Shown: positions 1 to 64,000 of the stretch, one piece after another | Position numbering within the stretch: the stretch's first letter is position 1 | How the letters are laid out: each line of letters starts with the position of its first letter | Assembly (NCBI GenBank): GCA_015709595.1 | Contig: CP054178.1 | Location: 2,609,205 to 2,673,204, forward strand | Origin: Phycisphaeraceae bacterium | GTDB lineage: Bacteria > Planctomycetota > Phycisphaerae > Phycisphaerales > SM1A02 | DNA length: 64,000 nucleotides | Reading direction: 5' to 3' | Made by a program: the position numbers and the translations under genes | The notes under the pieces: generated by a model | The model's database searches: none | Seen by the model: the letters and a program-made list of their open reading frames with translations, nothing else | Told to the model about the DNA's origin: nothing

Positions 1-1
1 A

Positions 2-931
2 CCTCGCATGAGGCACATCATGGCCGCGGCGGAGAAGGCCAGGGGCGTCGGCACGCTCGACGCGCTGGTGCTGCGCGACGGCGAGATGACGCCCCTCACG
101 CTCACCGTCTCGCGCGAGGGCAAGATCGGCATCGCCATGACCGAGGCGCTGGACGTGCCCCGCGTCGCCGAGCCGATCGAGCGCTTCGCCCTGCCCGCCA
201 GGCCCGGCGAAATCATCCAGGAGATCGACAGTCCCGTGGCCGGACTGGAGATTTACGGCGGATCGCAGTTGGCGTCGGTCAACGGGCGGGCCATCGCCGA
301 CTGGAGCGACTTCCGCGCCGCATTACTCGATGCGACGCGCGGGTCTCTTTCCACAGGCGAGGCGACGCGCGTGGAACTGTCCTTCGACCTGCTGCTGGCG
401 GGCGAACCCCGACGGACGGTGACGGTGGAAGTGACGGCCGAGCACGCCCGCCGCCTTCATGCGCTGGGCTGGCGACCCGTGCTGGGCGAGGGCGCGTTCG
501 AGCCCATCGAGGAGACGCTTCACGCCGACGGCAACCCGATCACCGCGGTCAAGATGGGCTTTCACCGCACCCACATGTTCATGCTGCATACCTACGTCAC
601 GATCGATCGACTTTTCCGGGGCACCGTGGGCGTCGATCAGCTGCGCGGGCCGGTGGGAATCGTTCATCTCGGCGCCACGGTGGCGGATCGCGGACTGATG
701 TACCTGGTGTTTTTCCTGGCCATGATCAGCGTCAACCTGGCGGTCATCAACTTCCTGCCCCTGCCCATCGTGGACGGTGGGTTGTTCCTGTTCCTCGTGT
801 ACGAGAAACTGAAGGGGCGGCCGCCCTCGATCGCGTTCCAGAACGCGGCGACCATCGTGGGGTTGATGATCATCGGCACGCTGCTGGTGGTGACGCTGTA
901 CAACGACGTGGCGCGGCTGGTGTTCGGATGA
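2..931 (+). CDS. Site-2 protease (RseP/M50 family), C-terminal part
   Basis: The reading frame is open to the left edge, so the gene is 5'-truncated. The visible part holds a PDZ-like stretch (around residues 65-115), then a C-terminal membrane region with the S2P signature NFLPLPIVDGG, which carries the second metal-ligand Asp. An LRGPVGI segment and further hydrophobic helices resemble RseP. The zinc-binding HExxH motif of the N-terminal helix lies outside the window. Members of this family are inner-membrane metalloproteases that cut transmembrane substrates such as anti-sigma factors. An ECF sigma factor with a membrane-anchored partner lies 8 kb away, but nothing links the two directly. 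The family call is firm and the substrate unknown. Confidence 0.88.
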   Translation, partial: PRMRHIMAAAEKARGVGTLDALVLRDGEMTPLTLTVSREGKIGIAMTEALDVPRVAEPIERFALPARPGEIIQEIDSPVAGLEIYGGSQLASVNGRAIADWSDFRAALLDATRGSLSTGEATRVELSFDLLLAGEPRRTVTVEVTAEHARRLHALGWRPVLGEGAFEPIEETLHADGNPITAVKMGFHRTHMFMLHTYVTIDRLFRGTVGVDQLRGPVGIVHLGATVADRGLMYLVFFLAMISVNLAVINFLPLPIVDGGLFLFLVYEKLKGRPPSIAFQNAATIVGLMIIGTLLVVTLYNDVARLVFG

Positions 932-1038
932 AGTGAAGCCATGAGTCACGTTGTCTCGGAGAATCACACGGACGATGCGGCTGTGATGTACGTCGCCGCG
1001 ACGGAGACCCCGCGGCGCCCCACGAGAGGGGGACTGGC

Positions 1039-1794
1039 ATGACCATCGCGCCCGTGGCGCTGATTACCGGGGCCGGCTCAGGCATTGGTCGGGCCACGGC
1101 GATCCGGCTCGCCTCGCACGGCTGGCGGCTGGCGCTGGTCGGACGGCGCGAGGAGGCGCTTCAGGAGACGATCCGGCTCGCGGCATCAAGCGCCCCCGGC
1201 GATCTTGACTTCATGTTGATCCCGGTTGATCTGTCCGACGTGGGAGCGGCGGAGGGCGTCATCGACGCCACGCTCTCGCAATTCAAGCGGCTCGACGCGC
1301 TGATCAACAACGCGGGCATGGGCGAGCGCGTGCCGATCGACGCCACCACGCCCGATCTGCTGGACCGCACCTTCGCGCTCAACACCTTCGCCCCGGCCAT
1401 GCTGATCGCCGGCGCGTGGAAGGCGTGGAAGCGCCAGCGGCCGCTTCGAGGCGCCCCGTCGCCCTGCGTGGTCAACGTCTCCTCGATGTCCACCATCGAC
1501 CCGTTTCCCGGCCTGATGGTGTACGGCGGCAGCAAGGCCGCGCTGGAGAGTTTCACGCGCTCGATCATGAACGAACGCGGTGCGACGGGCGTGCGGGCGT
1601 TCTCGATCGCGCCGGGGGCGGTGGAGACGCCGCTGCTGCGTCGCGTGTTCTCCAGGAAGGAGGCGCCTCCCTCGATCGCCCTCGAACCCGACGACGTGGC
1701 CGTTGAGATCGTGGCCTGCGTGCTGGGCGACCGGCCCCGATCCGAGGGGCGCGTCACCATGCTGGTGAAGGGCAGGCCCAGGCGCGTGGTGTAG
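1039..1794 (+). CDS. Short-chain dehydrogenase/reductase (SDR)
   Basis: This 251-residue protein has a classical SDR layout: the cofactor-binding motif TGAGSGIG near residue 11, NNAG near residue 90, an active-site Ser in NVSSMS, and YGGSK with the catalytic Tyr and Lys. An Arg after the second strand (GRREEAL) suggests NADP(H) preference. A GAGAGGGGGA ribosome-binding stretch precedes the ATG. It follows the site-2 protease gene by about 107 bases on the same strand. The substrate cannot be predicted. A second SDR of the same size is encoded on the opposite strand 1.3 kb downstream. Confidence 0.88.
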   Translation: MTIAPVALITGAGSGIGRATAIRLASHGWRLALVGRREEALQETIRLAASSAPGDLDFMLIPVDLSDVGAAEGVIDATLSQFKRLDALINNAGMGERVPIDATTPDLLDRTFALNTFAPAMLIAGAWKAWKRQRPLRGAPSPCVVNVSSMSTIDPFPGLMVYGGSKAALESFTRSIMNERGATGVRAFSIAPGAVETPLLRRVFSRKEAPPSIALEPDDVAVEIVACVLGDRPRSEGRVTMLVKGRPRRVV

Positions 1795-2003
1795 CGTTGC
1801 CGTTCGTGCGATCTGGGTAAAGAGGGCGGATCGTGCGGGTCAGTCCGATCGATGTTCCTGCCAAGCCCGGCGGAACGTTTGCGATGCGTCTTCTGGATTG
1901 AACCCTTGCCATGGCCGCGCTCGCACCGTTTGCGGGCCGGCACATGGGCCTTGTTCGCCCTCAGGGGTCAACGTGCCGGAGGCACGACGGGGTGAGACAA
2001 GGC

Positions 2004-3068
2004 ATGGAACGCGAACGGAACTCGCTGTTGATCGTTGATTCGGATGCGCGACGTGCGGAGCGCATGCGGCTTGCCCTGGAAGGCGGCGGCGCGTCAGCCG
2101 CCAACGGGGAGAGAGCGGCCGGCGCATCATGGCGATGCCGCGTGGTCAGGTCACTGGCTGAACTGGCGACGGAGAATCTCGGCGGCCACGTGATGGCGCT
2201 GTGCGACATGTCGCTGAAGGATGGCACGGGCATCGATGCGCTGGCGTACATCCGCGGCGCCCAGCCGGGGCTGCCCGTGGTGCTGCTGTGCGAGGAAGTC
2301 AACGCATCGCTGGCGATGGAGGCGACGCTCGCGGGGGCGATCGACTGCCTGTCCCGGCACGACCGGCTGCCGCAGCGCCTGCCCGCGGTGCTGGCTCGCT
2401 GCCTGGCTCTGCACGAAGTGGTGGCGGAGCGCGAGCGCATGCAGAAGCGGCTCAGCCAGTCCGTGGCCCAACTGGCCGACGAGGTGACGCAGCTTCAGAA
2501 CATGATCTCCAACCTGGAGGCGGCGGCGGTCACCGATGAACTCACCGGCGTCCACAACCGGCGCCAGCTCAACATGGCCATCGACCAGTGCTGGCTGCGC
2601 GGCGAGCGCAAGGGCGAGGCCATGGCCTTCCTGATGATCGACGTGGATCGCTTCAAACACTTGAACGACGAGCTGGGGCACCAGGCCGGCGACGCCCTGC
2701 TGCGCCTGCTCGGTCGCGTACTGCGCGACAACACCCGGCAGACCGACGTGGTGGCCCGCTACGGCGGGGATGAGTTCTGCGTGGTCATGCCCCACATCGG
2801 CGTCGAGGAGACGCTGGGCATCGCACGCCGCATCGCGGACGCCTTCGAGCAGGCGGCGGCGGGCTATCCGACGTCGTTCGGACGCGTGGGGTTGTCGATC
2901 GGCGTGGCGCACACGCTCATCAGCCGGCCTTCCCACGCCGCCCAGCTGGTGGCGCAGGCCGATGAGGCCATGTACCACGCCAAGCGGCAGGGCGTGCGCG
3001 TGATGGCGCGCGGCGAGAACGGGCTGCTGGCGGTGGAGAACGGGCCGCGGGGCGATGCAACGGGCTGA
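2004..3068 (+). CDS. Response regulator with GGDEF domain (diguanylate cyclase)
   Basis: The N-terminal receiver domain (about residues 1-125) begins LLIVDSD and has a probable phosphoacceptor Asp68 in ALCDMSLKDG. The conserved Lys normally found near its end appears to be Arg (CLSRHD). A helical linker rich in Glu and Gln (about 130-170) leads to a GGDEF domain with the intact motif GGDEF at 254-258. An inhibitory I-site RQTD lies exactly five residues before it (245-248). It therefore probably makes cyclic di-GMP and is product-inhibited. I chose the ATG at 2004 because the receiver strand starts right after it; longer in-frame starts upstream give an unrelated extension. The PilZ protein at 21.7 kb is a possible c-di-GMP reader. 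Confidence 0.9.
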   Translation: MERERNSLLIVDSDARRAERMRLALEGGGASAANGERAAGASWRCRVVRSLAELATENLGGHVMALCDMSLKDGTGIDALAYIRGAQPGLPVVLLCEEVNASLAMEATLAGAIDCLSRHDRLPQRLPAVLARCLALHEVVAERERMQKRLSQSVAQLADEVTQLQNMISNLEAAAVTDELTGVHNRRQLNMAIDQCWLRGERKGEAMAFLMIDVDRFKHLNDELGHQAGDALLRLLGRVLRDNTRQTDVVARYGGDEFCVVMPHIGVEETLGIARRIADAFEQAAAGYPTSFGRVGLSIGVAHTLISRPSHAAQLVAQADEAMYHAKRQGVRVMARGENGLLAVENGPRGDATG

Positions 3069-3083
3069 CCGCCGCTCACGACG

Positions 3084-3857
3084 CTACCGCTGCTGCGCCG
3101 CCGGTCTGACCAGGATTTCGTTGATGTTCACGTGGCTCGGCGCCTCCAGGGCGAAGAGGATCGCCCGCGCGATGTCCTCGCTCGTCAGCGCGCCGGGCAT
3201 GCCGGTATACCACGAGCGGATCGTGTCGCGCAGCGTCTCATCCGTGGTCGACTCCGGCAGCTCCGTGAGCACCACGCCCGGGGCGATGATGGTCACGCGG
3301 ATGCCGTGCTCGGGCGGCGTCGCTTGCGCGAGTTCCGCCCGCAACCCCTCGGAGATGACGTGCAGCGCGTGCTTGGTGGCGCAGTAGACCGCGTTGCCGG
3401 GAAAGACGTGGCGCCCCGCCACGGAGCTCACGTTGACGATGTGTCCGCGATGCTGACGCTGCATCACCGGCAGCACGGACCCGATGGCGTACAGCGCACC
3501 CTTGACGTTGATGTCGATCATCCGGTCCCAGTCGTCGAACCGGCGCGCGGCGATGGGCGACACCGGCATCACCCCCGCGTTGTTGATGAGGATGTCCACC
3601 CGGCCCCACGCCATCATGGCGGCGTCTACCACCGCCTGCACGCGGCCCCGGTTGCGCACATCGCAGTAGAAGTCCATCGCGGTCCCGCCAGCGGCCTCGA
3701 TGCGCTCGCGCAGGGCTTTCAGCCGTCCCTCGCGCCGGGCGCAGAGAACGACCTTCACCCCGCGATCCGCCAGCGCCAGGGCTGTGGCCTCACCGATGCC
3801 GCTGCTGGCGCCGGTGACGATGGCGACCTGATCCCGCAACGAGGTTGAATCGGACAT
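3084..3857 (-). CDS. Short-chain dehydrogenase/reductase (SDR), YdfG-like
   Basis: A 257-residue classical SDR with TGASSGIG near residue 15, an ARR stretch after the second strand suggesting NADP(H), NNAG, an active-site Ser in NVSSVAG and YCATK. The C-terminus includes a segment (SEDIARAILFALEAPSHVNINEI, quoted here only as the SEDIARAI...NINEI pattern) typical of the serine/3-hydroxy acid dehydrogenase-like SDR group. It is convergent with the diguanylate cyclase gene, with only about 15 bases between the stops. The substrate is uncertain. Confidence 0.88.
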   Translation of the reverse strand: MSDSTSLRDQVAIVTGASSGIGEATALALADRGVKVVLCARREGRLKALRERIEAAGGTAMDFYCDVRNRGRVQAVVDAAMMAWGRVDILINNAGVMPVSPIAARRFDDWDRMIDINVKGALYAIGSVLPVMQRQHRGHIVNVSSVAGRHVFPGNAVYCATKHALHVISEGLRAELAQATPPEHGIRVTIIAPGVVLTELPESTTDETLRDTIRSWYTGMPGALTSEDIARAILFALEAPSHVNINEILVRPAAQQR

Positions 3858-3889
3858 GCGTTGAACTCCTGTGGCCGTGTGTCAAGCGT

Positions 3890-3951
3890 GCCGCGACCGT
3901 CAGCGAGCGAGCGGTGTGCCGGACACCCATCCGCTCCCTCACGGTCGCGGC
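3890..3951. repeat. REP-like intergenic inverted repeat
   Basis: Left arm 3890-3914 and right arm 3931-3951 are near-perfect reverse complements (GCCGCGACCGT core, then an AGCGAGCG/AGGGAGCGG stretch) separated by about 16 bases. It lies in the roughly 200-base gap between the divergent SDR gene and lysS. The form fits a dispersed palindromic element; I see no second full copy in this window. Confidence 0.55.
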
Positions 3952-4061
3952 TCCCTCTACGCGCGGTCACGGCTCATTTCGTCGGTGCTCGCCGCGTCCG
4001 ACATCCGCCGCGCACGGGGCTACCATCGTAGCCGTCCGTTTGTTCGCCCCGTGAGCATCGC

Positions 4062-5660
<1,599 letters not shown>

Positions 5661-5708
5661 GGGGGGCCGTCGCCTCGCGGCGGTCGGCCATCCCTACAAT
5701 CCCCCGCC

Positions 5709-6962
5709 ATGAATCCACGCAGGAAGACCCGTCAGGTTTCCATCGGCAACGAGCGCACCGGCATCGTCCGCATCGGCGGTGATGCGCCCGTCTCCGTGCA
5801 GACCATGACCACCGGCTACACGCACGCCATCGACTCGTGCGTGGCTGAGATCAACCGTCTGGCGGCCGCGGGAGCGGACGTGGTGCGCGTGGCCGTGCCG
5901 GAGCGGAAGGACACCGAGGCCTTGCCTGAGATTCTCAGGCAAACGCGGGTTCCCATCGTGGCGGACGTTCATTTTCACTACAAGCGGGCGCTCGAGGCGG
6001 TGGAGGCGGGCATCCACAAGATCCGGCTGAACCCCGGCAACATCAGCGACCGCGAACAGGTGAACGCGGTCATCGATGCGTGCAAGCAGGCGGGCATCCC
6101 CATCCGCGTGGGCGTGAATGAGGGCTCGATCATCGAGCGCAAGGACAAGCAGAAGCGGGCCGTGGAGCTGGGCAAGTACTTCGCCGGCCACCGGAGCGGG
6201 CACCTGCTGGCCCTGATGATCGCCAAGCTGGAGGAATACCTGGACATCTTCGACGCCCGCGATTTCCACGACGTGGTGATCAGCGCCAAGTCGATGGACG
6301 CCTCGCTCGCCATCGACATCTACACGGAAATCTCCAGGCGATTCGATTATCCGCTGCACCTGGGCGTGACGCACGCGGGGCCGAAGGAGACCGGCACGAT
6401 CCGCAGTGTGATTGCGCTGGGCACGCTGCTGGCCAACGGCATCGGTGACACGCTGCGCATCTCCTACGCCAGCGACCCGATCTACGAGGTGGAGGATGGA
6501 CTGGAGATTCTCTACTGCCTGGGACTGAGGCCTCGCAAGGGCGTGGAACTGATCGCCTGCCCGACCTGCGGACGCATTCAGGTTGATCTCTTCACGCTGG
6601 TGCAGGAGGTGCGCAAGAAACTCGTGACGGAGATCGAGCTGCCGATCAAGGTGGCGGTGATGGGCTGCGTGGTCAACGGTCCGGGCGAGGCGGAGGGGGC
6701 GGATGTCGCGGTGTTCGCGGGTGACCGGCGGGGCATCATCTACGTGCAGGGCGAGCGCGTGGCCAACGTGCCGGAGGAGGAAATCCTCGATCGCCTGCTG
6801 CACGAATGCCGCGTGTTCCAGGATCGCGTGAAGCGGGGCGAGGCGCGCCTGGGGGAGAAGAAGGTGGAGATCGTGCCGCCTGATCCGATCGGAGAACTGG
6901 GCAGCGGCGCGGAGAAGATCCGCGCCGGCCTGGTGGAGTCGGTAACCATCGGCGGACGATAG
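5709..6962 (+). CDS. ispG: 4-hydroxy-3-methylbut-2-en-1-yl diphosphate synthase (flavodoxin-type)
   Basis: This enzyme reductively opens methylerythritol cyclodiphosphate to HMBPP in the MEP isoprenoid pathway. The 417-residue sequence has the TIM-barrel start (PVSVQTMTTGYT) and the [4Fe-4S] ligands Cys284 and Cys287 in ACPTCGR. Cys320 in MGCVVNGPGEAEGAD is the third ligand, followed by Glu327 as the fourth. Length is slightly longer than the E. coli enzyme (372) but much shorter than plant-type enzymes with an inserted domain. It lies between lysS and a lipase-like lipoprotein gene, all on the plus strand. Confidence 0.96.
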   Translation: MNPRRKTRQVSIGNERTGIVRIGGDAPVSVQTMTTGYTHAIDSCVAEINRLAAAGADVVRVAVPERKDTEALPEILRQTRVPIVADVHFHYKRALEAVEAGIHKIRLNPGNISDREQVNAVIDACKQAGIPIRVGVNEGSIIERKDKQKRAVELGKYFAGHRSGHLLALMIAKLEEYLDIFDARDFHDVVISAKSMDASLAIDIYTEISRRFDYPLHLGVTHAGPKETGTIRSVIALGTLLANGIGDTLRISYASDPIYEVEDGLEILYCLGLRPRKGVELIACPTCGRIQVDLFTLVQEVRKKLVTEIELPIKVAVMGCVVNGPGEAEGADVAVFAGDRRGIIYVQGERVANVPEEEILDRLLHECRVFQDRVKRGEARLGEKKVEIVPPDPIGELGSGAEKIRAGLVESVTIGGR

Positions 6963-6985
6963 CGAATGGCATCGGAGCGTCCTTC

Positions 6986-7825
6986 ATGCGCATGCGCGGC
7001 TGGCGAGCGGGCATCCTGGTGAGTTGGCTCGTGCCGGGTCTTCTGACCGGATGCGGCATGGAGATGCAGTCCAACCCCGGCTTCGCGCTGGACGCTTCCC
7101 AGGCCACGGAGCACATCCTGGAGCTGCGCCGACGACCCGTGGCGACCAAGCGGCCCATCGTGGTGCTGGCGGGGTATCTCGACCCGGGGTTCGGCGGCAC
7201 GTCGCTGGCGGCGCGTCTGCGGCGCACAGTCACCGATCCCAATCAGGTCATTTCCATCGCGTTCTTCACCGAGAAGGACTTCGACGCCTGCCGGGAGAAG
7301 GTCATCCGCCAGGTGGAGGCGGCGTTTCCCAGCCGCGATCCCGACTTCACCACCGAGGTGGATGTCATCGGCATCTCGATGGGCGGCATCGTGGCGCGTC
7401 ACGCGGCGCGGGATCTGCCCGATGGCGGCAAGCGATTGAAGATCGCCCGGCTGTTCACGATGGGCGCCCCCCATCGGGGGGCGAAACTGGCCGGGCTGCC
7501 GACGCTCGACCGCAAGCAGATCGATATGCGGGAGGGCAGCGCATTCCTCGAATCGCTCAACGCGGACCCCACGTCGATGGACTTTGAAATCGTCGCCTAC
7601 GCCCGGCTTGGCGACACCATCGTGGGCGTGGAGAACACCGCCCCGCCCGGCATGAACCCGTGGTGGCTGCCGAACGAACCCCTGGTGGCCGCCCATGTGG
7701 CGGTCGCCAGCGACGTGCGCATCGTGGCGGACATCATCCAGCGGCTGCGTGGCGATGTGCCCTTCACCGTGGGCGAGCCGATCCCGCCGCCGGGGACGAA
7801 ACAGTCGGCGTCGGCGAGCGAATGA
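6986..7825 (+). CDS. Lipase-like alpha/beta hydrolase lipoprotein
   Basis: A 279-residue protein with an N-terminal signal ending in the lipobox LLTGC, so it is probably lipid-anchored after secretion. The body looks like an alpha/beta hydrolase of the triacylglycerol lipase/PGAP1 type: a VVLAGYLDPGFGG strand-loop, then the nucleophile elbow GISMGG (about residue 130) and a following GAPHRG motif that is typical of such lipases. A late His is present in AAHVAVASD. The gene starts 24 bases after ispG stops. Substrate is not predictable. Confidence 0.75.
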   Translation: MRMRGWRAGILVSWLVPGLLTGCGMEMQSNPGFALDASQATEHILELRRRPVATKRPIVVLAGYLDPGFGGTSLAARLRRTVTDPNQVISIAFFTEKDFDACREKVIRQVEAAFPSRDPDFTTEVDVIGISMGGIVARHAARDLPDGGKRLKIARLFTMGAPHRGAKLAGLPTLDRKQIDMREGSAFLESLNADPTSMDFEIVAYARLGDTIVGVENTAPPGMNPWWLPNEPLVAAHVAVASDVRIVADIIQRLRGDVPFTVGEPIPPPGTKQSASASE

Positions 7826-7951
7826 AGGAGGGGCTTCGGCACGGAATGCGATCAGAACGCGGAGGAGGGTGGGTCGAGTCCGCGAGGCCCACCGCGACGA
7901 CGCACAGGACTTGTACGAGCGGTTGACCTTGAAGCATCGATCACCCTGCCC

Positions 7952-7965
7952 GGAACTCGGAACTC
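7952..7965. repeat. GGAACTC tandem repeat (two copies)
   Basis: Two direct copies of GGAACTC sit in the gap between the lipase-like gene and the pseudopilin gene. The same heptamer occurs three times in tandem at 25667-25687 before queF, so it belongs to a dispersed short-repeat family. Confidence 0.6.
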
Positions 7966-7994
7966 ACGCCCTTCTCGATACGCAGCGCATCCCC

Positions 7995-8864
7995 ATGTCC
8001 GACCGTCGCGTCCAATCCGGTTCCGTCCGTGGCTTCACGCTGGTGGAAATGATCGTCGTCATCGGCGTGGTGGCGGTGCTGATGGCGATCCTGCTGCCCG
8101 CGCTGCTGGGGGCGCGGAGCAGCGCGCGAAAGGCGGATGAACTCTCCAGCATCCGCCAGGTGGGCGCGGCATGGGCCAATTACATCGACTACGCCAAGAA
8201 CCGCCTGCTGCCCGGCTACCTCGAGCCGCAGGTGCAGGAGGCATGGCGCGTGTCGTACAAGATCGCCTACGACGGATCGGAGGTTCCACGGTCCGACGCC
8301 GCCCCGTATCCGTGGCGGCTGCTGCCCTACCTGAGCAACCAGCACGTCATGGTGCTTTCGCCTCGCCATACGCTGACGGATGATCCGCGCTCGCAGCTCA
8401 CCAGCATCGCCTACGAGCCCGCCTTCGGGTACAACGCGCTGTATCTGGGCGGGTGGTATGAGCGCGTCGAAGCCGACGGCCGCCCGACGGTGCGTTTCGA
8501 GCTGTCGAACACCATCGCCTGGACGTTCAACGCCATTCGCGTGGCGGAACAGCAGGTGGTTTTCGCGTCCTCGACGGTGAAGAACGGCGGTCTGTCATTC
8601 GACGGCATGGAGGACAACGCGGCGGGGTCACACTTCGTCGTTCCGCCCACCGTGGCCCAGACGCCGCAGTGGACGGCCAGCGGCGCCGCCATCACCGTGG
8701 TGCAGGGCGGTCCCGGCGCCCCGGTGCCCGCGGGCCGCTACACCAGTCAGATCGCGGTGGTGTTCGCCGATGGGCACGTGAACGCGGAAGGCGCGGGGGC
8801 TCTCTTCGACCAGCGCAAATGGATTCCCGTCGCCGACCGGGCGGACTACACGCACGTGCCGTGA
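7995..8864 (+). CDS. Type II secretion-type pseudopilin (prepilin N-terminal cleavage signal)
   Basis: The protein (289 residues) starts with a short basic leader and a prepilin peptidase site, RG before FTLVEMIVV, with Glu at position 5 of the mature protein and a long hydrophobic helix. The remainder is a large globular region ending with an AVVFADGHVN stretch resembling the DG motif of the large planctomycete prepilin-like family. It would be processed by a prepilin peptidase and inserted in the inner membrane or a pseudopilus. It lies 36 kb from the main secretion cluster and stands alone. The ATG at 7995 places the leader at a normal length; longer in-frame readings extend into the repeat-bearing gap. 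Confidence 0.85.
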   Translation: MSDRRVQSGSVRGFTLVEMIVVIGVVAVLMAILLPALLGARSSARKADELSSIRQVGAAWANYIDYAKNRLLPGYLEPQVQEAWRVSYKIAYDGSEVPRSDAAPYPWRLLPYLSNQHVMVLSPRHTLTDDPRSQLTSIAYEPAFGYNALYLGGWYERVEADGRPTVRFELSNTIAWTFNAIRVAEQQVVFASSTVKNGGLSFDGMEDNAAGSHFVVPPTVAQTPQWTASGAAITVVQGGPGAPVPAGRYTSQIAVVFADGHVNAEGAGALFDQRKWIPVADRADYTHVP

Positions 8865-8978
8865 GGACGGGAGTGAGTCGCGAGCCATTGCCGCCAGCAG
8901 GGCGAGCAGCCGACTCCACGATCGCGCCCGCACGTCTGCGGCTCGTCCGAGACCGGCAGGATGCATCGGGGTTCGGCG

Positions 8979-9476
8979 CTACGCCCCGGGTCGGAACGGG
9001 GCGAAAAACGCCGACGTGAGCATGTCCAGCGAACCCTTGAGATCGACGCCAAGCGATGGCCAGTGCAGGCGCCACTTGGTGCCGTCCGGCGCGGGCGTCT
9101 CCATGACCGGCGCCGCCGCCATCATCGCGACCCGACTCACCTCCACCGGCGCGGCGGCCAGCGACGGCGACCGTGCAGGCGGGTCGAACACGCCGACCGC
9201 CAGCAGGGCGATCGAGGCCGCCGCCGCACTGCTCGAACCGATGAGCAGACGCCACGGCATGGGCTCCGGGGAGGCGGAGCGATGAGGACTGGGGACTGGG
9301 GACTGAGCGATTGGCGCTGCGTGCCCGGCGCCCGGCGCCTGAAGTCCAGTGTCTTCCATTGACGGCTGACGGCTGATGGCTGACAGCACTTGTTCCCACC
9401 GTCTCTTGGAGCCATCGCCCGGCTCGATGGAGTCGAACGCCTCGCGCATTCGCTCGATGGGGTCGTGTCCGCTCAT
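8979..9476 (-). CDS. Putative membrane-anchored partner (anti-sigma-like) of the adjacent ECF sigma factor
   Basis: A 165-residue protein with a short acidic N-terminal segment, a low-complexity middle, one hydrophobic helix (about residues 80-97, LLIGSSSAAAASIALLAVGV) and an Ala/Pro-rich outer part. Its ATG overlaps the stop of the upstream ECF sigma gene (ATGA, 4 bases). That arrangement is typical of translationally coupled sigma/anti-sigma pairs, which is the main basis for the call; no zinc-binding HxxxCxxC motif is visible. The middle of the gene is built from GCTGATG-like and ACTGGGG-like short repeats (9286-9310 and 9360-9385). Confidence 0.55.
   Translation of the reverse strand: MSGHDPIERMREAFDSIEPGDGSKRRWEQVLSAISRQPSMEDTGLQAPGAGHAAPIAQSPVPSPHRSASPEPMPWRLLIGSSSAAAASIALLAVGVFDPPARSPSLAAAPVEVSRVAMMAAAPVMETPAPDGTKWRLHWPSLGVDLKGSLDMLTSAFFAPFRPGA
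9286..9385. repeat. Short tandem repeats inside a coding region (GGGGACT and GCTGACG units)
   Basis: Positions 9286-9310 hold consecutive GGACTGG/GGACTGA units, and 9360-9385 hold repeated GCTGACG/GCTGATG units. Both are in the linker-coding part of the putative anti-sigma gene. Related units occur at 9771-9810 within the sigma factor gene. Confidence 0.7.
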
Positions 9477-10081
9477 GACGCCCCTCCCGCGTTCCGTTCC
9501 GCCGCCAGATGGGCCAGCCGCAGTCGCAGCGACGCCAGCCCCTGGTGCGTGAGCGCCTTCACGGTGCCTTCAGCGCAGTTCATCGCCGCGGCGCAGGCCG
9601 CCACGGGCAGCCCCATCAGCACGCGCAGAATCACCGCCTCCGCCTGCCGTTCGCTGAGATGGCCAAGCGCCTCGACCATGCTTCGCACCTCGGCGGAATC
9701 AGGCAGGCGCGAAACGTGGTCGGCGAAGCGGTACGAGGGCTGGTCGTCGGGAGTTGGCTCCTGGAGGTTGGCTGAAAACTGACGGCCGATGGCTGATGGC
9801 TGATGGCTTCCGTCCCCTCGCCACCCCCGTCGCCCCTCTTCGCGGCAGACGTTGACCATGCACCGCACGCACCAGCCGTGGATGTGGGCCGTCGGCCCGT
9901 CGAGGGGCGGCCCCTTCTCCACGAGGCGGCAGAGGACCTCCGCCACGGCGTCCTCCGCCCGGTCCACCCGCCCCAGACGCACCAGCGCGTAGCGGTACAG
10001 CCGGGGCGCGAACTCCGCGATCAGCCGCGCCGCGGGCGCGTTGGAATCGGCGGCCGGGTTTGGAGGGGTCTGCATCGGCAT
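9473..10081 (-). CDS. ECF-type RNA polymerase sigma factor
   Basis: About 202 residues with an ECF sigma layout. Region 2 is LIAEFAPRLYRYALVRLG followed by an acidic AEDAVAEVLCRL helix. Region 4 is the later helix-turn-helix, LSERQAEAVILRVLMGLPVAA followed by NCAEGTVKALTHQGLASLR. The linker between them contains a repeat-derived insertion (HQPSAIGRQ) encoded at 9771-9810. I chose the ATG at 10081; a TTG at 10120 would add 13 residues. The stop overlaps the start of the putative anti-sigma gene, suggesting co-translation and auto-regulation. It is divergent from nothing nearby; the NYN gene upstream is on the same strand. Confidence 0.82.
   Translation of the reverse strand: MPMQTPPNPAADSNAPAARLIAEFAPRLYRYALVRLGRVDRAEDAVAEVLCRLVEKGPPLDGPTAHIHGWCVRCMVNVCREEGRRGWRGDGSHQPSAIGRQFSANLQEPTPDDQPSYRFADHVSRLPDSAEVRSMVEALGHLSERQAEAVILRVLMGLPVAACAAAMNCAEGTVKALTHQGLASLRLRLAHLAAERNAGGAS
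9771..9810. repeat. GCTGATG short repeats within the sigma factor gene
   Basis: Successive near-copies of GGCTGATG and ACTGACGGCCG occur in the region encoding the linker between sigma regions 2 and 4, and the reading frame stays open. Confidence 0.7.
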
Positions 10082-10240
10082 GGGACGCGGGCTCGACGGC
10101 ACGGGCGACAGCCGCCCCAAGGGTATTGGGGAAACTCGGCGTGGGGTTGAGGGAGACGAACTCCCATGTCACACGAGGTCGTAGGTCAAAACGGCGCGGG
10201 TATTGTTCCATGGTTCAGAGGCGCCGTCGCGCCGATGCGA

Positions 10241-10837
10241 TCACCGTTCCCCCAGAATCCGCCTCATGTCGAGGTCGTCGGGGTCGATTTCGTCGCCTGG
10301 CTCGGCGTCGCCGGGGCGGGGGCGCACCCACCACAGGTCGGCGGCAGGCAGAGAAAGATCGTTTTCGGTCAGTCCGAACAGCCGCACCCAGGTGTCCACG
10401 TGCGAGGCGGGAAGTGGGGGATTGGGCTTGCGGACCGCCTTGGAGTGCCCACCTGATCGAGCCGCGTCGTGGGCCAGGTGGCCGAGGAATGTCTCCGCGC
10501 GAAGCGTGCGGCAGCGTCGACGCCTGGCCGACCGGGCGATCTGGCGATCGGAGGACACCACGGTCATGCGGCGGGGCGCGGTGCATCGCGCAATCATGGC
10601 TTCGATCACCTCGTCGGCCGAGCGCTCTCCCCCGGCGTAGACAACGCGGGCGTGCCCGACCGCGCCGACGGGCATGCCGGGGCGGGGCACGCCGTCACAG
10701 ACGAGGCATGATTCCATCCTGCGGTACCGGCTGAGGGCGAGGAGATCGACCAGCCCGGCGGCGTCGATGCCCGCCAGATCGGGCGGAAGGACGCCGGTGA
10801 CGTGCAGTACGTTGTAGGTGTCGATCAGAAGCGGCAC
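10241..10837 (-). CDS. NYN-domain RNA-binding/ribonuclease-like protein (YacP-like)
   Basis: The 198-residue protein begins with LLIDTYNVLH, the first Asp/Asn motif of NYN (PIN-like) domains. It continues with YAGGERSADEVIEAMI and TVVSSDRQIA, which supply the other conserved acidic residues of this nuclease fold (YacP/Rae1 group). The C-terminal 70 residues are less conserved and acidic at the end. The start is a GTG at 10837, chosen because the first beta strand follows directly. Related proteins cleave or bind RNA; the actual role here is not established. Confidence 0.75.
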   Translation of the reverse strand: MPLLIDTYNVLHVTGVLPPDLAGIDAAGLVDLLALSRYRRMESCLVCDGVPRPGMPVGAVGHARVVYAGGERSADEVIEAMIARCTAPRRMTVVSSDRQIARSARRRRCRTLRAETFLGHLAHDAARSGGHSKAVRKPNPPLPASHVDTWVRLFGLTENDLSLPAADLWWVRPRPGDAEPGDEIDPDDLDMRRILGER

Positions 10838-10928
10838 AGCAGGCGAGTGTAGGGAGACGGCGGGGGTGGGGGCCGCTGTCGTCCATCAGTCGTCGGGGAT
10901 GACATCAGGCACTGGGCGGTTGGCGATG

Positions 10929-10944
10929 CCGAGAACTGAGAACC
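10929..10944. repeat. GAGAACT-type short repeat
   Basis: Two adjacent near-copies (GAGAACT and GAGAACC) in the gap before rpsU, resembling the other dispersed heptamer repeats of this window. Short and imperfect, so only a tentative member of the family. Confidence 0.35.
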
Positions 10945-11037
10945 GTCGCCCCCACTTGCCCCTTCACGTTGAGCGGGCTTTACTTGCGGTCCACGAACAA
11001 CGGTTCTTCATCCCACGGGAAAGAGGTCGAGCAAGGC

Positions 11038-11241
11038 ATGGCTATTCGAATCAAGTCGCGCGCGGGGGAGAGCGTGGAGCAGATGCTCCGGCGCTTCAAG
11101 AAACTGTGTGAGAAAGAGGGTCTGACGAAGGATATCAAGCGTCGTCAGTACTACGAGAAGCCCTCGGAGCGTGCCCGCCGCGCCATGCGCAAGGCGGAAC
11201 TGCGCGTCATCAAGGGTGGGATGATGGACGTTCGTCGCTGA
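11038..11241 (+). CDS. rpsU: 30S ribosomal protein S21
   Basis: A 67-residue, very basic protein: MAIRIKSRAGESVEQ, then LRRFKKLCEKEG and a C-terminal YYEKPSERARRA stretch, all typical of bS21. It is a small-subunit protein needed for efficient initiation. The ATG at 11038 matches the family start; the frame extends upstream without homology. The gene stands alone between the NYN gene and hppA. Confidence 0.95.
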   Translation: MAIRIKSRAGESVEQMLRRFKKLCEKEGLTKDIKRRQYYEKPSERARRAMRKAELRVIKGGMMDVRR

Positions 11242-11417
11242 AGCGGCTACGCTCTGCCCGTCGGCGGCCGGTTCCGGTCGCCTGTCGTGGCGATATCAAG
11301 CCCAAACGAGAAGAGGACCGGGGTGGGACGTGCGTCCCGACGGCTGCGTCCGCCGGATCGCCGTCCGGCAACCCGACCGTCATGACTTGACCGGTCCGCC
11401 CCGAGGAGAGAGCCCGA

Positions 11418-14057
<2,640 letters not shown>

Positions 14058-14234
14058 GCGAGCAGAACTCCCCGGCTGGAGCGTCCGAATAACTTGGGGT
14101 ACCTTCGCGGTTTCTACCGACAATTCTGTCACCCGGTTCCGAGCTTCGGCTAAAGTCTCTGTAGGGGAGTCAGTCAGTTTCACCGATGCATCATCACGAA
14201 CGTCGTCAGGAACGTGCCCACGGGAGGGAGTGAC

Positions 14235-14447
14235 ATGTCCAAAGCCACCACACCGATTCTGGACGGCACACGCCACGCATCAGCAGACTCACTGCTACGC
14301 GAAGCGATGAAGCACCCCGGCGTGTGCGACTTGATTCGCGTCTGGCAGGTTTGGCAGCGGTTCGACCACGAGGTCTCTGAATTGCGCCGAGCAACATCGC
14401 CGAGAATCATCACTTGGGTATCTGGTGGAACGACCGCGAACCGCTGA
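14235..14447 (+). CDS. Small hypothetical protein upstream of the Clp-fold protease gene
   Basis: A 70-residue protein (MSKATTPILDGTRHASADS...) with a strong GGGAGGGAG ribosome-binding site 4 bases upstream of the ATG. I do not recognise a domain. It is mostly helical in the middle (VCDLIRVWQVWQRFDHEVSELRR). It ends 18 bases before the ATG of the Clp-fold protein gene, so they probably form a two-gene unit. The surrounding DNA is lower in GC than the rest of the window. Confidence 0.55.
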   Translation: MSKATTPILDGTRHASADSLLREAMKHPGVCDLIRVWQVWQRFDHEVSELRRATSPRIITWVSGGTTANR

Positions 14448-14464
14448 ACGGGGTAAACTTGCGG

Positions 14465-15481
14465 ATGCCGACGTGGAGCGGGATACTCAACGAGTTGATT
14501 TCTGCAACGCGGGAGAATGGACTTCCCCCTTTCGATGTTGTGCGTCGAAAGTACTTGGTGCGGCTTTCTGAGCACACCGGACGGCCAGTGATTCTCTACG
14601 CGACCCGTTTCACTCAGGACGGCGTGCCGCTTCCGCCGGACCTTGTGAGCATCACCGAAGAGGACGGGCAGGGCCTGATGGAGGTCGTTCACGGGTTGTC
14701 GGGAGGTGCCGTCGACATCATCCTCCACAGTCCCGGCGGCTCTCCAATGGCCGCAGAAGCGATGGTGTGCTATTTGCGCTCGAAGTTCAACGACATTCGC
14801 GTCGTCGTGCCTCATCTCGCGATGTCCGCAGCAACCATGATCGCGTGTGCAGCCGACGTGATTGTATTGGGCAAGCACTCGTTCCTCGGGCCGACTGACC
14901 CACAAATCATACTTCAAACGGCGCTTGGTGCGAGGATGGTTCCTGCTCACGCGATTCTGATTCAGTTTGAACAGGCCATCAAGGAGTGCTCGGATCCGAC
15001 GCGAATTGGAGCATATCTTCCGATGTTGCCGCAGTACGGTCCCGACCTCCTGGCGACCTGCAGCAACGTGATTCAGATGTCAGAGGGCCTCGTCGCGAGC
15101 TGGTTGAGGAAGTACATGTTCAGAGGGGACGCGGCTGCGGATAGGAAGGCCACAGAAATCTCAAAGTGGCTCTCCGATCACCCGACCCATGGAGTGCATA
15201 GTCGCCATCTCTCTCGGGACGAACTGGAGGCGAAGGGTCTGAAGATTCAGCACCTTGAGCAGGATCAGACGGCGCAGGATCTCTTTCTCTCGGTCTTCCA
15301 CGCGACAACCCATACGTTTAGCGGAACGACGGCTGTGAAGATCATCGAGAACAACCTGGGACGAGCGTTCATCAAGCAAGTGCAGATGAGTGTTCCCGCG
15401 CAGGGACACGAGATTCCAAGGGCTGCACAAGCTCCGATCGAACAATCCAGAACCAGTCGGGCACCGGTTGTCGAGCGATGA
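14465..15481 (+). CDS. SDH-family Clp-fold serine protease-like protein
   Basis: About 338 residues resembling the serine dehydrogenase proteinase/SppA-ClpP fold. An ILHSPGGSP oxyanion-hole segment is followed about 40 residues later by PHLAMSAATMIACAAD, with the likely nucleophile Ser in AMSAAT, then LGKHSFLGPTDPQI. No signal peptide or membrane helix is obvious at the N-terminus. I used the ATG at 14465; an upstream TTG at 14414 would overlap the preceding gene. Codon use and GC are lower than in neighbouring genes, suggesting horizontal acquisition. Substrate unknown. Confidence 0.75.
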   Translation: MPTWSGILNELISATRENGLPPFDVVRRKYLVRLSEHTGRPVILYATRFTQDGVPLPPDLVSITEEDGQGLMEVVHGLSGGAVDIILHSPGGSPMAAEAMVCYLRSKFNDIRVVVPHLAMSAATMIACAADVIVLGKHSFLGPTDPQIILQTALGARMVPAHAILIQFEQAIKECSDPTRIGAYLPMLPQYGPDLLATCSNVIQMSEGLVASWLRKYMFRGDAAADRKATEISKWLSDHPTHGVHSRHLSRDELEAKGLKIQHLEQDQTAQDLFLSVFHATTHTFSGTTAVKIIENNLGRAFIKQVQMSVPAQGHEIPRAAQAPIEQSRTSRAPVVER

Positions 15482-15570
15482 GCGCGACGCGAGCGCCAGC
15501 GCGAGACGGGCGGTTGTTGCAATGACTCGCGCGTTCTGGCACAGCCGCACGGCTCTCCACAGTCACCGTC

Positions 15571-15699
15571 CGTCACCGGCTCGTGGGTGACTACCGAATC
15601 CTCTACACGATTGAGCCGCATCGCGTCGTCGTGCTCTACGTCCGTCACGGCGCCCGTCGGCGACTGCGACGGAAGGAACGCCGCGATCCACCCGTCTAG
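15571..15699 (+). pseudogene. RelE/ParE-type toxin remnant (C-terminal part only)
   Basis: Forward-frame translation gives RHRLVGDYRILYTIEP followed by HRVVVLYVRHGARRRLRRK and a TAG stop. This is the conserved C-terminal half of RelE/ParE toxins (RxRVGDYRVxY ... VxVxxVxHRR). No start codon or N-terminal half is in frame upstream, and no antitoxin is recognisable, so it is probably a decayed fragment at the right edge of the low-GC insert. Confidence 0.6.
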
Positions 15700-15721
15700 C
15701 ATCGCCCCGCCGGAAACGCCC

Positions 15722-16162
15722 ATGCCCCGAACCCGCGCCAAGACCCAATCCGACGCCGTCCACGCCTTCGCGATCGAAGCCGCGCAACTGCTCGCCGACC
15801 GCAAGTGCGATGACATCCGCCTGATCGACGTGCGAGGCCTGTCGCAGGTGTGCGACTACACCCTCATCGCCTCGGGCACCAGCGAGCGGCAGATGAAGTC
15901 AATCGCCGATGAACTTGAGGACCTGGGCGCCGAGCGGGGCATGACCGTCTTCCGACGCGACGCCGACGCGGGGAACACGTGGGTGGTCATCGACTGCGTG
16001 GACGTGGTGACGCACCTCTTCGAGCCCAACACGCGCTTCTACTACGACCTCGAGTCGCTGTGGAGCGGCGGCAAGGTCATCGACTGGCGCCGCGCCGATC
16101 AGAAGAAGACCCACCAGTTCGATGGTGAGATCGGCCTGGCGGCCAACGCTGACGGGGTCTAG
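15722..16162 (+). CDS. rsfS: Ribosomal silencing factor RsfS
   Basis: A 146-residue protein of the RsfS/Iojap family, which binds ribosomal protein uL14 and blocks subunit joining when nutrients are short. Family features are DIRLIDVRGLSQVCDYTLIA, SGTSERQMKSIADEL, and the WVVIDCVDVVTHLFEP and FYYDLESLW stretches. The ATG at 15722 fits the normal N-terminus; the frame upstream encodes no recognisable sequence and overlaps the RelE remnant. Confidence 0.94.
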   Translation: MPRTRAKTQSDAVHAFAIEAAQLLADRKCDDIRLIDVRGLSQVCDYTLIASGTSERQMKSIADELEDLGAERGMTVFRRDADAGNTWVVIDCVDVVTHLFEPNTRFYYDLESLWSGGKVIDWRRADQKKTHQFDGEIGLAANADGV

Positions 16163-16368
16163 CACCGTCCGGCGTGGGCAGCCGCCAGAGTGGGGTTGTC
16201 AAAGGGGGTTCCGTTGGCGATCCCCGCGTGACCCCGGCATCCATGCCGGGACATGACTTGAGGCGCCGCAGGCGCTGACCACGCCGCCCGCGCGCCCTAC
16301 ACTTGGGGCCCGGCCGATCCGGTCCCGGTCGCGTCGCCGACCGGTGATGGCCAAGGTCGGATCACCCC

Positions 16369-16746
16369 ATGCTCCGTGAGATGCTCTTCGCCAAGATTCA
16401 CCGCGCCGTGGTGACGGCCTGCGACCCCAACTACATGGGGTCGATCACCATCGACCCCGACCTGTTGGAGGCGACGGGCATGGTGGTCAACGAGAAGGTG
16501 CTCGTGGCCGACTGCGACAACGGCCAGCGATTCGAGACGTACATCTTTCGAGGTGAGCGCGGCCGTCGGGAGATCATTGTCAACGGCGCCGCCGCCAATC
16601 GCACTGGCATCGGCCACCACGTGCTCATCATGTCCTTCTGCCATCTGACGCCGGAGGAAATGCGGGCGCACCGGCCCAAAGTGGCGATTTGCCGACCGGA
16701 CAACACCATCGAGCGGGTGTTGCGGTATGACCCAGCGGAGGGTTGA
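16369..16746 (+). CDS. panD: Aspartate 1-decarboxylase
   Basis: The 125-residue proenzyme makes beta-alanine for pantothenate and CoA. It self-cleaves between Gly24 and Ser25 in YMGSITID to create the pyruvoyl group. Further family features are the ETYIFRGERG and NGAAANR segments that shape the active site. Length matches the family (about 126). About 200 bases upstream of it hold no gene. The secreted hydrolase gene follows 54 bases downstream. Confidence 0.96.
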   Translation: MLREMLFAKIHRAVVTACDPNYMGSITIDPDLLEATGMVVNEKVLVADCDNGQRFETYIFRGERGRREIIVNGAAANRTGIGHHVLIMSFCHLTPEEMRAHRPKVAICRPDNTIERVLRYDPAEG

Positions 16747-16800
16747 GGTCCGGACCACGCGGGGTGGGGACGATTCTCGTGGAGTTGCAAGGAGATGATG

Positions 16801-18783
16801 ATGCCCAGGATGCAGGCGTCCACGTGGTTGATCCGAATGACCGGCTCGGTCGCACTGATCGTCTCGCTGCTGGCGATGGGTACGGCTCTTCCGGCGCAGG
16901 GCTGGTGGAACCCGGCTGATCCGCCCGCGGGTGCCGCGCCGCCCACGCCACCCGCGCAGGGCGAGACGCCGTCGGATGATCCCTACCCCATCCCCGCGTC
17001 GCTTCTCAAGCCGCGCGTCGTCTTCCTGGACGAGTCCTTCGAGTTCGATCGCGAGCACCCCATCGTCGGCCACTGGCTGGGCAATCTGCATACGCCGAGG
17101 GGGGTGCCGGCCATCGCTCTGCGCGTCAGGACCGATGAATCGGGCGATCTGGTCGTGCTGGGCAGCGTCACGCCCGGCAACCTTCCCAATCGGCCCGTGG
17201 ATGATCTCAAGATCGAGGACGGCGTCGTCTCGTTCTCCCTGTTGACGTACCTCGACCCGCAGCGAATCGGCCGCATCCGCTTCACGGGCGCAATCAGCGA
17301 GGACGGCCAGCGTCTCAAGGGCACGGCCGTCGTGCCCAGCGACATTCCCGGTCAGGGGGTGATGGACGGCGAGTTCGAGCTGGCCCGCACCCCGCTGCCG
17401 CTCATGCTCGACACCGCGCGGGCCTACTGCGGGCAGATCGAGATCGACGAGGGCATTTTCTTCGACATGAACATCGTGCTGGCGACCACGCCCAAGGGCA
17501 ACTGGGTGGGACATGTGGACATTCCGCTGCAGGCGATCGCCGAGTGGCCCTTTGATCGGATCGAGTCAAAGGATGGCCTGCTGACGATTCACATGGGAGG
17601 CGGCGCGCCCTCCACGTTTGAAGTGCGGGTTACCGAAGACGGTTCGACGCTCAAGGGTGTGTATCGCACGTTTCAGGACATCCCCATCGAGTTGAAGTAC
17701 AAGCCGGATTATTCGGTTCCCTCGGTTCCGACCGAGTTCGCTCTGCCCGGCGCGGAGGAGATCAAGCCCTACCACTCGCACGAGGCGATCATCGACCACC
17801 CGGACGGGCACTTCCTGTCGGCGTCGGTCACCACGCCCGACGGTCCGCCTGGAGTCAAGTACCCCGCGGCGATTCTGCTGACCGCCTTCGGCCCGCAGCA
17901 GCGCGACAACCTGCTGTACGGCCACCGGATGTTCGACGTGGTGGCCGATGCCCTGGCGCGCGAGGGCATCGTGGTCATCCGCTACGACGATCGCGGCTTC
18001 GGCAAATCGGGCGGGCGCTTCCATAACGCGACCATCGAGGACTTCGCGTCCGATGCGCTGGCGGCGTACAACTTCGCGCGGTCGCTGGAGCAGGTTGATC
18101 CGTCGAGAATCGGCTTCCTCGGTCACGACGAGGGCGGCAACGTGGCGGCGCTGGCGGCAACCAGGGCCGCGGAACCGGCCTTCGTGGTGATGCTCGCCCC
18201 GCGCGGGGTGCGCGGCGACGCCTATGAACTGAGCCAGCTGATCGAGCAGATGCGCTTCCTGCCCGAGACGGTGGACGCCCCCCTGCGCGAGCGACTGGTT
18301 GAGGCGCACAAGGCCCTGCTGGCCGGATTCATCGACAACGCCCCGCCGGAGCGCATGCAGGAACTGGCCCTGGCCTTCGCCGAGGCGCAGAAGGACATCG
18401 CCGTGGCTGCGGGCAGTCCGGAGATGCGCGATCCGGCGCAGGGCGCCCGGCTGATCCTGTCGAACATGCGCCGACCCGGGCTGGCGTACCTGGCGCGGTT
18501 CGACCCCATCGAGACCTTCAAGGCATTGAATTGCCCGCTGCTGGCGTGCTGGGGCTCGCTGGACATCGAGTCCGCCCCGTCCGTCAACGCCGCCCCGCTG
18601 CAGGCCCTGGCGCAGGAGGATGGCCGGGATATCACCGTCACCATCTACGAGCGCATGAATCACCTGCTGCAGCGCGCCTCGACCGGGTTGACCAACGAAT
18701 ACGCCCGCAGCCGCGTCGCCATCGAGAAGAGCGTTCTCGACGACGTGGCGGCGTGGATTCTGTCGAAGACCTCCGGGCGCTGA
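16801..18783 (+). CDS. Secreted alpha/beta hydrolase with Asp at the nucleophile position
   Basis: A 660-residue exported protein: an N-terminal signal helix (WLIRMTGSVALIVSLLAM), a beta-rich N-terminal half (about 50-310) of unknown type, and a C-terminal alpha/beta hydrolase domain with IRYDDRGFGKSGG. The nucleophile elbow reads GHDEGG (Asp443) where this family normally has GHSEGG. Asp588 (GSLDIES) and His621 (RMNHLLQ) occupy the acid and base positions. Three ATGs stand in a row; the third (16801) has AAGGAG at proper spacing. Asp nucleophiles occur in epoxide hydrolases and haloalkane dehalogenases, but overall this sequence looks peptidase/esterase-like. Activity is uncertain. Confidence 0.8.
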   Translation: MPRMQASTWLIRMTGSVALIVSLLAMGTALPAQGWWNPADPPAGAAPPTPPAQGETPSDDPYPIPASLLKPRVVFLDESFEFDREHPIVGHWLGNLHTPRGVPAIALRVRTDESGDLVVLGSVTPGNLPNRPVDDLKIEDGVVSFSLLTYLDPQRIGRIRFTGAISEDGQRLKGTAVVPSDIPGQGVMDGEFELARTPLPLMLDTARAYCGQIEIDEGIFFDMNIVLATTPKGNWVGHVDIPLQAIAEWPFDRIESKDGLLTIHMGGGAPSTFEVRVTEDGSTLKGVYRTFQDIPIELKYKPDYSVPSVPTEFALPGAEEIKPYHSHEAIIDHPDGHFLSASVTTPDGPPGVKYPAAILLTAFGPQQRDNLLYGHRMFDVVADALAREGIVVIRYDDRGFGKSGGRFHNATIEDFASDALAAYNFARSLEQVDPSRIGFLGHDEGGNVAALAATRAAEPAFVVMLAPRGVRGDAYELSQLIEQMRFLPETVDAPLRERLVEAHKALLAGFIDNAPPERMQELALAFAEAQKDIAVAAGSPEMRDPAQGARLILSNMRRPGLAYLARFDPIETFKALNCPLLACWGSLDIESAPSVNAAPLQALAQEDGRDITVTIYERMNHLLQRASTGLTNEYARSRVAIEKSVLDDVAAWILSKTSGR

Positions 18784-18826
18784 ACCGCGTCGGTCCGCGC
18801 GACGCGGCGGTGGAGTGCAGTCAACG

Positions 18827-19507
18827 ATGAGCTACGGCCTCTCGCGCGGTCGAACGCTGGTGACGGACGGCGTGGGGCTGGATCAGTCCGAGTTGCCGCC
18901 GCCGGAGCGGGGGCGGATTGATCCGCGTGCGTGGTTCGAGGCGCCGGACCACCCGTTTGAAATCGAGATTGGTTCGGGCAAGGGTACGTTTCTGCTGCAG
19001 CAGGCGCGGGTGACGCCCCACATCAACCTGCTGGGCATCGAGTGGGCGGGCGAGTTCTACCGCTACGCCGCCGACCGCGTCCGGCGGCACGGGCTGAAGA
19101 ACGTGCGTCTGCTGCGGGCCGACGCCACGGAATTCATCCGTCACTGGTGCGCGGACGGCGTGGCGCGCGTCATTCACCTGTACTTCTCCGATCCGTGGCC
19201 CAAGGCGCGGCATCACAAGCGGCGCGTGGTGCAGGACCGGACGCTGGTGGACCTGCACCGCGTACTCGAGCCGGGCGGCGAGGTGCGGCTGGTCACCGAT
19301 CACGACGATCTGTGGGCATGGTACGAGGATCACGCCTCGCGCAACGCGCGCTTGTTCGAGCGGCGGGCGTTTGATCCGCCCGGCTCGGCGGGGGAAGGCG
19401 AAATCGTCGGCACCAACTTCGAACGCAAGTACCGGCGCGAGGGACGACCCTTTCACGCCATGACGCTGCGACGGATCGACGGCCCTACGGCTTCACCGGC
19501 TCCATGA
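18827..19507 (+). CDS. trmB: tRNA (guanine-N7-)-methyltransferase
   Basis: A 226-residue SAM-dependent methyltransferase that forms m7G46 in tRNA. It shows the SAM-binding EIEIGSGKGTFL, GIEWAGEFYR, the LLRADATEF strand and the TrmB hallmark YFSDPWPKARHHKRR. A C-terminal GTNFERKYRREGRP matches the family substrate-binding TxFE.K motif. The ATG at 18827 has a GGAG about 11 bases upstream. It is convergent with the histidine kinase gene, the two overlapping slightly at their 3' ends (19485-19507). Confidence 0.94.
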   Translation: MSYGLSRGRTLVTDGVGLDQSELPPPERGRIDPRAWFEAPDHPFEIEIGSGKGTFLLQQARVTPHINLLGIEWAGEFYRYAADRVRRHGLKNVRLLRADATEFIRHWCADGVARVIHLYFSDPWPKARHHKRRVVQDRTLVDLHRVLEPGGEVRLVTDHDDLWAWYEDHASRNARLFERRAFDPPGSAGEGEIVGTNFERKYRREGRPFHAMTLRRIDGPTASPAP

Positions 19508-21101
19508 GCGGCCTGGGCTTGGGCGGCTCGTACGCGAGCGGCACTTCCACCGAGAACGTGCTGCCCTGGCCGAGCTCGGACACGAGCGACAGCGAGGCGC
19601 CGAGCAGTTCCGCCAGTTCGCGGCAGATGGCCAGCCCCAGCCCCACTCCCTGGTGGGTGCGCGTGTGGCTGGCGTCCACCTGGCGGAACTTCTCGAAGAT
19701 GATGTCCTGCATGTCGCGGGGAATGCCCGGACCGCGGTCGATGACGCTCAGCCGAACGCCGGGCGCGCCCTCGGCTCGGGTGACGCGTTCCGCCGCGATG
19801 ATGACGGTCTCGCCCTCGGGGCTGAACTTGATGGCGTTGGAGAGGAAGTTGTAGAGGATCTGCTGAAGTTTGCCGGCGTCGGTTTCGATGGCGGGCAGGT
19901 TGGGGGCGCAGCGGGTTTCGAGCATGATGTTGCGTCGCTGCGCCTGCGGACGCATCAGCGTCTGCAGTCCCTCCACCAGATCGGTCACGCTGGCGGGGGC
20001 GATGTTGAGCTCGACGCGTCCCGCCTCGATCTTGGCCATCTCGAGCAGGTCGTTGATCATCTCCAGCAGGGCGCGGGCCGAGTTGAGAATGTTGGTGATG
20101 TATCGCCGTCTCTTGGGGTCGGCCTGCGGGTCGTTTCTGGCCAGCTCATCGAGCAGTTCGGAGAAGCCGATGATCGAGTTGAGCGGCGTGCGCAGCTCGT
20201 GGCTCACGCTGGCGAGAAACTCGCCCTTGAGCCGGTTCGACTCGTACAGAGCGAAGTTGGCCTCCGCCAGTTCGCTCAGGCGAAGATCGAGCGTCTCGTT
20301 GATGCTGCGGAGCTGCTGCTGGCCCTCGGCCAGACGCTCCAGCATGCCGTTGAAGGCCTTGGCGAGCTGCTCGAACTCGTCTCCGGTGCGGATGTCGGCG
20401 CGGATCGAGGTGTCGCCCGCCTCGACCTTCTCCGCGCTGGCCCGCAGCTTGCGCACCGGCGAGAGGATGAGCTTGGTGAGGATGAAGTAGAACAGCAGAA
20501 TGGCGAGCAGCCCCGCCGCCAGCCACGCCGTGATGATGTAGATGCGCATCACCAGCAGTTGCCCGCCCGCAAAGTCGCTGCGCCGGTCGATGATGAGCAT
20601 GGCCCGCAGTCGGTTGGCGACGGCGTCGTCCGCCGCCCCTGGTTCGAACTCGGCGAAGGTGCGGTCGCGCAGCCGGCGCATGTCCGACTCGCGGATGGCC
20701 CTGGCGTAGTGATACACGTCGCGGTTGGCCAGCCGCGTCGCCGTCATGTATTCGGTGCGCGTGTCATCCTGCCGGAAGCGCGCCAGCGCTCGCTGCGAGA
20801 ACGACTCCTCGCCAGCGGGAGACTCATCAACCGCCTCCACCGCGACGAAGGTCATGCGCACCGGCTCATCAAACTCCACGCTGTACCGGGGGGGCGGAGC
20901 GCCCGGCTGCTCCACGCGGCCCAGGTGAATCTGGCCGCGCAGCCAGGCGTCCGCCAGGTGACGCATGATCTCCTGCTGGTCGTCCTCCACCATCTTGGCG
21001 GTGTAGAACCACGGCACGCTCAGCGCCACGCCCAGGATCGCAACCACCGCGAACCCGAAGAGCAGTTGCGACTTGTTGGCGAGTGAGATGCCGGCGGCCA
21101 T
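19485..21101 (-). CDS. Membrane sensor histidine kinase (HAMP, HisKA, HATPase)
   Basis: The 538-residue protein has a first membrane helix at about 12-32, an extracytoplasmic sensor of about 150 residues, a second helix at about 185-207 and a HAMP linker (208-262). A short coiled coil leads to the H box VSHELRTPLN with the phosphoacceptor His301. The ATP-binding domain follows with N box YNFLSNAIKFSPEG, G1 DRGPGIP, an F box and G2 GVGLGLAI. It autophosphorylates and passes phosphate to an unknown response regulator; none is adjacent. The final residues are a Pro/Lys-rich tail that overlaps the trmB 3' end. Confidence 0.93.
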   Translation of the reverse strand: MAAGISLANKSQLLFGFAVVAILGVALSVPWFYTAKMVEDDQQEIMRHLADAWLRGQIHLGRVEQPGAPPPRYSVEFDEPVRMTFVAVEAVDESPAGEESFSQRALARFRQDDTRTEYMTATRLANRDVYHYARAIRESDMRRLRDRTFAEFEPGAADDAVANRLRAMLIIDRRSDFAGGQLLVMRIYIITAWLAAGLLAILLFYFILTKLILSPVRKLRASAEKVEAGDTSIRADIRTGDEFEQLAKAFNGMLERLAEGQQQLRSINETLDLRLSELAEANFALYESNRLKGEFLASVSHELRTPLNSIIGFSELLDELARNDPQADPKRRRYITNILNSARALLEMINDLLEMAKIEAGRVELNIAPASVTDLVEGLQTLMRPQAQRRNIMLETRCAPNLPAIETDAGKLQQILYNFLSNAIKFSPEGETVIIAAERVTRAEGAPGVRLSVIDRGPGIPRDMQDIIFEKFRQVDASHTRTHQGVGLGLAICRELAELLGASLSLVSELGQGSTFSVEVPLAYEPPKPRPLMEPVKP

Positions 21102-21229
21102 GCGGGATCATCGTACCCGGATCGCCCCGCTTTCCGCATGATCGCGGCGACGGGCGCGCGTCCGACGTGACCGGTTCAACGCGGAGCTGATTGCCGCGTC
21201 GTCGTCTCCGGGGCGGATGAACGGCGGCC

Positions 21230-21700
21230 TCATCCGGGCGACCGGCCCGGGAATGCCTCGAGATCGAGCGTTGAGCCGCTGGCGTCCTGGTACCCGGTGA
21301 CGTACTGCACGACTCCGCCGCCGAGCGTGACGTAGGGGCCCCGTCCCGTGGGACGAAACCCGGACTGCTCCAGCAGCGTCAATCCATTGTGATCCATGGG
21401 GTCGGCGCCGATCAGAACGCGGCCCCATCTGTTCGCGCGCGCCTGGTCGAGCATGACCCGCAGCAGGGCGAGCCGTTCGTCGGCCCCGGCGGCGCGCGAC
21501 CAGGCGGCGACGAGCAGGGGAACGCCCGGCTCCGTGGGAGCACCGGCGAGGTCGAACACCGCCGCGCCGATGACCACGCCCGCACGCTCCAGGATCGTGG
21601 CCGGTCCGGCGCAGGCCCATCGCGGCAGGCCCAGCGCTTCGAGCAGGGGCTGGTCGTCCGGTCGCTTCGAGCGCGTGGTCGCGGGCCGTCGTTCAATCAT
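21230..21700 (-). CDS. GNAT-like acetyltransferase-fold protein
   Basis: A 156-residue protein with the general order of a GNAT domain: AGVVIGAAVFDL strands, a helix with LLRVMLDQARANRWGRVLIG, and a late MDHNGLTLLEQSGFRPTGRGPYV segment resembling the C-terminal part of N-acetyltransferases. The acetyl-CoA-binding loop is not clearly canonical, so the activity is unproven. It starts 34 bases after the PilZ gene ends on the same strand and precedes the histidine kinase gene, so the three may be co-transcribed. Confidence 0.5.
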   Translation of the reverse strand: MIERRPATTRSKRPDDQPLLEALGLPRWACAGPATILERAGVVIGAAVFDLAGAPTEPGVPLLVAAWSRAAGADERLALLRVMLDQARANRWGRVLIGADPMDHNGLTLLEQSGFRPTGRGPYVTLGGGVVQYVTGYQDASGSTLDLEAFPGRSPG

Positions 21701-21733
21701 GCCGCATGGTAGGAATGGCCGGCCCTGAGCCGA

Positions 21734-22789
21734 TTACGCGGCCGCGAACGTCAGTCGCTTGCGGTGCGCCATTGACAGGCGCGTGAGCTGCCGCTGCACG
21801 TCGGGCGTGATGTTGACGAACCGTACGCCCAGTTCGATGCGTCGTGGTCCGAGCTTGGTGCTTCGAACCACCGCACCGCGAAGCGACAGGGGCGGTTCGG
21901 CGGCGTCGAAGCGCACGTCCACCTCGGCGCCCTCGGTCGGCGCGTGGTGGCCGGTGGTTCGGACGCGCATGCCGCCCAGCGACAGGTCCATCACTTCACC
22001 CAGGTTGCACTCCAGCATCTCCTGCGCCAGCCGACGAGTGCGACGCTGGTCATCGACCCGTTCAGGGATGTCCGCCGGGGTGATGAAGAGCGGCTGCGGA
22101 TACAGAGGGCGACTCACCACGGGCGCGACGTGGGGGAAGCCGAAGACCGTGGGCGTGATGTGACGCGAGGAGTCGTCGTCCGCCGCTTCGGATGACACGG
22201 GAATGGGGTTCTCGCGCGTTGTCCGGCCGTCGTCGGGCTGGCCGGTCGCCTTGTCGATTGCGGCAACCGAGGCGCCTTGCGGCTCCGCGTCGCGGGGCCT
22301 GGCGATCTGGCGGCGCATCGCGTCGATGCCGTCGCGCCACTGTCTGAGTTGGTCATGGTCGGCGCCTTCATCCGCCCAGGTCAACGCCGCCTCGGCGATC
22401 TCGGACGCCAGGTGGATGGCCTGGTCGCGCTGCGCCTCGGCCAGGGCGCGCTGTTCGCTGGCCGTTCTGAGCGATTCCTCCAACCATTTCCTGGCGCCGA
22501 CGGTCATGGCTCGATCGCCGGTTTCGACGAGCATCGATCGTGCGTCGCGCAGTCGATCTTCGGATTCCTGACAGCGAGCCACCAGCCACTGTTCCCGAAA
22601 GCGGAAAACTCCGATCGCCGCCACGATGACGAAGGCGTGCAGTCCGATCAGAATGGCCTCGGGTCCGACCCCCAGCGTCACGACGCCGATGCCGCCGGCC
22701 ACGTACAGCATGACCCATGCCAGTCGATTGCCCATGAAGGCGTGCAACAGGTCGGTTGCGGGCGGGAGCGTGGACTCTTCGTGGTTCAT
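21734..22789 (-). CDS. Membrane protein with C-terminal PilZ domain
   Basis: About 351 residues: two closely spaced N-terminal membrane helices (about 20-60), a helical segment rich in Glu, Arg and Gln, a variable linker, and a C-terminal PilZ-type domain. The latter has RRTRRLAQEM and the signature MDLSLGGMRVRT (DxSxxG). PilZ domains commonly bind cyclic di-GMP via RxxxR and DxSxxG; both patterns are present (RRTRR, DLSLGG). The ATG at 22789 has AGGA upstream and directly precedes the membrane part; longer readings extend into non-conserved sequence. Confidence 0.75.
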   Translation of the reverse strand: MNHEESTLPPATDLLHAFMGNRLAWVMLYVAGGIGVVTLGVGPEAILIGLHAFVIVAAIGVFRFREQWLVARCQESEDRLRDARSMLVETGDRAMTVGARKWLEESLRTASEQRALAEAQRDQAIHLASEIAEAALTWADEGADHDQLRQWRDGIDAMRRQIARPRDAEPQGASVAAIDKATGQPDDGRTTRENPIPVSSEAADDDSSRHITPTVFGFPHVAPVVSRPLYPQPLFITPADIPERVDDQRRTRRLAQEMLECNLGEVMDLSLGGMRVRTTGHHAPTEGAEVDVRFDAAEPPLSLRGAVVRSTKLGPRRIELGVRFVNITPDVQRQLTRLSMAHRKRLTFAAA

Positions 22790-23003
22790 GGGGGGCGTCC
22801 TGGAAAGGTGTCCGCCGGAATGAGTTGAATCGACAGTCGCTGGCGGGGGCTCCGGTTCAACGATCTGACTGCGTCGGCGACCATGTCGGTCGGACGGGCT
22901 GATCCGCGCATGACAGGAAGTCCGGGAACCGATGCAGTGTCCCGTGAGGCGGCGACCGGGGATTGCCAACGTCCGTGACAGGGTGTCAGCATCCGGCGAC
23001 GTC

Positions 23004-23036
23004 GAAAAGAAAGCCCCGGCCGGAGCCGGGGCTTTC
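23004..23036 (-). terminator. Rho-independent terminator for the FG-GAP selenoprotein gene
   Basis: Read on the minus strand, AAAGCCCCGGC pairs with GCCGGGGCTTT around a four-base loop, and it is followed by TTTCTTTT. A second GC-rich hairpin (CCCCGGCC-ATT-style palindrome, 23047-23068) lies just before it. Both sit immediately downstream of the stop at 23084. The rest of the 294-base gap to the PilZ gene start shows nothing else. Confidence 0.8.
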
Positions 23037-23083
23037 GAGGGAGAACTCCCCGGCCATTGGCCGGGGCTCAGGGGGCTTGGTCA

Positions 23084-24283
23084 TCAGGGGGTCGATTTCC
23101 CCCGCAGGAAGACCCAGACGTACCCGTTGGTCTGGTACTGCTGGGGCTGATGCTTCTGCATTTCCTCCGCCGCTGAACGCAAGGCCGAGAGAATGACCTG
23201 ATACTCCTGTTCGCGTTCCTTCAACTTGGCCGCCGGGTTGTCGCCCAGCGATTCGATGAAGGACTGGTACCGGGCCATCACCTCGGCGTAGTTCTTTTCC
23301 GCCTGCTCGCGCCTGGCGCGGACTTCGTCAGTCTCCGGCTTGGCGTCCACCGGCCGGGAGTTGAAGTCGCCGGCAATGAGGTCGAGCAGACCATCGCCAT
23401 TGTAGTCCGCGACGTTCACCTTCATCCGCATGCCCCAGGGCTTGTCGGATGAAACCGTGAAGCCGCTGGTCATCACGGGGGGCACGAGCGCCTGGCCCGC
23501 CTCCAGCGACGGAGCGCCTTTCTGGCCGGTGTTGCGGTACCAGGTGATGCTGCCGTCGCCGGCGCCGACGATCAGGTCGTGCTTTCCGTCACCATCCCAG
23601 TCGGCGACGGTCGGCCCCGCGTCGCCATGCCCGACCTCGACGCGTTTGCCGCCAGCCGACAGGGCCGCCGGTTCGCCGAAGCGATAGGACGTGCGCGTGC
23701 CCTCGTTGGGCACCAGGTGGACGTGTCCCTCGATGTTGCCGATCAGCAGGTCCAAGTCCCCGTCCTCATCCCAGTCGCAGGCCCACACCACGCTGGCGGA
23801 GCCGACGTTGATCTTCTTGCCACTGGCGTCGGTCAACTGCTCCGCTTTGGCGAAGGCCCCTTCAGCGTCGCCCCGGAAGATGTAGATTTCGCCCGGCCAG
23901 GAGCCGGAGATGATGTCGCGGTAGCCGTCGCCATCGAGGTCCACAACCTGTGGACCGAAGCCGACGCATCAGCCCGACGGCACAACCCCGAAGTCGTGCT
24001 CCGTCTTGAAATACTCGAAGTCGCGGAACTCGGGCTTCTCGTTGCTGCCGTGGTTCCGGTAGATCCGCAGTCGGCCCTGGCCGAACTGTCCGACGAGCAG
24101 GTCGGTGACGCCATCCCCGTCGAAGTCGCACAGGAACGGTGCGGCGTGCCCGATATCCACGTTGATCGGCTTGCCGTCCGCCTCGAGCCGGATGGGGGCC
24201 TCGAGACGAATATCCGACGCCGACGCGAGGCCGGCGGCGGCGAGCGCCGAAGTGCTCGCGAGCATCATCAGTTGTTTCCGCAT
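23084..24283 (-). CDS. Secreted FG-GAP beta-propeller selenoprotein (in-frame UGA read as Sec105)
   Basis: One 399-residue reading frame broken only by a UGA at 23971-23969 (codon 105). It has a signal peptide (MRKQLMMLASTSALAAAG), then five FG-GAP/VCBS-like repeats with DxDxDG calcium loops (DFDGDGVTD, DLDGDGYRD, DWDEDGDLD, DWDGDGKHD, DYNGDGLLD) and a C-terminal charged helical tail. The repeat pattern continues unbroken across the UGA, reading VPSG-Sec-CVGFGPQ, a Sec-Cys pair between blades 1 and 2. A bacterial SECIS hairpin follows 19 bases after the UGA. An AGGAGA ribosome-binding site precedes the ATG. The gene is divergent from selD. Without recoding, it would be called as a 104-residue fragment plus a second fragment from a GTG at 23944. 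Confidence 0.85.
23938..23956 (-). promoter_or_regulatory. SECIS element of the FG-GAP selenoprotein gene
   Basis: On the minus strand GGTCCAC and GTGGACC form a perfect 7-bp stem around the loop AGGTT. Nineteen bases separate the UGA from the loop. Bacterial SECIS elements lie directly 3' of the UGA, with an apical stem-loop about 16-37 bases away and a G in the first two loop positions; this fits. The element would recruit SelB with Sec-tRNA. Confidence 0.85.
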
Positions 24284-24553
24284 GTCCAGTTCTCCTGATC
24301 GACCTGCATGAAACGAAGCGACGCCCGGTTCGTCCCGAGCGGCATCACGATTTGTGATTTCCCTGAGGTGTCGCAGGCCGCCGTTCGGGGCCGGTGCAGC
24401 GCCGCCAAAGGCAGCGCGCCAGGGACAATCGTGGTACCCTCGGGCTCATGTCGAACTCCTCGGTCGGTAGGGCCCGTCCACCGACGACAGAAGCATATCC
24501 TACCACAAGCGGTCGGCAAGGTGCAAGCCGCTTCTCCACCAACTGCGAGAAAA
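24284..24553. other. Divergent intergenic region between the two selenoprotein genes
   Basis: This 270-base region separates the start of the FG-GAP selenoprotein gene (minus) from the start of selD (plus), so it must hold both promoters. I looked for a tRNA-Sec gene and saw none. A TATCCT at about 24494 could be a -10 box, but no clear -35 partner was found. Confidence 0.5.
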
Positions 24554-25603
24554 ATGAACGAATCCCGTAAAAAACGCCTCCTGAACTACGCCAGCTGCGC
24601 GGGTTGAGCGGGGAAACTCTCCGCCTCGGCGGTTGCACAGGTTGTGCAACACCTTCCCCTGTCCAGCGACCCCAACCTGCTTGTCGGACCCGAACATTTC
24701 TCCGACGCGGGCGTCTATCGCCTCGCCGACGGACTGGCCATCGTGCAGACCGTGGATTTCTTCCCGCCCATCGTGGATGACCCGTACACCTACGGCCGAA
24801 TCGCCGCCGCCAACTCGCTCAGCGACGTGTACGCAATGGGAGGACGTCCGGTGACGGCGATGAACATCGTGGGCTTTCCCGACCAGGAACTGCCCATGGA
24901 GATCCTCTCCGACATCCTGCGGGGCGGGGCGGAGCGCGTCCACGCGGCGGGGGCGGTGACGGTGGGGGGGCACTCCGTCCGCGACAACGAAATCAAGTAC
25001 GGGCTGTCGGTCACGGGCGTGGTGGACCCCGCCCGCATGTTGACCAACGCCAAGGCCAGGCCGGGCGATGTCGTTGTGCTGACCAAGGCGCTGGGCACGG
25101 GATTCGTCACCACCGCCAACAAGGCCGACCGCTGCCCCGCGGTCACGCTTGAGGCGGCGGTGGCAAGCATGGTCACGCTCAACGACGCCGCCTCGCGACT
25201 GGCCGTGGAGCTGGGCGCCCACGCCGCCACGGACATCACCGGTTACGGGCTGTCCGGACATGCCTGCGAAGTCGCCAACGCGAGCGGCGTGACGATCGAG
25301 ATCGACCTCGCATCGCTTCCCCTGCTGACGGGCAGCGAGGAGTTGGCAGCGCCTCTCAACTTCACCCGGGCCAACAAGGCCACGCGCGGCTTCCTCGAAG
25401 GCCGCATCCGATGGGTTGGCACGCCGGATGATCTGCGAACCGCCTACCTGTTCGACCCCCAGACCTCCGGCGGGCTGCTGGTGTCAATCGACCCCGCTCG
25501 CGGCGAGGAGTACGTTCGTCGCTGCCGCGCCGCGGGAGCAACGGCGACGACGATCGTGGGCCGGGTGCTTGAACAGGCGGGCGTGGATTTGATTGCCCGC
25601 TAG
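24554..25603 (+). CDS. selD: Selenide, water dikinase, itself a selenoprotein (Sec18)
   Basis: SelD makes selenophosphate, the selenium donor for Sec-tRNA. The frame runs from the ATG at 24554 through an in-frame UGA at 24605-24607 to 25603 (349 residues, normal family length). The active-site region reads SCAG-Sec-AGKLSA, matching the Sec form of the family motif CxGU/CxxK. Downstream are the ATP-binding landmarks TVDFFPPIVDDPYTYGRIAAANSLSD (start and end pieces of this) and YAMGGRP, VTVGGHSVRD and TDITGYGLSGH. A 7-bp SECIS hairpin with AGGTT loop lies 31 bases after the UGA. Starting only after the UGA would lose the catalytic motif. Confidence 0.93.
24632..24650 (+). promoter_or_regulatory. 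SECIS element of selD
   Basis: GTTGCAC (24632-24638) and GTGCAAC (24644-24650) pair perfectly around the loop AGGTT (24639-24643). The loop begins 31 bases after the UGA, inside the accepted window. The loop is identical to that of the divergent FG-GAP gene. Confidence 0.88.
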
Positions 25604-25666
25604 CCCGGAGATCGGAACGCGCGTGGATTCTTCGGGTGGGCCTGGAAGAATCGGCCCATACTGCTC

Positions 25667-25710
25667 GGAACTCGGAACTCGGAACTCAGAGCTCAGCGCC
25701 CAGCACTCCT
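25667..25710. repeat. Tandem GGAACTC repeat before queF
   Basis: Three direct copies of GGAACTC (25667-25687) followed by decayed units (AGAGCTC, AGCGCCC, AGCACTC). They fill most of the short space between selD and queF and share the unit with 7952-7965. Confidence 0.7.
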
Positions 25711-25717
25711 TCTTCCC

Positions 25718-26086
25718 ATGCCCAACCCTTCCCTCCTCGAAACCTTCCCGTCTCCCACCGCGTCGTCCTTCGTCATCGAACACGTGTCGGAGGAGTTCAC
25801 GTCGCTCTGCCCCGTGACGGGCCATCCGGACTTCGGGCGCATCACGCTGCGTTACGTGCCGGGTGAGACGTGCGTGGAGCTCAAGTCATTGAAGCTCTAC
25901 TACCAGAGCTTCCGCAACGAGGGCATCTTCTACGAGGCGGTGACCAACCGCATCCGCGATGACCTGGCCGCCGCCATGCGGCCGCGCTGGATGCAGGTCA
26001 TCACCGAGTGGAAGGGTCGCGGCGGGATTCACTCGCGCATCATGGCGACGTTCGGCGAGGTGCCGACGGCGTGGTCGCGCGGCTGA
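25718..26086 (+). CDS. queF: NADPH-dependent 7-cyano-7-deazaguanine reductase
   Basis: A 122-residue unimodular QueF that reduces preQ0 to preQ1 in queuosine synthesis. The active site is visible: Cys31 in SLCPVTGHPDFG (thioimide-forming) with Asp38, and the family motif ELKSLKLYYQSFRNEG for NADPH and substrate binding. It lacks the N-terminal module of the long E. coli form. Located 114 bases after selD; a tandem repeat lies between. The ATG at 25718 gives the usual N-terminus. Confidence 0.95.
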   Translation: MPNPSLLETFPSPTASSFVIEHVSEEFTSLCPVTGHPDFGRITLRYVPGETCVELKSLKLYYQSFRNEGIFYEAVTNRIRDDLAAAMRPRWMQVITEWKGRGGIHSRIMATFGEVPTAWSRG

Positions 26087-26105
26087 TTCGTCGTCACGCG
26101 AACAG

Positions 26106-26128
26106 TCTCCGCGCCGGGCGCCGGAGAT
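26106..26128. terminator. Possible bidirectional hairpin between convergent genes
   Basis: TCTCCG and CGGAGA flank a GC-rich centre in the roughly 40-base gap between the convergent queF and zinc-ribbon genes. No T run is obvious, so it is only a weak terminator candidate. Confidence 0.3.
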
Positions 26129-26796
26129 CATGCTCGCACGCCGACCTCCGCCCACGCCCGGGCGTTGTCGATGAACTTCGACGTTCTGGCGTGAACCTGC
26201 TCCGCCACGGCGTGGCTGCACGACAGCCGCACCACCATCGCCAGCCCGAGTTGATCGTGGAACCACAGGTCGGCGCGGCGGCCCCGACGGATCAGATCCA
26301 CGTGCGTGAACATGCGCAGCGGCCAGCTGCCCCGCACGCCCACGCCTCGCAGCATGGTCACGCGATTGTCGTCGATCACGACGCGCGGAATACCCAGCCC
26401 GCGGGACATCCGCTGTCGTCTTGCGACATGCAGCACGACGTTGCCGACCAGCATCACGAAGGCGACGATCCACGGCCATGGCTGGCGGGGGAAGAGCAGG
26501 ATCAGCCCCAAGGCCAGACCGAACTGCGACACCGCCAGCCATGGGATGAAACCCTGTCCGAGTCGTCTGACGGGCAAGTCGAAGACGCCGGGCGACAGTT
26601 CCACGCCGCATTCCGGGCAGCGTGAAGGGCGGTTCAGTCCCCGCAGGTCGTATTCACAGCGGACGCATCGTGATAGCGACAGGATGATCGGCGCCTCGTC
26701 ACGCACGAACAATGCTATCCGGATCGGGCGAACGCGATCGCGTCGCGGCGGCCTATTCCCACTCGATCGTCGCGGGCGGCTTTGAGGAGATGTCAT
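26128..26796 (-). CDS. Zinc-ribbon membrane protein of unknown function
   Basis: Up to 222 residues. A zinc-ribbon of two CxxC knuckles ([10 protein letters not shown] ... CPECGVEL, about residues 43-65) is followed by two membrane helices and a C-terminal domain of about 110 residues. I recognise the ribbon/helix pattern as common in planctomycete proteins but can assign no function. The ATG at 26796 overlaps the 3' end of guaA by 44 bases; a GTG at 26706 starts after guaA stops, keeps the whole ribbon and may be the true start. Confidence 0.6.
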
Positions 26797-28318
26797 ACAC
26801 CACCCGGTTGACCCCCTTCACCTCGTTGATGATGCGGTTGCTGATGGTCGCCAGCACCTGGAAGGGGAGACGCGCCCAGTCGGCGGTCATGAAGTCCTGG
26901 GTGGTGACGGCCCGAATGGCGACCACCGAGTCATACGTCCGCCCGTCGCCCATCACACCCACGGACTGAATGGGCAGCAGCACCGCGAAGACCTGATCGG
27001 TCGAGCGGTAGAGGTTGTTGGCCACGATTTCCTCGAGCAGAATCTCATCGCAGTCGCGCAGAATGTCGAGCCGGGTTCGCGTGACTTCGCCCAGCACGCG
27101 CACGGCCAGTCCCGGACCGGGGAAGGGGTGGCGCCACACGATCTGGGCGGGCAGTCCCAGCACCTCGCCGAGCTGGCGCACCTCGTCCTTGAACAGGTCG
27201 CGCAGCGGCTCGATCAACTCGAAGCCAAGATCCTCCGGCAGCCCCCCCACGTTGTGGTGGAGCTTGATGTTGGCGGAAATGCCGGCGTGGCCGTGGCCTG
27301 ACTCGATCACATCCGGGTAGAGCGTGCCTTGGGCGAGGAAGCGGACGTGTCCCTGGACACCCTTGGCCGCCTGCTTGAACACGTCGATGAAGCGGTGGCC
27401 GATGCGCCGCCGCTTGTCCTGCGGATCGGTGACGCCCGCCAGGTCGGAGAGGAACTGGTCGGAGGCGTCCACCACGCGCAGGTCGATGTCGAAGTGATCG
27501 CGGAACGTCGCCTCGACCAGTTCTCGTTCCTTCTTGCGCAGCAGCCCGTTATCGACGAAGATGCACGTCAGTTGATCGCCGATCGCCTGGTGCAGCAGGG
27601 CGGCCACGACAGACGAGTCCACCCCCCCCGACAGCCCGCAGATGACGCGGTCCTTTCCCACGATCTCGCGCACGCGCTGACATTCAGTCTTCAGGAAGTC
27701 AGCCATGCGCCACGTGCCGCGGCACCTGCAGATCTCGTAGAGGAAGTTGCGGAAGATGTCCACGCCGTGCGGCGTGTGCGTCACCTCGGGGTGGAACTGC
27801 ACGCCGTAGACCGGAAGCCGTTTGTGACGGACCGCGGCGTACGGACACGTGGGCGTGGATGCGAGCAGATCGAAGTGATCGGTGAGATTCAGCACCTGGT
27901 CGCCGTGGCTCATCCACACGGCCGTGCGGCTCGGGATGCCCTTGAACAGGTCACCGGCATCCAGGATCTCCAGCCGGGCGTGGCCGAACTCGCGCTCCTT
28001 CGCCGGGGCGACGCGGCACCCCAGCGCCTGACAGGCCAGCTGCATGCCATAGCAGATGCCCAGCACCGGCGCCCCCAGTTCGAAGAGGCCCGGGTCGCAG
28101 GTGGGCGCGCCTTCCTCATGCACGCTGGCGGGCCCGCCGGACAGGATGATGCCCTTCGGGTTCAGGGCGCGAAGTTCGGCGACGGAGATATCCGGGCGCA
28201 CGAGCATGCTGTACGCCCCGGCTTCACGCACGCGGCGGGCGATCAACTGGGCGTACTGCGCCCCGAAGTCGAGAATGGGGATTACTTCGTCGTGCGGAGG
28301 ACGATTCGCCTGCGCCAT
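26753..28318 (-). CDS. guaA: GMP synthase (glutamine-hydrolysing)
   Basis: A 521-residue enzyme converting XMP to GMP. The N-terminal class I glutamine amidotransferase has [16 protein letters not shown], the nucleophile in [10 protein letters not shown] and the His/Glu pair in [10 protein letters not shown]. The ATP-pyrophosphatase domain has [16 protein letters not shown], and the C-terminal dimerisation domain ends in [11 protein letters not shown] as is standard. I chose the ATG at 28318, since the conserved N-terminus begins about 14 residues later; an upstream start (28402) would add an unlikely extension. Confidence 0.96.
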
Positions 28319-28452
28319 GGCTGGGTTCCGGTCGGTGAAACCGGGACAATAGTCCGATCGAAGCCATCGGACCATGCCGGCGAAGCCCCGCACCCCCTGC
28401 AACGACCGTTTCTGGCCACGATTGTTTCGGGGCGACTCGCCAGGCCGCCCCT

Positions 28453-29721
28453 ATGATCCCACCCATGACTGCCACCACCATGTCGTCAACCGCCTCCCGT
28501 CCGGACGCCGCTCACAAGGCCGGGGCGTTCACGCCTGCCGACCGTGAGAAGCTGCTGACCGATGTCGAGCACTACTGCCAGGAACTCCGCCCCATCGAGG
28601 ATCTCTGCTACCTCGAGCACCGGCACAATGACGCCATCGCCTCGCTGGCGAAGAAGCACGACATCCTCGGCATGATCGTGCCGCGCGAGTTCGGCGGCCG
28701 CGGGGCCGATTCCCTCACCTACGCCCGCTGCCTGGCCCGCATCAATCGCGAGGGCTCCGGTCCGCGCACGTTCTTTTCCGGCCAGTGCTCGATCGGGCAG
28801 TACCCCATCATCCGCTACGGCAACGAGCAGCAGAAGCGGAAGTACCTGCCGAAATCCTGCACGGGTGAGTGCATCCTGGCTTTCGGGCTCACCGAACCGG
28901 ATGCGGGCTCCAACCCGCTGGAGGGAACCACGACCTATCGACGCGAAGGCGACCGCTATCTGCTCAACGGCGTGAAGTACCTTATCTCCAACGGCTCCAT
29001 CGCCGACGCGGTCATCATCTTCGCCTTCCCGGAGGACAAGGCCGGCAAGGACCGGCGCATGAGCGCCTTCATCGTGGACACGGGTCGAGCGCAAGGGGCG
29101 TCCACCTTCGAGGCCGAGCAGCTGCACGCGAAACTCGGCATGTTTTCCGCCGACACCGGCATGTTTCAGATGTCCGATCACCCCGTGCCTGCCGAGAACC
29201 TGCTGGGGCCGGAGGGCGAGGGGTTCCGCATCGCCATGCACACGCTGGTCTCGGGGCGGCTGAGCGTGGCGGCGGGCTGCCTGGGAACCATCGAGGACTG
29301 CCTGATCGAGGCGGTGAATTACTCGAAGCAGCGGATGCAGCACGGCAAGGCCATCGCCCGGCATCAGCTGGTGCAGGAGCATATCGCAATGATCGAGATG
29401 CACCGCGCCACCTCTGACGCGATGATCGAGCGGGCCGCGCTGGCCAAGCAACGGTCCGATGAGAATCCCGGCGACAGGGCGCTCTACGCCGAGGCCGACA
29501 TCCGGGTGGCTCAGGCCAAGTTCCACGCTTCCAACGCCGCGTGGGACGCCGCCGATCGGGCGGTGCAGGTGTTCGGCGGTCGCGGCTGGAGCGAACTCTA
29601 TCGCCCCGGGCGGCACCTGCAGGACGTGCGCGTCTGCCGCATCTACGAGGGTACGGATGAGATCATGAAGCTGAAGATTGCTTCCTCGGTTCTGGGGAAG
29701 GAGTACGAGGCGTTCAAGTGA
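28453..29721 (+). CDS. Acyl-CoA dehydrogenase
   Basis: A 422-residue flavoprotein: N-terminal helical domain, FAD-binding beta-domain with FGLTEPDAGSNPLEG, and C-terminal four-helix domain with SAGDTAM-free variant MFSADTGMFQM. It ends with IYEGTDEIMKLKIASSVLG, which carries the catalytic Glu in the usual YEGTxxI position. It catalyses alpha,beta-dehydrogenation of an acyl-CoA; the chain-length class is not evident. Alternative ATGs at 28465 and 28480 are possible. It is divergent from guaA and followed 26 bases later by the PTPS-family gene. Confidence 0.9.
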   Translation: MIPPMTATTMSSTASRPDAAHKAGAFTPADREKLLTDVEHYCQELRPIEDLCYLEHRHNDAIASLAKKHDILGMIVPREFGGRGADSLTYARCLARINREGSGPRTFFSGQCSIGQYPIIRYGNEQQKRKYLPKSCTGECILAFGLTEPDAGSNPLEGTTTYRREGDRYLLNGVKYLISNGSIADAVIIFAFPEDKAGKDRRMSAFIVDTGRAQGASTFEAEQLHAKLGMFSADTGMFQMSDHPVPAENLLGPEGEGFRIAMHTLVSGRLSVAAGCLGTIEDCLIEAVNYSKQRMQHGKAIARHQLVQEHIAMIEMHRATSDAMIERAALAKQRSDENPGDRALYAEADIRVAQAKFHASNAAWDAADRAVQVFGGRGWSELYRPGRHLQDVRVCRIYEGTDEIMKLKIASSVLGKEYEAFK

Positions 29722-29747
29722 CCCCCGGCTGAACGCTGGTTCACCCC

Positions 29748-30116
29748 ATGCCGCAGTTCGAGATCGCCATCGAGCGGGTGTTTCCCGCCGCGCACGCCAT
29801 TGTGATGCGGGGTGAGCGCGAGACGCTGCATGGGCACAACTGGGTTGTGCGCGTCGTCGTGGCGGGTCATGCCCTGGATGCGGACGGCCTTCTCGTGGAC
29901 TTTCACGAACTCGAACGATTGCTCGACGCGATCGTGGCGCCGTTCCGCAACGCCAATCTCAACGAGGCGCCGCCGTTCGATCGGCTCAATCCCACGGCGG
30001 AGCGTCTGGCCGAGCACGTGGGCGTCGAGATGGCTCGCCAGCTCCCCAAGGGCGTCGCGCTGGTTTCCGTCAGCGTGACCGAAGCCCCCGGCTGCGTGGC
30101 TACCTACCGACCCTGA
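29748..30116 (+). CDS. 6-pyruvoyl-tetrahydropterin synthase family protein, PTPS-III type
   Basis: A 122-residue T-fold protein with three zinc-binding histidines (His16, His28, His30). The catalytic Cys that QueD/PTPS enzymes carry four residues before HGH is absent; here the motif is RETLHGHN with Glu25. That matches the PTPS-III subtype, known to make 6-hydroxymethyl-dihydropterin for folate and to replace FolB. It lacks the hallmark of a queuosine QueD although queF is 3.7 kb away. The likely role is folate synthesis; confidence in the subtype is moderate. Confidence 0.75.
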   Translation: MPQFEIAIERVFPAAHAIVMRGERETLHGHNWVVRVVVAGHALDADGLLVDFHELERLLDAIVAPFRNANLNEAPPFDRLNPTAERLAEHVGVEMARQLPKGVALVSVSVTEAPGCVATYRP

Positions 30117-30137
30117 CAGGGGTGCGGTTGAATCGCC

Positions 30138-30833
30138 TCACTGACCCGCGTTTCCGGCGGATTTCTCGGCGGCGACCTTCTTCTCGGCTTCTTCCTTGGT
30201 GATCTGGCGCACCTTCTCCATGATCACGGGCGTGATGGGCACGTTGCCGTGCTGCTGACGCTCGAACTGGATCATGTCGTAGCACTTGACGGCGCGGATG
30301 GCGTCCACGACGTTCATGCCGGCGATCACCTTGCCGAACACGGTGTAGCCATGCCCGTCACGCGCCTCGGCCTTGTTGAGAAAGCCGTTGTCCACCACGT
30401 TGATGAAGAACTGGCTGGTGGCGGAGTCGGGCACGTTGGTGCGGGCCATGGCCACGGTGCCGCGGTCATTGGTCAGCCCGTTGCCGCTTTCGAGCTTGAT
30501 CGGAGGATCAGTGGGCTTCTGCACAAGATCCACGGTGAAGCCGCCGCCCTGGATCATGAACTCCTGGATGACCCGGTGGAAGATGGTGCCGTCGTAGTGC
30601 TTCTTGCCTACGTAGCTCAGGAAGTTCTTCACCGTGATCGGGGCCTTCTCACGGTTCAGCTCCAGGACGATCTCGCCCTTGGACGTGGTGATGAGGACGT
30701 ATTCCAAGGGCGACTCCGGGAACGAGGGTGCATCGGTCTTGGCGGTCGGATCCTGCGCGCGGGGGTTCGTCAGCCCACCCGAAAAGGCGACCACGAGCAG
30801 AAGCCCGACCAGAGTGATCAGTGGACGGTGCAT
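30138..30833 (-). CDS. Secreted cyclophilin-type peptidyl-prolyl isomerase
   Basis: The 231-residue protein has a signal peptide ([16 protein letters not shown]), then a cyclophilin domain with [13 protein letters not shown], the catalytic Arg, [20 protein letters not shown] and [13 protein letters not shown] charged Lys/Glu-rich tail follows. It probably helps fold exported proteins. It is convergent with the PTPS gene, 22 bases between the stops; the very acidic small protein gene lies upstream on the same strand. Confidence 0.92.
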
Positions 30834-30868
30834 GGTGCGATTTCCAGTCCGCGACGGCTGTCACGGGG

Positions 30869-31162
30869 TCAGTTGAGGAGCGTCACGGGAGCGGCGTCAA
30901 GTTCGTCTTCGTCCTCGAACTCCTCGTCGTCCTCCAGATCATCCTCGTCGTCGATGAAGTCCTCGTCCTCCTCATCGAACTCTTCGTCGTCCTCGAACTC
31001 TTCCTCATCGTCGAAGAACTCCTCCTCATCCTCCTCGTCCTCGTCGTCATCGTCCCAGTCGAGGGACGGCGCCGGCGCGGTCGGAAAGGACCAGGCGCTG
31101 GGGGCGGCATCGAGGCGGATGCCGCCGAGCATCGTGGACTCACGGTTCAAGAGATCGAGCAT
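30869..31162 (-). CDS. Extremely acidic low-complexity small protein
   Basis: 97 residues. After about 35 ordinary residues (including SAWSFPTAPAPSLDW) come about 50 residues almost wholly of Asp and Glu with regularly spaced Phe. No signal peptide. A GGAG ribosome-binding site 7 bases before the ATG supports expression. It sits 35 bases upstream of the cyclophilin gene on the same strand, so it may be co-transcribed. Function unknown; such polyacidic segments can bind cations or basic proteins. Confidence 0.5.
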   Translation of the reverse strand: MLDLLNRESTMLGGIRLDAAPSAWSFPTAPAPSLDWDDDDEDEEDEEEFFDDEEEFEDDEEFDEEDEDFIDDEDDLEDDEEFEDEDELDAAPVTLLN

Positions 31163-31415
31163 GGGTCGGCTCCGTGAATGGGTCGGCGTGGGGATTCAGC
31201 GTGGTGAGTCGGCGTGGTGGGTCGGATCGTACGCCTCGCGGCTCGACCAGGTCGCACCCGCGTGGTGAGGGTGACGACGACGGCCTGACAGCCCGTGGCG
31301 CGTGCCTTATATGATCGAACCGGGCGCGTTTCAAGCGCCGGAGCGCGGAATTTGATCGGGCTGCTGGCTCCGGTTCCGCGGTACAATCCGGCGCCATCTC
31401 CAGGGAGAGTTCACC

Positions 31416-32234
31416 ATGCGATGCGTTGCCCTCGCGGCGTCTGCTTCGATCGGAACGGTTCTGCTCGGCCTTCTCGCCTCCACCACGCCGGAACAATCGC
31501 GAGCCGAAGCCGTCCAGGCCCAGGCGGTGCTCCGCGAGATCCGCGAGGTGCGGCAGTTGACGCTGGTGAAGCCGGATCGAGAAGGCGGCTTCGTCTTTTC
31601 CAGCGATCGTCCGGGTCTGCGCCTGATGCTCGATCTTCAGGTTCCGCAGGGCCGAACCCTGATTGACATCGACCAGCCGGAGAAGATCGAGGCCGTGGAT
31701 TCAAGCGGACGTGATCTGACCGACATCGAGCCGGGTTTCGGCGGGAAGCGTGAGTACATCGAGGTGTCCCAGTCGTTCAACTTCGACAAGGAGTCGTACG
31801 ACCACGAGGTGACGATGCACCTGGCCGTGCCGTCCCGCGCCGCCGAGTCGTTCAGCGTGTCCGCCGTCGTGCAGGCCACCACCTACGCGGGCCTGCGCGA
31901 CCTGTCGGTGGACCTGAAGACCGCCTGGACCAACCTCGATCCGGCGGACTTTGGCGGTCTGCCCGCGCGTGTGCGTCTCAAAAAGTCGTTCGGCGACGAC
32001 TACGGCGTGGAGCTGAGTCCCGCCAGGGCCGCGCGCTTCATCGAGTCCTTCGATGTGGGGGTGGAGGGCAACGCCATCTCCAGCAGCGGCAGCATGTCGG
32101 ACGATCGCACCATCGTCTACTTCCTGGACGACTCCGTGGACCCCAACGAGCCCGCGACGATGCGGATCAAGCTGCGCCAGCACGTCGAGACGACGCCGGT
32201 GGAAATCAGCTTCAAGGATCAGCGTCTGCCCTGA
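31416..32234 (+). CDS. Secreted protein of unknown function
   Basis: A 272-residue protein with a signal peptide (MRCVALAASASIGTVLLGLLA) and an AGGGAGAG ribosome-binding site. The mature part is mostly beta-strand-like without cysteines. No domain is recognised. It contains an EIREVRQLTLVKPDREGGFVF segment and ends in a basic QRLP. It is followed 73 bases later by a lipoprotein gene; the two may be an operon for envelope proteins. Confidence 0.7.
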   Translation: MRCVALAASASIGTVLLGLLASTTPEQSRAEAVQAQAVLREIREVRQLTLVKPDREGGFVFSSDRPGLRLMLDLQVPQGRTLIDIDQPEKIEAVDSSGRDLTDIEPGFGGKREYIEVSQSFNFDKESYDHEVTMHLAVPSRAAESFSVSAVVQATTYAGLRDLSVDLKTAWTNLDPADFGGLPARVRLKKSFGDDYGVELSPARAARFIESFDVGVEGNAISSSGSMSDDRTIVYFLDDSVDPNEPATMRIKLRQHVETTPVEISFKDQRLP

Positions 32235-32307
32235 TGTCCGGTTCTTACGGCGCGATTCGTCGCCGCGCCGTTGTCTGCCTGAACGCACCCGTTTGCAGGA
32301 CTTCCTC

Positions 32308-32784
32308 ATGCTGGCTGGCGATTCGATCCGTTCCTGTGCGTTGATTGCGTTCCTGCTGTTCGCCGCGGGCTGCTCGACGGTTCGCTCGCCCCAGGTGACG
32401 CTGCAGGGCGTCTCCGTGGGGGGACAGACGGACGAAGGGTTCGTGCTGCAGTTCGCCGTGGAGCTTTCCAACCCCAACAGCGAGCCGCTGCAGCTCTGGG
32501 AGATCGCCTACGACGTGTCGGTGAACGGTTCGCGGATGTATGACGGGCGACGCAGCGCCGAGAGCACGCTGGCCGCCAACGGCAGCACGACGCTGCTGCT
32601 TCCCGCCGTGGTGCGATACGACCAGATCGGCGGCGAGGGGGCGATCCCGGAATCAATGACCTATGCGCTGGGCGGCAAGCTGTGGTACCTGACCAACGAT
32701 GCCCTGGCGGAAGCCCTCTTCGAACGCGGACTACGCCGCCCATCGATCGGATTCGGCGCGTCAGGGCGACTCACATCCCGGTGA
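32308..32784 (+). CDS. LEA14-like lipoprotein
   Basis: A 158-residue protein with a lipoprotein signal ending FAAGC (lipobox) and an AGGA site 7 bases before the ATG. The mature part, with FAVELSNPNSEPLQLWEIAYDV-type strands (NPNSEPL core), resembles the LEA type 2/water-stress fold found in many bacterial lipoproteins. Probably periplasmic and membrane-anchored. Function unknown. Confidence 0.65.
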   Translation: MLAGDSIRSCALIAFLLFAAGCSTVRSPQVTLQGVSVGGQTDEGFVLQFAVELSNPNSEPLQLWEIAYDVSVNGSRMYDGRRSAESTLAANGSTTLLLPAVVRYDQIGGEGAIPESMTYALGGKLWYLTNDALAEALFERGLRRPSIGFGASGRLTSR

Positions 32785-32862
32785 AACCGGCGCGCCAATG
32801 GATCAGGCCGCATCCGTTGCGCAGGAACGGGGCGCCAGGGCGACTGCCTCGCTTGCTTGGCG

Positions 32863-33597
32863 TCAATGGCTTGTCGCCGCGGGCGCCTTGGGGGCGGCGT
32901 GGCCGCGCTGGCCTTCCTGAATCACCATCCCGATCACTGCGCCGACAATGAGGAACAGGGGCACGAGCAGTTGATTGGTGCGCACGCTGTTGGAGATGGT
33001 CTCCTCGAACTGAGGCACCGCCAGCAGCAGCGCCAGCCCGCCGGTGACGATCATGGCGGCCCCGCCGATCGAGGTGAAGACCATCACCACGTGCTTGAAC
33101 ATGAGGAAGGACGCCATCCCCAGCAGGATGAAGCCCATGCCCGCCCCGGCCAGCAGCGATTCATGCGGGTAGCCCAGGGCCGTCCACAGGTTGGCGCCGA
33201 CGAACGCGCCGGTCACGCCTCCGAAGAACGCGACCGAGAATCTCAGCAGCGGGCTGGCGATGACCGCCGCCATCAGGGCGATCACCCCCGCGATGACGTA
33301 CGGCTGGGGCATCGTGCGGCTGAGCAGGTAACCGAAGCCGAAGCCCGAGAGGAACGCGCACACCACGATAACCCACTTATGCCAGCGGTAGCCGTTGAGA
33401 ACGCACAGGATGCCCACGACGAACAGCACGCCCGCCACCGCGATATGCACCTGTCGCAGCAGTTCCAGCAGGTCGTCAGGCCGGTTGAGAATGTCGAGGT
33501 ACGAAACCGCGCCGTCGAACGCGGCGGCCAGGCGATTCCAGAATGAACCTCCGGCCTCCTGGGACTGCTGGGCAAGAACGAGCATGTTTCCGAGCAT
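32863..33597 (-). CDS. Polytopic membrane protein, DUF4203/TMEM198-like
   Basis: 244 residues with about seven hydrophobic helices separated by short Gly-rich turns (GFGFGYLLS, GGVTGAFVG). The spacing recalls the TMEM198/DUF4203 family. It has a cytosolic tail ending KAPAATSH. A related protein is encoded just upstream on the same strand, so the two may derive from duplication. No function can be given. Confidence 0.65.
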   Translation of the reverse strand: MLGNMLVLAQQSQEAGGSFWNRLAAAFDGAVSYLDILNRPDDLLELLRQVHIAVAGVLFVVGILCVLNGYRWHKWVIVVCAFLSGFGFGYLLSRTMPQPYVIAGVIALMAAVIASPLLRFSVAFFGGVTGAFVGANLWTALGYPHESLLAGAGMGFILLGMASFLMFKHVVMVFTSIGGAAMIVTGGLALLLAVPQFEETISNSVRTNQLLVPLFLIVGAVIGMVIQEGQRGHAAPKAPAATSH

Positions 33598-33678
33598 GGC
33601 GTCACCCGTGATCCGCGCACGCGCGTCAGCGCCAGCGGAGGGAGTGGCGCAGGTTCTGCGCCGCCGCCGATCGCGGAA

Positions 33679-34659
33679 TCACCGGGAACTATCGGCCGGT
33701 TTGCGCCGGATTGTCCATTGAATCGCCAGCCCGGCCAGGGCCACCACGAGCCAGACGATGAGCCACGCGATGGTGCTCGATGGCATCCACGGCTGATTGC
33801 CGAAGCCCAGCGAGGTCAGCAACGACCATCCGCTGGCCAGCACCAGTCCTGACCCTCCCATGGATGTGACGGCCGCAGCGCTGAGCGTGGTGAGCGACAG
33901 CCCCACGAGGAAGCCGAAGATCGCTCCCGACGCCCCGGAAAGCAGGATGCTGCGCCGGACGCCGGGATCGGCGGCGTTCCAGCGGTACTGCGCCTCCGCC
34001 TTGATCTGGGCGACCACGGCGTCGAACTTCTCCCGCCAGGCAGGCGTCGCGGCATCGCCTTCCTCGCCAGGGGCGTCTTGCGTCGTTGCAGCGTCGTCTG
34101 AGCGTGGCGGCAGCCCAAGCAACTGGCGGGCCTCACGGGCGCGATCATCGCGGAAGGCACGGAGCTCATCGAGCAGGTTATCGGTCCTGCGGAGCGTGTC
34201 AATCGCCCGGCGCGTGGCATCACCCAGCTCACCCAGAGCGTCACGTGTGCCATCACCCGGCGCCTCGCCGTCCGCGGGGGACATCGGATCGGTGATGACG
34301 TGATGCCCCCGGAACTCGGCGTAGGCGATCACGGCCAGCGGAGCGGCGGTCCCGAACAACAGCGCCATCGCCACCCCCATGGCGGGTCGATACGCCAGCG
34401 ATGCAAAGATCGCAAACCCGGCTCCCCCGAGGATCGCCACCACCCAGGCGGGCACGGGCAGATCCACGGCGTATGCTCCCACCAGCCCCACCGCGGCGCC
34501 GAGCAGAATGCCCGCCGTCACGAAGGCCGGTTTCAGCACCCGGCTGCCGAACGCCAGCAGCAGCACGCCAACGCCGATGCCGAAGCCGGCGGCGATCAAC
34601 CCCTCCGGCGGCAGTTGAGAGAAGACCTGCGTCCAGTTGGAGGTGTCGGGAGTGGTCAT
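33679..34659 (-). CDS. Polytopic membrane protein related to the downstream DUF4203-like protein
   Basis: 326 residues: five hydrophobic helices in the first 120 residues with Gly-rich spacing, a central charged helical region of about 120 residues (LGDATRRAIDTLRR, LLDELRAFRDDRAREA), and three more helices at the C-terminus. The helix pattern matches the neighbouring 244-residue protein but with a soluble insertion. It starts about 82 bases upstream of that gene. Function unknown. Confidence 0.62.
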   Translation of the reverse strand: MTTPDTSNWTQVFSQLPPEGLIAAGFGIGVGVLLLAFGSRVLKPAFVTAGILLGAAVGLVGAYAVDLPVPAWVVAILGGAGFAIFASLAYRPAMGVAMALLFGTAAPLAVIAYAEFRGHHVITDPMSPADGEAPGDGTRDALGELGDATRRAIDTLRRTDNLLDELRAFRDDRAREARQLLGLPPRSDDAATTQDAPGEEGDAATPAWREKFDAVVAQIKAEAQYRWNAADPGVRRSILLSGASGAIFGFLVGLSLTTLSAAAVTSMGGSGLVLASGWSLLTSLGFGNQPWMPSSTIAWLIVWLVVALAGLAIQWTIRRKPADSSR

Positions 34660-34783
34660 GCCGAAGGTTGTTCGGAAACAGGGGCATCACGTTGCCCCCG
34701 GGTGATCGGTGCGGCGCATCGTAGTGCCGGGCGGGGAATCAAGCGAATTGCCCCTCGTCAGAGGTCTGACGCTACCCTTCTTC

Positions 34784-37075
34784 GTGAGCGCCGCACGAAA
34801 CACCAACCGCCTCGCCCGCGAAACCAGCCCCTACCTGTTGCAGCACGCGCACAACCCCGTGGACTGGCATCCGTGGGGCGATGAGGCCATTGACGCGGCA
34901 CGTCGCACCAACCGGCTGATCTTTCTCTCCATCGGCTACTCCACCTGCTACTGGTGCCACGTGATGGAGCGCGAGAGCTTCGAGAACGAGGCCATCGCGG
35001 GGCAGATGAACGAGCAGTTCGTGTGCATCAAGGTCGATCGCGAGGAGCGGCCCGACCTCGATGACATCTACATGACCGCCGTGCAGGCCCTGACCGGGCG
35101 GGGCGGCTGGCCCATGTCCGTCTGGCTCGACCCCGACACGCTCGCTCCGGTGTACGGAGGCACCTACTTTCCCGCCCGGCCGATGCATGGAATGCGGTCA
35201 TTTCCCGAGGTCATGCACCTGCTGCATGACGCATGGACACGGCAACGGTCCGAAATGCGCGATACGGCCGCACGGCTGGCCGAGGCGGTGAAGGAGGAAC
35301 TCTCCCGCCCGTCGCGCTCCGTGGCGGTGGGCATGAACGAGGTCGGCCGCGCGGTCAACCAGCTGGTGCAGTCGTTTGACCGCGAGCATGGCGGGTTCGG
35401 CGGCGCGCCCAAGTTTCCGCAGCCGGTGTTCCTGGAGCTCCTGCTCGCGGCACGGGAGTGGATGGACGCCCGGTCCGCGCCGCAACTGGACGCCGTCATT
35501 CGCGCCACGCTCGACGGCATGGCGATGGGCGGGCTGTTCGACCAGATGGGAGGCGGGTTTCACCGCTACTCGACCGATGCGAAGTGGCTGGTGCCCCACT
35601 TCGAGAAGATGCTCTACGACAACGGGCAGCTCGCCTCGATCTACGCGCGGGCGTCGTCGATCTATCGCGAGCCCTTCTACGCCCGCGTGGCGCGGCGGAC
35701 GCTGGACTACGTGCTGCGCGAAATGCGCGTGGGGGATGCCGGCGGCTTCGCCAGCGCGCAGGATGCCGAGGTGGACGCACGCGAGGGGCTCAACTACCTG
35801 TGGACGCGGGAGGAAGTCGAGCGCGTGCTGCGCGAGGCGGGACTCGAAGGTGTCGTGGACTTCGCAGTCGATGTCTACGGGCTGGGCGATGGGCCGAACT
35901 TCCGCGATCCGCATCACCCTGGCGAGCCGCCGTCCAACGTGCTGCACCTGGGCGCGCCGCCTTCGGAACTGGCGGCGAAGTGGGGTGTGTCGCTGGAGGA
36001 GTTCTTCGCCCACCTGGATCGAGTCAACGACGCCCTGCGGGTCGTGCGCGACCGACGCAGGCAGCCGGGGCGGGATGACAAGATCATCGTCTCGTGGAAC
36101 GGACTGATGATCGGGGCGCTGGCGACGGGCGGCGAGGTGCTTGGCGACCCGCGCTATGCGGCCGCGGCAGGCAAGGCGGCGAATTTCATCCTCGATCGCA
36201 TGCGAACGCCCGAGGGCGGGCTGCTCCGCACGTGGCGGGGAGGCCAGGCGCGCATCGACGCGTTTCTCGAAGACTACGCCCTGCTGGCGCGCGGCCTGAT
36301 CGACCTGCACCGCGCCGCGAAGGGAGACCAGTGGCTGCGGCACGCCGTTGAGATCATGGGTCACGCACGCGACCGCTTCTGGGATCGCGAGCATGGGGGC
36401 TTCTTCGATACGCTCGCCGATCGACCCGATCTGTTCGTGCGCACACGCTCCATGCACGACGGGGCCATCCCGTGCGGCAACGCGGTCATGCTGCACAACC
36501 TGCTCGATCTGGCGGCGATCACGCGCGACGAGTCGTGGCTCGATCAGGCCCAGCGCCTGCTGGCGGCGATGAGCGGCGCGATCCAGCGAGCGCCCGTCGG
36601 GGCGGCGCTGGGTACGGCCGGGCTGCTGCGCATGGCGGTGAAGTGGTCCGATCGCCTGCCGCGCGATGCGCCGGACGCGCCGCGCGTTCGGGATGCGGCG
36701 GGCGTGGTGACGATCGCGGTGGACCGGGATGAGGTCCGCGTCGGCGGGGATACGCCGGGGGTATTCACCGCCGCCATCACCATCGCGCCGGGTCATCACA
36801 TCAACGCCCACGAGCCGGGTGATTCGTCGTTGCAGGGGCTGGTGTTTTCAGTGGTCGGAGCGGAAGGACTGGTGCTGCACGCGGAATACCCCGTAGGTGA
36901 GCCGTGGCGGGATGGCGTGATGGTGCATCACGGCCGTGTCACGGCGCCGGTGGTGATTGAGCAGGTAGGTCCGGTGCGTGGAACGCCGCGCGTGGAGGTG
37001 TCGTTTCAGGCGTGTACCGAGGATGCGTGTCTCGCGCCCTCGAAGGTGACGCTGCCGGTGCGGGTGGTGGTGTAA
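34784..37075 (+). CDS. Thioredoxin-domain protein of the YyaL/SSP411 family
   Basis: About 763 residues. The N-terminal thioredoxin-like domain begins [21 protein letters not shown] and carries the [12 protein letters not shown] motif with a CxxC. It is followed by an (alpha/alpha)6 barrel resembling N-acylglucosamine 2-epimerase. The last 90 residues form a separate domain with a [12 protein letters not shown] motif. The family is widespread but its reaction is not established. I chose the GTG at 34784 because the conserved start follows directly; other GTGs at 34709 and 34724 would extend it. Confidence 0.85.
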
Positions 37076-37097
37076 GTGTGGTTGGCGGCGCAGGTGC

Positions 37098-37176
37098 TGG
37101 ATGGGTGTCGCGGGCGTCTCGCCTGCGCCATCTTGGGAAGCCGCAGGTGGGAACGCCTGCGCCACTGCCAGAGGCG
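37098..37176. repeat. Dispersed GGGCGTCTCGCCTGCGCC-type intergenic repeat
   Basis: The gap before the asparaginase-like gene holds two related blocks, one with GGGCGTCTCGCCTGCGCC and one with GGAACGCCTGCGCC. Read as protein they give the familiar AGVSPA/GETPA pattern of dispersed repeat debris in planctomycete-like genomes. Confidence 0.45.
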
Positions 37177-37196
37177 AAACCTCATATCATCCGCCC

Positions 37197-37727
37197 ATGT
37201 CGCGCAAGAAAATCGCCCTCATCTCCACGGGCGGGACCATCGAGAAGACCTATGACGAGCTCCAGGGCATCCTGGAGAACCGCGTGAGCGTGCTGGACGT
37301 GATGCTCGAATCGCTGCAACTGCGCGGCGTGTCCATCGACCGTATCCGCCTGATGAACATGGACTCGCTCGACATGACCGATGCCGAGCACGCCCGCATC
37401 GTCGAGGAGGTCGCCCGGCAGGAGCAGACGCACGACGGCATTGTCATCACCCACGGCACCGACCGGCTGGCCAAGTCCGGCGACTGCATCCATGCGCACT
37501 TCGCACCGCGCGGCGGCCCGCGCGTTCCGGTGGTGCTGATCGGCGCCATGCGGCCGTACGTCATGCGCACCACGGACGCCATGCAGAACCTGACCGAGGC
37601 CCTGCTGGCCGTGCAGATTCTGCCGCCCGGCGTGTACGTGGTGATGCATAACCAGGTGCTGCGCTTCCCGGGCGTCGAGAAGGACCGGGAGCAGGGGACG
37701 TTTGTGAAGCGGGGAGAGCAGGCGTGA
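37197..37727 (+). CDS. Single-domain asparaginase-like protein
   Basis: A 176-residue protein matching the N-terminal domain of type I/II L-asparaginases: STGGTIEKTYDE with the nucleophilic Thr region, then VITHGTDRLAK with the second catalytic Thr-Asp area, and VVLIGAMRPYVMRTTDA. The C-terminal domain of the usual 330-residue enzyme is absent and the stop is clean. This short form exists as its own family; its activity is uncertain. It precedes an AbgT-type transporter gene by 157 bases. Confidence 0.8.
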   Translation: MSRKKIALISTGGTIEKTYDELQGILENRVSVLDVMLESLQLRGVSIDRIRLMNMDSLDMTDAEHARIVEEVARQEQTHDGIVITHGTDRLAKSGDCIHAHFAPRGGPRVPVVLIGAMRPYVMRTTDAMQNLTEALLAVQILPPGVYVVMHNQVLRFPGVEKDREQGTFVKRGEQA

Positions 37728-37883
37728 GGCACATGGCACTGGGCGCGAGGCAGCAGACAGTCAGGGGCGTTGCGAGACCGCTCTGAACCCTCTCTCTCCT
37801 CGCGGGAGAGGGCTTGGCCGCTATCCCCTGCCCTTGACGGCGGCGTCGTTTCCCGCACAATCGGTCCGCACGGAGCCCGACCC

Positions 37884-39536
37884 ATGACCCAAGACGTGAA
37901 GCCATCCCCATCCGGCAACGGCGGCCTGCTCAACCTCATCGAGCGAGTCGGCAACAAACTGCCTGACCCGGCCACGCTGTTCATCATCGGCACCGTGCTG
38001 GTGATGGTGGCTTCAGCGGTGGTGGCGGGGTTGGGATGGACCGTGCCGCAGCGACGCCCATTTCCGGTCGTGGAGACGATCACGCTCGCCGATGGAACCA
38101 CGGAGGAGCGGGCCAAGCACGACGCCGAGGGCAACCCGGTTGTGGAGTGGCGCGAGGTGGGCGAACCGCTGGCCGCCAAGTCGCTGCTGTCGCGCGAGGG
38201 CGTGTTCTGGATCTTCGAGAGCATGGTGCGCAACTTCACCACGTTTCCGCCGCTGGGCATTGTGCTGGTGGGGATGCTGGGGATCGGCGTGGCGGAGCGG
38301 ACGGGCCTGATCGCCGCGCTGCTCAAGGGGTTCATGCTGATCGTCCCCGGGGCGCTGCTGACGCCGGCGATGGTGTTCGTGGGCATCATGTCCTCACTGG
38401 CCACGGACGCCGGGTACGTGGTGCTGCCCCCGCTGGCGGCGGCGCTGTACAAGGCGGTGGGCAGGTCGCCGCTGGCGGGCATCGCGGCGGTGTTCGCGGG
38501 CGTGGCGGCGGGGTTCAACGCCAACCTGCTCATCACCTCGCTTGACCCGCTGCTCGCCGGGCTGACCACGCAGGGAGCCCAGGTTGTGGACCCGGACTTC
38601 GCCCTCAACCCCGCCTGCAACTGGTCGTTCATGGTCGTCTCGACGTTCGTCATCACACTGGCGGGATGGTTCGTCACCGCGGTGTTCGTGGAGCGACGGC
38701 TCAACGCCAAGAGTCCCGAGGATGGCGGCCCGCTGCCGCCCACCGAGGCCGATCTGGTCGCCCAGCGACTGACGCCCCAGGACATCAAGGGCATGATCTG
38801 GGCGGCGATCACCTTCGGCGTCGGGTTCGGGCTGTTCCTGGTGATGATCCTCATTCCCGACGGTCCCCTGCACGGCCAGGGGGTGCGTTTCGCGCGGTGG
38901 GCCGAGGCGATCGTGCCCATGATCTTCCTGCTGTTTATGCTGCCGGGGCTGGCGTTCGGCATGGCGATGGGCACGATCCGCAATGACAAGGATCTGGCCA
39001 AGCTGTTCGTGGATTCGATGGCGGGGATGGCGCCGATCATCGTGCTGGCCTTCTTCGCGGGCCAGTTCATCAAGCACTTTGACTACTCCGGGCTGGACAA
39101 GATGCTCGCCATGTGGGGCGGGCAGATGCTCGGCGAGGCCCAGATGCCCGCCTGGATGCTGATCGTGGCGTTCATACTCGTCACGCTCATCTTCAACCTG
39201 TTCGTGGGTTCAATGAGCGCCAAGTGGACGATCTTCGCTCCGATCTTCGTGCCCATGTTCATGATGGTCGGGCTGCACCCGGCCCTCACGCAGGCGGCCT
39301 ACCGCATCGGCGACTCGGTGACCAACATCATCACGCCGCTCAACGCCTACCTGATCATCATCCTGGTCTACATGCAGAAGTTTGTTCCGCGCAGCGGCAT
39401 GGGCACGCTGATCTCGACCATGCTGCCCTACTCCGTGGTGTTCGCCGTCGTGTGGACGATTCTGCTGGTGCTGTGGATGGCGATGGGCATTCCGCTCGGG
39501 CCCGGCGGCGAACTGGTGTACGCGCCGGCCATGTGA
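37884..39536 (+). CDS. AbgT-family transporter
   Basis: The 550-residue polytopic protein has about 11-13 membrane helices and AbgT-type segments (LIERVGNKLPDPATLFIIG, GFNANLLITSLDPLLAGLT, GSMSAKWTIFAPIFVPM and GDSVTNIITPLNAY). Family members import p-aminobenzoyl-glutamate or export sulfonamide-like drugs. The ATG at 37884 gives the canonical N-terminus. Its neighbour is an asparaginase-like gene, suggesting amide or amino-acid metabolism, but this is speculative. Confidence 0.88.
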   Translation: MTQDVKPSPSGNGGLLNLIERVGNKLPDPATLFIIGTVLVMVASAVVAGLGWTVPQRRPFPVVETITLADGTTEERAKHDAEGNPVVEWREVGEPLAAKSLLSREGVFWIFESMVRNFTTFPPLGIVLVGMLGIGVAERTGLIAALLKGFMLIVPGALLTPAMVFVGIMSSLATDAGYVVLPPLAAALYKAVGRSPLAGIAAVFAGVAAGFNANLLITSLDPLLAGLTTQGAQVVDPDFALNPACNWSFMVVSTFVITLAGWFVTAVFVERRLNAKSPEDGGPLPPTEADLVAQRLTPQDIKGMIWAAITFGVGFGLFLVMILIPDGPLHGQGVRFARWAEAIVPMIFLLFMLPGLAFGMAMGTIRNDKDLAKLFVDSMAGMAPIIVLAFFAGQFIKHFDYSGLDKMLAMWGGQMLGEAQMPAWMLIVAFILVTLIFNLFVGSMSAKWTIFAPIFVPMFMMVGLHPALTQAAYRIGDSVTNIITPLNAYLIIILVYMQKFVPRSGMGTLISTMLPYSVVFAVVWTILLVLWMAMGIPLGPGGELVYAPAM

Positions 39537-39581
39537 ACCGGCTGCGTTCTCGGTCATGGGCCGCATTGGCGTCGGGCTGCG

Positions 39582-41102
39582 TCAGGCGGAGGCCGCCGTC
39601 CCGGCTTCGCCCTGCACGTAGCGCTGGCCCTTGTACAGGAACGTGTAGAAGACGAAGATCACCGCCGTGATGAGCATCAGCGTGGTGAAGAACCAGTAGT
39701 ACGCGGCGCCGTCGAGTTTCGTGGTGCCGTCGTCATTCTGAATGAAGACGTTGACGCCCGAGGTGAACAGGTTGCCCAGTGACACGCCGAGGAAGTAGAT
39801 GCCCATGATGAACGACTTCATCTTCCGGGGCGCCTGGGTGTAGGCGAACTCCAGCGACGTGATGGACACCATCACCTCGGCGGCGGTGAGGACGACGTAG
39901 GCCGCGAACTGCCAGCCGATGCTGGGCATGGTTTCCATGGCGCCGCGCACGATGGACTCGTCGGCGCTGGTCTCGCGGGCGACCTTGATGGCCTGCAGCA
40001 ATCCCTGGTAGCTGGCCTCGCCGGTCTGTCCGAGCGCCGCCCAGAGCGTGGCGGCGGTGTCCGCAGCCCGCGCCTGGATCGCCTCTTCGATCCACGCCGA
40101 GATGGCGAACGCCAGCACCGTCATGAACAGCCCGACGGAAATCCGACGCAGCGGCGTCATGGGGAAGACCTTGTCCATGGACGGATAAATCACGTAGGCG
40201 AAGAGCGGGATCAGCACCAGGATCAGGAACGGGTTGACCGCCTGCACCTGCGCTTCGTACCAGTAGACGCCGAGAAACTGCCGATCCATGCGCTCGGCCT
40301 GCAGCACCCAGGCCGAGCCGGTCTGGTCGAAGATGGCCCAGAACATGGGGATGAAGATCAGAAAGATCGGCGCCAGGTTGAGCACCGCGCGCAGACCGTC
40401 GCGGGAGAACGTCTCCTCGACGAAGCGTTTCGGGCCGGCCGGGGGAATATGGACGAACTTGTTTCGTCCGAGCCAGAACACGAACGTGGCGAGCGCCATG
40501 AGCACGCCCGGCAGGCCGAACGCCAGCCAGGGCCCGACTTTGGCCAGCAGCACCGGGGTGAGCAGGTTGCTGGTCATCGCCCCCACGTTGATGGAGAAGT
40601 AGAACCAGCTGAAGGTCTTGGAGACCAGGTGCTGATTCTGCGTCCCGAACTGGTCGCCCACGTGCGCGGAGACGCAGGGTTTGATCCCGCCCGCGCCGAT
40701 GGCGATGAACAGCAGTCCGATGAACAGCCACGGCTTCATGTCGAATGCGCCGGTGGCGGGGCCGAGGTCCATCACCGCCAGGCACGCATGCCCGAGGCAG
40801 TAGCCCAGCGACAGGATGATGATGGTCCTGTACTTGCCAAGAAAGATGTCGGAAAGCAGCGACCCGATCAGCGGAAAGAAGTACGCCGCCGCCGTGAACA
40901 GGTGGTAGACCGCCTTGGCGTCCTCCTCGCTCATCGCCGCGCTCGCGCCGGAGGAGTCGAGCAGGTGCTTGGTCATGAAGACCGTCAGGATGCCCTTCAT
41001 GCCGTAGAACGAGAACCGCTCGGCGGCTTCGTTGCCGATGATGTACGGAATGCCGGGCGGAAAAGTCCTGATGGGCTCCGGCGTGTCGCGGTACTGGCTC
41101 AT
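39582..41102 (-). CDS. POT-family proton-coupled oligopeptide transporter (MFS)
   Basis: A 506-residue MFS-type carrier. The first helix carries the proton-coupling motif E25-x-x-E28-R29 ([13 protein letters not shown]) and the [10 protein letters not shown] stretch is typical of POT proteins. Usual substrates are di- and tripeptides, but one subgroup carries other compounds. It is the third minus-strand gene after an FGGY kinase and a sugar isomerase, separated by about 105 bases, so co-expression with sugar genes is possible. Confidence 0.9.
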
Positions 41103-41206
41103 GCGTGTCCTTCGCGGAAGAGAGCGTCCGATCGGGCCTGGGGCGGGGAGAGTCGGGGCGTTCCCACTATAACGGATCGATGCGTCAGGGATTCATCGAA
41201 TGGGCG

Positions 41207-42922
41207 TCACGCGGCCCTGATCGTCTCCGACAACGGTCTTCCCGACTTGTCCGTGCCGCAGAGATTGACCTGGATCCCCATCGCGTGGGCCATGGCCGCC
41301 TTGGCCGCAAGCAGCAGGTCCGCCTTGGCGGGGCTTGTGGCGTAGGCGACCTGGATGTGATTCGCCTGATGCTTGGCCATCATCTGGTCGCGCGACACGC
41401 CGTACAGCACAGCGTGCATGATGGGCCACTGGGGCGTGGTCGCCTGCCAGCGGCGCTCGGTCTCCTCACGCGGCAGCTCGATGGCCTGGGCCCGACCGAT
41501 GTCCATATGCAGGGCGTCGTCCGCTACGTAGATCCGCGACCAGACGATCTCGCCCGGCCTGGAGATGCCCTTGACCGTCGAGCCGCCCAGCCGGAAATAC
41601 ATGGGCGGTTGGCGCTCGCCGACGGCATCCGCCCAGCCGCGCGGGAAGTGACTGGCGGGCGCCGCGCCGGAGATTTCGAAAACCCAGACGTAGGTGCCCC
41701 CTTGGGTGGCGCGACGCTCTGCGTTGTGCGAATCCAACTCACGATGCGGAGCGTCGTGCCACCCATGCCACCAGTCCCCCCAGCGCAGATCATGCAGTGT
41801 GTTCTCGCGCGGCTGCTTCAGCGCGGCCCACACGCGGTCGGTGATCAGTCCATCCAGTCCGGCGCATTCATCCACCTCGTTGAAGTGGGTCATGGGCGCG
41901 CCGTCGCGGATGATCTCGCCCCGCGCGTTGCGAACGGGCGGGCGCACCGAGTCGTTGAGCAGGCCTTCCACCAGGTCGCTGGCGGGGGCGAGATCCTTCA
42001 GCCCCTGCTGGTACTGGATGCCGATGGCGTCGCAGCCGAACTCGTCCGCAATGCGCAGCGCGGCGATGTACATGCGGCACTGATCGAGAATCTGCCGCTC
42101 GGTCAGGTCCGTCTCCTCGTTCGGCCCGGTGATGAACCGCATGCCTTTCTCATCCAGCCAGGCGCGCACGGCCCGCGCTTCCTCCTCCGGCACCTGCGTC
42201 ATGGCGTGGTAGAGCGTGCTCTGGCTCAACCGCTCCTTGAACGCGCCGCAGGGGTTGAGCAGGTGGTCGGGGATGATGGCGTTGAACATGCCCATGCACC
42301 CCTCATCGAACACGCCGAGGATGGCGGGCCGCCTGCGCAGCTGCCCCGCGAGTTTCTCGCCGAGGTCGCGGGCTCTCTTCGAGAGACGCTTCGGATTGAG
42401 CGGCTGCACGTGCGAGAGATCGTGCGCGATGCGTCCGCGCGTGGTCCACTGCTTCAGTTTGGCGCGGAAGGCGGGGTCGGCGAAGTCCTCGCCCCACAGC
42501 AGCGAGTACTTCACGCCTGCCTTCGTGAGCGAGCCGCGCAGGTTGAGCGCGCCCACCAGCCCCGGCCACTGGCCCGACCAGTTGGCGAGGATCAGGATCG
42601 GCCCGCGATGGCGCGCCAGTCCGATCAGCACGTGGTGCGAATACTGCCACACCGCCTCGGCCACCACGAGCGGCGCCCCGGGGTCGATCTTCTCGAAGAC
42701 CGCGCGCCCCTCCGCTTGCGAGGCGATGAATCCGTGCCCGCGATCGGGATCGAAGGCGTGAGCACGCTTGAGTTTCCACCCCAGCGCCTTGAACGCGGCG
42801 GCGGCGTCATCTTCGAGCTGCTTCTGGGCGGGCCAGCAGATGCGGTTGGCGCTCTCGCGCAGATCCCCGCTGGCGATGAGCAAGGCGGTGCGGGACGGAA
42901 CGGATGATGCGGTGCGGCTCAT
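41207..42922 (-). CDS. L-fucose/D-arabinose isomerase-like sugar isomerase
   Basis: 571 residues, similar in length and layout to FucI. It has MCMFNAIIP-like segments ([16 protein letters not shown]), a metal-binding acidic area ([12 protein letters not shown]) and a C-terminal HIQVAYA stretch with a possible His ligand. It should interconvert an aldose and a ketose with a divalent metal. It lies 12 bases downstream of the FGGY kinase, so the pair likely forms an isomerase-kinase module. The exact sugar is unknown. Confidence 0.75.
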
Positions 42923-42934
42923 GCGGTGAATGCC

Positions 42935-44533
42935 TCAGCGAATCGTGTCGGCGAGATGAAGGTATCGTTGGAAGAGCTGGTCGTAGGCGTCGCGGTGGGT
43001 TGGGGCCGGGAAGATCACTCGCGATGGGGGCAAGGCGCTCCCGGCCCCGGCCATGGAGTGCACCGCCTCGCGGACGGAGTAGAACGCTCCGGCGGCGCAC
43101 GCTCCCAGGATGGCGGCGCCCAGCGCCGGACCGTGCCTGGCGCCATGAACCTCCACCGGCGCTCCGAGCACGCTGGCGATGATCTCCACGAAGAGCGGAT
43201 TGTGACGAGGCAGGCCCCCGGTGGCGACGAATCGCGTCACCGGGACGCGGCCTTCTCGCAGGATCGTGACGATCCATCGCAGTCCCATCGCGCTGCTCTC
43301 CAGCGCGGCGCGGTACACGTGCGCGGACGTATGGTGCAGCGTCAGACCCGTGATCACGCCGGTCAGCGAACCGTCCATCAGCGGCGTCCGACAGCCGTTG
43401 AGCCAGTCGAGCATCACCAGCCCGTCGCTACCGGGGGCGATCGCGCGGGCCGCGTGATCCAGCAACGCGAAGTCCCCGGCGCCGACCAGCCGCCGCGCCC
43501 AGTCAAAGGCGTCGCCCATGGCCGCCTGGCCGGTCTCATAGCCGACGAAGCCGGGGAGAATGCCGTCGCGCACGATGCCCGCCACGCCGGGAATCAGCCG
43601 CTCCTCCTTCGCCATGAGCATGTGGCATCCGCTGGTGCCCAGCACCGTCACCAGCACGCCCTCCTCCGCGACGCCCGCGCCCGGCACGCCCGCGTGGGCG
43701 TCGATGATCGCCGCGGAGACCGGCACGCCCACGCGAAGACCCGTGCGCGCGGCGAACGACTCCGATACCTCGCCCGCCGGTGTGCCGGGGGCGAGATGCC
43801 GGCCCGGCAGCTTGTGGTCGACCACTTCCAGCAGACCCTGATGGCACGCGGCGAGGAACGCGCGACCCGGATAGCCGTCCAGCGGCGACCAGCAGCCCTT
43901 GTAGCCCGCCTGGCAGGTGGATCGCGCCGGCTCGCCGCGCCCGCCGGCGATCTGCCACACGAGCCAGTCGCCCGCCTCGATCCACAGTTCCGCGGCGTCG
44001 GCGACTTCGGGATCGGACTCGATCACTTCCAGCATCTTGGGAAAGAGCCACTCCAGTCCCACGATACCGCCGTAGCGGGCCAGCCACGGTTCATTCATGT
44101 CGCGGGCGATGCGGTTGATCGTGTCGCAGGCATGGAGTGCTCCGTGGTGTTTCCAGAGTTTGGGCCACGCATGGGGACGGCTCGCCAGGTCGGGTCGCGC
44201 CGCCGCCAGCGGCATGCCGGCGCGGTCGCACGGCAGCATGGTGCAACTGGTGAAATCCACGCCGATGCCGGCGACGGTGGCCGGGTCGATGGACGAGATC
44301 GCCTCGCGGATGGCCTTGATCGCACCGTCGAGCCAGTCCTGCGGATGCTGCAGCGCGAAGTGGGGCGGCAGATCGGGCGGAAACATCCGCCGGGCCGGCG
44401 CCGAGCCGGGCACGATCTGGCCGTGCGCATACGACTCCACCGCCGAGCCGAGTTCGCGGCCCTGCCGATCGACGATGAGAGCACGCACCGACTCGGTGCC
44501 GAAGTCCAGACCCAGGAAACACTCGCTGGCCAC
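42935..44533 (-). CDS. FGGY-family carbohydrate kinase (ribulokinase-like)
   Basis: 532 residues. The N-terminal ATPase fold starts GLDFGTESVRALIVD, the ribulokinase-type phosphate loop, and GIGVDFTSCTMLP is the second motif. A TVLGTSGCHM segment and GGLPRHNPLFVEIIASVLG form the C-terminal nucleotide site. It resembles AraB (ribulokinase) most. Start is a GTG at 44533. Paired with the FucI-like isomerase it would phosphorylate the resulting ketose. Confidence 0.85.
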   Translation of the reverse strand: MASECFLGLDFGTESVRALIVDRQGRELGSAVESYAHGQIVPGSAPARRMFPPDLPPHFALQHPQDWLDGAIKAIREAISSIDPATVAGIGVDFTSCTMLPCDRAGMPLAAARPDLASRPHAWPKLWKHHGALHACDTINRIARDMNEPWLARYGGIVGLEWLFPKMLEVIESDPEVADAAELWIEAGDWLVWQIAGGRGEPARSTCQAGYKGCWSPLDGYPGRAFLAACHQGLLEVVDHKLPGRHLAPGTPAGEVSESFAARTGLRVGVPVSAAIIDAHAGVPGAGVAEEGVLVTVLGTSGCHMLMAKEERLIPGVAGIVRDGILPGFVGYETGQAAMGDAFDWARRLVGAGDFALLDHAARAIAPGSDGLVMLDWLNGCRTPLMDGSLTGVITGLTLHHTSAHVYRAALESSAMGLRWIVTILREGRVPVTRFVATGGLPRHNPLFVEIIASVLGAPVEVHGARHGPALGAAILGACAAGAFYSVREAVHSMAGAGSALPPSRVIFPAPTHRDAYDQLFQRYLHLADTIR

Positions 44534-44651
44534 GCGAACCTCCCGGCACGCATGGTACCGTGGAAGCCGGGCGAATGGGGCCGCTGGTGCGAAGTGAGGG
44601 GTGAGTCACCAGTCAGCAGCAGTCAACCTTCGGTCGACATCGACAACCCGC

Positions 44652-45854
44652 TTACTCTTCCAGTGGCGTGTATCCGACAACCGCCAGTTCGCTGCCCCCG
44701 CCGCGCCGCGGCGTATAGAGCAGGTATCGCCACGCGGTCGAGTTCGTGAGGACGGGCAGCGAAACGTCGGACATGAGTTTCGTCCATTGCTTCGCGGGAT
44801 CGTCCAGCCGCTGCAGCTTCACGCCGTCGGCGGCGGCGTACATCACCACGCCGTCCGCGTCGATGGCGGCGGCGGAGGAGCCGTACTCCAGCAGGCGCGT
44901 GGCGCTTCCATCGCTGCGGAAGGGGCGCCAGACGCCCACCCCCTCAAACTCCGGGTGCTGGAAAACCAGCATCGGTTCGCGCGGCGACGGCACGCCCAGC
45001 ACCACGGGCTGGGCGGCCATGACGCGGATCGCCGAGGCCGCGTCGATGGCGTTGGAAAGCCGGATCAGCCGCGTGGCGGCCTTCATGCTCTTCTCGTCGC
45101 CGCCGTGCAGGTAGACGGCCTCCAGCCCGCCCAGGTCGTCCAGCCGCAGGGCGAAGACGCCCTCGCCCGTCGCCGACCATTGCGGCACGAGCCATGACCC
45201 GCGCTCATCACCGATGATCCACTCCCGCTCGCCTTCGCGCATGACGATCTCGAACCGGTCGCTCAGCGGTGCGCGGCGGCACCAGGTCAGGCGTCCGCCG
45301 GGGCCGAGGGCGGCGTGAGCGTTGACCCTGTCGTCATCCACCAGCCAGGTGACGGTCCCGTCCGTCCACGACGCGAGCCCGATGCGGCGCGTTCCGTCGC
45401 TGCGGGGCTCTTCGACGATGAACCCGTGCTCATCCGCCGAGCGGCCCAGCAGCATCGGCTGCGGCAGCGAGAAAACCAGTTGCAGCGACGCCCTTCCAGG
45501 CGACCCCGAGACATCCGTTGCGATGGGTCTCAGGACATCGACTCGCGCGCCCGAAGGCATCTGCTGCTGACCGATCGCCAACCGGAGCGCGGCCGGTTGC
45601 GGCAGCCCCGCCAGCGTGGCGATGGCGGATCCATCCGGCGCGTGGACGGGCGTGGTGGCCAGGTCGAAGGGAATCAGCCCGAGCGGGTAGACGCTGGCGC
45701 GCGTGGTGAAGGTGGTGGTCGGAGCGGGTGAGGCGACCGGGATCTCCATCGACTTCGAGGCCTTCTGCCCGCCGGAGCATCCGGCAAGCATCAGCAGTGT
45801 GACGGCGGCCAGCCACGGCGCGCCGCCGGAGGACGCGAGTGCGGCGCGGCGCAT
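44652..45854 (-). CDS. Lipoprotein of unknown function in the secretion cluster
   Basis: About 400 residues with a signal ending in lipobox LMLAGC. The mature part is mostly beta-rich, with repeated WxxD and Asp-Gly turns suggesting a beta-propeller-like or TolB-like shape, but I cannot assign a domain. The ATG at 45854 overlaps the gspD stop by one base (TGATG), implying coupled translation. Its position at the end of the secretion operon suggests an outer-membrane or periplasmic helper. Confidence 0.65.
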   Translation of the reverse strand: MRRAALASSGGAPWLAAVTLLMLAGCSGGQKASKSMEIPVASPAPTTTFTTRASVYPLGLIPFDLATTPVHAPDGSAIATLAGLPQPAALRLAIGQQQMPSGARVDVLRPIATDVSGSPGRASLQLVFSLPQPMLLGRSADEHGFIVEEPRSDGTRRIGLASWTDGTVTWLVDDDRVNAHAALGPGGRLTWCRRAPLSDRFEIVMREGEREWIIGDERGSWLVPQWSATGEGVFALRLDDLGGLEAVYLHGGDEKSMKAATRLIRLSNAIDAASAIRVMAAQPVVLGVPSPREPMLVFQHPEFEGVGVWRPFRSDGSATRLLEYGSSAAAIDADGVVMYAAADGVKLQRLDDPAKQWTKLMSDVSLPVLTNSTAWRYLLYTPRRGGGSELAVVGYTPLEE

Positions 45855-48442
45855 CACCGGTTTCCGTCGGCGGCGCCGGAGTGCGGCTCTTCGGTCGCGG
45901 CTCGTCCGCTTGTCGGCTGGTTCCAGACGGACTCGGGCGACCCCGGCTGCTTGAGTTGCTGGTCAAGCGGTCGCTTCATTTCCTCGCCGCGCTGGCGCAT
46001 GGGATCGAGCACCGCGTCGCTGTCGGACGGGTTGTCCACCACGATGGGGGTGATGAAGGCGATGAGCTCGCTGCGCGTCTTGGTCTTGTCCAGCGACGTG
46101 AACAGGGCGCCGAACAGGGGGATGTCGCCCAGGAGCGGCACCTTGCGCTTCACGTCGGACTCGGTTTCGCGCAGGATGCCCGAGAGCACGACCGTCTGGC
46201 GATCCTGCAGGATGACGCGCGTCTCGGTGCGGCGTCGATCGACGATCAGGCCGCCCTGCGCCGTGGTGCTGGGCGAGAGCGATGAAAGCTCCAGCGAGAC
46301 GAGCAGATCCACGTCGCGGTTGGACGTGATGCGCGGGCGGGCGCTCATGGCGATGCCCACCTGCTTGTCTTCGAAGGTCTGGTTCAGGTTGCCCGACTGG
46401 ATGTCGGTGATGGCGCTCTCGATGAACTGAATTGTCTGGCCGTCGAAGAAGTTGGCCTGCTCGTTGTCATGCGTGAAGACGCGCGGCTGCGAAAGCACCC
46501 GCAGGTTGCTGACGGAGGAGAGGGCGTTGATGACCGCCGCGATATCCACGTCAACGTCCAGCACGGAAGTCTGGAAGAGCTTGCTCAGGAAGTCGTCGCG
46601 CGAGCCGGTGATCGACGCGCTGCCGCGGAGCTGATTCTGCTGGTTCGGGCCCAGCACCGAGCCGTTGGGGCCGACCTTGATGCCCAGCGAAAGCGAGTCG
46701 TCCAGCTGCACCTCGGCGATCACCGCGGTGATGAGCACCTGTCGGCCCGGACGGTCGAGCTGGGAGATGATCTCGGCGATCTTGTCCTTGTAGTGCGGCG
46801 GCCCGATCACGAGCACGGCGTTCTGGCGCAGGATGGGCATGACGCGCACCTTGCCGATGAGGGGCGACTCGGGCGCCACGTTGGGGTCGGGCCTCGCCTG
46901 CGTCCAGGGCAGCGTGGTGGGCTGGTTCTGCTGCTGGTTGCCGCCGGCGCCCCCTCCGGTTCCCGTTCCCGTGCCGGTGCTGGTGTCGATGGTGCTGCTG
47001 GTGTCGAACGGAGTCAGCCCGGTGGCCCGGCTGGGCAGGTCGATGCGGATGCCGCGCTCGGCGAAGGCCGCGTTGATTTCCAGGGCGACTTCCTGGGCGT
47101 CGGCGTGCTTGAGGTCGATGTACAGCGGCGCGTCCGCCTCGCCCGGCTGATCCAGCACCTCGATGATGACGTCGAGCAGCTCGAAACTGACCGAGGTCTT
47201 GGCGATGGCGATGATTTCGCCTTGTCCGGTGTCGGCCTGAATGTCGTAGAGCGAGGAAAGCCGCTCGATAGCGGTGCTGCCGGAGGCGGCGGCGCCCGGC
47301 TGTCCGCCCTGGGTCACGGCGGGACGGGCCTGCCCGCCCGTGGCGCCGGTGGACTGGCCCGTCCATCGGTTGAGGATGTTCTGCACCGTCAGCACGTCGC
47401 GGTAACGGATGCGGTAACGCTTGATGATCGGACCGCGCGGCAGGGGGTCGATGTCCCACGCCTTCACCATCTGCTCGATCTCGCGCATCTTCTCCGGGTC
47501 GGCGACGACGGTGATGCTGTTGCTGGGGTTGTCGGGCTCGACGCGCAGGGGATACTGCCCGCCCGTCTGCGAGTCGCCTCCGGTTCGACCCGGCTGCTGC
47601 GGGTTGCCCCCGGGGAAGCGCGGATCGGTGGGGCGACCGCCGCCGGGCACATTGGCGCGGCTCGCCTGCGAGGCGGCGCCGATGTCGGAGGCGAAGAAGT
47701 TGAGGATGCGGTTGCCCAGCGCCGTGGCGTCGGCATACTTGAGAAAGAACACCCGGACCTCGCGCGGCTTGGGCGAGTCGATGTCCTTGAGCATCAACTC
47801 CAGCTTCTTCGCGGTTCCGACGGTGCAGAGCACCACGATGGTGTTCTTGTCCGCCTCCACCTCCACCTTGCCCCAGTCGTCGGGGACGAAGGTGTCGAGC
47901 ACGGTGGCCACCGAACTGGCGTTGGTGTGGCGCAGCGCGAAGATCTTGTTGATGATGATCGCGTCATCCTTGCGCCCCAGCACGCTCACGTCCGGACCGA
48001 TGACGGGACAGTCCTTGGTGCCGATCTGCGTGGTGAGCTCGAGCTTGATGTAGTCCGCTGTCTCGATGACGCCAACGTTCTTGTCCAGCAGGGCGATGAA
48101 CAGCAGGTTCAGCGCGTCCTCCCGCGACATCGACTGGTTGGTCATGATGGTGACCGTCTGGCTCTGCACGTTCCCGCTGGGGATGACGGCCTTGCCCGTG
48201 GTCTCCATGATGAACTCGATGGTGTCGGTCAGACGCACGTTGTTGAACGTGGGCACCACCTTGTCATTGGGGTCGAGGATCCAGCGGTTGGTGACGGGAT
48301 CGCGCGGACGGTCGGCGCCGGGCGGAGGAGTCTGTCCCCACCCCGACGCGGAACTCAGGAGCACCACGGACGCCAGCCCCCACGAGGCGAGGCACGCGCC
48401 GATGGATGAACGATCAGTCGCCCGGGTCTTCTTCTTCATCAT
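45854..48442 (-). CDS. gspD: Type II secretion secretin
   Basis: About 862 residues: signal peptide (SWGLASVVLLSSASG), N0-N3-type ring domains (with VTIMTNQSMSREDALNLLF and repeats of HTNASSVATVLD, HADAQEVALEIN), a Pro/Gly/Thr-rich linker, and the C-terminal secretin pore with VPLLGDIPLFGALF. It forms the outer-membrane channel. The start could be the first or second of two ATGs at 48442/48439, both within the end of the preceding gene. Ends with an Asn/Gln and Ala-rich tail. Confidence 0.92.
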   Translation of the reverse strand: MMKKKTRATDRSSIGACLASWGLASVVLLSSASGWGQTPPPGADRPRDPVTNRWILDPNDKVVPTFNNVRLTDTIEFIMETTGKAVIPSGNVQSQTVTIMTNQSMSREDALNLLFIALLDKNVGVIETADYIKLELTTQIGTKDCPVIGPDVSVLGRKDDAIIINKIFALRHTNASSVATVLDTFVPDDWGKVEVEADKNTIVVLCTVGTAKKLELMLKDIDSPKPREVRVFFLKYADATALGNRILNFFASDIGAASQASRANVPGGGRPTDPRFPGGNPQQPGRTGGDSQTGGQYPLRVEPDNPSNSITVVADPEKMREIEQMVKAWDIDPLPRGPIIKRYRIRYRDVLTVQNILNRWTGQSTGATGGQARPAVTQGGQPGAAASGSTAIERLSSLYDIQADTGQGEIIAIAKTSVSFELLDVIIEVLDQPGEADAPLYIDLKHADAQEVALEINAAFAERGIRIDLPSRATGLTPFDTSSTIDTSTGTGTGTGGGAGGNQQQNQPTTLPWTQARPDPNVAPESPLIGKVRVMPILRQNAVLVIGPPHYKDKIAEIISQLDRPGRQVLITAVIAEVQLDDSLSLGIKVGPNGSVLGPNQQNQLRGSASITGSRDDFLSKLFQTSVLDVDVDIAAVINALSSVSNLRVLSQPRVFTHDNEQANFFDGQTIQFIESAITDIQSGNLNQTFEDKQVGIAMSARPRITSNRDVDLLVSLELSSLSPSTTAQGGLIVDRRRTETRVILQDRQTVVLSGILRETESDVKRKVPLLGDIPLFGALFTSLDKTKTRSELIAFITPIVVDNPSDSDAVLDPMRQRGEEMKRPLDQQLKQPGSPESVWNQPTSGRAATEEPHSGAADGNR

Positions 48443-49109
48443 CCTCGTAGTCCTCGTCTTCGTCGTCGATGGGTACGTCATCGGGCAGCACCGCGGCGGG
48501 CTGTTCCAGTCCGGTCTGCGGAGCGCTCGGGGCGAAGGGCCGGCCCGAGGCGTCCTTGTGGCGGCTGAACACGCCGTGCTCGAACACCCACAGCGTGTAG
48601 ATTCCCTCGGCGTAGCGATCGGTGGCGGTGGGCGGCGCGGTCCACGCCACCTGCACCGAGAAAGGCGGATTGACCGCGACCAGGCGCACGCCCTGCACGG
48701 TCTGGCCCACCTTCACCCTGGTCGTGGAGCCGCCCGTGCCGAAGTGGACGACATCGCCCAGGATCAGCACCGGGTTGCGGAGCGACCCGTTGTACGTCGT
48801 CATCGGACCCACGTCGCGCTGCACGGGTGGAGGGGGGGTGGGGCCCGACGGTCGCGGCGGCAGCGGGGGAGGCGGGTCCGGCGCGTAGAACGCGCTGCGA
48901 CCGATGATCCGGTCCAGCGAGCGGTTGGATTCGTTCTCGTGACGTTTCACCACCACGGCGATGCGATCGGACAGCGCCTCGTCGGTGTCGCCCGGCAGGG
49001 CCACCGCCGCCAGCAGCGGACGGATCTGGACGGCGACGCCGATGATCACCACGGTCAGCCCGATCAGGGTGACGCCCAGCGGGCCCATGATGGCGCGGGG
49101 GTTCATCAT
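48414..49109 (-). CDS. PilP/GspC-position inner-membrane protein of the secretion system
   Basis: 231 residues: one N-terminal membrane helix (VTLIGLTVVIIGVAVQI), a proline-rich linker (PPPPLPPRPSGPTPPPP), a small beta domain (NPVLILGDVVHFG, VKVGQTVQGVRLVAVNP) and an acidic tail (DDEDEDYEDDEEEDPGD). Helix, Pro linker and beta domain in this order, next to the secretin gene, fit a GspC/PilP-type connector. The sequence similarity is too weak for certainty. Its ATG overlaps the gspM stop (ATGA). Confidence 0.6.
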   Translation of the reverse strand: MMNPRAIMGPLGVTLIGLTVVIIGVAVQIRPLLAAVALPGDTDEALSDRIAVVVKRHENESNRSLDRIIGRSAFYAPDPPPPLPPRPSGPTPPPPVQRDVGPMTTYNGSLRNPVLILGDVVHFGTGGSTTRVKVGQTVQGVRLVAVNPPFSVQVAWTAPPTATDRYAEGIYTLWVFEHGVFSRHKDASGRPFAPSAPQTGLEQPAAVLPDDVPIDDEDEDYEDDEEEDPGD

Positions 49110-49708
49110 GCCGCGCCTCCCGCCCCGCTCTCCTTGGCCCATGCTTCGACGGTCAGCGCCACCACCACGGACTTGCGGTTGGAGCGAAGATCCTGAATCC
49201 GCGAGACGCGCACCTTGCTGACGGTCTCGATCGCCGGATGGCTCTCCAGGGCCGCGATGGCCTCGAAGGCGTTTTCCTGCGTCGTCTCGAAGCGGACTTC
49301 GATGATGATGCGGCGGGGCTGGAAGTTGCCGTCCACCAGCGATCGCAGCTGCGAGCCGCGGAAGTTGGAGGCGCCCTTGTCCGTCACATCCAGGCCGGTC
49401 ACGTTGAACCGGTTGAGCACCTCCATGATCGCCTGTCGCGCCGCCCGGCTGGAGACCTCTGTCAGAGCCAGCGGCTCGATCGGCCCGATGGCGGCGATGG
49501 TGGACTCGGAGATGGTCGCCAGCCGACGGTCGATCTGCCGGGCGCGCTCGATGGCCTGCCCGTAGGCGGCGGCCCGGTCGCCCAGGGAGCGTGCCGCCGC
49601 GCCCACGGTGTCGTACCACAGCATCGCGAACAGCACGACCGCCAGGCCGATGATCGACCATCGGACCAGGGGTGGATACTGCCGGAATCGCTGAAGAAGG
49701 GCGTTCAT
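49106..49708 (-). CDS. GspM/PilO-like inner-membrane protein
   Basis: About 200 residues: one N-terminal helix (RWSIIGLAVVLFAML), a coiled-coil-like region (GQAIERARQIDRRLATISES), then a ferredoxin-like globular part. Position after the GspL-like gene and size fit GspM. The true start is the ATG at 49708, two bases after the gspL stop; a TTG at 49714 is less likely. Confidence 0.7.
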   Translation of the reverse strand: MNALLQRFRQYPPLVRWSIIGLAVVLFAMLWYDTVGAAARSLGDRAAAYGQAIERARQIDRRLATISESTIAAIGPIEPLALTEVSSRAARQAIMEVLNRFNVTGLDVTDKGASNFRGSQLRSLVDGNFQPRRIIIEVRFETTQENAFEAIAALESHPAIETVSKVRVSRIQDLRSNRKSVVVALTVEAWAKESGAGGAA

Positions 49709-49710
49709 GG

Positions 49711-51693
49711 TCAATCCCGAACCGGGGCGGCCTCGCGCATGCGCTTGAGCACCGCCTGATATTGCTCGTTGAGCGTCTTGCGCTCATCCTCGGACAACTG
49801 GGGCGAATCCTTCACGGAGATGAGCCGCAGCATCGCCTTCTGAGCGTCAGCGTGGCTGAGCTGGGCGATCTCCTCCGGCGTAAGAAGCGGCGGCACCTCG
49901 ACTCGCGGGCCGCCGGAGCCGCTCTGCGCCGCCGTGGGAATGTTGGGCGCGGTTCGCGTGCGCGGACCGGTGCGCCCGAAGTCGCCTCGGTTGCCGTTCC
50001 CGCTCTCCGAAGCGGCGTCGCCGCTCCCGGTTCCGTTGCCCGCGGGCGGCGTCGTTCCGGCTGGGCGGGACGCGCCGCCGGATGTTCCCGCGCCGCCCGC
50101 CGCCGCGACGGACGTGCCGCCGGGCGCGGCGCCACCCTGCGTCCCGCCGCCGGGAGCGGAGGCGGCGCCGGTCGAGGCCGTGGCGTTCTCGGGCTGCGCC
50201 GGCGGCTGAGGCGGGGTGTAGCGCGGCTTCCAGACCCAGCGCTCACCGTGGATCCGGCGTCCCAGCGGATTGACGCCGAAATCCTCCTCCGGCTCGAACT
50301 TGGCCGCCAGGTAGGGGCTGCGCACCTTGGCGCTGATGGTGAACTTGAACTTGGTGGACCCCTGCTCACGATCGTTGTAGGACGGCGTCACGTCGGTGAA
50401 GACGCGCGAGGCGATCAGTCGATCCGCCATGTCATTGACCAGCGAGCCGGTGTCGGCCTCGCCTTGAATCTGGATGTCCTTGCCGTCCTCGTCGAGCGAG
50501 ATCGACGTGAAGGCGATGCCGATGGGGGCGCAGTTGGCGATGTCGCCGATCAGCTTGGCCATGGGCCAGGTGGCGCGGCTGAGTTCGTCGTACATGCGCA
50601 GCTTGCTCTCGCGCTCCTCCAGCGAGGCGGTCAGGGCGTCCAGATCGCCCGCCTTCATGTGGAGAACGCCGACGCGAATCGCGTTGAACGCCAGCGGACC
50701 GAACCCCAGCACCAGCAGGGCCAGCACCGCCGCCGCCGTCGCCAGCCGCCGCGAACTGAGCACGGCGGCCAGTCGCTCCACCGCGGACGGGGTGGCCACG
50801 GGCAGGTCGTCGCGCAGCGCGGTGAGGGGCTCGAGCTGATCCAGCGTCGCCAGCAGCGCGCCGGTGGCGATGCCGTAGCGCGACCACCAGGATGGATCGA
50901 CGGGCGCGCCTTCCACGCGGGCGGCGGCGGCCTGCGCCACCATCGAAGGCAGGAACAGCATTCCGCCTTCGCCATTAACCTTGCTCAGCCAGGACGACGT
51001 GCCGTGAACCAGCGCCTCGGTGAAGTCATCCGAGTGACCCACGCTCAGGGCGGTTTCCGCCAGCAGGCGGCTGACGCCCGAGCGCCACTCGCCATCGTTG
51101 TCGGCGCTCTCGCTGGCGGCGCGGAACACGGCCCCCTGCGGATGCGACAGCGCCAGCGCGACCGAGCCGTCGGTCCGATCCACCCACAGGGTGGGATCGT
51201 TGGTGCGCGTGCCGTTGACCAGGGCGGCCAGGCACGCCACGTCCGGCGCGTACGTAACGGGGCGCGTCAGCGCGAGTTCCGGCTTGCGCGCTTTCTCGGG
51301 CCAGGCGAGGATCAGCCCGGCGCGGCTGGTTTCGCCCGCGGAGGCGTGCAGCACCGCCATCGCCTGACGGTGGGGGGGAGCCGTGCCCAGCAGGTAGGTC
51401 TCCGCCTGCAGACGCAGGGCGGGCAGCAGCTGCTCCGGCGCCGCGCTGGGCAGCGCGGTGGTGCGGCAGACGACCGACGAGGCCGGCAGCACGCAGATGG
51501 TGCGGCTGACCCGATGCCCGGAGAGCCACTCCTCGATGTGCGGCTGCCGATCCGGGGCGAAGTCCCGCGTCTCGACCACCCGGATCTTGCCGTTGACCCG
51601 GCGCGCCGCCACGCCGCGCCACGTGCGGCCCGTCTGATGCAGGGCCGCCAGCATGGCGGGATCGGTGGCGGGCTGGGGGATTGGACGGGTCAC
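49711..51693 (-). CDS. GspL-like protein (PilM/PilN-type fusion) with long low-complexity insertion
   Basis: 660 residues. The N-terminal 290 residues look like the actin-like cytoplasmic domain of GspL/PilM. A membrane helix follows at about 312-334 (LATAAAVLALLVLGFGPLAF), then a PilN-like periplasmic part with a predicted coiled coil. An Ala/Gly/Thr/Pro-rich region of about 90 residues (550-640) precedes a short helical end. It starts with GTG, overlapping the gspK stop (GTGA). Confidence 0.72.
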   Translation of the reverse strand: MTRPIPQPATDPAMLAALHQTGRTWRGVAARRVNGKIRVVETRDFAPDRQPHIEEWLSGHRVSRTICVLPASSVVCRTTALPSAAPEQLLPALRLQAETYLLGTAPPHRQAMAVLHASAGETSRAGLILAWPEKARKPELALTRPVTYAPDVACLAALVNGTRTNDPTLWVDRTDGSVALALSHPQGAVFRAASESADNDGEWRSGVSRLLAETALSVGHSDDFTEALVHGTSSWLSKVNGEGGMLFLPSMVAQAAAARVEGAPVDPSWWSRYGIATGALLATLDQLEPLTALRDDLPVATPSAVERLAAVLSSRRLATAAAVLALLVLGFGPLAFNAIRVGVLHMKAGDLDALTASLEERESKLRMYDELSRATWPMAKLIGDIANCAPIGIAFTSISLDEDGKDIQIQGEADTGSLVNDMADRLIASRVFTDVTPSYNDREQGSTKFKFTISAKVRSPYLAAKFEPEEDFGVNPLGRRIHGERWVWKPRYTPPQPPAQPENATASTGAASAPGGGTQGGAAPGGTSVAAAGGAGTSGGASRPAGTTPPAGNGTGSGDAASESGNGNRGDFGRTGPRTRTAPNIPTAAQSGSGGPRVEVPPLLTPEEIAQLSHADAQKAMLRLISVKDSPQLSEDERKTLNEQYQAVLKRMREAAPVRD

Positions 51694-53069
51694 TGTTCCC
51701 GAATCTCCAGAATGCGGACGGGCAGTGTTGACCGGTCGATGACCACGATCAACTGCACCTCGATGCCGTTCGTCTCACTCCTACCTACGGATGTCACGGT
51801 GAAAACATTGCTCGTGACGTCGGCGACGTCGGCGATCTGCTGCAGCGTGGCCCCGTTCATGTCCGGGACGGCGATCAACTCCATGAGACTGGTGAATCCG
51901 GACGGGTTGCGGGTGCGCCGGTAGACGATCTCGTCCGCCGCCGCCGGGGCGAACTGCAGCACGTCGCGCAGCAGATCCTGCGAGGCGGTATTGATGTTGA
52001 TCTTGCCGGGCAGCCGGAACGACGGGTCGTCCATCGTCAGCTCGCTGAAGACCAGCACCAGTTGGTTGTAGTCGAGCGGCAGGGCGCGGTTGGCGAACTG
52101 GCCGTTGAGGTCGGCGATGGACCCGTCCTCGCGGATGAAGTTGATCGGCACCGTGATGAGCGAAGAGAGCTTGTTGTTGGGATTGAGTCCGAAGTTGAGG
52201 AGGGCCTGCGCCTGGTCGCGGCTGGTGCGGGTGCGCTGCTGCACATCCTCGATGGCCGCCTCCGGCAGGTACAGCCGCGGCTGGCCGCTGGAGGACAGAC
52301 CCCCCGCCACCGAGTAGGCGGTCAGATATCGGGCCCAGCCCGGCTCGAGCACCCCGTTGGCGTTGTCGCGGGGCAGGAGCAGGTTGCCGTCGTCCTCGTT
52401 GGGGTCAAGACGGTTGTTGTAGTTCCAATCCTCCTCGCGCACTTCCTCGGGCGTGACGCCGGCGACCAGCTCCACCTCGGCGACGGATCGCATCGGTGCG
52501 TTTCGGGGCACGTATCCGAACGAGGACGAGAGGTAATAGGTCATCTCCGCGCCCTGCCCGGTGATGACGTCGTCCTCGTCGATCCAGTCCACGATGGCGT
52601 CCACCACGCTCTCGTGAATGTACAGGTTCAGCAGCGGCTGACGATTTTCGGGCGTGAGGTTGATGTTGAACCTGGAGTGTTCATCCATCGGGCCGGCGAA
52701 GCGCTGGCCGTCCACCTCGTGCTCGATGAAGTAGAACGCCTTCTCCAGTTCGCCCGGATCGCTGTAGGCGATGGCGGCCATCTCCTGGTAGATGCGAAAG
52801 GCGTTGGTGGCGTCGGGGTTCTCGGTGAAGTAGCCGAGAACGGAGATGGTCCGTTCAACGCCGGCCCGCGCCGCCCATCGTGCGCGCACCCGCTCCATCG
52901 CCTGCGTGCCCATGGCCGCCTGCCGGTAGCCGGTGATCTGGATTGACGCGGTGATGATCGCGCCCATGGCGATCGCCCAGAGGACGATGACCACGACCGA
53001 CGCGCGGCGTCTGGCCGATGCGCCGCGCCGCGGTGGGCGTGATGCGGGTTTGCGACGGGTGAGGATCAT
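51690..53069 (-). CDS. gspK: Type II secretion minor pseudopilin GspK
   Basis: 459 residues. A basic leader (SARRRASVVVIVLWAIAM) gives a prepilin-type helix without Glu at position 5, as is usual for GspK. The large globular domain has FMDEHSRFNINL, then YIHESVVDAIVDWIDEDD and the later INTASQDLLRDVLQF, typical of GspK helix-hairpin-like repeats. The ATG overlaps the gspJ stop (ATGA). It would cap the pseudopilus tip. Confidence 0.88.
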   Translation of the reverse strand: MILTRRKPASRPPRRGASARRRASVVVIVLWAIAMGAIITASIQITGYRQAAMGTQAMERVRARWAARAGVERTISVLGYFTENPDATNAFRIYQEMAAIAYSDPGELEKAFYFIEHEVDGQRFAGPMDEHSRFNINLTPENRQPLLNLYIHESVVDAIVDWIDEDDVITGQGAEMTYYLSSSFGYVPRNAPMRSVAEVELVAGVTPEEVREEDWNYNNRLDPNEDDGNLLLPRDNANGVLEPGWARYLTAYSVAGGLSSSGQPRLYLPEAAIEDVQQRTRTSRDQAQALLNFGLNPNNKLSSLITVPINFIREDGSIADLNGQFANRALPLDYNQLVLVFSELTMDDPSFRLPGKININTASQDLLRDVLQFAPAAADEIVYRRTRNPSGFTSLMELIAVPDMNGATLQQIADVADVTSNVFTVTSVGRSETNGIEVQLIVVIDRSTLPVRILEIREQ

Positions 53070-54034
53070 GGAGCGCCTCCCCGACCCCCGCCGCCTCCGG
53101 GTCGTCCGCCGCCGCCCGTTCCGCCTCCGCCTCCGGGTCGTCCGCCTCCACCGCCGCCCATGCCTCCGCCGGGGCGACCGCCGCCGCCTCCGCCGCCGAA
53201 GCCGCCGCCGGGTCGGCCACCGCCGCCGGTTCCGCCGCCCCCGGCGCCGCCTCCACCTCCGCCGCCCGTACCGTCACCGGACTGGTTGCCGGCGCCGCCC
53301 GTGCCAGCGCCGCCGGTGGCTCCGGTGCTGGATTCGTCATCCTCCGAATCGGCGTCGTACGGGGGCAGCACGCGGTCGATCGAGACAACGGTGCGCAGCA
53401 CCACGGGTCGATCGCCCGGCTTGCCCGTCACCGGCGCGGTAATCGTGATGCGGATGGCGAATGGCAGACCCAGCTCATCCGAGTCCCAACTGTTGTACCA
53501 GAGGTAGCCGTCAAAGGCCTCGACGTTGAAGCCGATGATGTCCTCGATGAGGGGGAGCGCCACGCCCCCGCCGTCGTAATACTCATCCACGGGCGCATCG
53601 CGCCGCTGCCACAGCACGGGGCCGAGCGAATCCTCGATGATGCGGTACTGCGTCTCGTACTCGACGCCCTCGCCCTGACCATAGTTTTCGCGGGTCTGAC
53701 GCAGGCGGCTGGAGAAGAGCAGCAGGTCGTCTCGATCGACCGGTCCGTTGATGGTCGTGCCCAGTCCGTCCACGATGCGCAGCTTGGTCCAGAAGAGATC
53801 CTCGCTGCGCAGCACGCACTGCACGTCCTGGCGGATGGTGTTGAGGGCCGCGTCCGCCCGCACGTGGGCCAGCAGCCGCTGCTGGCCGATCAGCCGGGCG
53901 GTGGTGAGCTGTCCCATGCTCGACCAGAGCGCGCCCAGCACGAACGCGGCGATCACGGCGGTGATGATGACTTCCACCAGCGTGAAGCCGCGCCGGGCGG
54001 TCAGGCGACGGGATGGCGCGAGGCGGACCGTCAT
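53066..54034 (-). CDS. gspJ: Type II secretion minor pseudopilin GspJ with long glycine-rich tail
   Basis: 322 residues. Prepilin site RRG before FTLVEVIITAV, long helix and GspJ-like middle (VQCVLRSEDLFWTKL). The last 80 or so residues are almost entirely Gly with Arg, Pro and Ser (GGGGRPGGG-type repeats), which is unusual for GspJ. The ATG overlaps the gspI stop (ATGA). The tail would project from the pseudopilus tip. Confidence 0.82.
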   Translation of the reverse strand: MTVRLAPSRRLTARRGFTLVEVIITAVIAAFVLGALWSSMGQLTTARLIGQQRLLAHVRADAALNTIRQDVQCVLRSEDLFWTKLRIVDGLGTTINGPVDRDDLLLFSSRLRQTRENYGQGEGVEYETQYRIIEDSLGPVLWQRRDAPVDEYYDGGGVALPLIEDIIGFNVEAFDGYLWYNSWDSDELGLPFAIRITITAPVTGKPGDRPVVLRTVVSIDRVLPPYDADSEDDESSTGATGGAGTGGAGNQSGDGTGGGGGGGAGGGGTGGGGRPGGGFGGGGGGGRPGGGMGGGGGGRPGGGGGTGGGGRPGGGGGRGGAP

Positions 54035-54489
54035 CGCGTGATCGGCTCCCCTGGCTTGCGGTTCTCGATCTGCGTCTCGCCCCGGCGGACGGCGATGTAC
54101 GTCTGCACCGTCTCACTGCGCGGACGCCCCCCCGACTCCCACGTGATGGTCGCGGTGACCCGGTAGGGCTCGATGTCACCCTGATCCTGAAGTTCGAGTT
54201 TGAAGGAATACCGCTCGAACGGCGCGGCGCACTGGCCTTCCAGGTCGTATCGCTTGAGATACTCCACCGGGCCTTCCACGACGATCATGTTGAGCATCTC
54301 GTCGATGAGCCACGAGGCGACGATGCGCTCCTCGCCGATCCTCATGCGGGCCGAGGCGTCGGACGCGATCGAGACCAGCACCGCCAGCCCGATGCCCAGA
54401 ATCGTGCCCCCCGCCAGGGCTTCGACCAGCGCAATGCCGCGGCGCGCCCGCGTGGCGCGAGAGACGGCGTGTGATGCGAAGCGGCGCAT
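54031..54489 (-). CDS. gspI: Type II secretion minor pseudopilin GspI-like
   Basis: 152 residues with a prepilin-type start (RARRG before IALVEALAGG), Glu5 present, and a small globular C-terminal part. Position between gspH and gspJ and size fit GspI. It begins 3 bases after the gspH stop codon. Confidence 0.72.
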   Translation of the reverse strand: MRRFASHAVSRATRARRGIALVEALAGGTILGIGLAVLVSIASDASARMRIGEERIVASWLIDEMLNMIVVEGPVEYLKRYDLEGQCAAPFERYSFKLELQDQGDIEPYRVTATITWESGGRPRSETVQTYIAVRRGETQIENRKPGEPITR

Positions 54490-54492
54490 GGC

Positions 54493-55080
54493 TTACCACA
54501 CCTCCCGGTCGCGGCCCGCCAGGTCAAGATCGATGGGCGCCCGTGGTGAGCCGTCGATCTGTCCGCGATAGATCAGTCGGGCGTTGATGGCGTGGGCGGG
54601 CAGGAACACCGTGACTTCCAGCCCCGCGTCGCCGCTGATGAGCAGCAGCTCGATGGAGGGGCGACCGCGCCCCGGCGTGACGGGCACCATCCAGTCGGCG
54701 GCGGGAACGATCAGCCCGTCCTGACGCACCATCGCCACCACCATGTCATCGGGCAGCCGCACGGGCGACACGAACCGGTCGATCTCCCAACGCGGGGGGT
54801 TGTCGGGCTCGGCCACGTCGCCCACGAGGGAAAGCAGCATGATGACCCCCGCGCCGGGGTCGTAGCCGATGGCGATCTTGGACTCGCCCATGCTCTCGCG
54901 ATGGGCGAAGAGCGTGAACAGTTCCGCCACCTCCTCCGCCGCCAGGGTCGCCTGCCGCCGCGCGGAGCCCACGAGCCGCGGCGCCACCATGCTGGCGAGA
55001 ATCGCGAGCACCACCACGACCACGATCATCTCGATCATGGTGAAGCCGCGAGCGCGATGGTGACGGGCGTGATCGGGCAT
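54493..55080 (-). CDS. gspH: Type II secretion minor pseudopilin GspH
   Basis: 195 residues: leader HRARG then FTMIEMIVVVVVLAILASM with Glu5, and a beta-rich globular domain. The ATG at 55080 gives a normal leader. Follows gspG by 22 bases. Confidence 0.78.
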   Translation of the reverse strand: MPDHARHHRARGFTMIEMIVVVVVLAILASMVAPRLVGSARRQATLAAEEVAELFTLFAHRESMGESKIAIGYDPGAGVIMLLSLVGDVAEPDNPPRWEIDRFVSPVRLPDDMVVAMVRQDGLIVPAADWMVPVTPGRGRPSIELLLISGDAGLEVTVFLPAHAINARLIYRGQIDGSPRAPIDLDLAGRDREVW

Positions 55081-55102
55081 CGGGGTTGCCGGAGCGACTG
55101 GC

Positions 55103-55570
55103 CTACTGGGTGACGTCCGCGTTTTCGCCGGTGCCGCCGGGGGTGCCGTCGGCGCCGAACGAAACAATGTCGAAATCCGAGTTCACGACGCCGGGCACGC
55201 GGACGACATAGACACGCCCCCAGGGATCCTGGATGGCCTCGACGCCGCGCTTGGAGAGGTACGGTCCGCTGGGCCCGCCGCCCTGATCCGGTCCGAGGAG
55301 AAGGATCGAGAGATCCATGCCGTCCTCCACGTAGCCGCCGGTGTCGAGTCGCCAGTTCTCCAGCGCCTTGGCGATGGTGGCGGCGGTGGACTTGGCGACC
55401 TTGGACTTGGCCGACCCCAGCGCGCCGAACACCCGCCAGCCGATCATGCCCGCCAGCAGCGCGATGATGGTGACGACCACGAGAATCTCGATGAGCGTGA
55501 AGGCGCGTCGGAGCCCACGGCGGGGGGGGCGCGGGCTTCGACGGATGAGGTTGACCTGAGTGGTGCGCAT
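55103..55570 (-). CDS. gspG: Type II secretion major pseudopilin GspG
   Basis: 155 residues with a helix FTLIEILVVVTIIALLAG (Glu5 present) and the GspG hallmark DPWGRVYVVRVPG plus a C-terminal FGADGTPGGTGEN calcium loop. The residue before the cleavage point is Ala (RRA/FTLIE) rather than the usual Gly. It builds the pseudopilus shaft. Start ATG at 55570, close to the end of gspF. Confidence 0.88.
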   Translation of the reverse strand: MRTTQVNLIRRSPRPPRRGLRRAFTLIEILVVVTIIALLAGMIGWRVFGALGSAKSKVAKSTAATIAKALENWRLDTGGYVEDGMDLSILLLGPDQGGGPSGPYLSKRGVEAIQDPWGRVYVVRVPGVVNSDFDIVSFGADGTPGGTGENADVTQ

Positions 55571-55629
55571 GAGCGATGCTCCAGCCGATTCTTCAAGGAC
55601 CATTGGTCTATACGAGCGTCACGCCCGGT

Positions 55630-56865
55630 TCATCCCGCGGCGAGATTCTGCAACTCCAGCAGGGGCAGCAGGATCGCCGCCAGGATGAAGCCGCCCAGGC
55701 ACGCCATGACCACCAGCAGCGCAGGGGGCAGCAGCGACGTGAAGATCTTGATCGAGTTCTGCACCTGGCGGTCAAAGGCGCCGGCGGCATGCAGCAGCAT
55801 CGCCTCCAGCTTGCCCGAACGCTCGCCCAGGTTGACCACCTGGATCAGCAGGGGCGGGAACAGGCCGGATCGCTCCAGCGGGTCCGCCAGGGCCTTGCCG
55901 GTCGTCACCTGCTGCTGCACCTCGTCCACGGCCTTCATGAGTGCGGCGTTTCCCAGCGTGTCGCGCGTGATGCGCAGCCCGTCGAGGATGGAAATGCCCG
56001 CCGAACTGAGCGTGCCCAGCGTGCGCGTGAAGCGGGCCACCGCCACGTCGCGGGCCAGGCGCCCGTAGAGCGGCAGGCGAAGAAGCAGGGTGTCGAAGCG
56101 AAGCCGGTTCTCGGGCCGAGCGACCCAGTATCGGAAGGCGAACCACAGCGCGACCGCGCCCAGCAGCACGAAAATGCCGTACGCGGCCAGCGTGTCCGCC
56201 ACCGCCAGCACGATGCGCGTGGGAAGCGGCAGCTCGATCTGGCCCATGAGCGGCTCGATCAGCGCGGGCACCAGGAACGTCACCAGGATGACCGCGCTGA
56301 TGGCGATGAGCACCGCCACGATGAGCGGATAGATGGTGGCGCCAACCACCGACCGGCGCAGTTCAATGGACCGTTCCAGCAGGTCGGCGAGCTGGTGCAT
56401 GATGCCGCTCATCTCGCCCGAGGCGTCGGCGGCGCGCAGCATGCCGACGATCATGTCGTCGAAGGGCGGGCCGTACTCACGCGCCGCCTGATGCAGGGGC
56501 GTTCCGGCCTCGATGCGCTCGATCAGGTGGTCCAGGATGATCGGCTGCGCCTTGCCGGTGGCCTGTTTGCGCACGGTGCGGAGCGAGGCCATGAGCGGCA
56601 AACCCGCCTCCAGGGCGGTGGCCAGCTCGCGGATGAGATTGGCGATCTCCTGCCGCTTGAGGGTGGGACGCGCGGCGCGCCGGAACAGCGCGGGGCGCGC
56701 CGCGGCGCCGCGCTCCGAGCCGCCTTCCGACGCCGCCTCGAGCATGGTGGGCGTCTCGCCCCTGGCGGTGAGCGCCCGCACCGCGGCGGCGCGGTCCGGA
56801 GCGGCGATCACGCCCGTCGTGATCTGGCCTCCGGCTGTCAGGCATTGGTACTGGAACGAGGGCAT
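55630..56865 (-). CDS. gspF: Type II secretion inner-membrane platform protein GspF
   Basis: 411 residues with two homologous T2SSF domains (about 65-190 and 270-395) and three membrane helices. Features include LIRELATALEAGLPLM and VVNLGERSGKLEAML, which are typical F-domain segments. It couples the GspE motor to pseudopilus assembly. Confidence 0.92.
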   Translation of the reverse strand: MPSFQYQCLTAGGQITTGVIAAPDRAAAVRALTARGETPTMLEAASEGGSERGAAARPALFRRAARPTLKRQEIANLIRELATALEAGLPLMASLRTVRKQATGKAQPIILDHLIERIEAGTPLHQAAREYGPPFDDMIVGMLRAADASGEMSGIMHQLADLLERSIELRRSVVGATIYPLIVAVLIAISAVILVTFLVPALIEPLMGQIELPLPTRIVLAVADTLAAYGIFVLLGAVALWFAFRYWVARPENRLRFDTLLLRLPLYGRLARDVAVARFTRTLGTLSSAGISILDGLRITRDTLGNAALMKAVDEVQQQVTTGKALADPLERSGLFPPLLIQVVNLGERSGKLEAMLLHAAGAFDRQVQNSIKIFTSLLPPALLVVMACLGGFILAAILLPLLELQNLAAG

Positions 56866-56871
56866 GGCGTC

Positions 56872-58602
56872 TTACCCGACGGTGTCCTCGGCGTCCTGCG
56901 TGGCGCGAAGCACTTCCTCGACGCTGGTTTCACCCGCGGCGGCCTTCTGCATGCCGTCGGCCCGCATGACGAGGAAGTCCGCGTCCGCCAGCGCCCGCAG
57001 GTCGGCGGCGGTGCGGTTCTCGGAGATGCCCTTGCGAAGGCCCGGGTTGATGCGCAGCAGTTCGAAGAACCCGATGCGCCCGCGATAGCCCGAGTTATTG
57101 CATTCCTCGCAGCCGACGCCCTTCCAGACGTGGCCCTTGAAGAGTTCCGCCTCGGCGGGCGTGAGGCGGTGCTCCACGTCCTCGGCGATGGGTACGCGCA
57201 CCCGGCAGTGGCGGCACAGACGGCGCCCCAGACGCTGCGCCAGGATGCCCTCCAGCACCGAGGCGACCAGGTAGGGCTCCGCGCCCATGTCGATCAGGCG
57301 GCCGATGGAGCTGACGGCGTCGTTGGTGTGCAGCGTGGAGAAGATCAGGTGGCCGGTCAGCGCGGAGCGGATGGCGATGTCCGCCGTCTCGCCGTCGCGG
57401 ATTTCGCCCACCATGATGATGTCCGGATCCTGACGCAGAATGTGGCGCAGCCCCGTGGCGAAGGTGAGTCCTCGCTTGGGGTTGACGGGAATCTGGTTGA
57501 TGCCGGTGAGTTCGTACTCGACCGGATCCTCGATGGTGATGATCTTCTTGCGAGGATCGTAGATGCGCGTCAGCGCGGTGTAGAGCGTGGTGGTCTTGCC
57601 GCTGCCGGTCGGGCCGGTCACCAGCACCAGGCCGTGCGGCTTGCCGATCAGCGAGTCCACCTTGGCGCGCATGGCGCGGGCCATGCCCAGGGCCTCGAGC
57701 TCCAGCGGCAGCGTGCTCTTGTCGAGGATGCGCATCACCACCGACTCGCCGTACAGCGTGGGCACCGTGGACACGCGGATATCGACCTTGCGTCCCTCAA
57801 AGCGCAGCGTGATGTGCCCGTCCTGAGGCACGTATCGCTCGGCGATGTTCATGCCCGCCATGATCTTGACGCGCCCGATCAGCGCCGGTTGCAGGTTCTT
57901 GGGCGGGGGGGGCTGCTCGTTGAGTACGCCGTCGATGCGGTACTTGACCTTCAGTTCATTCTCGAAGGGCTCAATGTGAACGTCGCTGGTGCGTGACTTG
58001 ATGGCCTCCAGCAGCAGCAGGTTCACCAGGTTGATGAGCGTGGGCTGCTCCGCCATCCGGTGGATGTCTTCCGCCTCGATGGCGTCGAGGTTGTGCTCCA
58101 GGTCGGTGGCGGCCAGATCCGTGTCGCCCGCCAGCGACTCGGCCATGCGGGCGGCGGTGGTGCCATAGTGCTCCCGCATCAGTTCGGAGAAGGGCGCCTC
58201 ATCCAGACCCACGCGCGTCACGGGGTGACCCGCCAGCGTGGCGATCTCGTCCACTGCGGCCAGATCCAGCGGGTCGCGCATGGCGACCACCAGCCGACCG
58301 CGCTCCAGGCGCAGCGGGACGGCGCGAAGCCGAACCGCGATCTCCGGCTCCAGCAGCGCCACGGCGGCCTTGTCCACCGGCGGGGGCTTCTTCAGCCACT
58401 CGATGCCCAGGGCGCGGCAGCGACGCATGACCGCGCCCCCGTCGTCGGACGAACCCGGCGGCTCGGATGCCGATCCCCCTCCCGGCGCGCCGTTGAGCGA
58501 CGGCGCGCTTCCCGGGTTCGGCGGCGCCATCTCCAGGTCGCCGCCCGGCGTGGCGCCCGTGGCCGCTCGTGATGTGCCGCTGCTGGTGACGTTGCCGGGC
58601 AT
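56872..58602 (-). CDS. gspE: Type II secretion ATPase GspE
   Basis: 576 residues: an N-terminal MshEN-like domain (about 45-190), a linker, and a catalytic domain with Walker A GPTGSGKTTTLYTAL (about residue 332), the Asp box, Walker B and a zinc-binding CRHC...CEEC tetracysteine near 456-503. It powers pseudopilus assembly. First of the gsp genes on the minus strand, 7 bases before gspF. Confidence 0.95.
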   Translation of the reverse strand: MPGNVTSSGTSRAATGATPGGDLEMAPPNPGSAPSLNGAPGGGSASEPPGSSDDGGAVMRRCRALGIEWLKKPPPVDKAAVALLEPEIAVRLRAVPLRLERGRLVVAMRDPLDLAAVDEIATLAGHPVTRVGLDEAPFSELMREHYGTTAARMAESLAGDTDLAATDLEHNLDAIEAEDIHRMAEQPTLINLVNLLLLEAIKSRTSDVHIEPFENELKVKYRIDGVLNEQPPPPKNLQPALIGRVKIMAGMNIAERYVPQDGHITLRFEGRKVDIRVSTVPTLYGESVVMRILDKSTLPLELEALGMARAMRAKVDSLIGKPHGLVLVTGPTGSGKTTTLYTALTRIYDPRKKIITIEDPVEYELTGINQIPVNPKRGLTFATGLRHILRQDPDIIMVGEIRDGETADIAIRSALTGHLIFSTLHTNDAVSSIGRLIDMGAEPYLVASVLEGILAQRLGRRLCRHCRVRVPIAEDVEHRLTPAEAELFKGHVWKGVGCEECNNSGYRGRIGFFELLRINPGLRKGISENRTAADLRALADADFLVMRADGMQKAAAGETSVEEVLRATQDAEDTVG

Positions 58603-58637
58603 GGATGGGTCCGTATCGGGGATTCGAGCACCCCATT

Positions 58638-59906
58638 CTACAACTGAAATCGAACGGCGCGGGACACGAAGGCGTTGACTGTTTCGGACATGTCGATGGA
58701 CGGCAGCGACTCCTTCTGCACCGGAGTCAGCACCGATTCGATCTGCGTGATGGTGTTCTTCGCCAGGTCGAATCGCTCCTTGAGGAGCCCGCCGTATGGC
58801 TCCTGTCCGAACGGCGCCCCCGCGATGACGATCTCCGCTCCGCGGCCGCCCCGGTTGTCACGAACCGGCTGCATGTTGGCGATGAAGGGAGGCAGTTCCT
58901 GCTCCTCCTTGCGGATGGCGTCGATGAGCCGATTCGTCAGGCCGTCCAGCCGCGTGTTGAACTGGCTTTCCAGATCGTTGATGATCGGCTCCTGCTCGGG
59001 CGCCAGTTTGGCGTGCTTTCGCACGGCCTCGAACATCCGGTGCGCCCGCGTGGTCTCGAAGGCCAGCGGAAACGCCCGCTTCAGGTACGCCGCATGCAGC
59101 CGGTCGCCCAGTTCCGGCCCCAGCTCCGCTCGAAGCCCCGCCAGCGTGCGTTCATTCACGTCGCGCACCACGATGCGTTTCTTCGTGCCCTGCTCCCAGA
59201 TCTTGGCGATCGCCTCACGGTCGCCCATTTTCTCGATCATTTCCCGCTGCAGGGGCTCCAGGGCCGCCTGACGCGACGTGAGGGCGATGTCGATCTCCAC
59301 CGCCCACTGTTCCAGCATGGGGGCTACGCGAGCCAGTTCCTCCTCGGAGAGCTCCAGATCGCCCACCAGCAGCAGCAGGTCCACGTCCTCGCCGCCGAGG
59401 CGTGAGTTGGGGAGCAGCTTCGCACGGCGCTGCTCACGCTCGAAGATCGGCCAGCGATCGGCCTGATCCTCACGCAGCAGACTGCGCAGGTTGACGATCA
59501 GTTCTTCGTCCAGTCGCTCGCGGGTCTTGTTCCACCCTTCCATGAGCGGACCCATCTGGCGTCCGAAGATGCTGAAATCCCCGGTGGCCTGAACTTCCTC
59601 GCGCATCTCGCGCTGCTTGGTCCGGATCTTCTCCACCTCGGCGTCGAAGGTCTGCCGATACGCCGCCAGCAGCTCCCGCGCCAGCAGCGACTGTGTGTCA
59701 TCCAGCGTCAGCACCCGGCCGTAGTGCTTCAGTTCGCGCTCGGTCATCACCGGGCGAAAGGACGTGTCGTTCATTGGCCCGCCGGTGCTGAAGGCCATCG
59801 AGATGCGCTGTTCCTGCGCCTGAAGAGTCGGGGCCGTGACGCCGAAAAGCGTCATCGCCGTGACCAGCGCGGCATGATGGGAGACTTGTCGAAACGTCGT
59901 CGTCAT
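58638..59906 (-). CDS. Secreted helical protein of unknown function (paralog 2)
   Basis: About 422 residues with a signal peptide (TAMTLFGVTAPTLQAQ) and a largely helical, charged mature part, e.g. LAAYRQTFDAEVEKIRTKQ and LLREDQADRWPIFEREQRR. The LxxDDTQ start and EDQA(D/Q)xWPxFER motifs also occur in the upstream neighbour, so the two are paralogs. The style recalls Spy/CpxP (LTxxQ) periplasmic proteins. AGGAG lies 8 bases before the ATG. It stops 36 bases upstream of gspE on the same strand. Confidence 0.65.
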   Translation of the reverse strand: MTTTFRQVSHHAALVTAMTLFGVTAPTLQAQEQRISMAFSTGGPMNDTSFRPVMTERELKHYGRVLTLDDTQSLLARELLAAYRQTFDAEVEKIRTKQREMREEVQATGDFSIFGRQMGPLMEGWNKTRERLDEELIVNLRSLLREDQADRWPIFEREQRRAKLLPNSRLGGEDVDLLLLVGDLELSEEELARVAPMLEQWAVEIDIALTSRQAALEPLQREMIEKMGDREAIAKIWEQGTKKRIVVRDVNERTLAGLRAELGPELGDRLHAAYLKRAFPLAFETTRAHRMFEAVRKHAKLAPEQEPIINDLESQFNTRLDGLTNRLIDAIRKEEQELPPFIANMQPVRDNRGGRGAEIVIAGAPFGQEPYGGLLKERFDLAKNTITQIESVLTPVQKESLPSIDMSETVNAFVSRAVRFQL

Positions 59907-60121
59907 GGGCGATGCTCCTGAGCGTGGAGATGGGTGCGACGATCCGCCGGGCGCGGACCCGTCGCGGGGAAACTTCTCCCGCGCCGATCCGGCTCGGATG
60001 AACGTGCGCCTCACTGTACGCCCCGGAGACGGTGTTCCGTCAGGATGCGGGGGCTTTGCCGTTCGAACCCTCGTGTACCCGAACCCTCGAATCCGCGTCG
60101 GCCAGTCCGCCGATGCGATGG

Positions 60122-61558
60122 TCATCGCATCGAATCGACCAGGCCCCGCGGGAAGCCGCGCTCATCGAGAGGCGAAGTCGCCTGTCCGCCGCCCCGCCCG
60201 CCTCCGTCCCCGCCGCGCCCGCCCCCGTCGCCTCCGCGTCCGCCTCCGCCGCGCCCTTCGCCGCCCCGTCCGCCTCCGCCGGGGAAGCCCCCGCCGCCCA
60301 TCCCGCCGCCCAGTCCGGCGGGGAGGCCGCCTCGCCCGCCGCCCGCATCGGGACGTCGAGAGGGTCGCGGCAGGGCCGCCACCTGCTCCTCCGTCAGCAG
60401 GGCGCGAAGCTGCGTCATCATGTCGCGCTCGAAGTCGGATCGCTCGTTCATCGCGGTTCGGATCGGGTCGTCGCGCATGGATCGCTGATCCACGTTGCCG
60501 CCTTCCATGCGGGCGCGGATCATTTCGATCTGCCGCTCGATGGCCTTGGGCTCGTGCTCACGGACGATCCGCTGCAGTTGCTCATTCTTGGCGGCCAGCA
60601 TCGTCTCGAACTGCTGCGCCAGCGACTCGACCGCCGCCTTGGCCGACGGATCGGCGTACTCCATGGCCAGGGCGGCCTTGAAGACCTGCTGGCCGTATGT
60701 CTCGCCGTACACCGTGGGATACGCCGCCTCGCGGTACGCCTTGCGGAACGCCTGCGGATCGGGCGTGAGCGGCTCGATCTGGGTGGCGAACATCTCGTTG
60801 ATGTCGCGGATGCGCACGCGCAGCTTGCGCTGGCGCTCGATGGCCTTGAGCCCCTTGTCGAAGTCCATGGCCTGCATCGCGTCGCGCATCTCGGTCTCGG
60901 CGCGGGACATGTCCGCCTCGCGGGCCTGCAGCGCCTGATCCAACTGCACGTCGTATTCCGACAGCACCGGGTCGATGGGCGAGCGCTGCGCCTCGTCCAG
61001 CCGCAGCCCTTCGATGATGCGGAACAGATCCACCCGCTCACCCGAGATCAGCCCACGCGGAATCGCCTGCTGCCGGCGCATGGCTCGCTCGAACACGGGC
61101 CAGTGCTGGGCCTGATCCTCGTGCAGCACCGACTTGACGTTGCTGATGAACTCCGCCCCCAGCTGCTCACGCTGCTGACGGGCTTCGGCCATCAGGGCGC
61201 GGAACGGCTCGATCCTCGCCCGCCAGTCCTCGTTGCGCGACACGCTCTGCTCCATCTCCTCCCGCAGACGATTCATCTGGTCGCGGAACTTCTCCGACTG
61301 GGCGCGGAAACTTGACTCGTAGCCGTCCAGAAACGCCTGCGCCAGGGCCTGCTGCGTGTCATCCAGCTTCAGGATGCGGACCATCGTGGGCAGATCGCGG
61401 CGAGAGAACTCCGGCGTCGAGGCGTCCCCGAACGCCTGGAACCCGCCCTGCCCCTGACCAAACTGCGCGGTGGCGGGCATGGCGACGCACAAGCCGCCCA
61501 ATGAGGCCGTCAGCAGAAACACACGAATCGGGACGGTCAGCCGATGCAGAAACGTCAT
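60122..61558 (-). CDS. Secreted helical protein of unknown function with Gly-rich tail (paralog 1)
   Basis: About 478 residues: signal peptide (LTVPIRVFLLTASLGGL), a helical charged body with LKLDDTQQALAQAFLDGYE and LHEDQAQHWPVFERAMRRQ matching the downstream paralog, and then a Gly/Arg/Asp-rich tail (GGRGGDGGGRGG-type repeats, about 70 residues). A GGAG site is present before the ATG. Probably the first gene of a transcript running into the gsp genes, with a 215-base gap before the second paralog. Confidence 0.62.
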   Translation of the reverse strand: MTFLHRLTVPIRVFLLTASLGGLCVAMPATAQFGQGQGGFQAFGDASTPEFSRRDLPTMVRILKLDDTQQALAQAFLDGYESSFRAQSEKFRDQMNRLREEMEQSVSRNEDWRARIEPFRALMAEARQQREQLGAEFISNVKSVLHEDQAQHWPVFERAMRRQQAIPRGLISGERVDLFRIIEGLRLDEAQRSPIDPVLSEYDVQLDQALQAREADMSRAETEMRDAMQAMDFDKGLKAIERQRKLRVRIRDINEMFATQIEPLTPDPQAFRKAYREAAYPTVYGETYGQQVFKAALAMEYADPSAKAAVESLAQQFETMLAAKNEQLQRIVREHEPKAIERQIEMIRARMEGGNVDQRSMRDDPIRTAMNERSDFERDMMTQLRALLTEEQVAALPRPSRRPDAGGGRGGLPAGLGGGMGGGGFPGGGGRGGEGRGGGGRGGDGGGRGGDGGGRGGGQATSPLDERGFPRGLVDSMR

Positions 61559-61903
61559 GGGAACGCATCTCCGAAGAAAAGGGCCTGAATCGGTCGTCCG
61601 TCCACGGGCGGAGCAACCGCGCCACTCCAACGTACCTACGGGGGATTCATGGCACGGAATCCCCCGGAATCACGAAAAACCAGGTCGCCATGCCCTGCGT
61701 CGCCGAGGCGTCCCCGCCGCCGACCGCAGGCCGATTGTCTTCGACGCTCACGGCGTTCCGTTGCAGAGATGAGGTCGATACGGGCCGGAGTCCTGCGTGC
61801 GCGGCCAGGGCATTCGGCGCCGCAGGAAGACACCAAGACACGCGCTGCGGAGCGTCGCGCCAGCCGTGCCGACCTTGAAATACCCGGCCCTGACCGTCAC
61901 GGA
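61559..61903. other. Gene-free stretch with one inverted repeat
   Basis: No supportable gene is seen in these 345 bases. They must contain the promoter of the minus-strand operon beginning at 61558. A 9-bp perfect inverted repeat (GGGGGATTC / GAATCCCCC with an 8-base loop) lies at 61640-61665; without a T run it is either a regulatory site or a weak terminator. Confidence 0.5.
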
Positions 61904-62602
61904 TCAGCGTGTGGTCAACTGCTCGATCCGCTTCTCCGACACCGTCCGCACCACCCGGTCCACGAAGATGCCCGGCGTATGGATGCCGTCTGGATCGAGC
62001 GCCCCGATCTCGACCACCTCCTCCACCTCCGCCACGCAGACCTTGCCGCACGTGGCGACCATGGGGTTGAAGTTGCGGGCGGTCTTGCGGTAGACAAGGT
62101 TCCCCGACTTATCGGACTTCCACGCCTTCACCAGCGACAGGTCCGCCACGATGCCACGCTCCAGCACGTACTCACGCCCGTCGATGGTCCGCGTCTCCTT
62201 GCCCTCGGCGATGACGGTGCCCACCCCCGTGGGCGTGTAGAACGCGGGAATGCCCGCCCCGCCCGCCCGCATCCGCTCCGCCAGCGTGCCCTGCGGGGCG
62301 AACTCCAGCTCCAACTCGCCCGCCATGTACTGGCGCTCAAACTCGGCGTTCTCGCCGACGTAGGACGAGATCATCTTGCGAATCTGCCGCGTCCGCAGCA
62401 GCAGCCCCAGCCCCCAGTCATCCACGCCCGCGTTGTTGGAGATGACGGTGAGCCCGCGCACGCCCGAGTCGCGCAGGGCGATGATGAGCCGCTCAGGGAT
62501 GCCGCACAACCCGAATCCGCCCACGGCGATGGTCATGTCATCATGCAGAAGCCCCTCAAGGGCGGCGGCGGGAGTGGAGTAGGTTTTGTCACAGGAGAGC
62601 AT
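61904..62602 (-). CDS. 3-oxoacid CoA-transferase, alpha subunit
   Basis: 232 residues of the ScoA/AtoD type: AVGGFGLCGIPERLI (CoA transferase family I signature), YTPTGVGT and a later ATCGKVCVAEVEEVVEIG. With a beta subunit it moves CoA between succinate/acetate and 3-oxoacids, for example in ketone body or butyrate use. No beta subunit follows downstream, where it is usually found. It may be encoded upstream outside the window or elsewhere. Confidence 0.9.
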   Translation of the reverse strand: MLSCDKTYSTPAAALEGLLHDDMTIAVGGFGLCGIPERLIIALRDSGVRGLTVISNNAGVDDWGLGLLLRTRQIRKMISSYVGENAEFERQYMAGELELEFAPQGTLAERMRAGGAGIPAFYTPTGVGTVIAEGKETRTIDGREYVLERGIVADLSLVKAWKSDKSGNLVYRKTARNFNPMVATCGKVCVAEVEEVVEIGALDPDGIHTPGIFVDRVVRTVSEKRIEQLTTR

Positions 62603-62647
62603 GGTGCGTGATTGTGACGGGGTGGGGTGGGGGGATCAAGGGGTGGG

Positions 62648-62700
62648 GGGACAGGAGAGCGGGAGAACAGGAGAGCGGGAGAGCAGGAGGGCAGGAGGGG
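62648..62700. repeat. Tandem AGGAGAGCGGG repeat
   Basis: Units of the form ACAGGAGAGCGGGAG or GCAGGAGGGC follow one another several times in the gap between the CoA-transferase gene and the next gene. Imperfect tandem structure, intergenic. Confidence 0.65.
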
Positions 62701-62888
62701 ATGAGCGGGTTAGCCCCCGGCTTGGCCGGGAGTTGGGGTACGAGTCCGAAGCACTCGCGCAAGTGTACAACGCTGATCGGCCAAACGACAGACGATTAGG
62801 GTGTATCTCGCAATCGCACTCAAGTGTTAGATTAGTTGATTCGATGAACCCGCAAATCGCGAAGGCGCGACTCTTGCGGGGATTCATC

Positions 62889-64000
62889 ATGTCAACTACG
62901 GCGTACCGTTCGTTCAAATGGTCGGTCATTCTGGCTGCGACTCTGGCTGTGGCCGCATTCATCGTCATCGCGGGCGTCCTCCGCGGCACCAAGCAGGAGT
63001 CGCGCGCATCCGCCAGCGTCTCGACCCCCACCATGACCGGTGATCTGGACGGCGGAGTCGTTCCGGACATTCTTATCGCCGACCCGAGCGCCGCGCCGAC
63101 GCCGGCATCCGGCCAAGTCGGCGTGTTGACGATCGTCACGGGCGAAACGGGTGCCGTGGCGACCACCATCACGGGAACCGCCCCCGATGGCGAGTTCGGT
63201 GCGGCCGCGTCGGTGATCGGCGATCTCAATGGCGACGGGTTCAACGACATCGCCGTCGGAGCGCCCGGAGTGACTGGAACGGCGAGCGGCGGCGAGGGCG
63301 CCATCTACGTTTTCTTCGGGCCCTTCCCGGCCGGAGCCGGAGACGAGCGGACCGCCGCCGATGCCGATCTGTTCATGGAAGCGCCGGTGGCATCCACCTA
63401 CGGGTTCGGCGATCGCATCGCGCCGCTCGCGGACTTCGACATGGATGGCACGGTGGACCTGCGGGTTCGCGGCTGGTACCTCGACAGCCAAGGGCAGCCC
63501 AATACGCGCACGTATGTGGTCTCCGGATCGACCGGCGAGATTCTCCACGTCGTCGTGGGGGACGCCCCCTTCGATCCATGGGCGGATCAACCCGGCGACG
63601 TGAACGGTGATGGCGACGTGAACGAGACCGATCTCTCGATCATTCAGGCCAACCTCGGGATGCAGGGCAACCTGCCGATCTCCGACGGCGACCTGAACTC
63701 GGATGGAACCGTGGATGGCGCGGACTATCAGATCGCCCTCGATCATCAGGGCGAGTCGATGTTCCACGTAGTGCTCGACCCGTCTGACGTGCACTGGCTT
63801 CAGAACGCGCAAGGCATCAGCACCATGCTGCCGAGCAACATCTTCTTCCCGTGGATCGGCGGGCTGGACATCGGAGGCGGAGGAAGCGCCGGGGGAGGCG
63901 GCACGGGCGGCTGGGGCGGCGGTGGAAGTGGCGGTGGTGGCGGTGGGGGCGGGGGAAGTGGTGGAGGCGGGGGCACCGGTGGCGGCATCGGTGGCGGGGG
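62889..64000 (+). CDS. Secreted FG-GAP/dockerin-like protein with Gly-rich tail (3' end outside window)
   Basis: The ATG at 62889 has GCGGGGA upstream, and the frame stays open to the window end (370 codons so far). It has an N-terminal signal or anchor helix (WSVILAATLAVAAFIVIAGV), FG-GAP repeats (DLNGDGFNDIAVGAPG, then DFDMDGTVDLR), and a dockerin type I-like pair (GDVNGDGDVNETDLSIIQ and GDLNSDGTVDGADYQIAL) with calcium-binding DxNxDG loops. It then enters a tract of almost pure Gly/Ser/Thr. Probably an extracellular or surface protein. The 286 bases before it are less GC-rich and hold the tandem repeat. Confidence 0.82.
   Translation, partial: MSTTAYRSFKWSVILAATLAVAAFIVIAGVLRGTKQESRASASVSTPTMTGDLDGGVVPDILIADPSAAPTPASGQVGVLTIVTGETGAVATTITGTAPDGEFGAAASVIGDLNGDGFNDIAVGAPGVTGTASGGEGAIYVFFGPFPAGAGDERTAADADLFMEAPVASTYGFGDRIAPLADFDMDGTVDLRVRGWYLDSQGQPNTRTYVVSGSTGEILHVVVGDAPFDPWADQPGDVNGDGDVNETDLSIIQANLGMQGNLPISDGDLNSDGTVDGADYQIALDHQGESMFHVVLDPSDVHWLQNAQGISTMLPSNIFFPWIGGLDIGGGGSAGGGGTGGWGGGGSGGGGGGGGGSGGGGGTGGGIGGG

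Follow-up and report, generated by a model that had tools for sequence, protein, structure and literature searches.

A likely exported FG-GAP beta-propeller selenoprotein with a putative redox-active selenocysteine-cysteine pair

The stretch of DNA analysed here (the window; 64,000 nucleotides from a Phycisphaeraceae bacterium) carries a gene for an FG-GAP beta-propeller protein that is interrupted by an in-frame UGA at codon 105. We conclude that this UGA is very likely read as selenocysteine (Sec); the assignment is near certain in silico, where it rests on conservation, and there is no experimental selenium evidence for it. Taken as a whole, the observations are best explained by an exported FG-GAP selenoprotein with a redox-cycling Sec-Cys pair, a reading that we consider likely, again without experimental evidence of selenium.

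Read on the minus strand from 24283 to 23084, the gene consists of an ATG, 104 codons, UGA, 294 codons and a closing UGA at 23084-23086 (codon 400); its features and those of the neighbouring selD gene are listed in Table 1. The UGA at codon 105 is the sole internal stop in frame 0, and the other two frames contain 11 and 4 stops. GC3 is 0.875 ahead of this codon and 0.861 past it; because the two values are nearly equal, the coding signal is continuous across the UGA. With the UGA bridged, Pfam places FG-GAP repeats in the same frame on either side of it, PF13517 matching the protein in four stretches (E=2.8e-31), and five DxDxDG calcium motifs begin at residues 53, 115, 170, 228 and 293. Standard ORF calling cuts the gene into pieces of 104 and 286 aa. 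An earlier note, made from the sequence alone, had described one in-frame UGA at codon 105 of a 399-residue protein, the surrounding residues VPSG-U-CVGFGPQ, and homologous FG-GAP repeats on both sides in the same frame, with neither frameshift nor decay. All of these observations held, the motif exactly; the strand, which had not been stated, proved to be the minus strand. The note had also placed a hairpin with an AGGTT loop 19 bases after the UGA. That hairpin is real, as GGUCCAC-AGGUU-GUGGACC, and the distance was partly correct: 19 nt fits the start of the loop, and the stem starts at 12 nt.

Table 1. Positions of the features discussed, numbered from the first letter of the window
Feature	Position	Strand	Details
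FG-GAP beta-propeller selenoprotein CDS (very likely)	23084..24283	-	399 aa, terminal UGA; Pfam FG-GAP_3 E=2.8e-31
In-frame UGA, very likely Sec105	23969..23971	-	95 homologs: 72 UGA, 20 Cys
Cys106 codon, invariant partner of Sec105	23966..23968	-	Cys in 62/62 alignment rows; 92/95 homologs
AGGAG, ribosome-binding-site-like motif	24292..24296	-	8 nt upstream of ATG; from upstream sequence
Signal-peptide-like N-terminus, ~22 codons	24218..24283	-	Basic, hydrophobic helix 2-19, ASA; from sequence and model, no dedicated cleavage prediction
bSECIS hairpin GGTCCAC-AGGTT-GTGGACC	23938..23956	-	Loop 19 nt past UGA, stem 12 nt past UGA
Helical hairpin, residues 319-378, inserted in fifth (last) blade	23150..23329	-	AlphaFold2 model
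selD, itself a selenoprotein gene (CAGUAGK), divergent neighbour	24554..25603	+	TIGR00476 E=3.1e-106
SelD Sec18, in-frame UGA	24605..24607	+	Sequence
selD SECIS, apical part GCACAGGTTGTGC	24635..24647	+	Shares CACAGGTTGTG with the FG-GAP gene

The hairpin, for which an 8-bp stem closed by a GGU triloop is an alternative reading, has the properties of a bacterial SECIS (bSECIS) element. For the 47-nt RNA starting at the UGA, the folding energy is -23.6 kcal/mol, with z = -3.1 relative to dinucleotide-shuffled sequences, and none of 300 synonymous-codon resamplings of the gene produced an equally long hairpin at that place. The published bSECIS model (PMC13188914) specifies a loop of 3-9 nt, a stem of 4-16 bp, a spacing of 16-37 nt, a G within the first two loop positions and an MFE of at most -7.5. 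These rules are satisfied: the element has a 5-nt loop (AGGUU), 7-8 bp, a spacing of 19-20 and a folding energy of -23.6 kcal/mol. A search of Rfam gave no match to a SECIS family.

We searched 400 genomes from the order and 392 from the phylum, and obtained 95 homologs in which the Sec column could be read. Of these, 72 have UGA at the column, 20 have Cys and 3 have Gly; within one phylum, the UGA form reaches about 28 taxonomic families. In 71 of the UGA genes, a Cys codon comes directly after the UGA, and in the remaining one (L101:461-1465, plus strand) Sec is followed by Arg; the three Gly sequences, all distant, read Gly-Cys. In an alignment of 62 sequences, both positions of the site are invariant when Sec is counted as Cys, as are the calcium-site aspartates and the structural glycines. 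Divergent W-U-C subfamilies, with the motifs VPGVW-UC-TSSTPQ and NNW-UC-IGM, are Sec-only in our sample (L054, L053, L056, L107, L112, L117, L127, L110 and L126). A sequencing error is ruled out, because 71 homologous genes among the 95 compared have this UGA as well.

We constructed a maximum-likelihood tree of the homologs with the Sec-site residue masked. The Sec, Cys and Gly states require 5 changes on this tree, as compared with 21 for shuffled labels, and at least 4 changes are forced by well-supported branches; therefore, Sec and Cys have been swapped more than once. selA was present in all 8 tested genomes with the UGA form and in none of 13 tested genomes with the Cys form (VPIT-CC-VSF). 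We regard this co-occurrence as strong but non-independent evidence, since some of these 13 are incomplete and they are related to one another.

The hairpin follows the same division between UGA and Cys genes. Under a strict rule (stem of at least 5 bp, loop 16-22 nt past the codon), 65 of 72 UGA genes have it and none of the 20 Cys or 3 Gly genes does; the 7 Sec genes that fail the rule still fold. When compared with synonymous-codon resampling, UGA genes have a mean z-score of -1.8 and Cys genes one of -0.1. Across the seven-pair stem, the UGA genes have 87% of cells paired and the Cys genes 46%; when the 3' arm is shifted by 1-3 bases, pairing in the UGA genes falls to 28-43%. Shuffling the 3' arms gave 416 +/- 3.5 pairs against the observed 434/497, a value reached in none of 2000 shuffles. 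At stem pair 18/26, A-T, G-C and G-T interchange across the UGA genes.

The source genome (3.84 Mb, one contig, 99% complete) encodes selA (524 bits), selB (335 bits) and selD (349 bits), together with a tRNA-Sec whose anticodon is UCA. The start codons of selD and the FG-GAP gene are separated by 270 bases, an adjacency seen only at the window locus among 49 loci compared. Ordinary ORF calling begins selD too late (319 aa from 24644), because this gene also holds an in-frame UGA. Genes resembling QueF and PTPS (QueD-like) lie near selD on the plus strand (window 25718-26086 and 29748-30116), suggesting genes for queuosine synthesis.

The same genome encodes a second Sec-type FG-GAP paralog (L052:3671-4675, minus strand; G000:C1 ~2158670-2159674), a protein of 335 aa with the motif VPPS-U-CIGF and its own SECIS. 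The apical SECIS sequences are GCACAGGTTGTGC in selD, CCACAGGTTGTGG in the window FG-GAP gene and CCACAGTTTGTGG in the paralog. We infer, without binding data, that an apical hairpin common to two unrelated coding sequences reflects a requirement for recognition by one SelB. The apical motif SCACAGKTTGTGS has 4 matches genome-wide, which is not above a reversed-pattern control (4); three of the 4 are the two FG-GAP genes and selD, and the remaining match (L175) lies antisense within an unrelated gene. The only Sec users found in this genome are the two FG-GAP selenoproteins and SelD, the full selenoproteome not having been scanned, and the genome's FdhA-like matches contain no UGA. Because so few Sec users were found, the FG-GAP family may help to explain why this lineage keeps its Sec machinery. 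Thus the selenoprotein reading put forward in the earlier note is supported, all of the refuting tests that were run (resequencing excepted) having favoured Sec. The homolog column holds only Sec or Cys, save for the three distant Gly sequences, and the absence of selA, selB and selC, which would have refuted the reading, was not borne out, with selA, selB, selD and tRNA-Sec all found.

An AlphaFold2 run on the 62-sequence alignment gave a model with a mean pLDDT of 93.6 and a pTM of 0.88. We read the model as five predicted blades, each with one DxDxDG motif, preceded by an N-terminal signal-like helix (residues 2-19). Sec105 and Cys106 are predicted to lie in an extended loop ahead of the first strand of blade 2 (residues 112-114); the model does not show that they face the central channel. 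A Foldseek search of the PDB returned generic propellers only, the best five-bladed match being the GH62 structure 5b6s (TM 0.45/0.55), and no structure bearing a Sec-Cys-type site was recognised among these matches. To our knowledge, none of the listed PDB relatives of the FG-GAP propeller has a Sec-Cys or Cys-Cys centre.

A thiol-redox role for the Sec-Cys pair outside the cytoplasm is likely, by inference from fusions and gene links in relatives, and its substrate is unknown. We prefer this role because relatives show DsbD_N fusions, a fusion to a Sec-peroxiredoxin, an overlap with a TlpA-like gene and a nearby flavin disulfide-reductase-like gene. DsbD_N (PF11412) is C-terminal to the propeller, above the curated cut-off, in L058, L042, L041, L046, L097, L093, L092 and L128, and its Cys pair is retained in the fused relatives. 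A Q-x-C...C motif of the DsbD_N kind occurs in 16 homologs (5 Sec, 11 Cys) and requires 5 changes on the tree; hence, the fusion has been gained or lost repeatedly. One chain of ~744 aa (L097, ~1181-3412, minus strand; G588) comprises the propeller with its Sec-Cys pair, DsbD_N and a Bcp-type peroxiredoxin whose peroxidatic site (TPGUT) holds a second UGA. Elsewhere, a Cys-type propeller-DsbD_N gene (L168:6916-10007, minus strand; G281) overlaps, by ATGA, a gene for a TlpA-like redoxin (WCGPC), and in L058 a gene for a flavin disulfide-reductase-like / 4Fe-4S protein lies three genes upstream of a Sec propeller-DsbD_N gene on the same strand. The window protein itself contains neither PF11412 nor any other extra domain, and its genome encodes two further DsbD_N proteins. 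The redox role therefore leans on relatives, because the window protein lacks DsbD_N and the family has no conserved gene neighbourhood. The earlier note had inferred a redox or metal-binding role outside the cytoplasm; the domain fusions independently support the redox part, and metal binding is still possible.

A conserved operon partner was considered and rejected: the neighbours of 49 loci were clustered, and ~40 were annotated, with no recurrence except for phosphate genes in a few lineages. These phosphate genes (ppk polyphosphate kinase, Ppx/GppA, PhoU) adjoin the propeller genes of L057, L058, L059, L060 and L130, and are not family-wide. Genes for a DUF547 protein and a small membrane-like protein also lie upstream of the propeller gene, on the same strand, in L058:1104-5189 (plus strand).

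In the mechanism that we propose, SelB would bind the hairpin just downstream of codon 105 and deliver Sec-tRNA, and the UGA would be read as Sec, a step for which there is in silico conservation and no experiment; translation would then finish at the UGA of codon 400. The product would be an exported, five-bladed FG-GAP (calcium-site) beta-propeller selenoprotein, and the loop leading into blade 2 would hold Sec105 and Cys106 as a vicinal selenolate-thiol / selenenylsulfide pair. This pair would most likely alternate between reduced and oxidised states as a thiol-redox centre outside the cytoplasm. We infer that a DsbD/TlpA-type electron relay, of the kind fused to the propeller in several relatives, would reduce the pair, and that the reduced pair would in turn reduce a substrate or feed a peroxiredoxin. 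Without Sec machinery, the pair would be built as Cys-Cys. A bolder reading, which we could as readily doubt as accept, is that these are phylum-wide exported selenoenzymes in which a calcium propeller with a catalytic vicinal selenenylsulfide passes DsbD-type electrons to peroxides or oxidised envelope targets.

The alternative that survives best accepts the selenoprotein and regards Sec-Cys not as catalytic but as a site that binds or handles soft metals (Cu, Hg, Cd), or as a redox-inert structural bridge. Vicinal thiols bind soft metals. The scaffold, one of whose loops carries the pair, binds calcium and otherwise serves to bind ligands, and single relatives have as a neighbour a heavy-metal-ATPase-like gene (L148, GLTCASC motif) or a NosD-like beta-helix gene. 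However, neither neighbour recurs beside the propeller gene; further conserved Cys or His residues that could complete a metal site were not found (His46 is 76% conserved, and there is no other conserved Cys); and the repeated DsbD_N fusion, together with the one Sec-peroxiredoxin fusion, indicates electron transfer. We consider this alternative unlikely. It is less likely still, indeed very improbable, that the UGA is decoded as another amino acid, through a recoded genome or insertion of Cys or Trp. Homologs do carry Cys at the site, but in this genome UGA keeps its stop function, since it closes this very gene at codon 400. Moreover, the genome has the full Sec machinery and the gene a SECIS-type hairpin, whereas no such hairpin occurs in the Cys-type genes and no selA in the 13 Cys-type genomes tested. 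Finally, the view that codon 105 is a true stop in a decayed, mis-sequenced or two-piece gene, to which the 104-aa and 286-aa pieces from ORF calling lend support, is all but excluded by 72 divergent genes that share the UGA at this codon, by Cys as the only common alternative, by the covarying hairpin, and by an unchanged GC3 and a frame that stays open past the UGA.

By present inventories, the FG-GAP propeller is very likely a new selenoprotein family, although an earlier mention in the supplementary tables of PMC4807772 is not excluded. Table 1 of PMC13188914 (2026) lists 119 prokaryotic selenoprotein families and subfamilies, among which we found no FG-GAP, VCBS or beta-propeller entry and no match to the UC motif. 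NCBIfam (June 2026) has no family above cut-off for these proteins, the one weak match being far below its cut-off. Searches of the open-access literature (preprints and supplements excluded) for selenoprotein or selenocysteine with FG-GAP or VCBS returned unrelated reports or nothing at all, a pattern search of a database with one protein returned generic FG-GAP proteins only, and tblastn against plasmids returned generic VCBS-type proteins only. The family would add a large, widespread group and a new fold to the known selenoproteome, and offers a putative case in which selenium is used outside the cytoplasm by a protein far removed from the thioredoxin fold. In genomes that have it, standard annotation splits the gene at the UGA. 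The tracking of Sec/Cys switching with the presence of selA makes the purpose of selenium directly testable.

Several known systems bear comparison with the window protein. Integrin-alpha type FG-GAP propellers (PF13517, PF01839) share its repeat family and DxDxDG calcium motifs. The integrin alpha propeller has seven blades, a criterion that the window protein does not meet, with five blades and a helical insertion in its model. PQQ quinoprotein dehydrogenases are eight-bladed, PQQ-dependent propellers with a vicinal Cys-Cys disulfide. They are cited as a lead only: they too have a vicinal Cys pair in a propeller, but no sequence relation was found. For DsbD/ScsB/TlpA/peroxiredoxin relays, the connection is through relatives fused to DsbD_N, one of which carries a peroxiredoxin as well, and through a relative whose gene is coupled to a TlpA-like one, whereas the window protein is without these domains; a DsbD/ScsB system with a selenium propeller was not found in the literature searched. 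With the catalogued selenoproteins (PMC13188914), the window gene shares the same decoding logic, that is, UGA, a bSECIS 16-37 nt downstream, SelABCD and Sec/Cys exchange. Many of the catalogued proteins are thiol-redox proteins, and most of the characterised entries have a thioredoxin-like fold, whereas the window protein has U-C in a propeller loop, rather than UxxC or CxxU.
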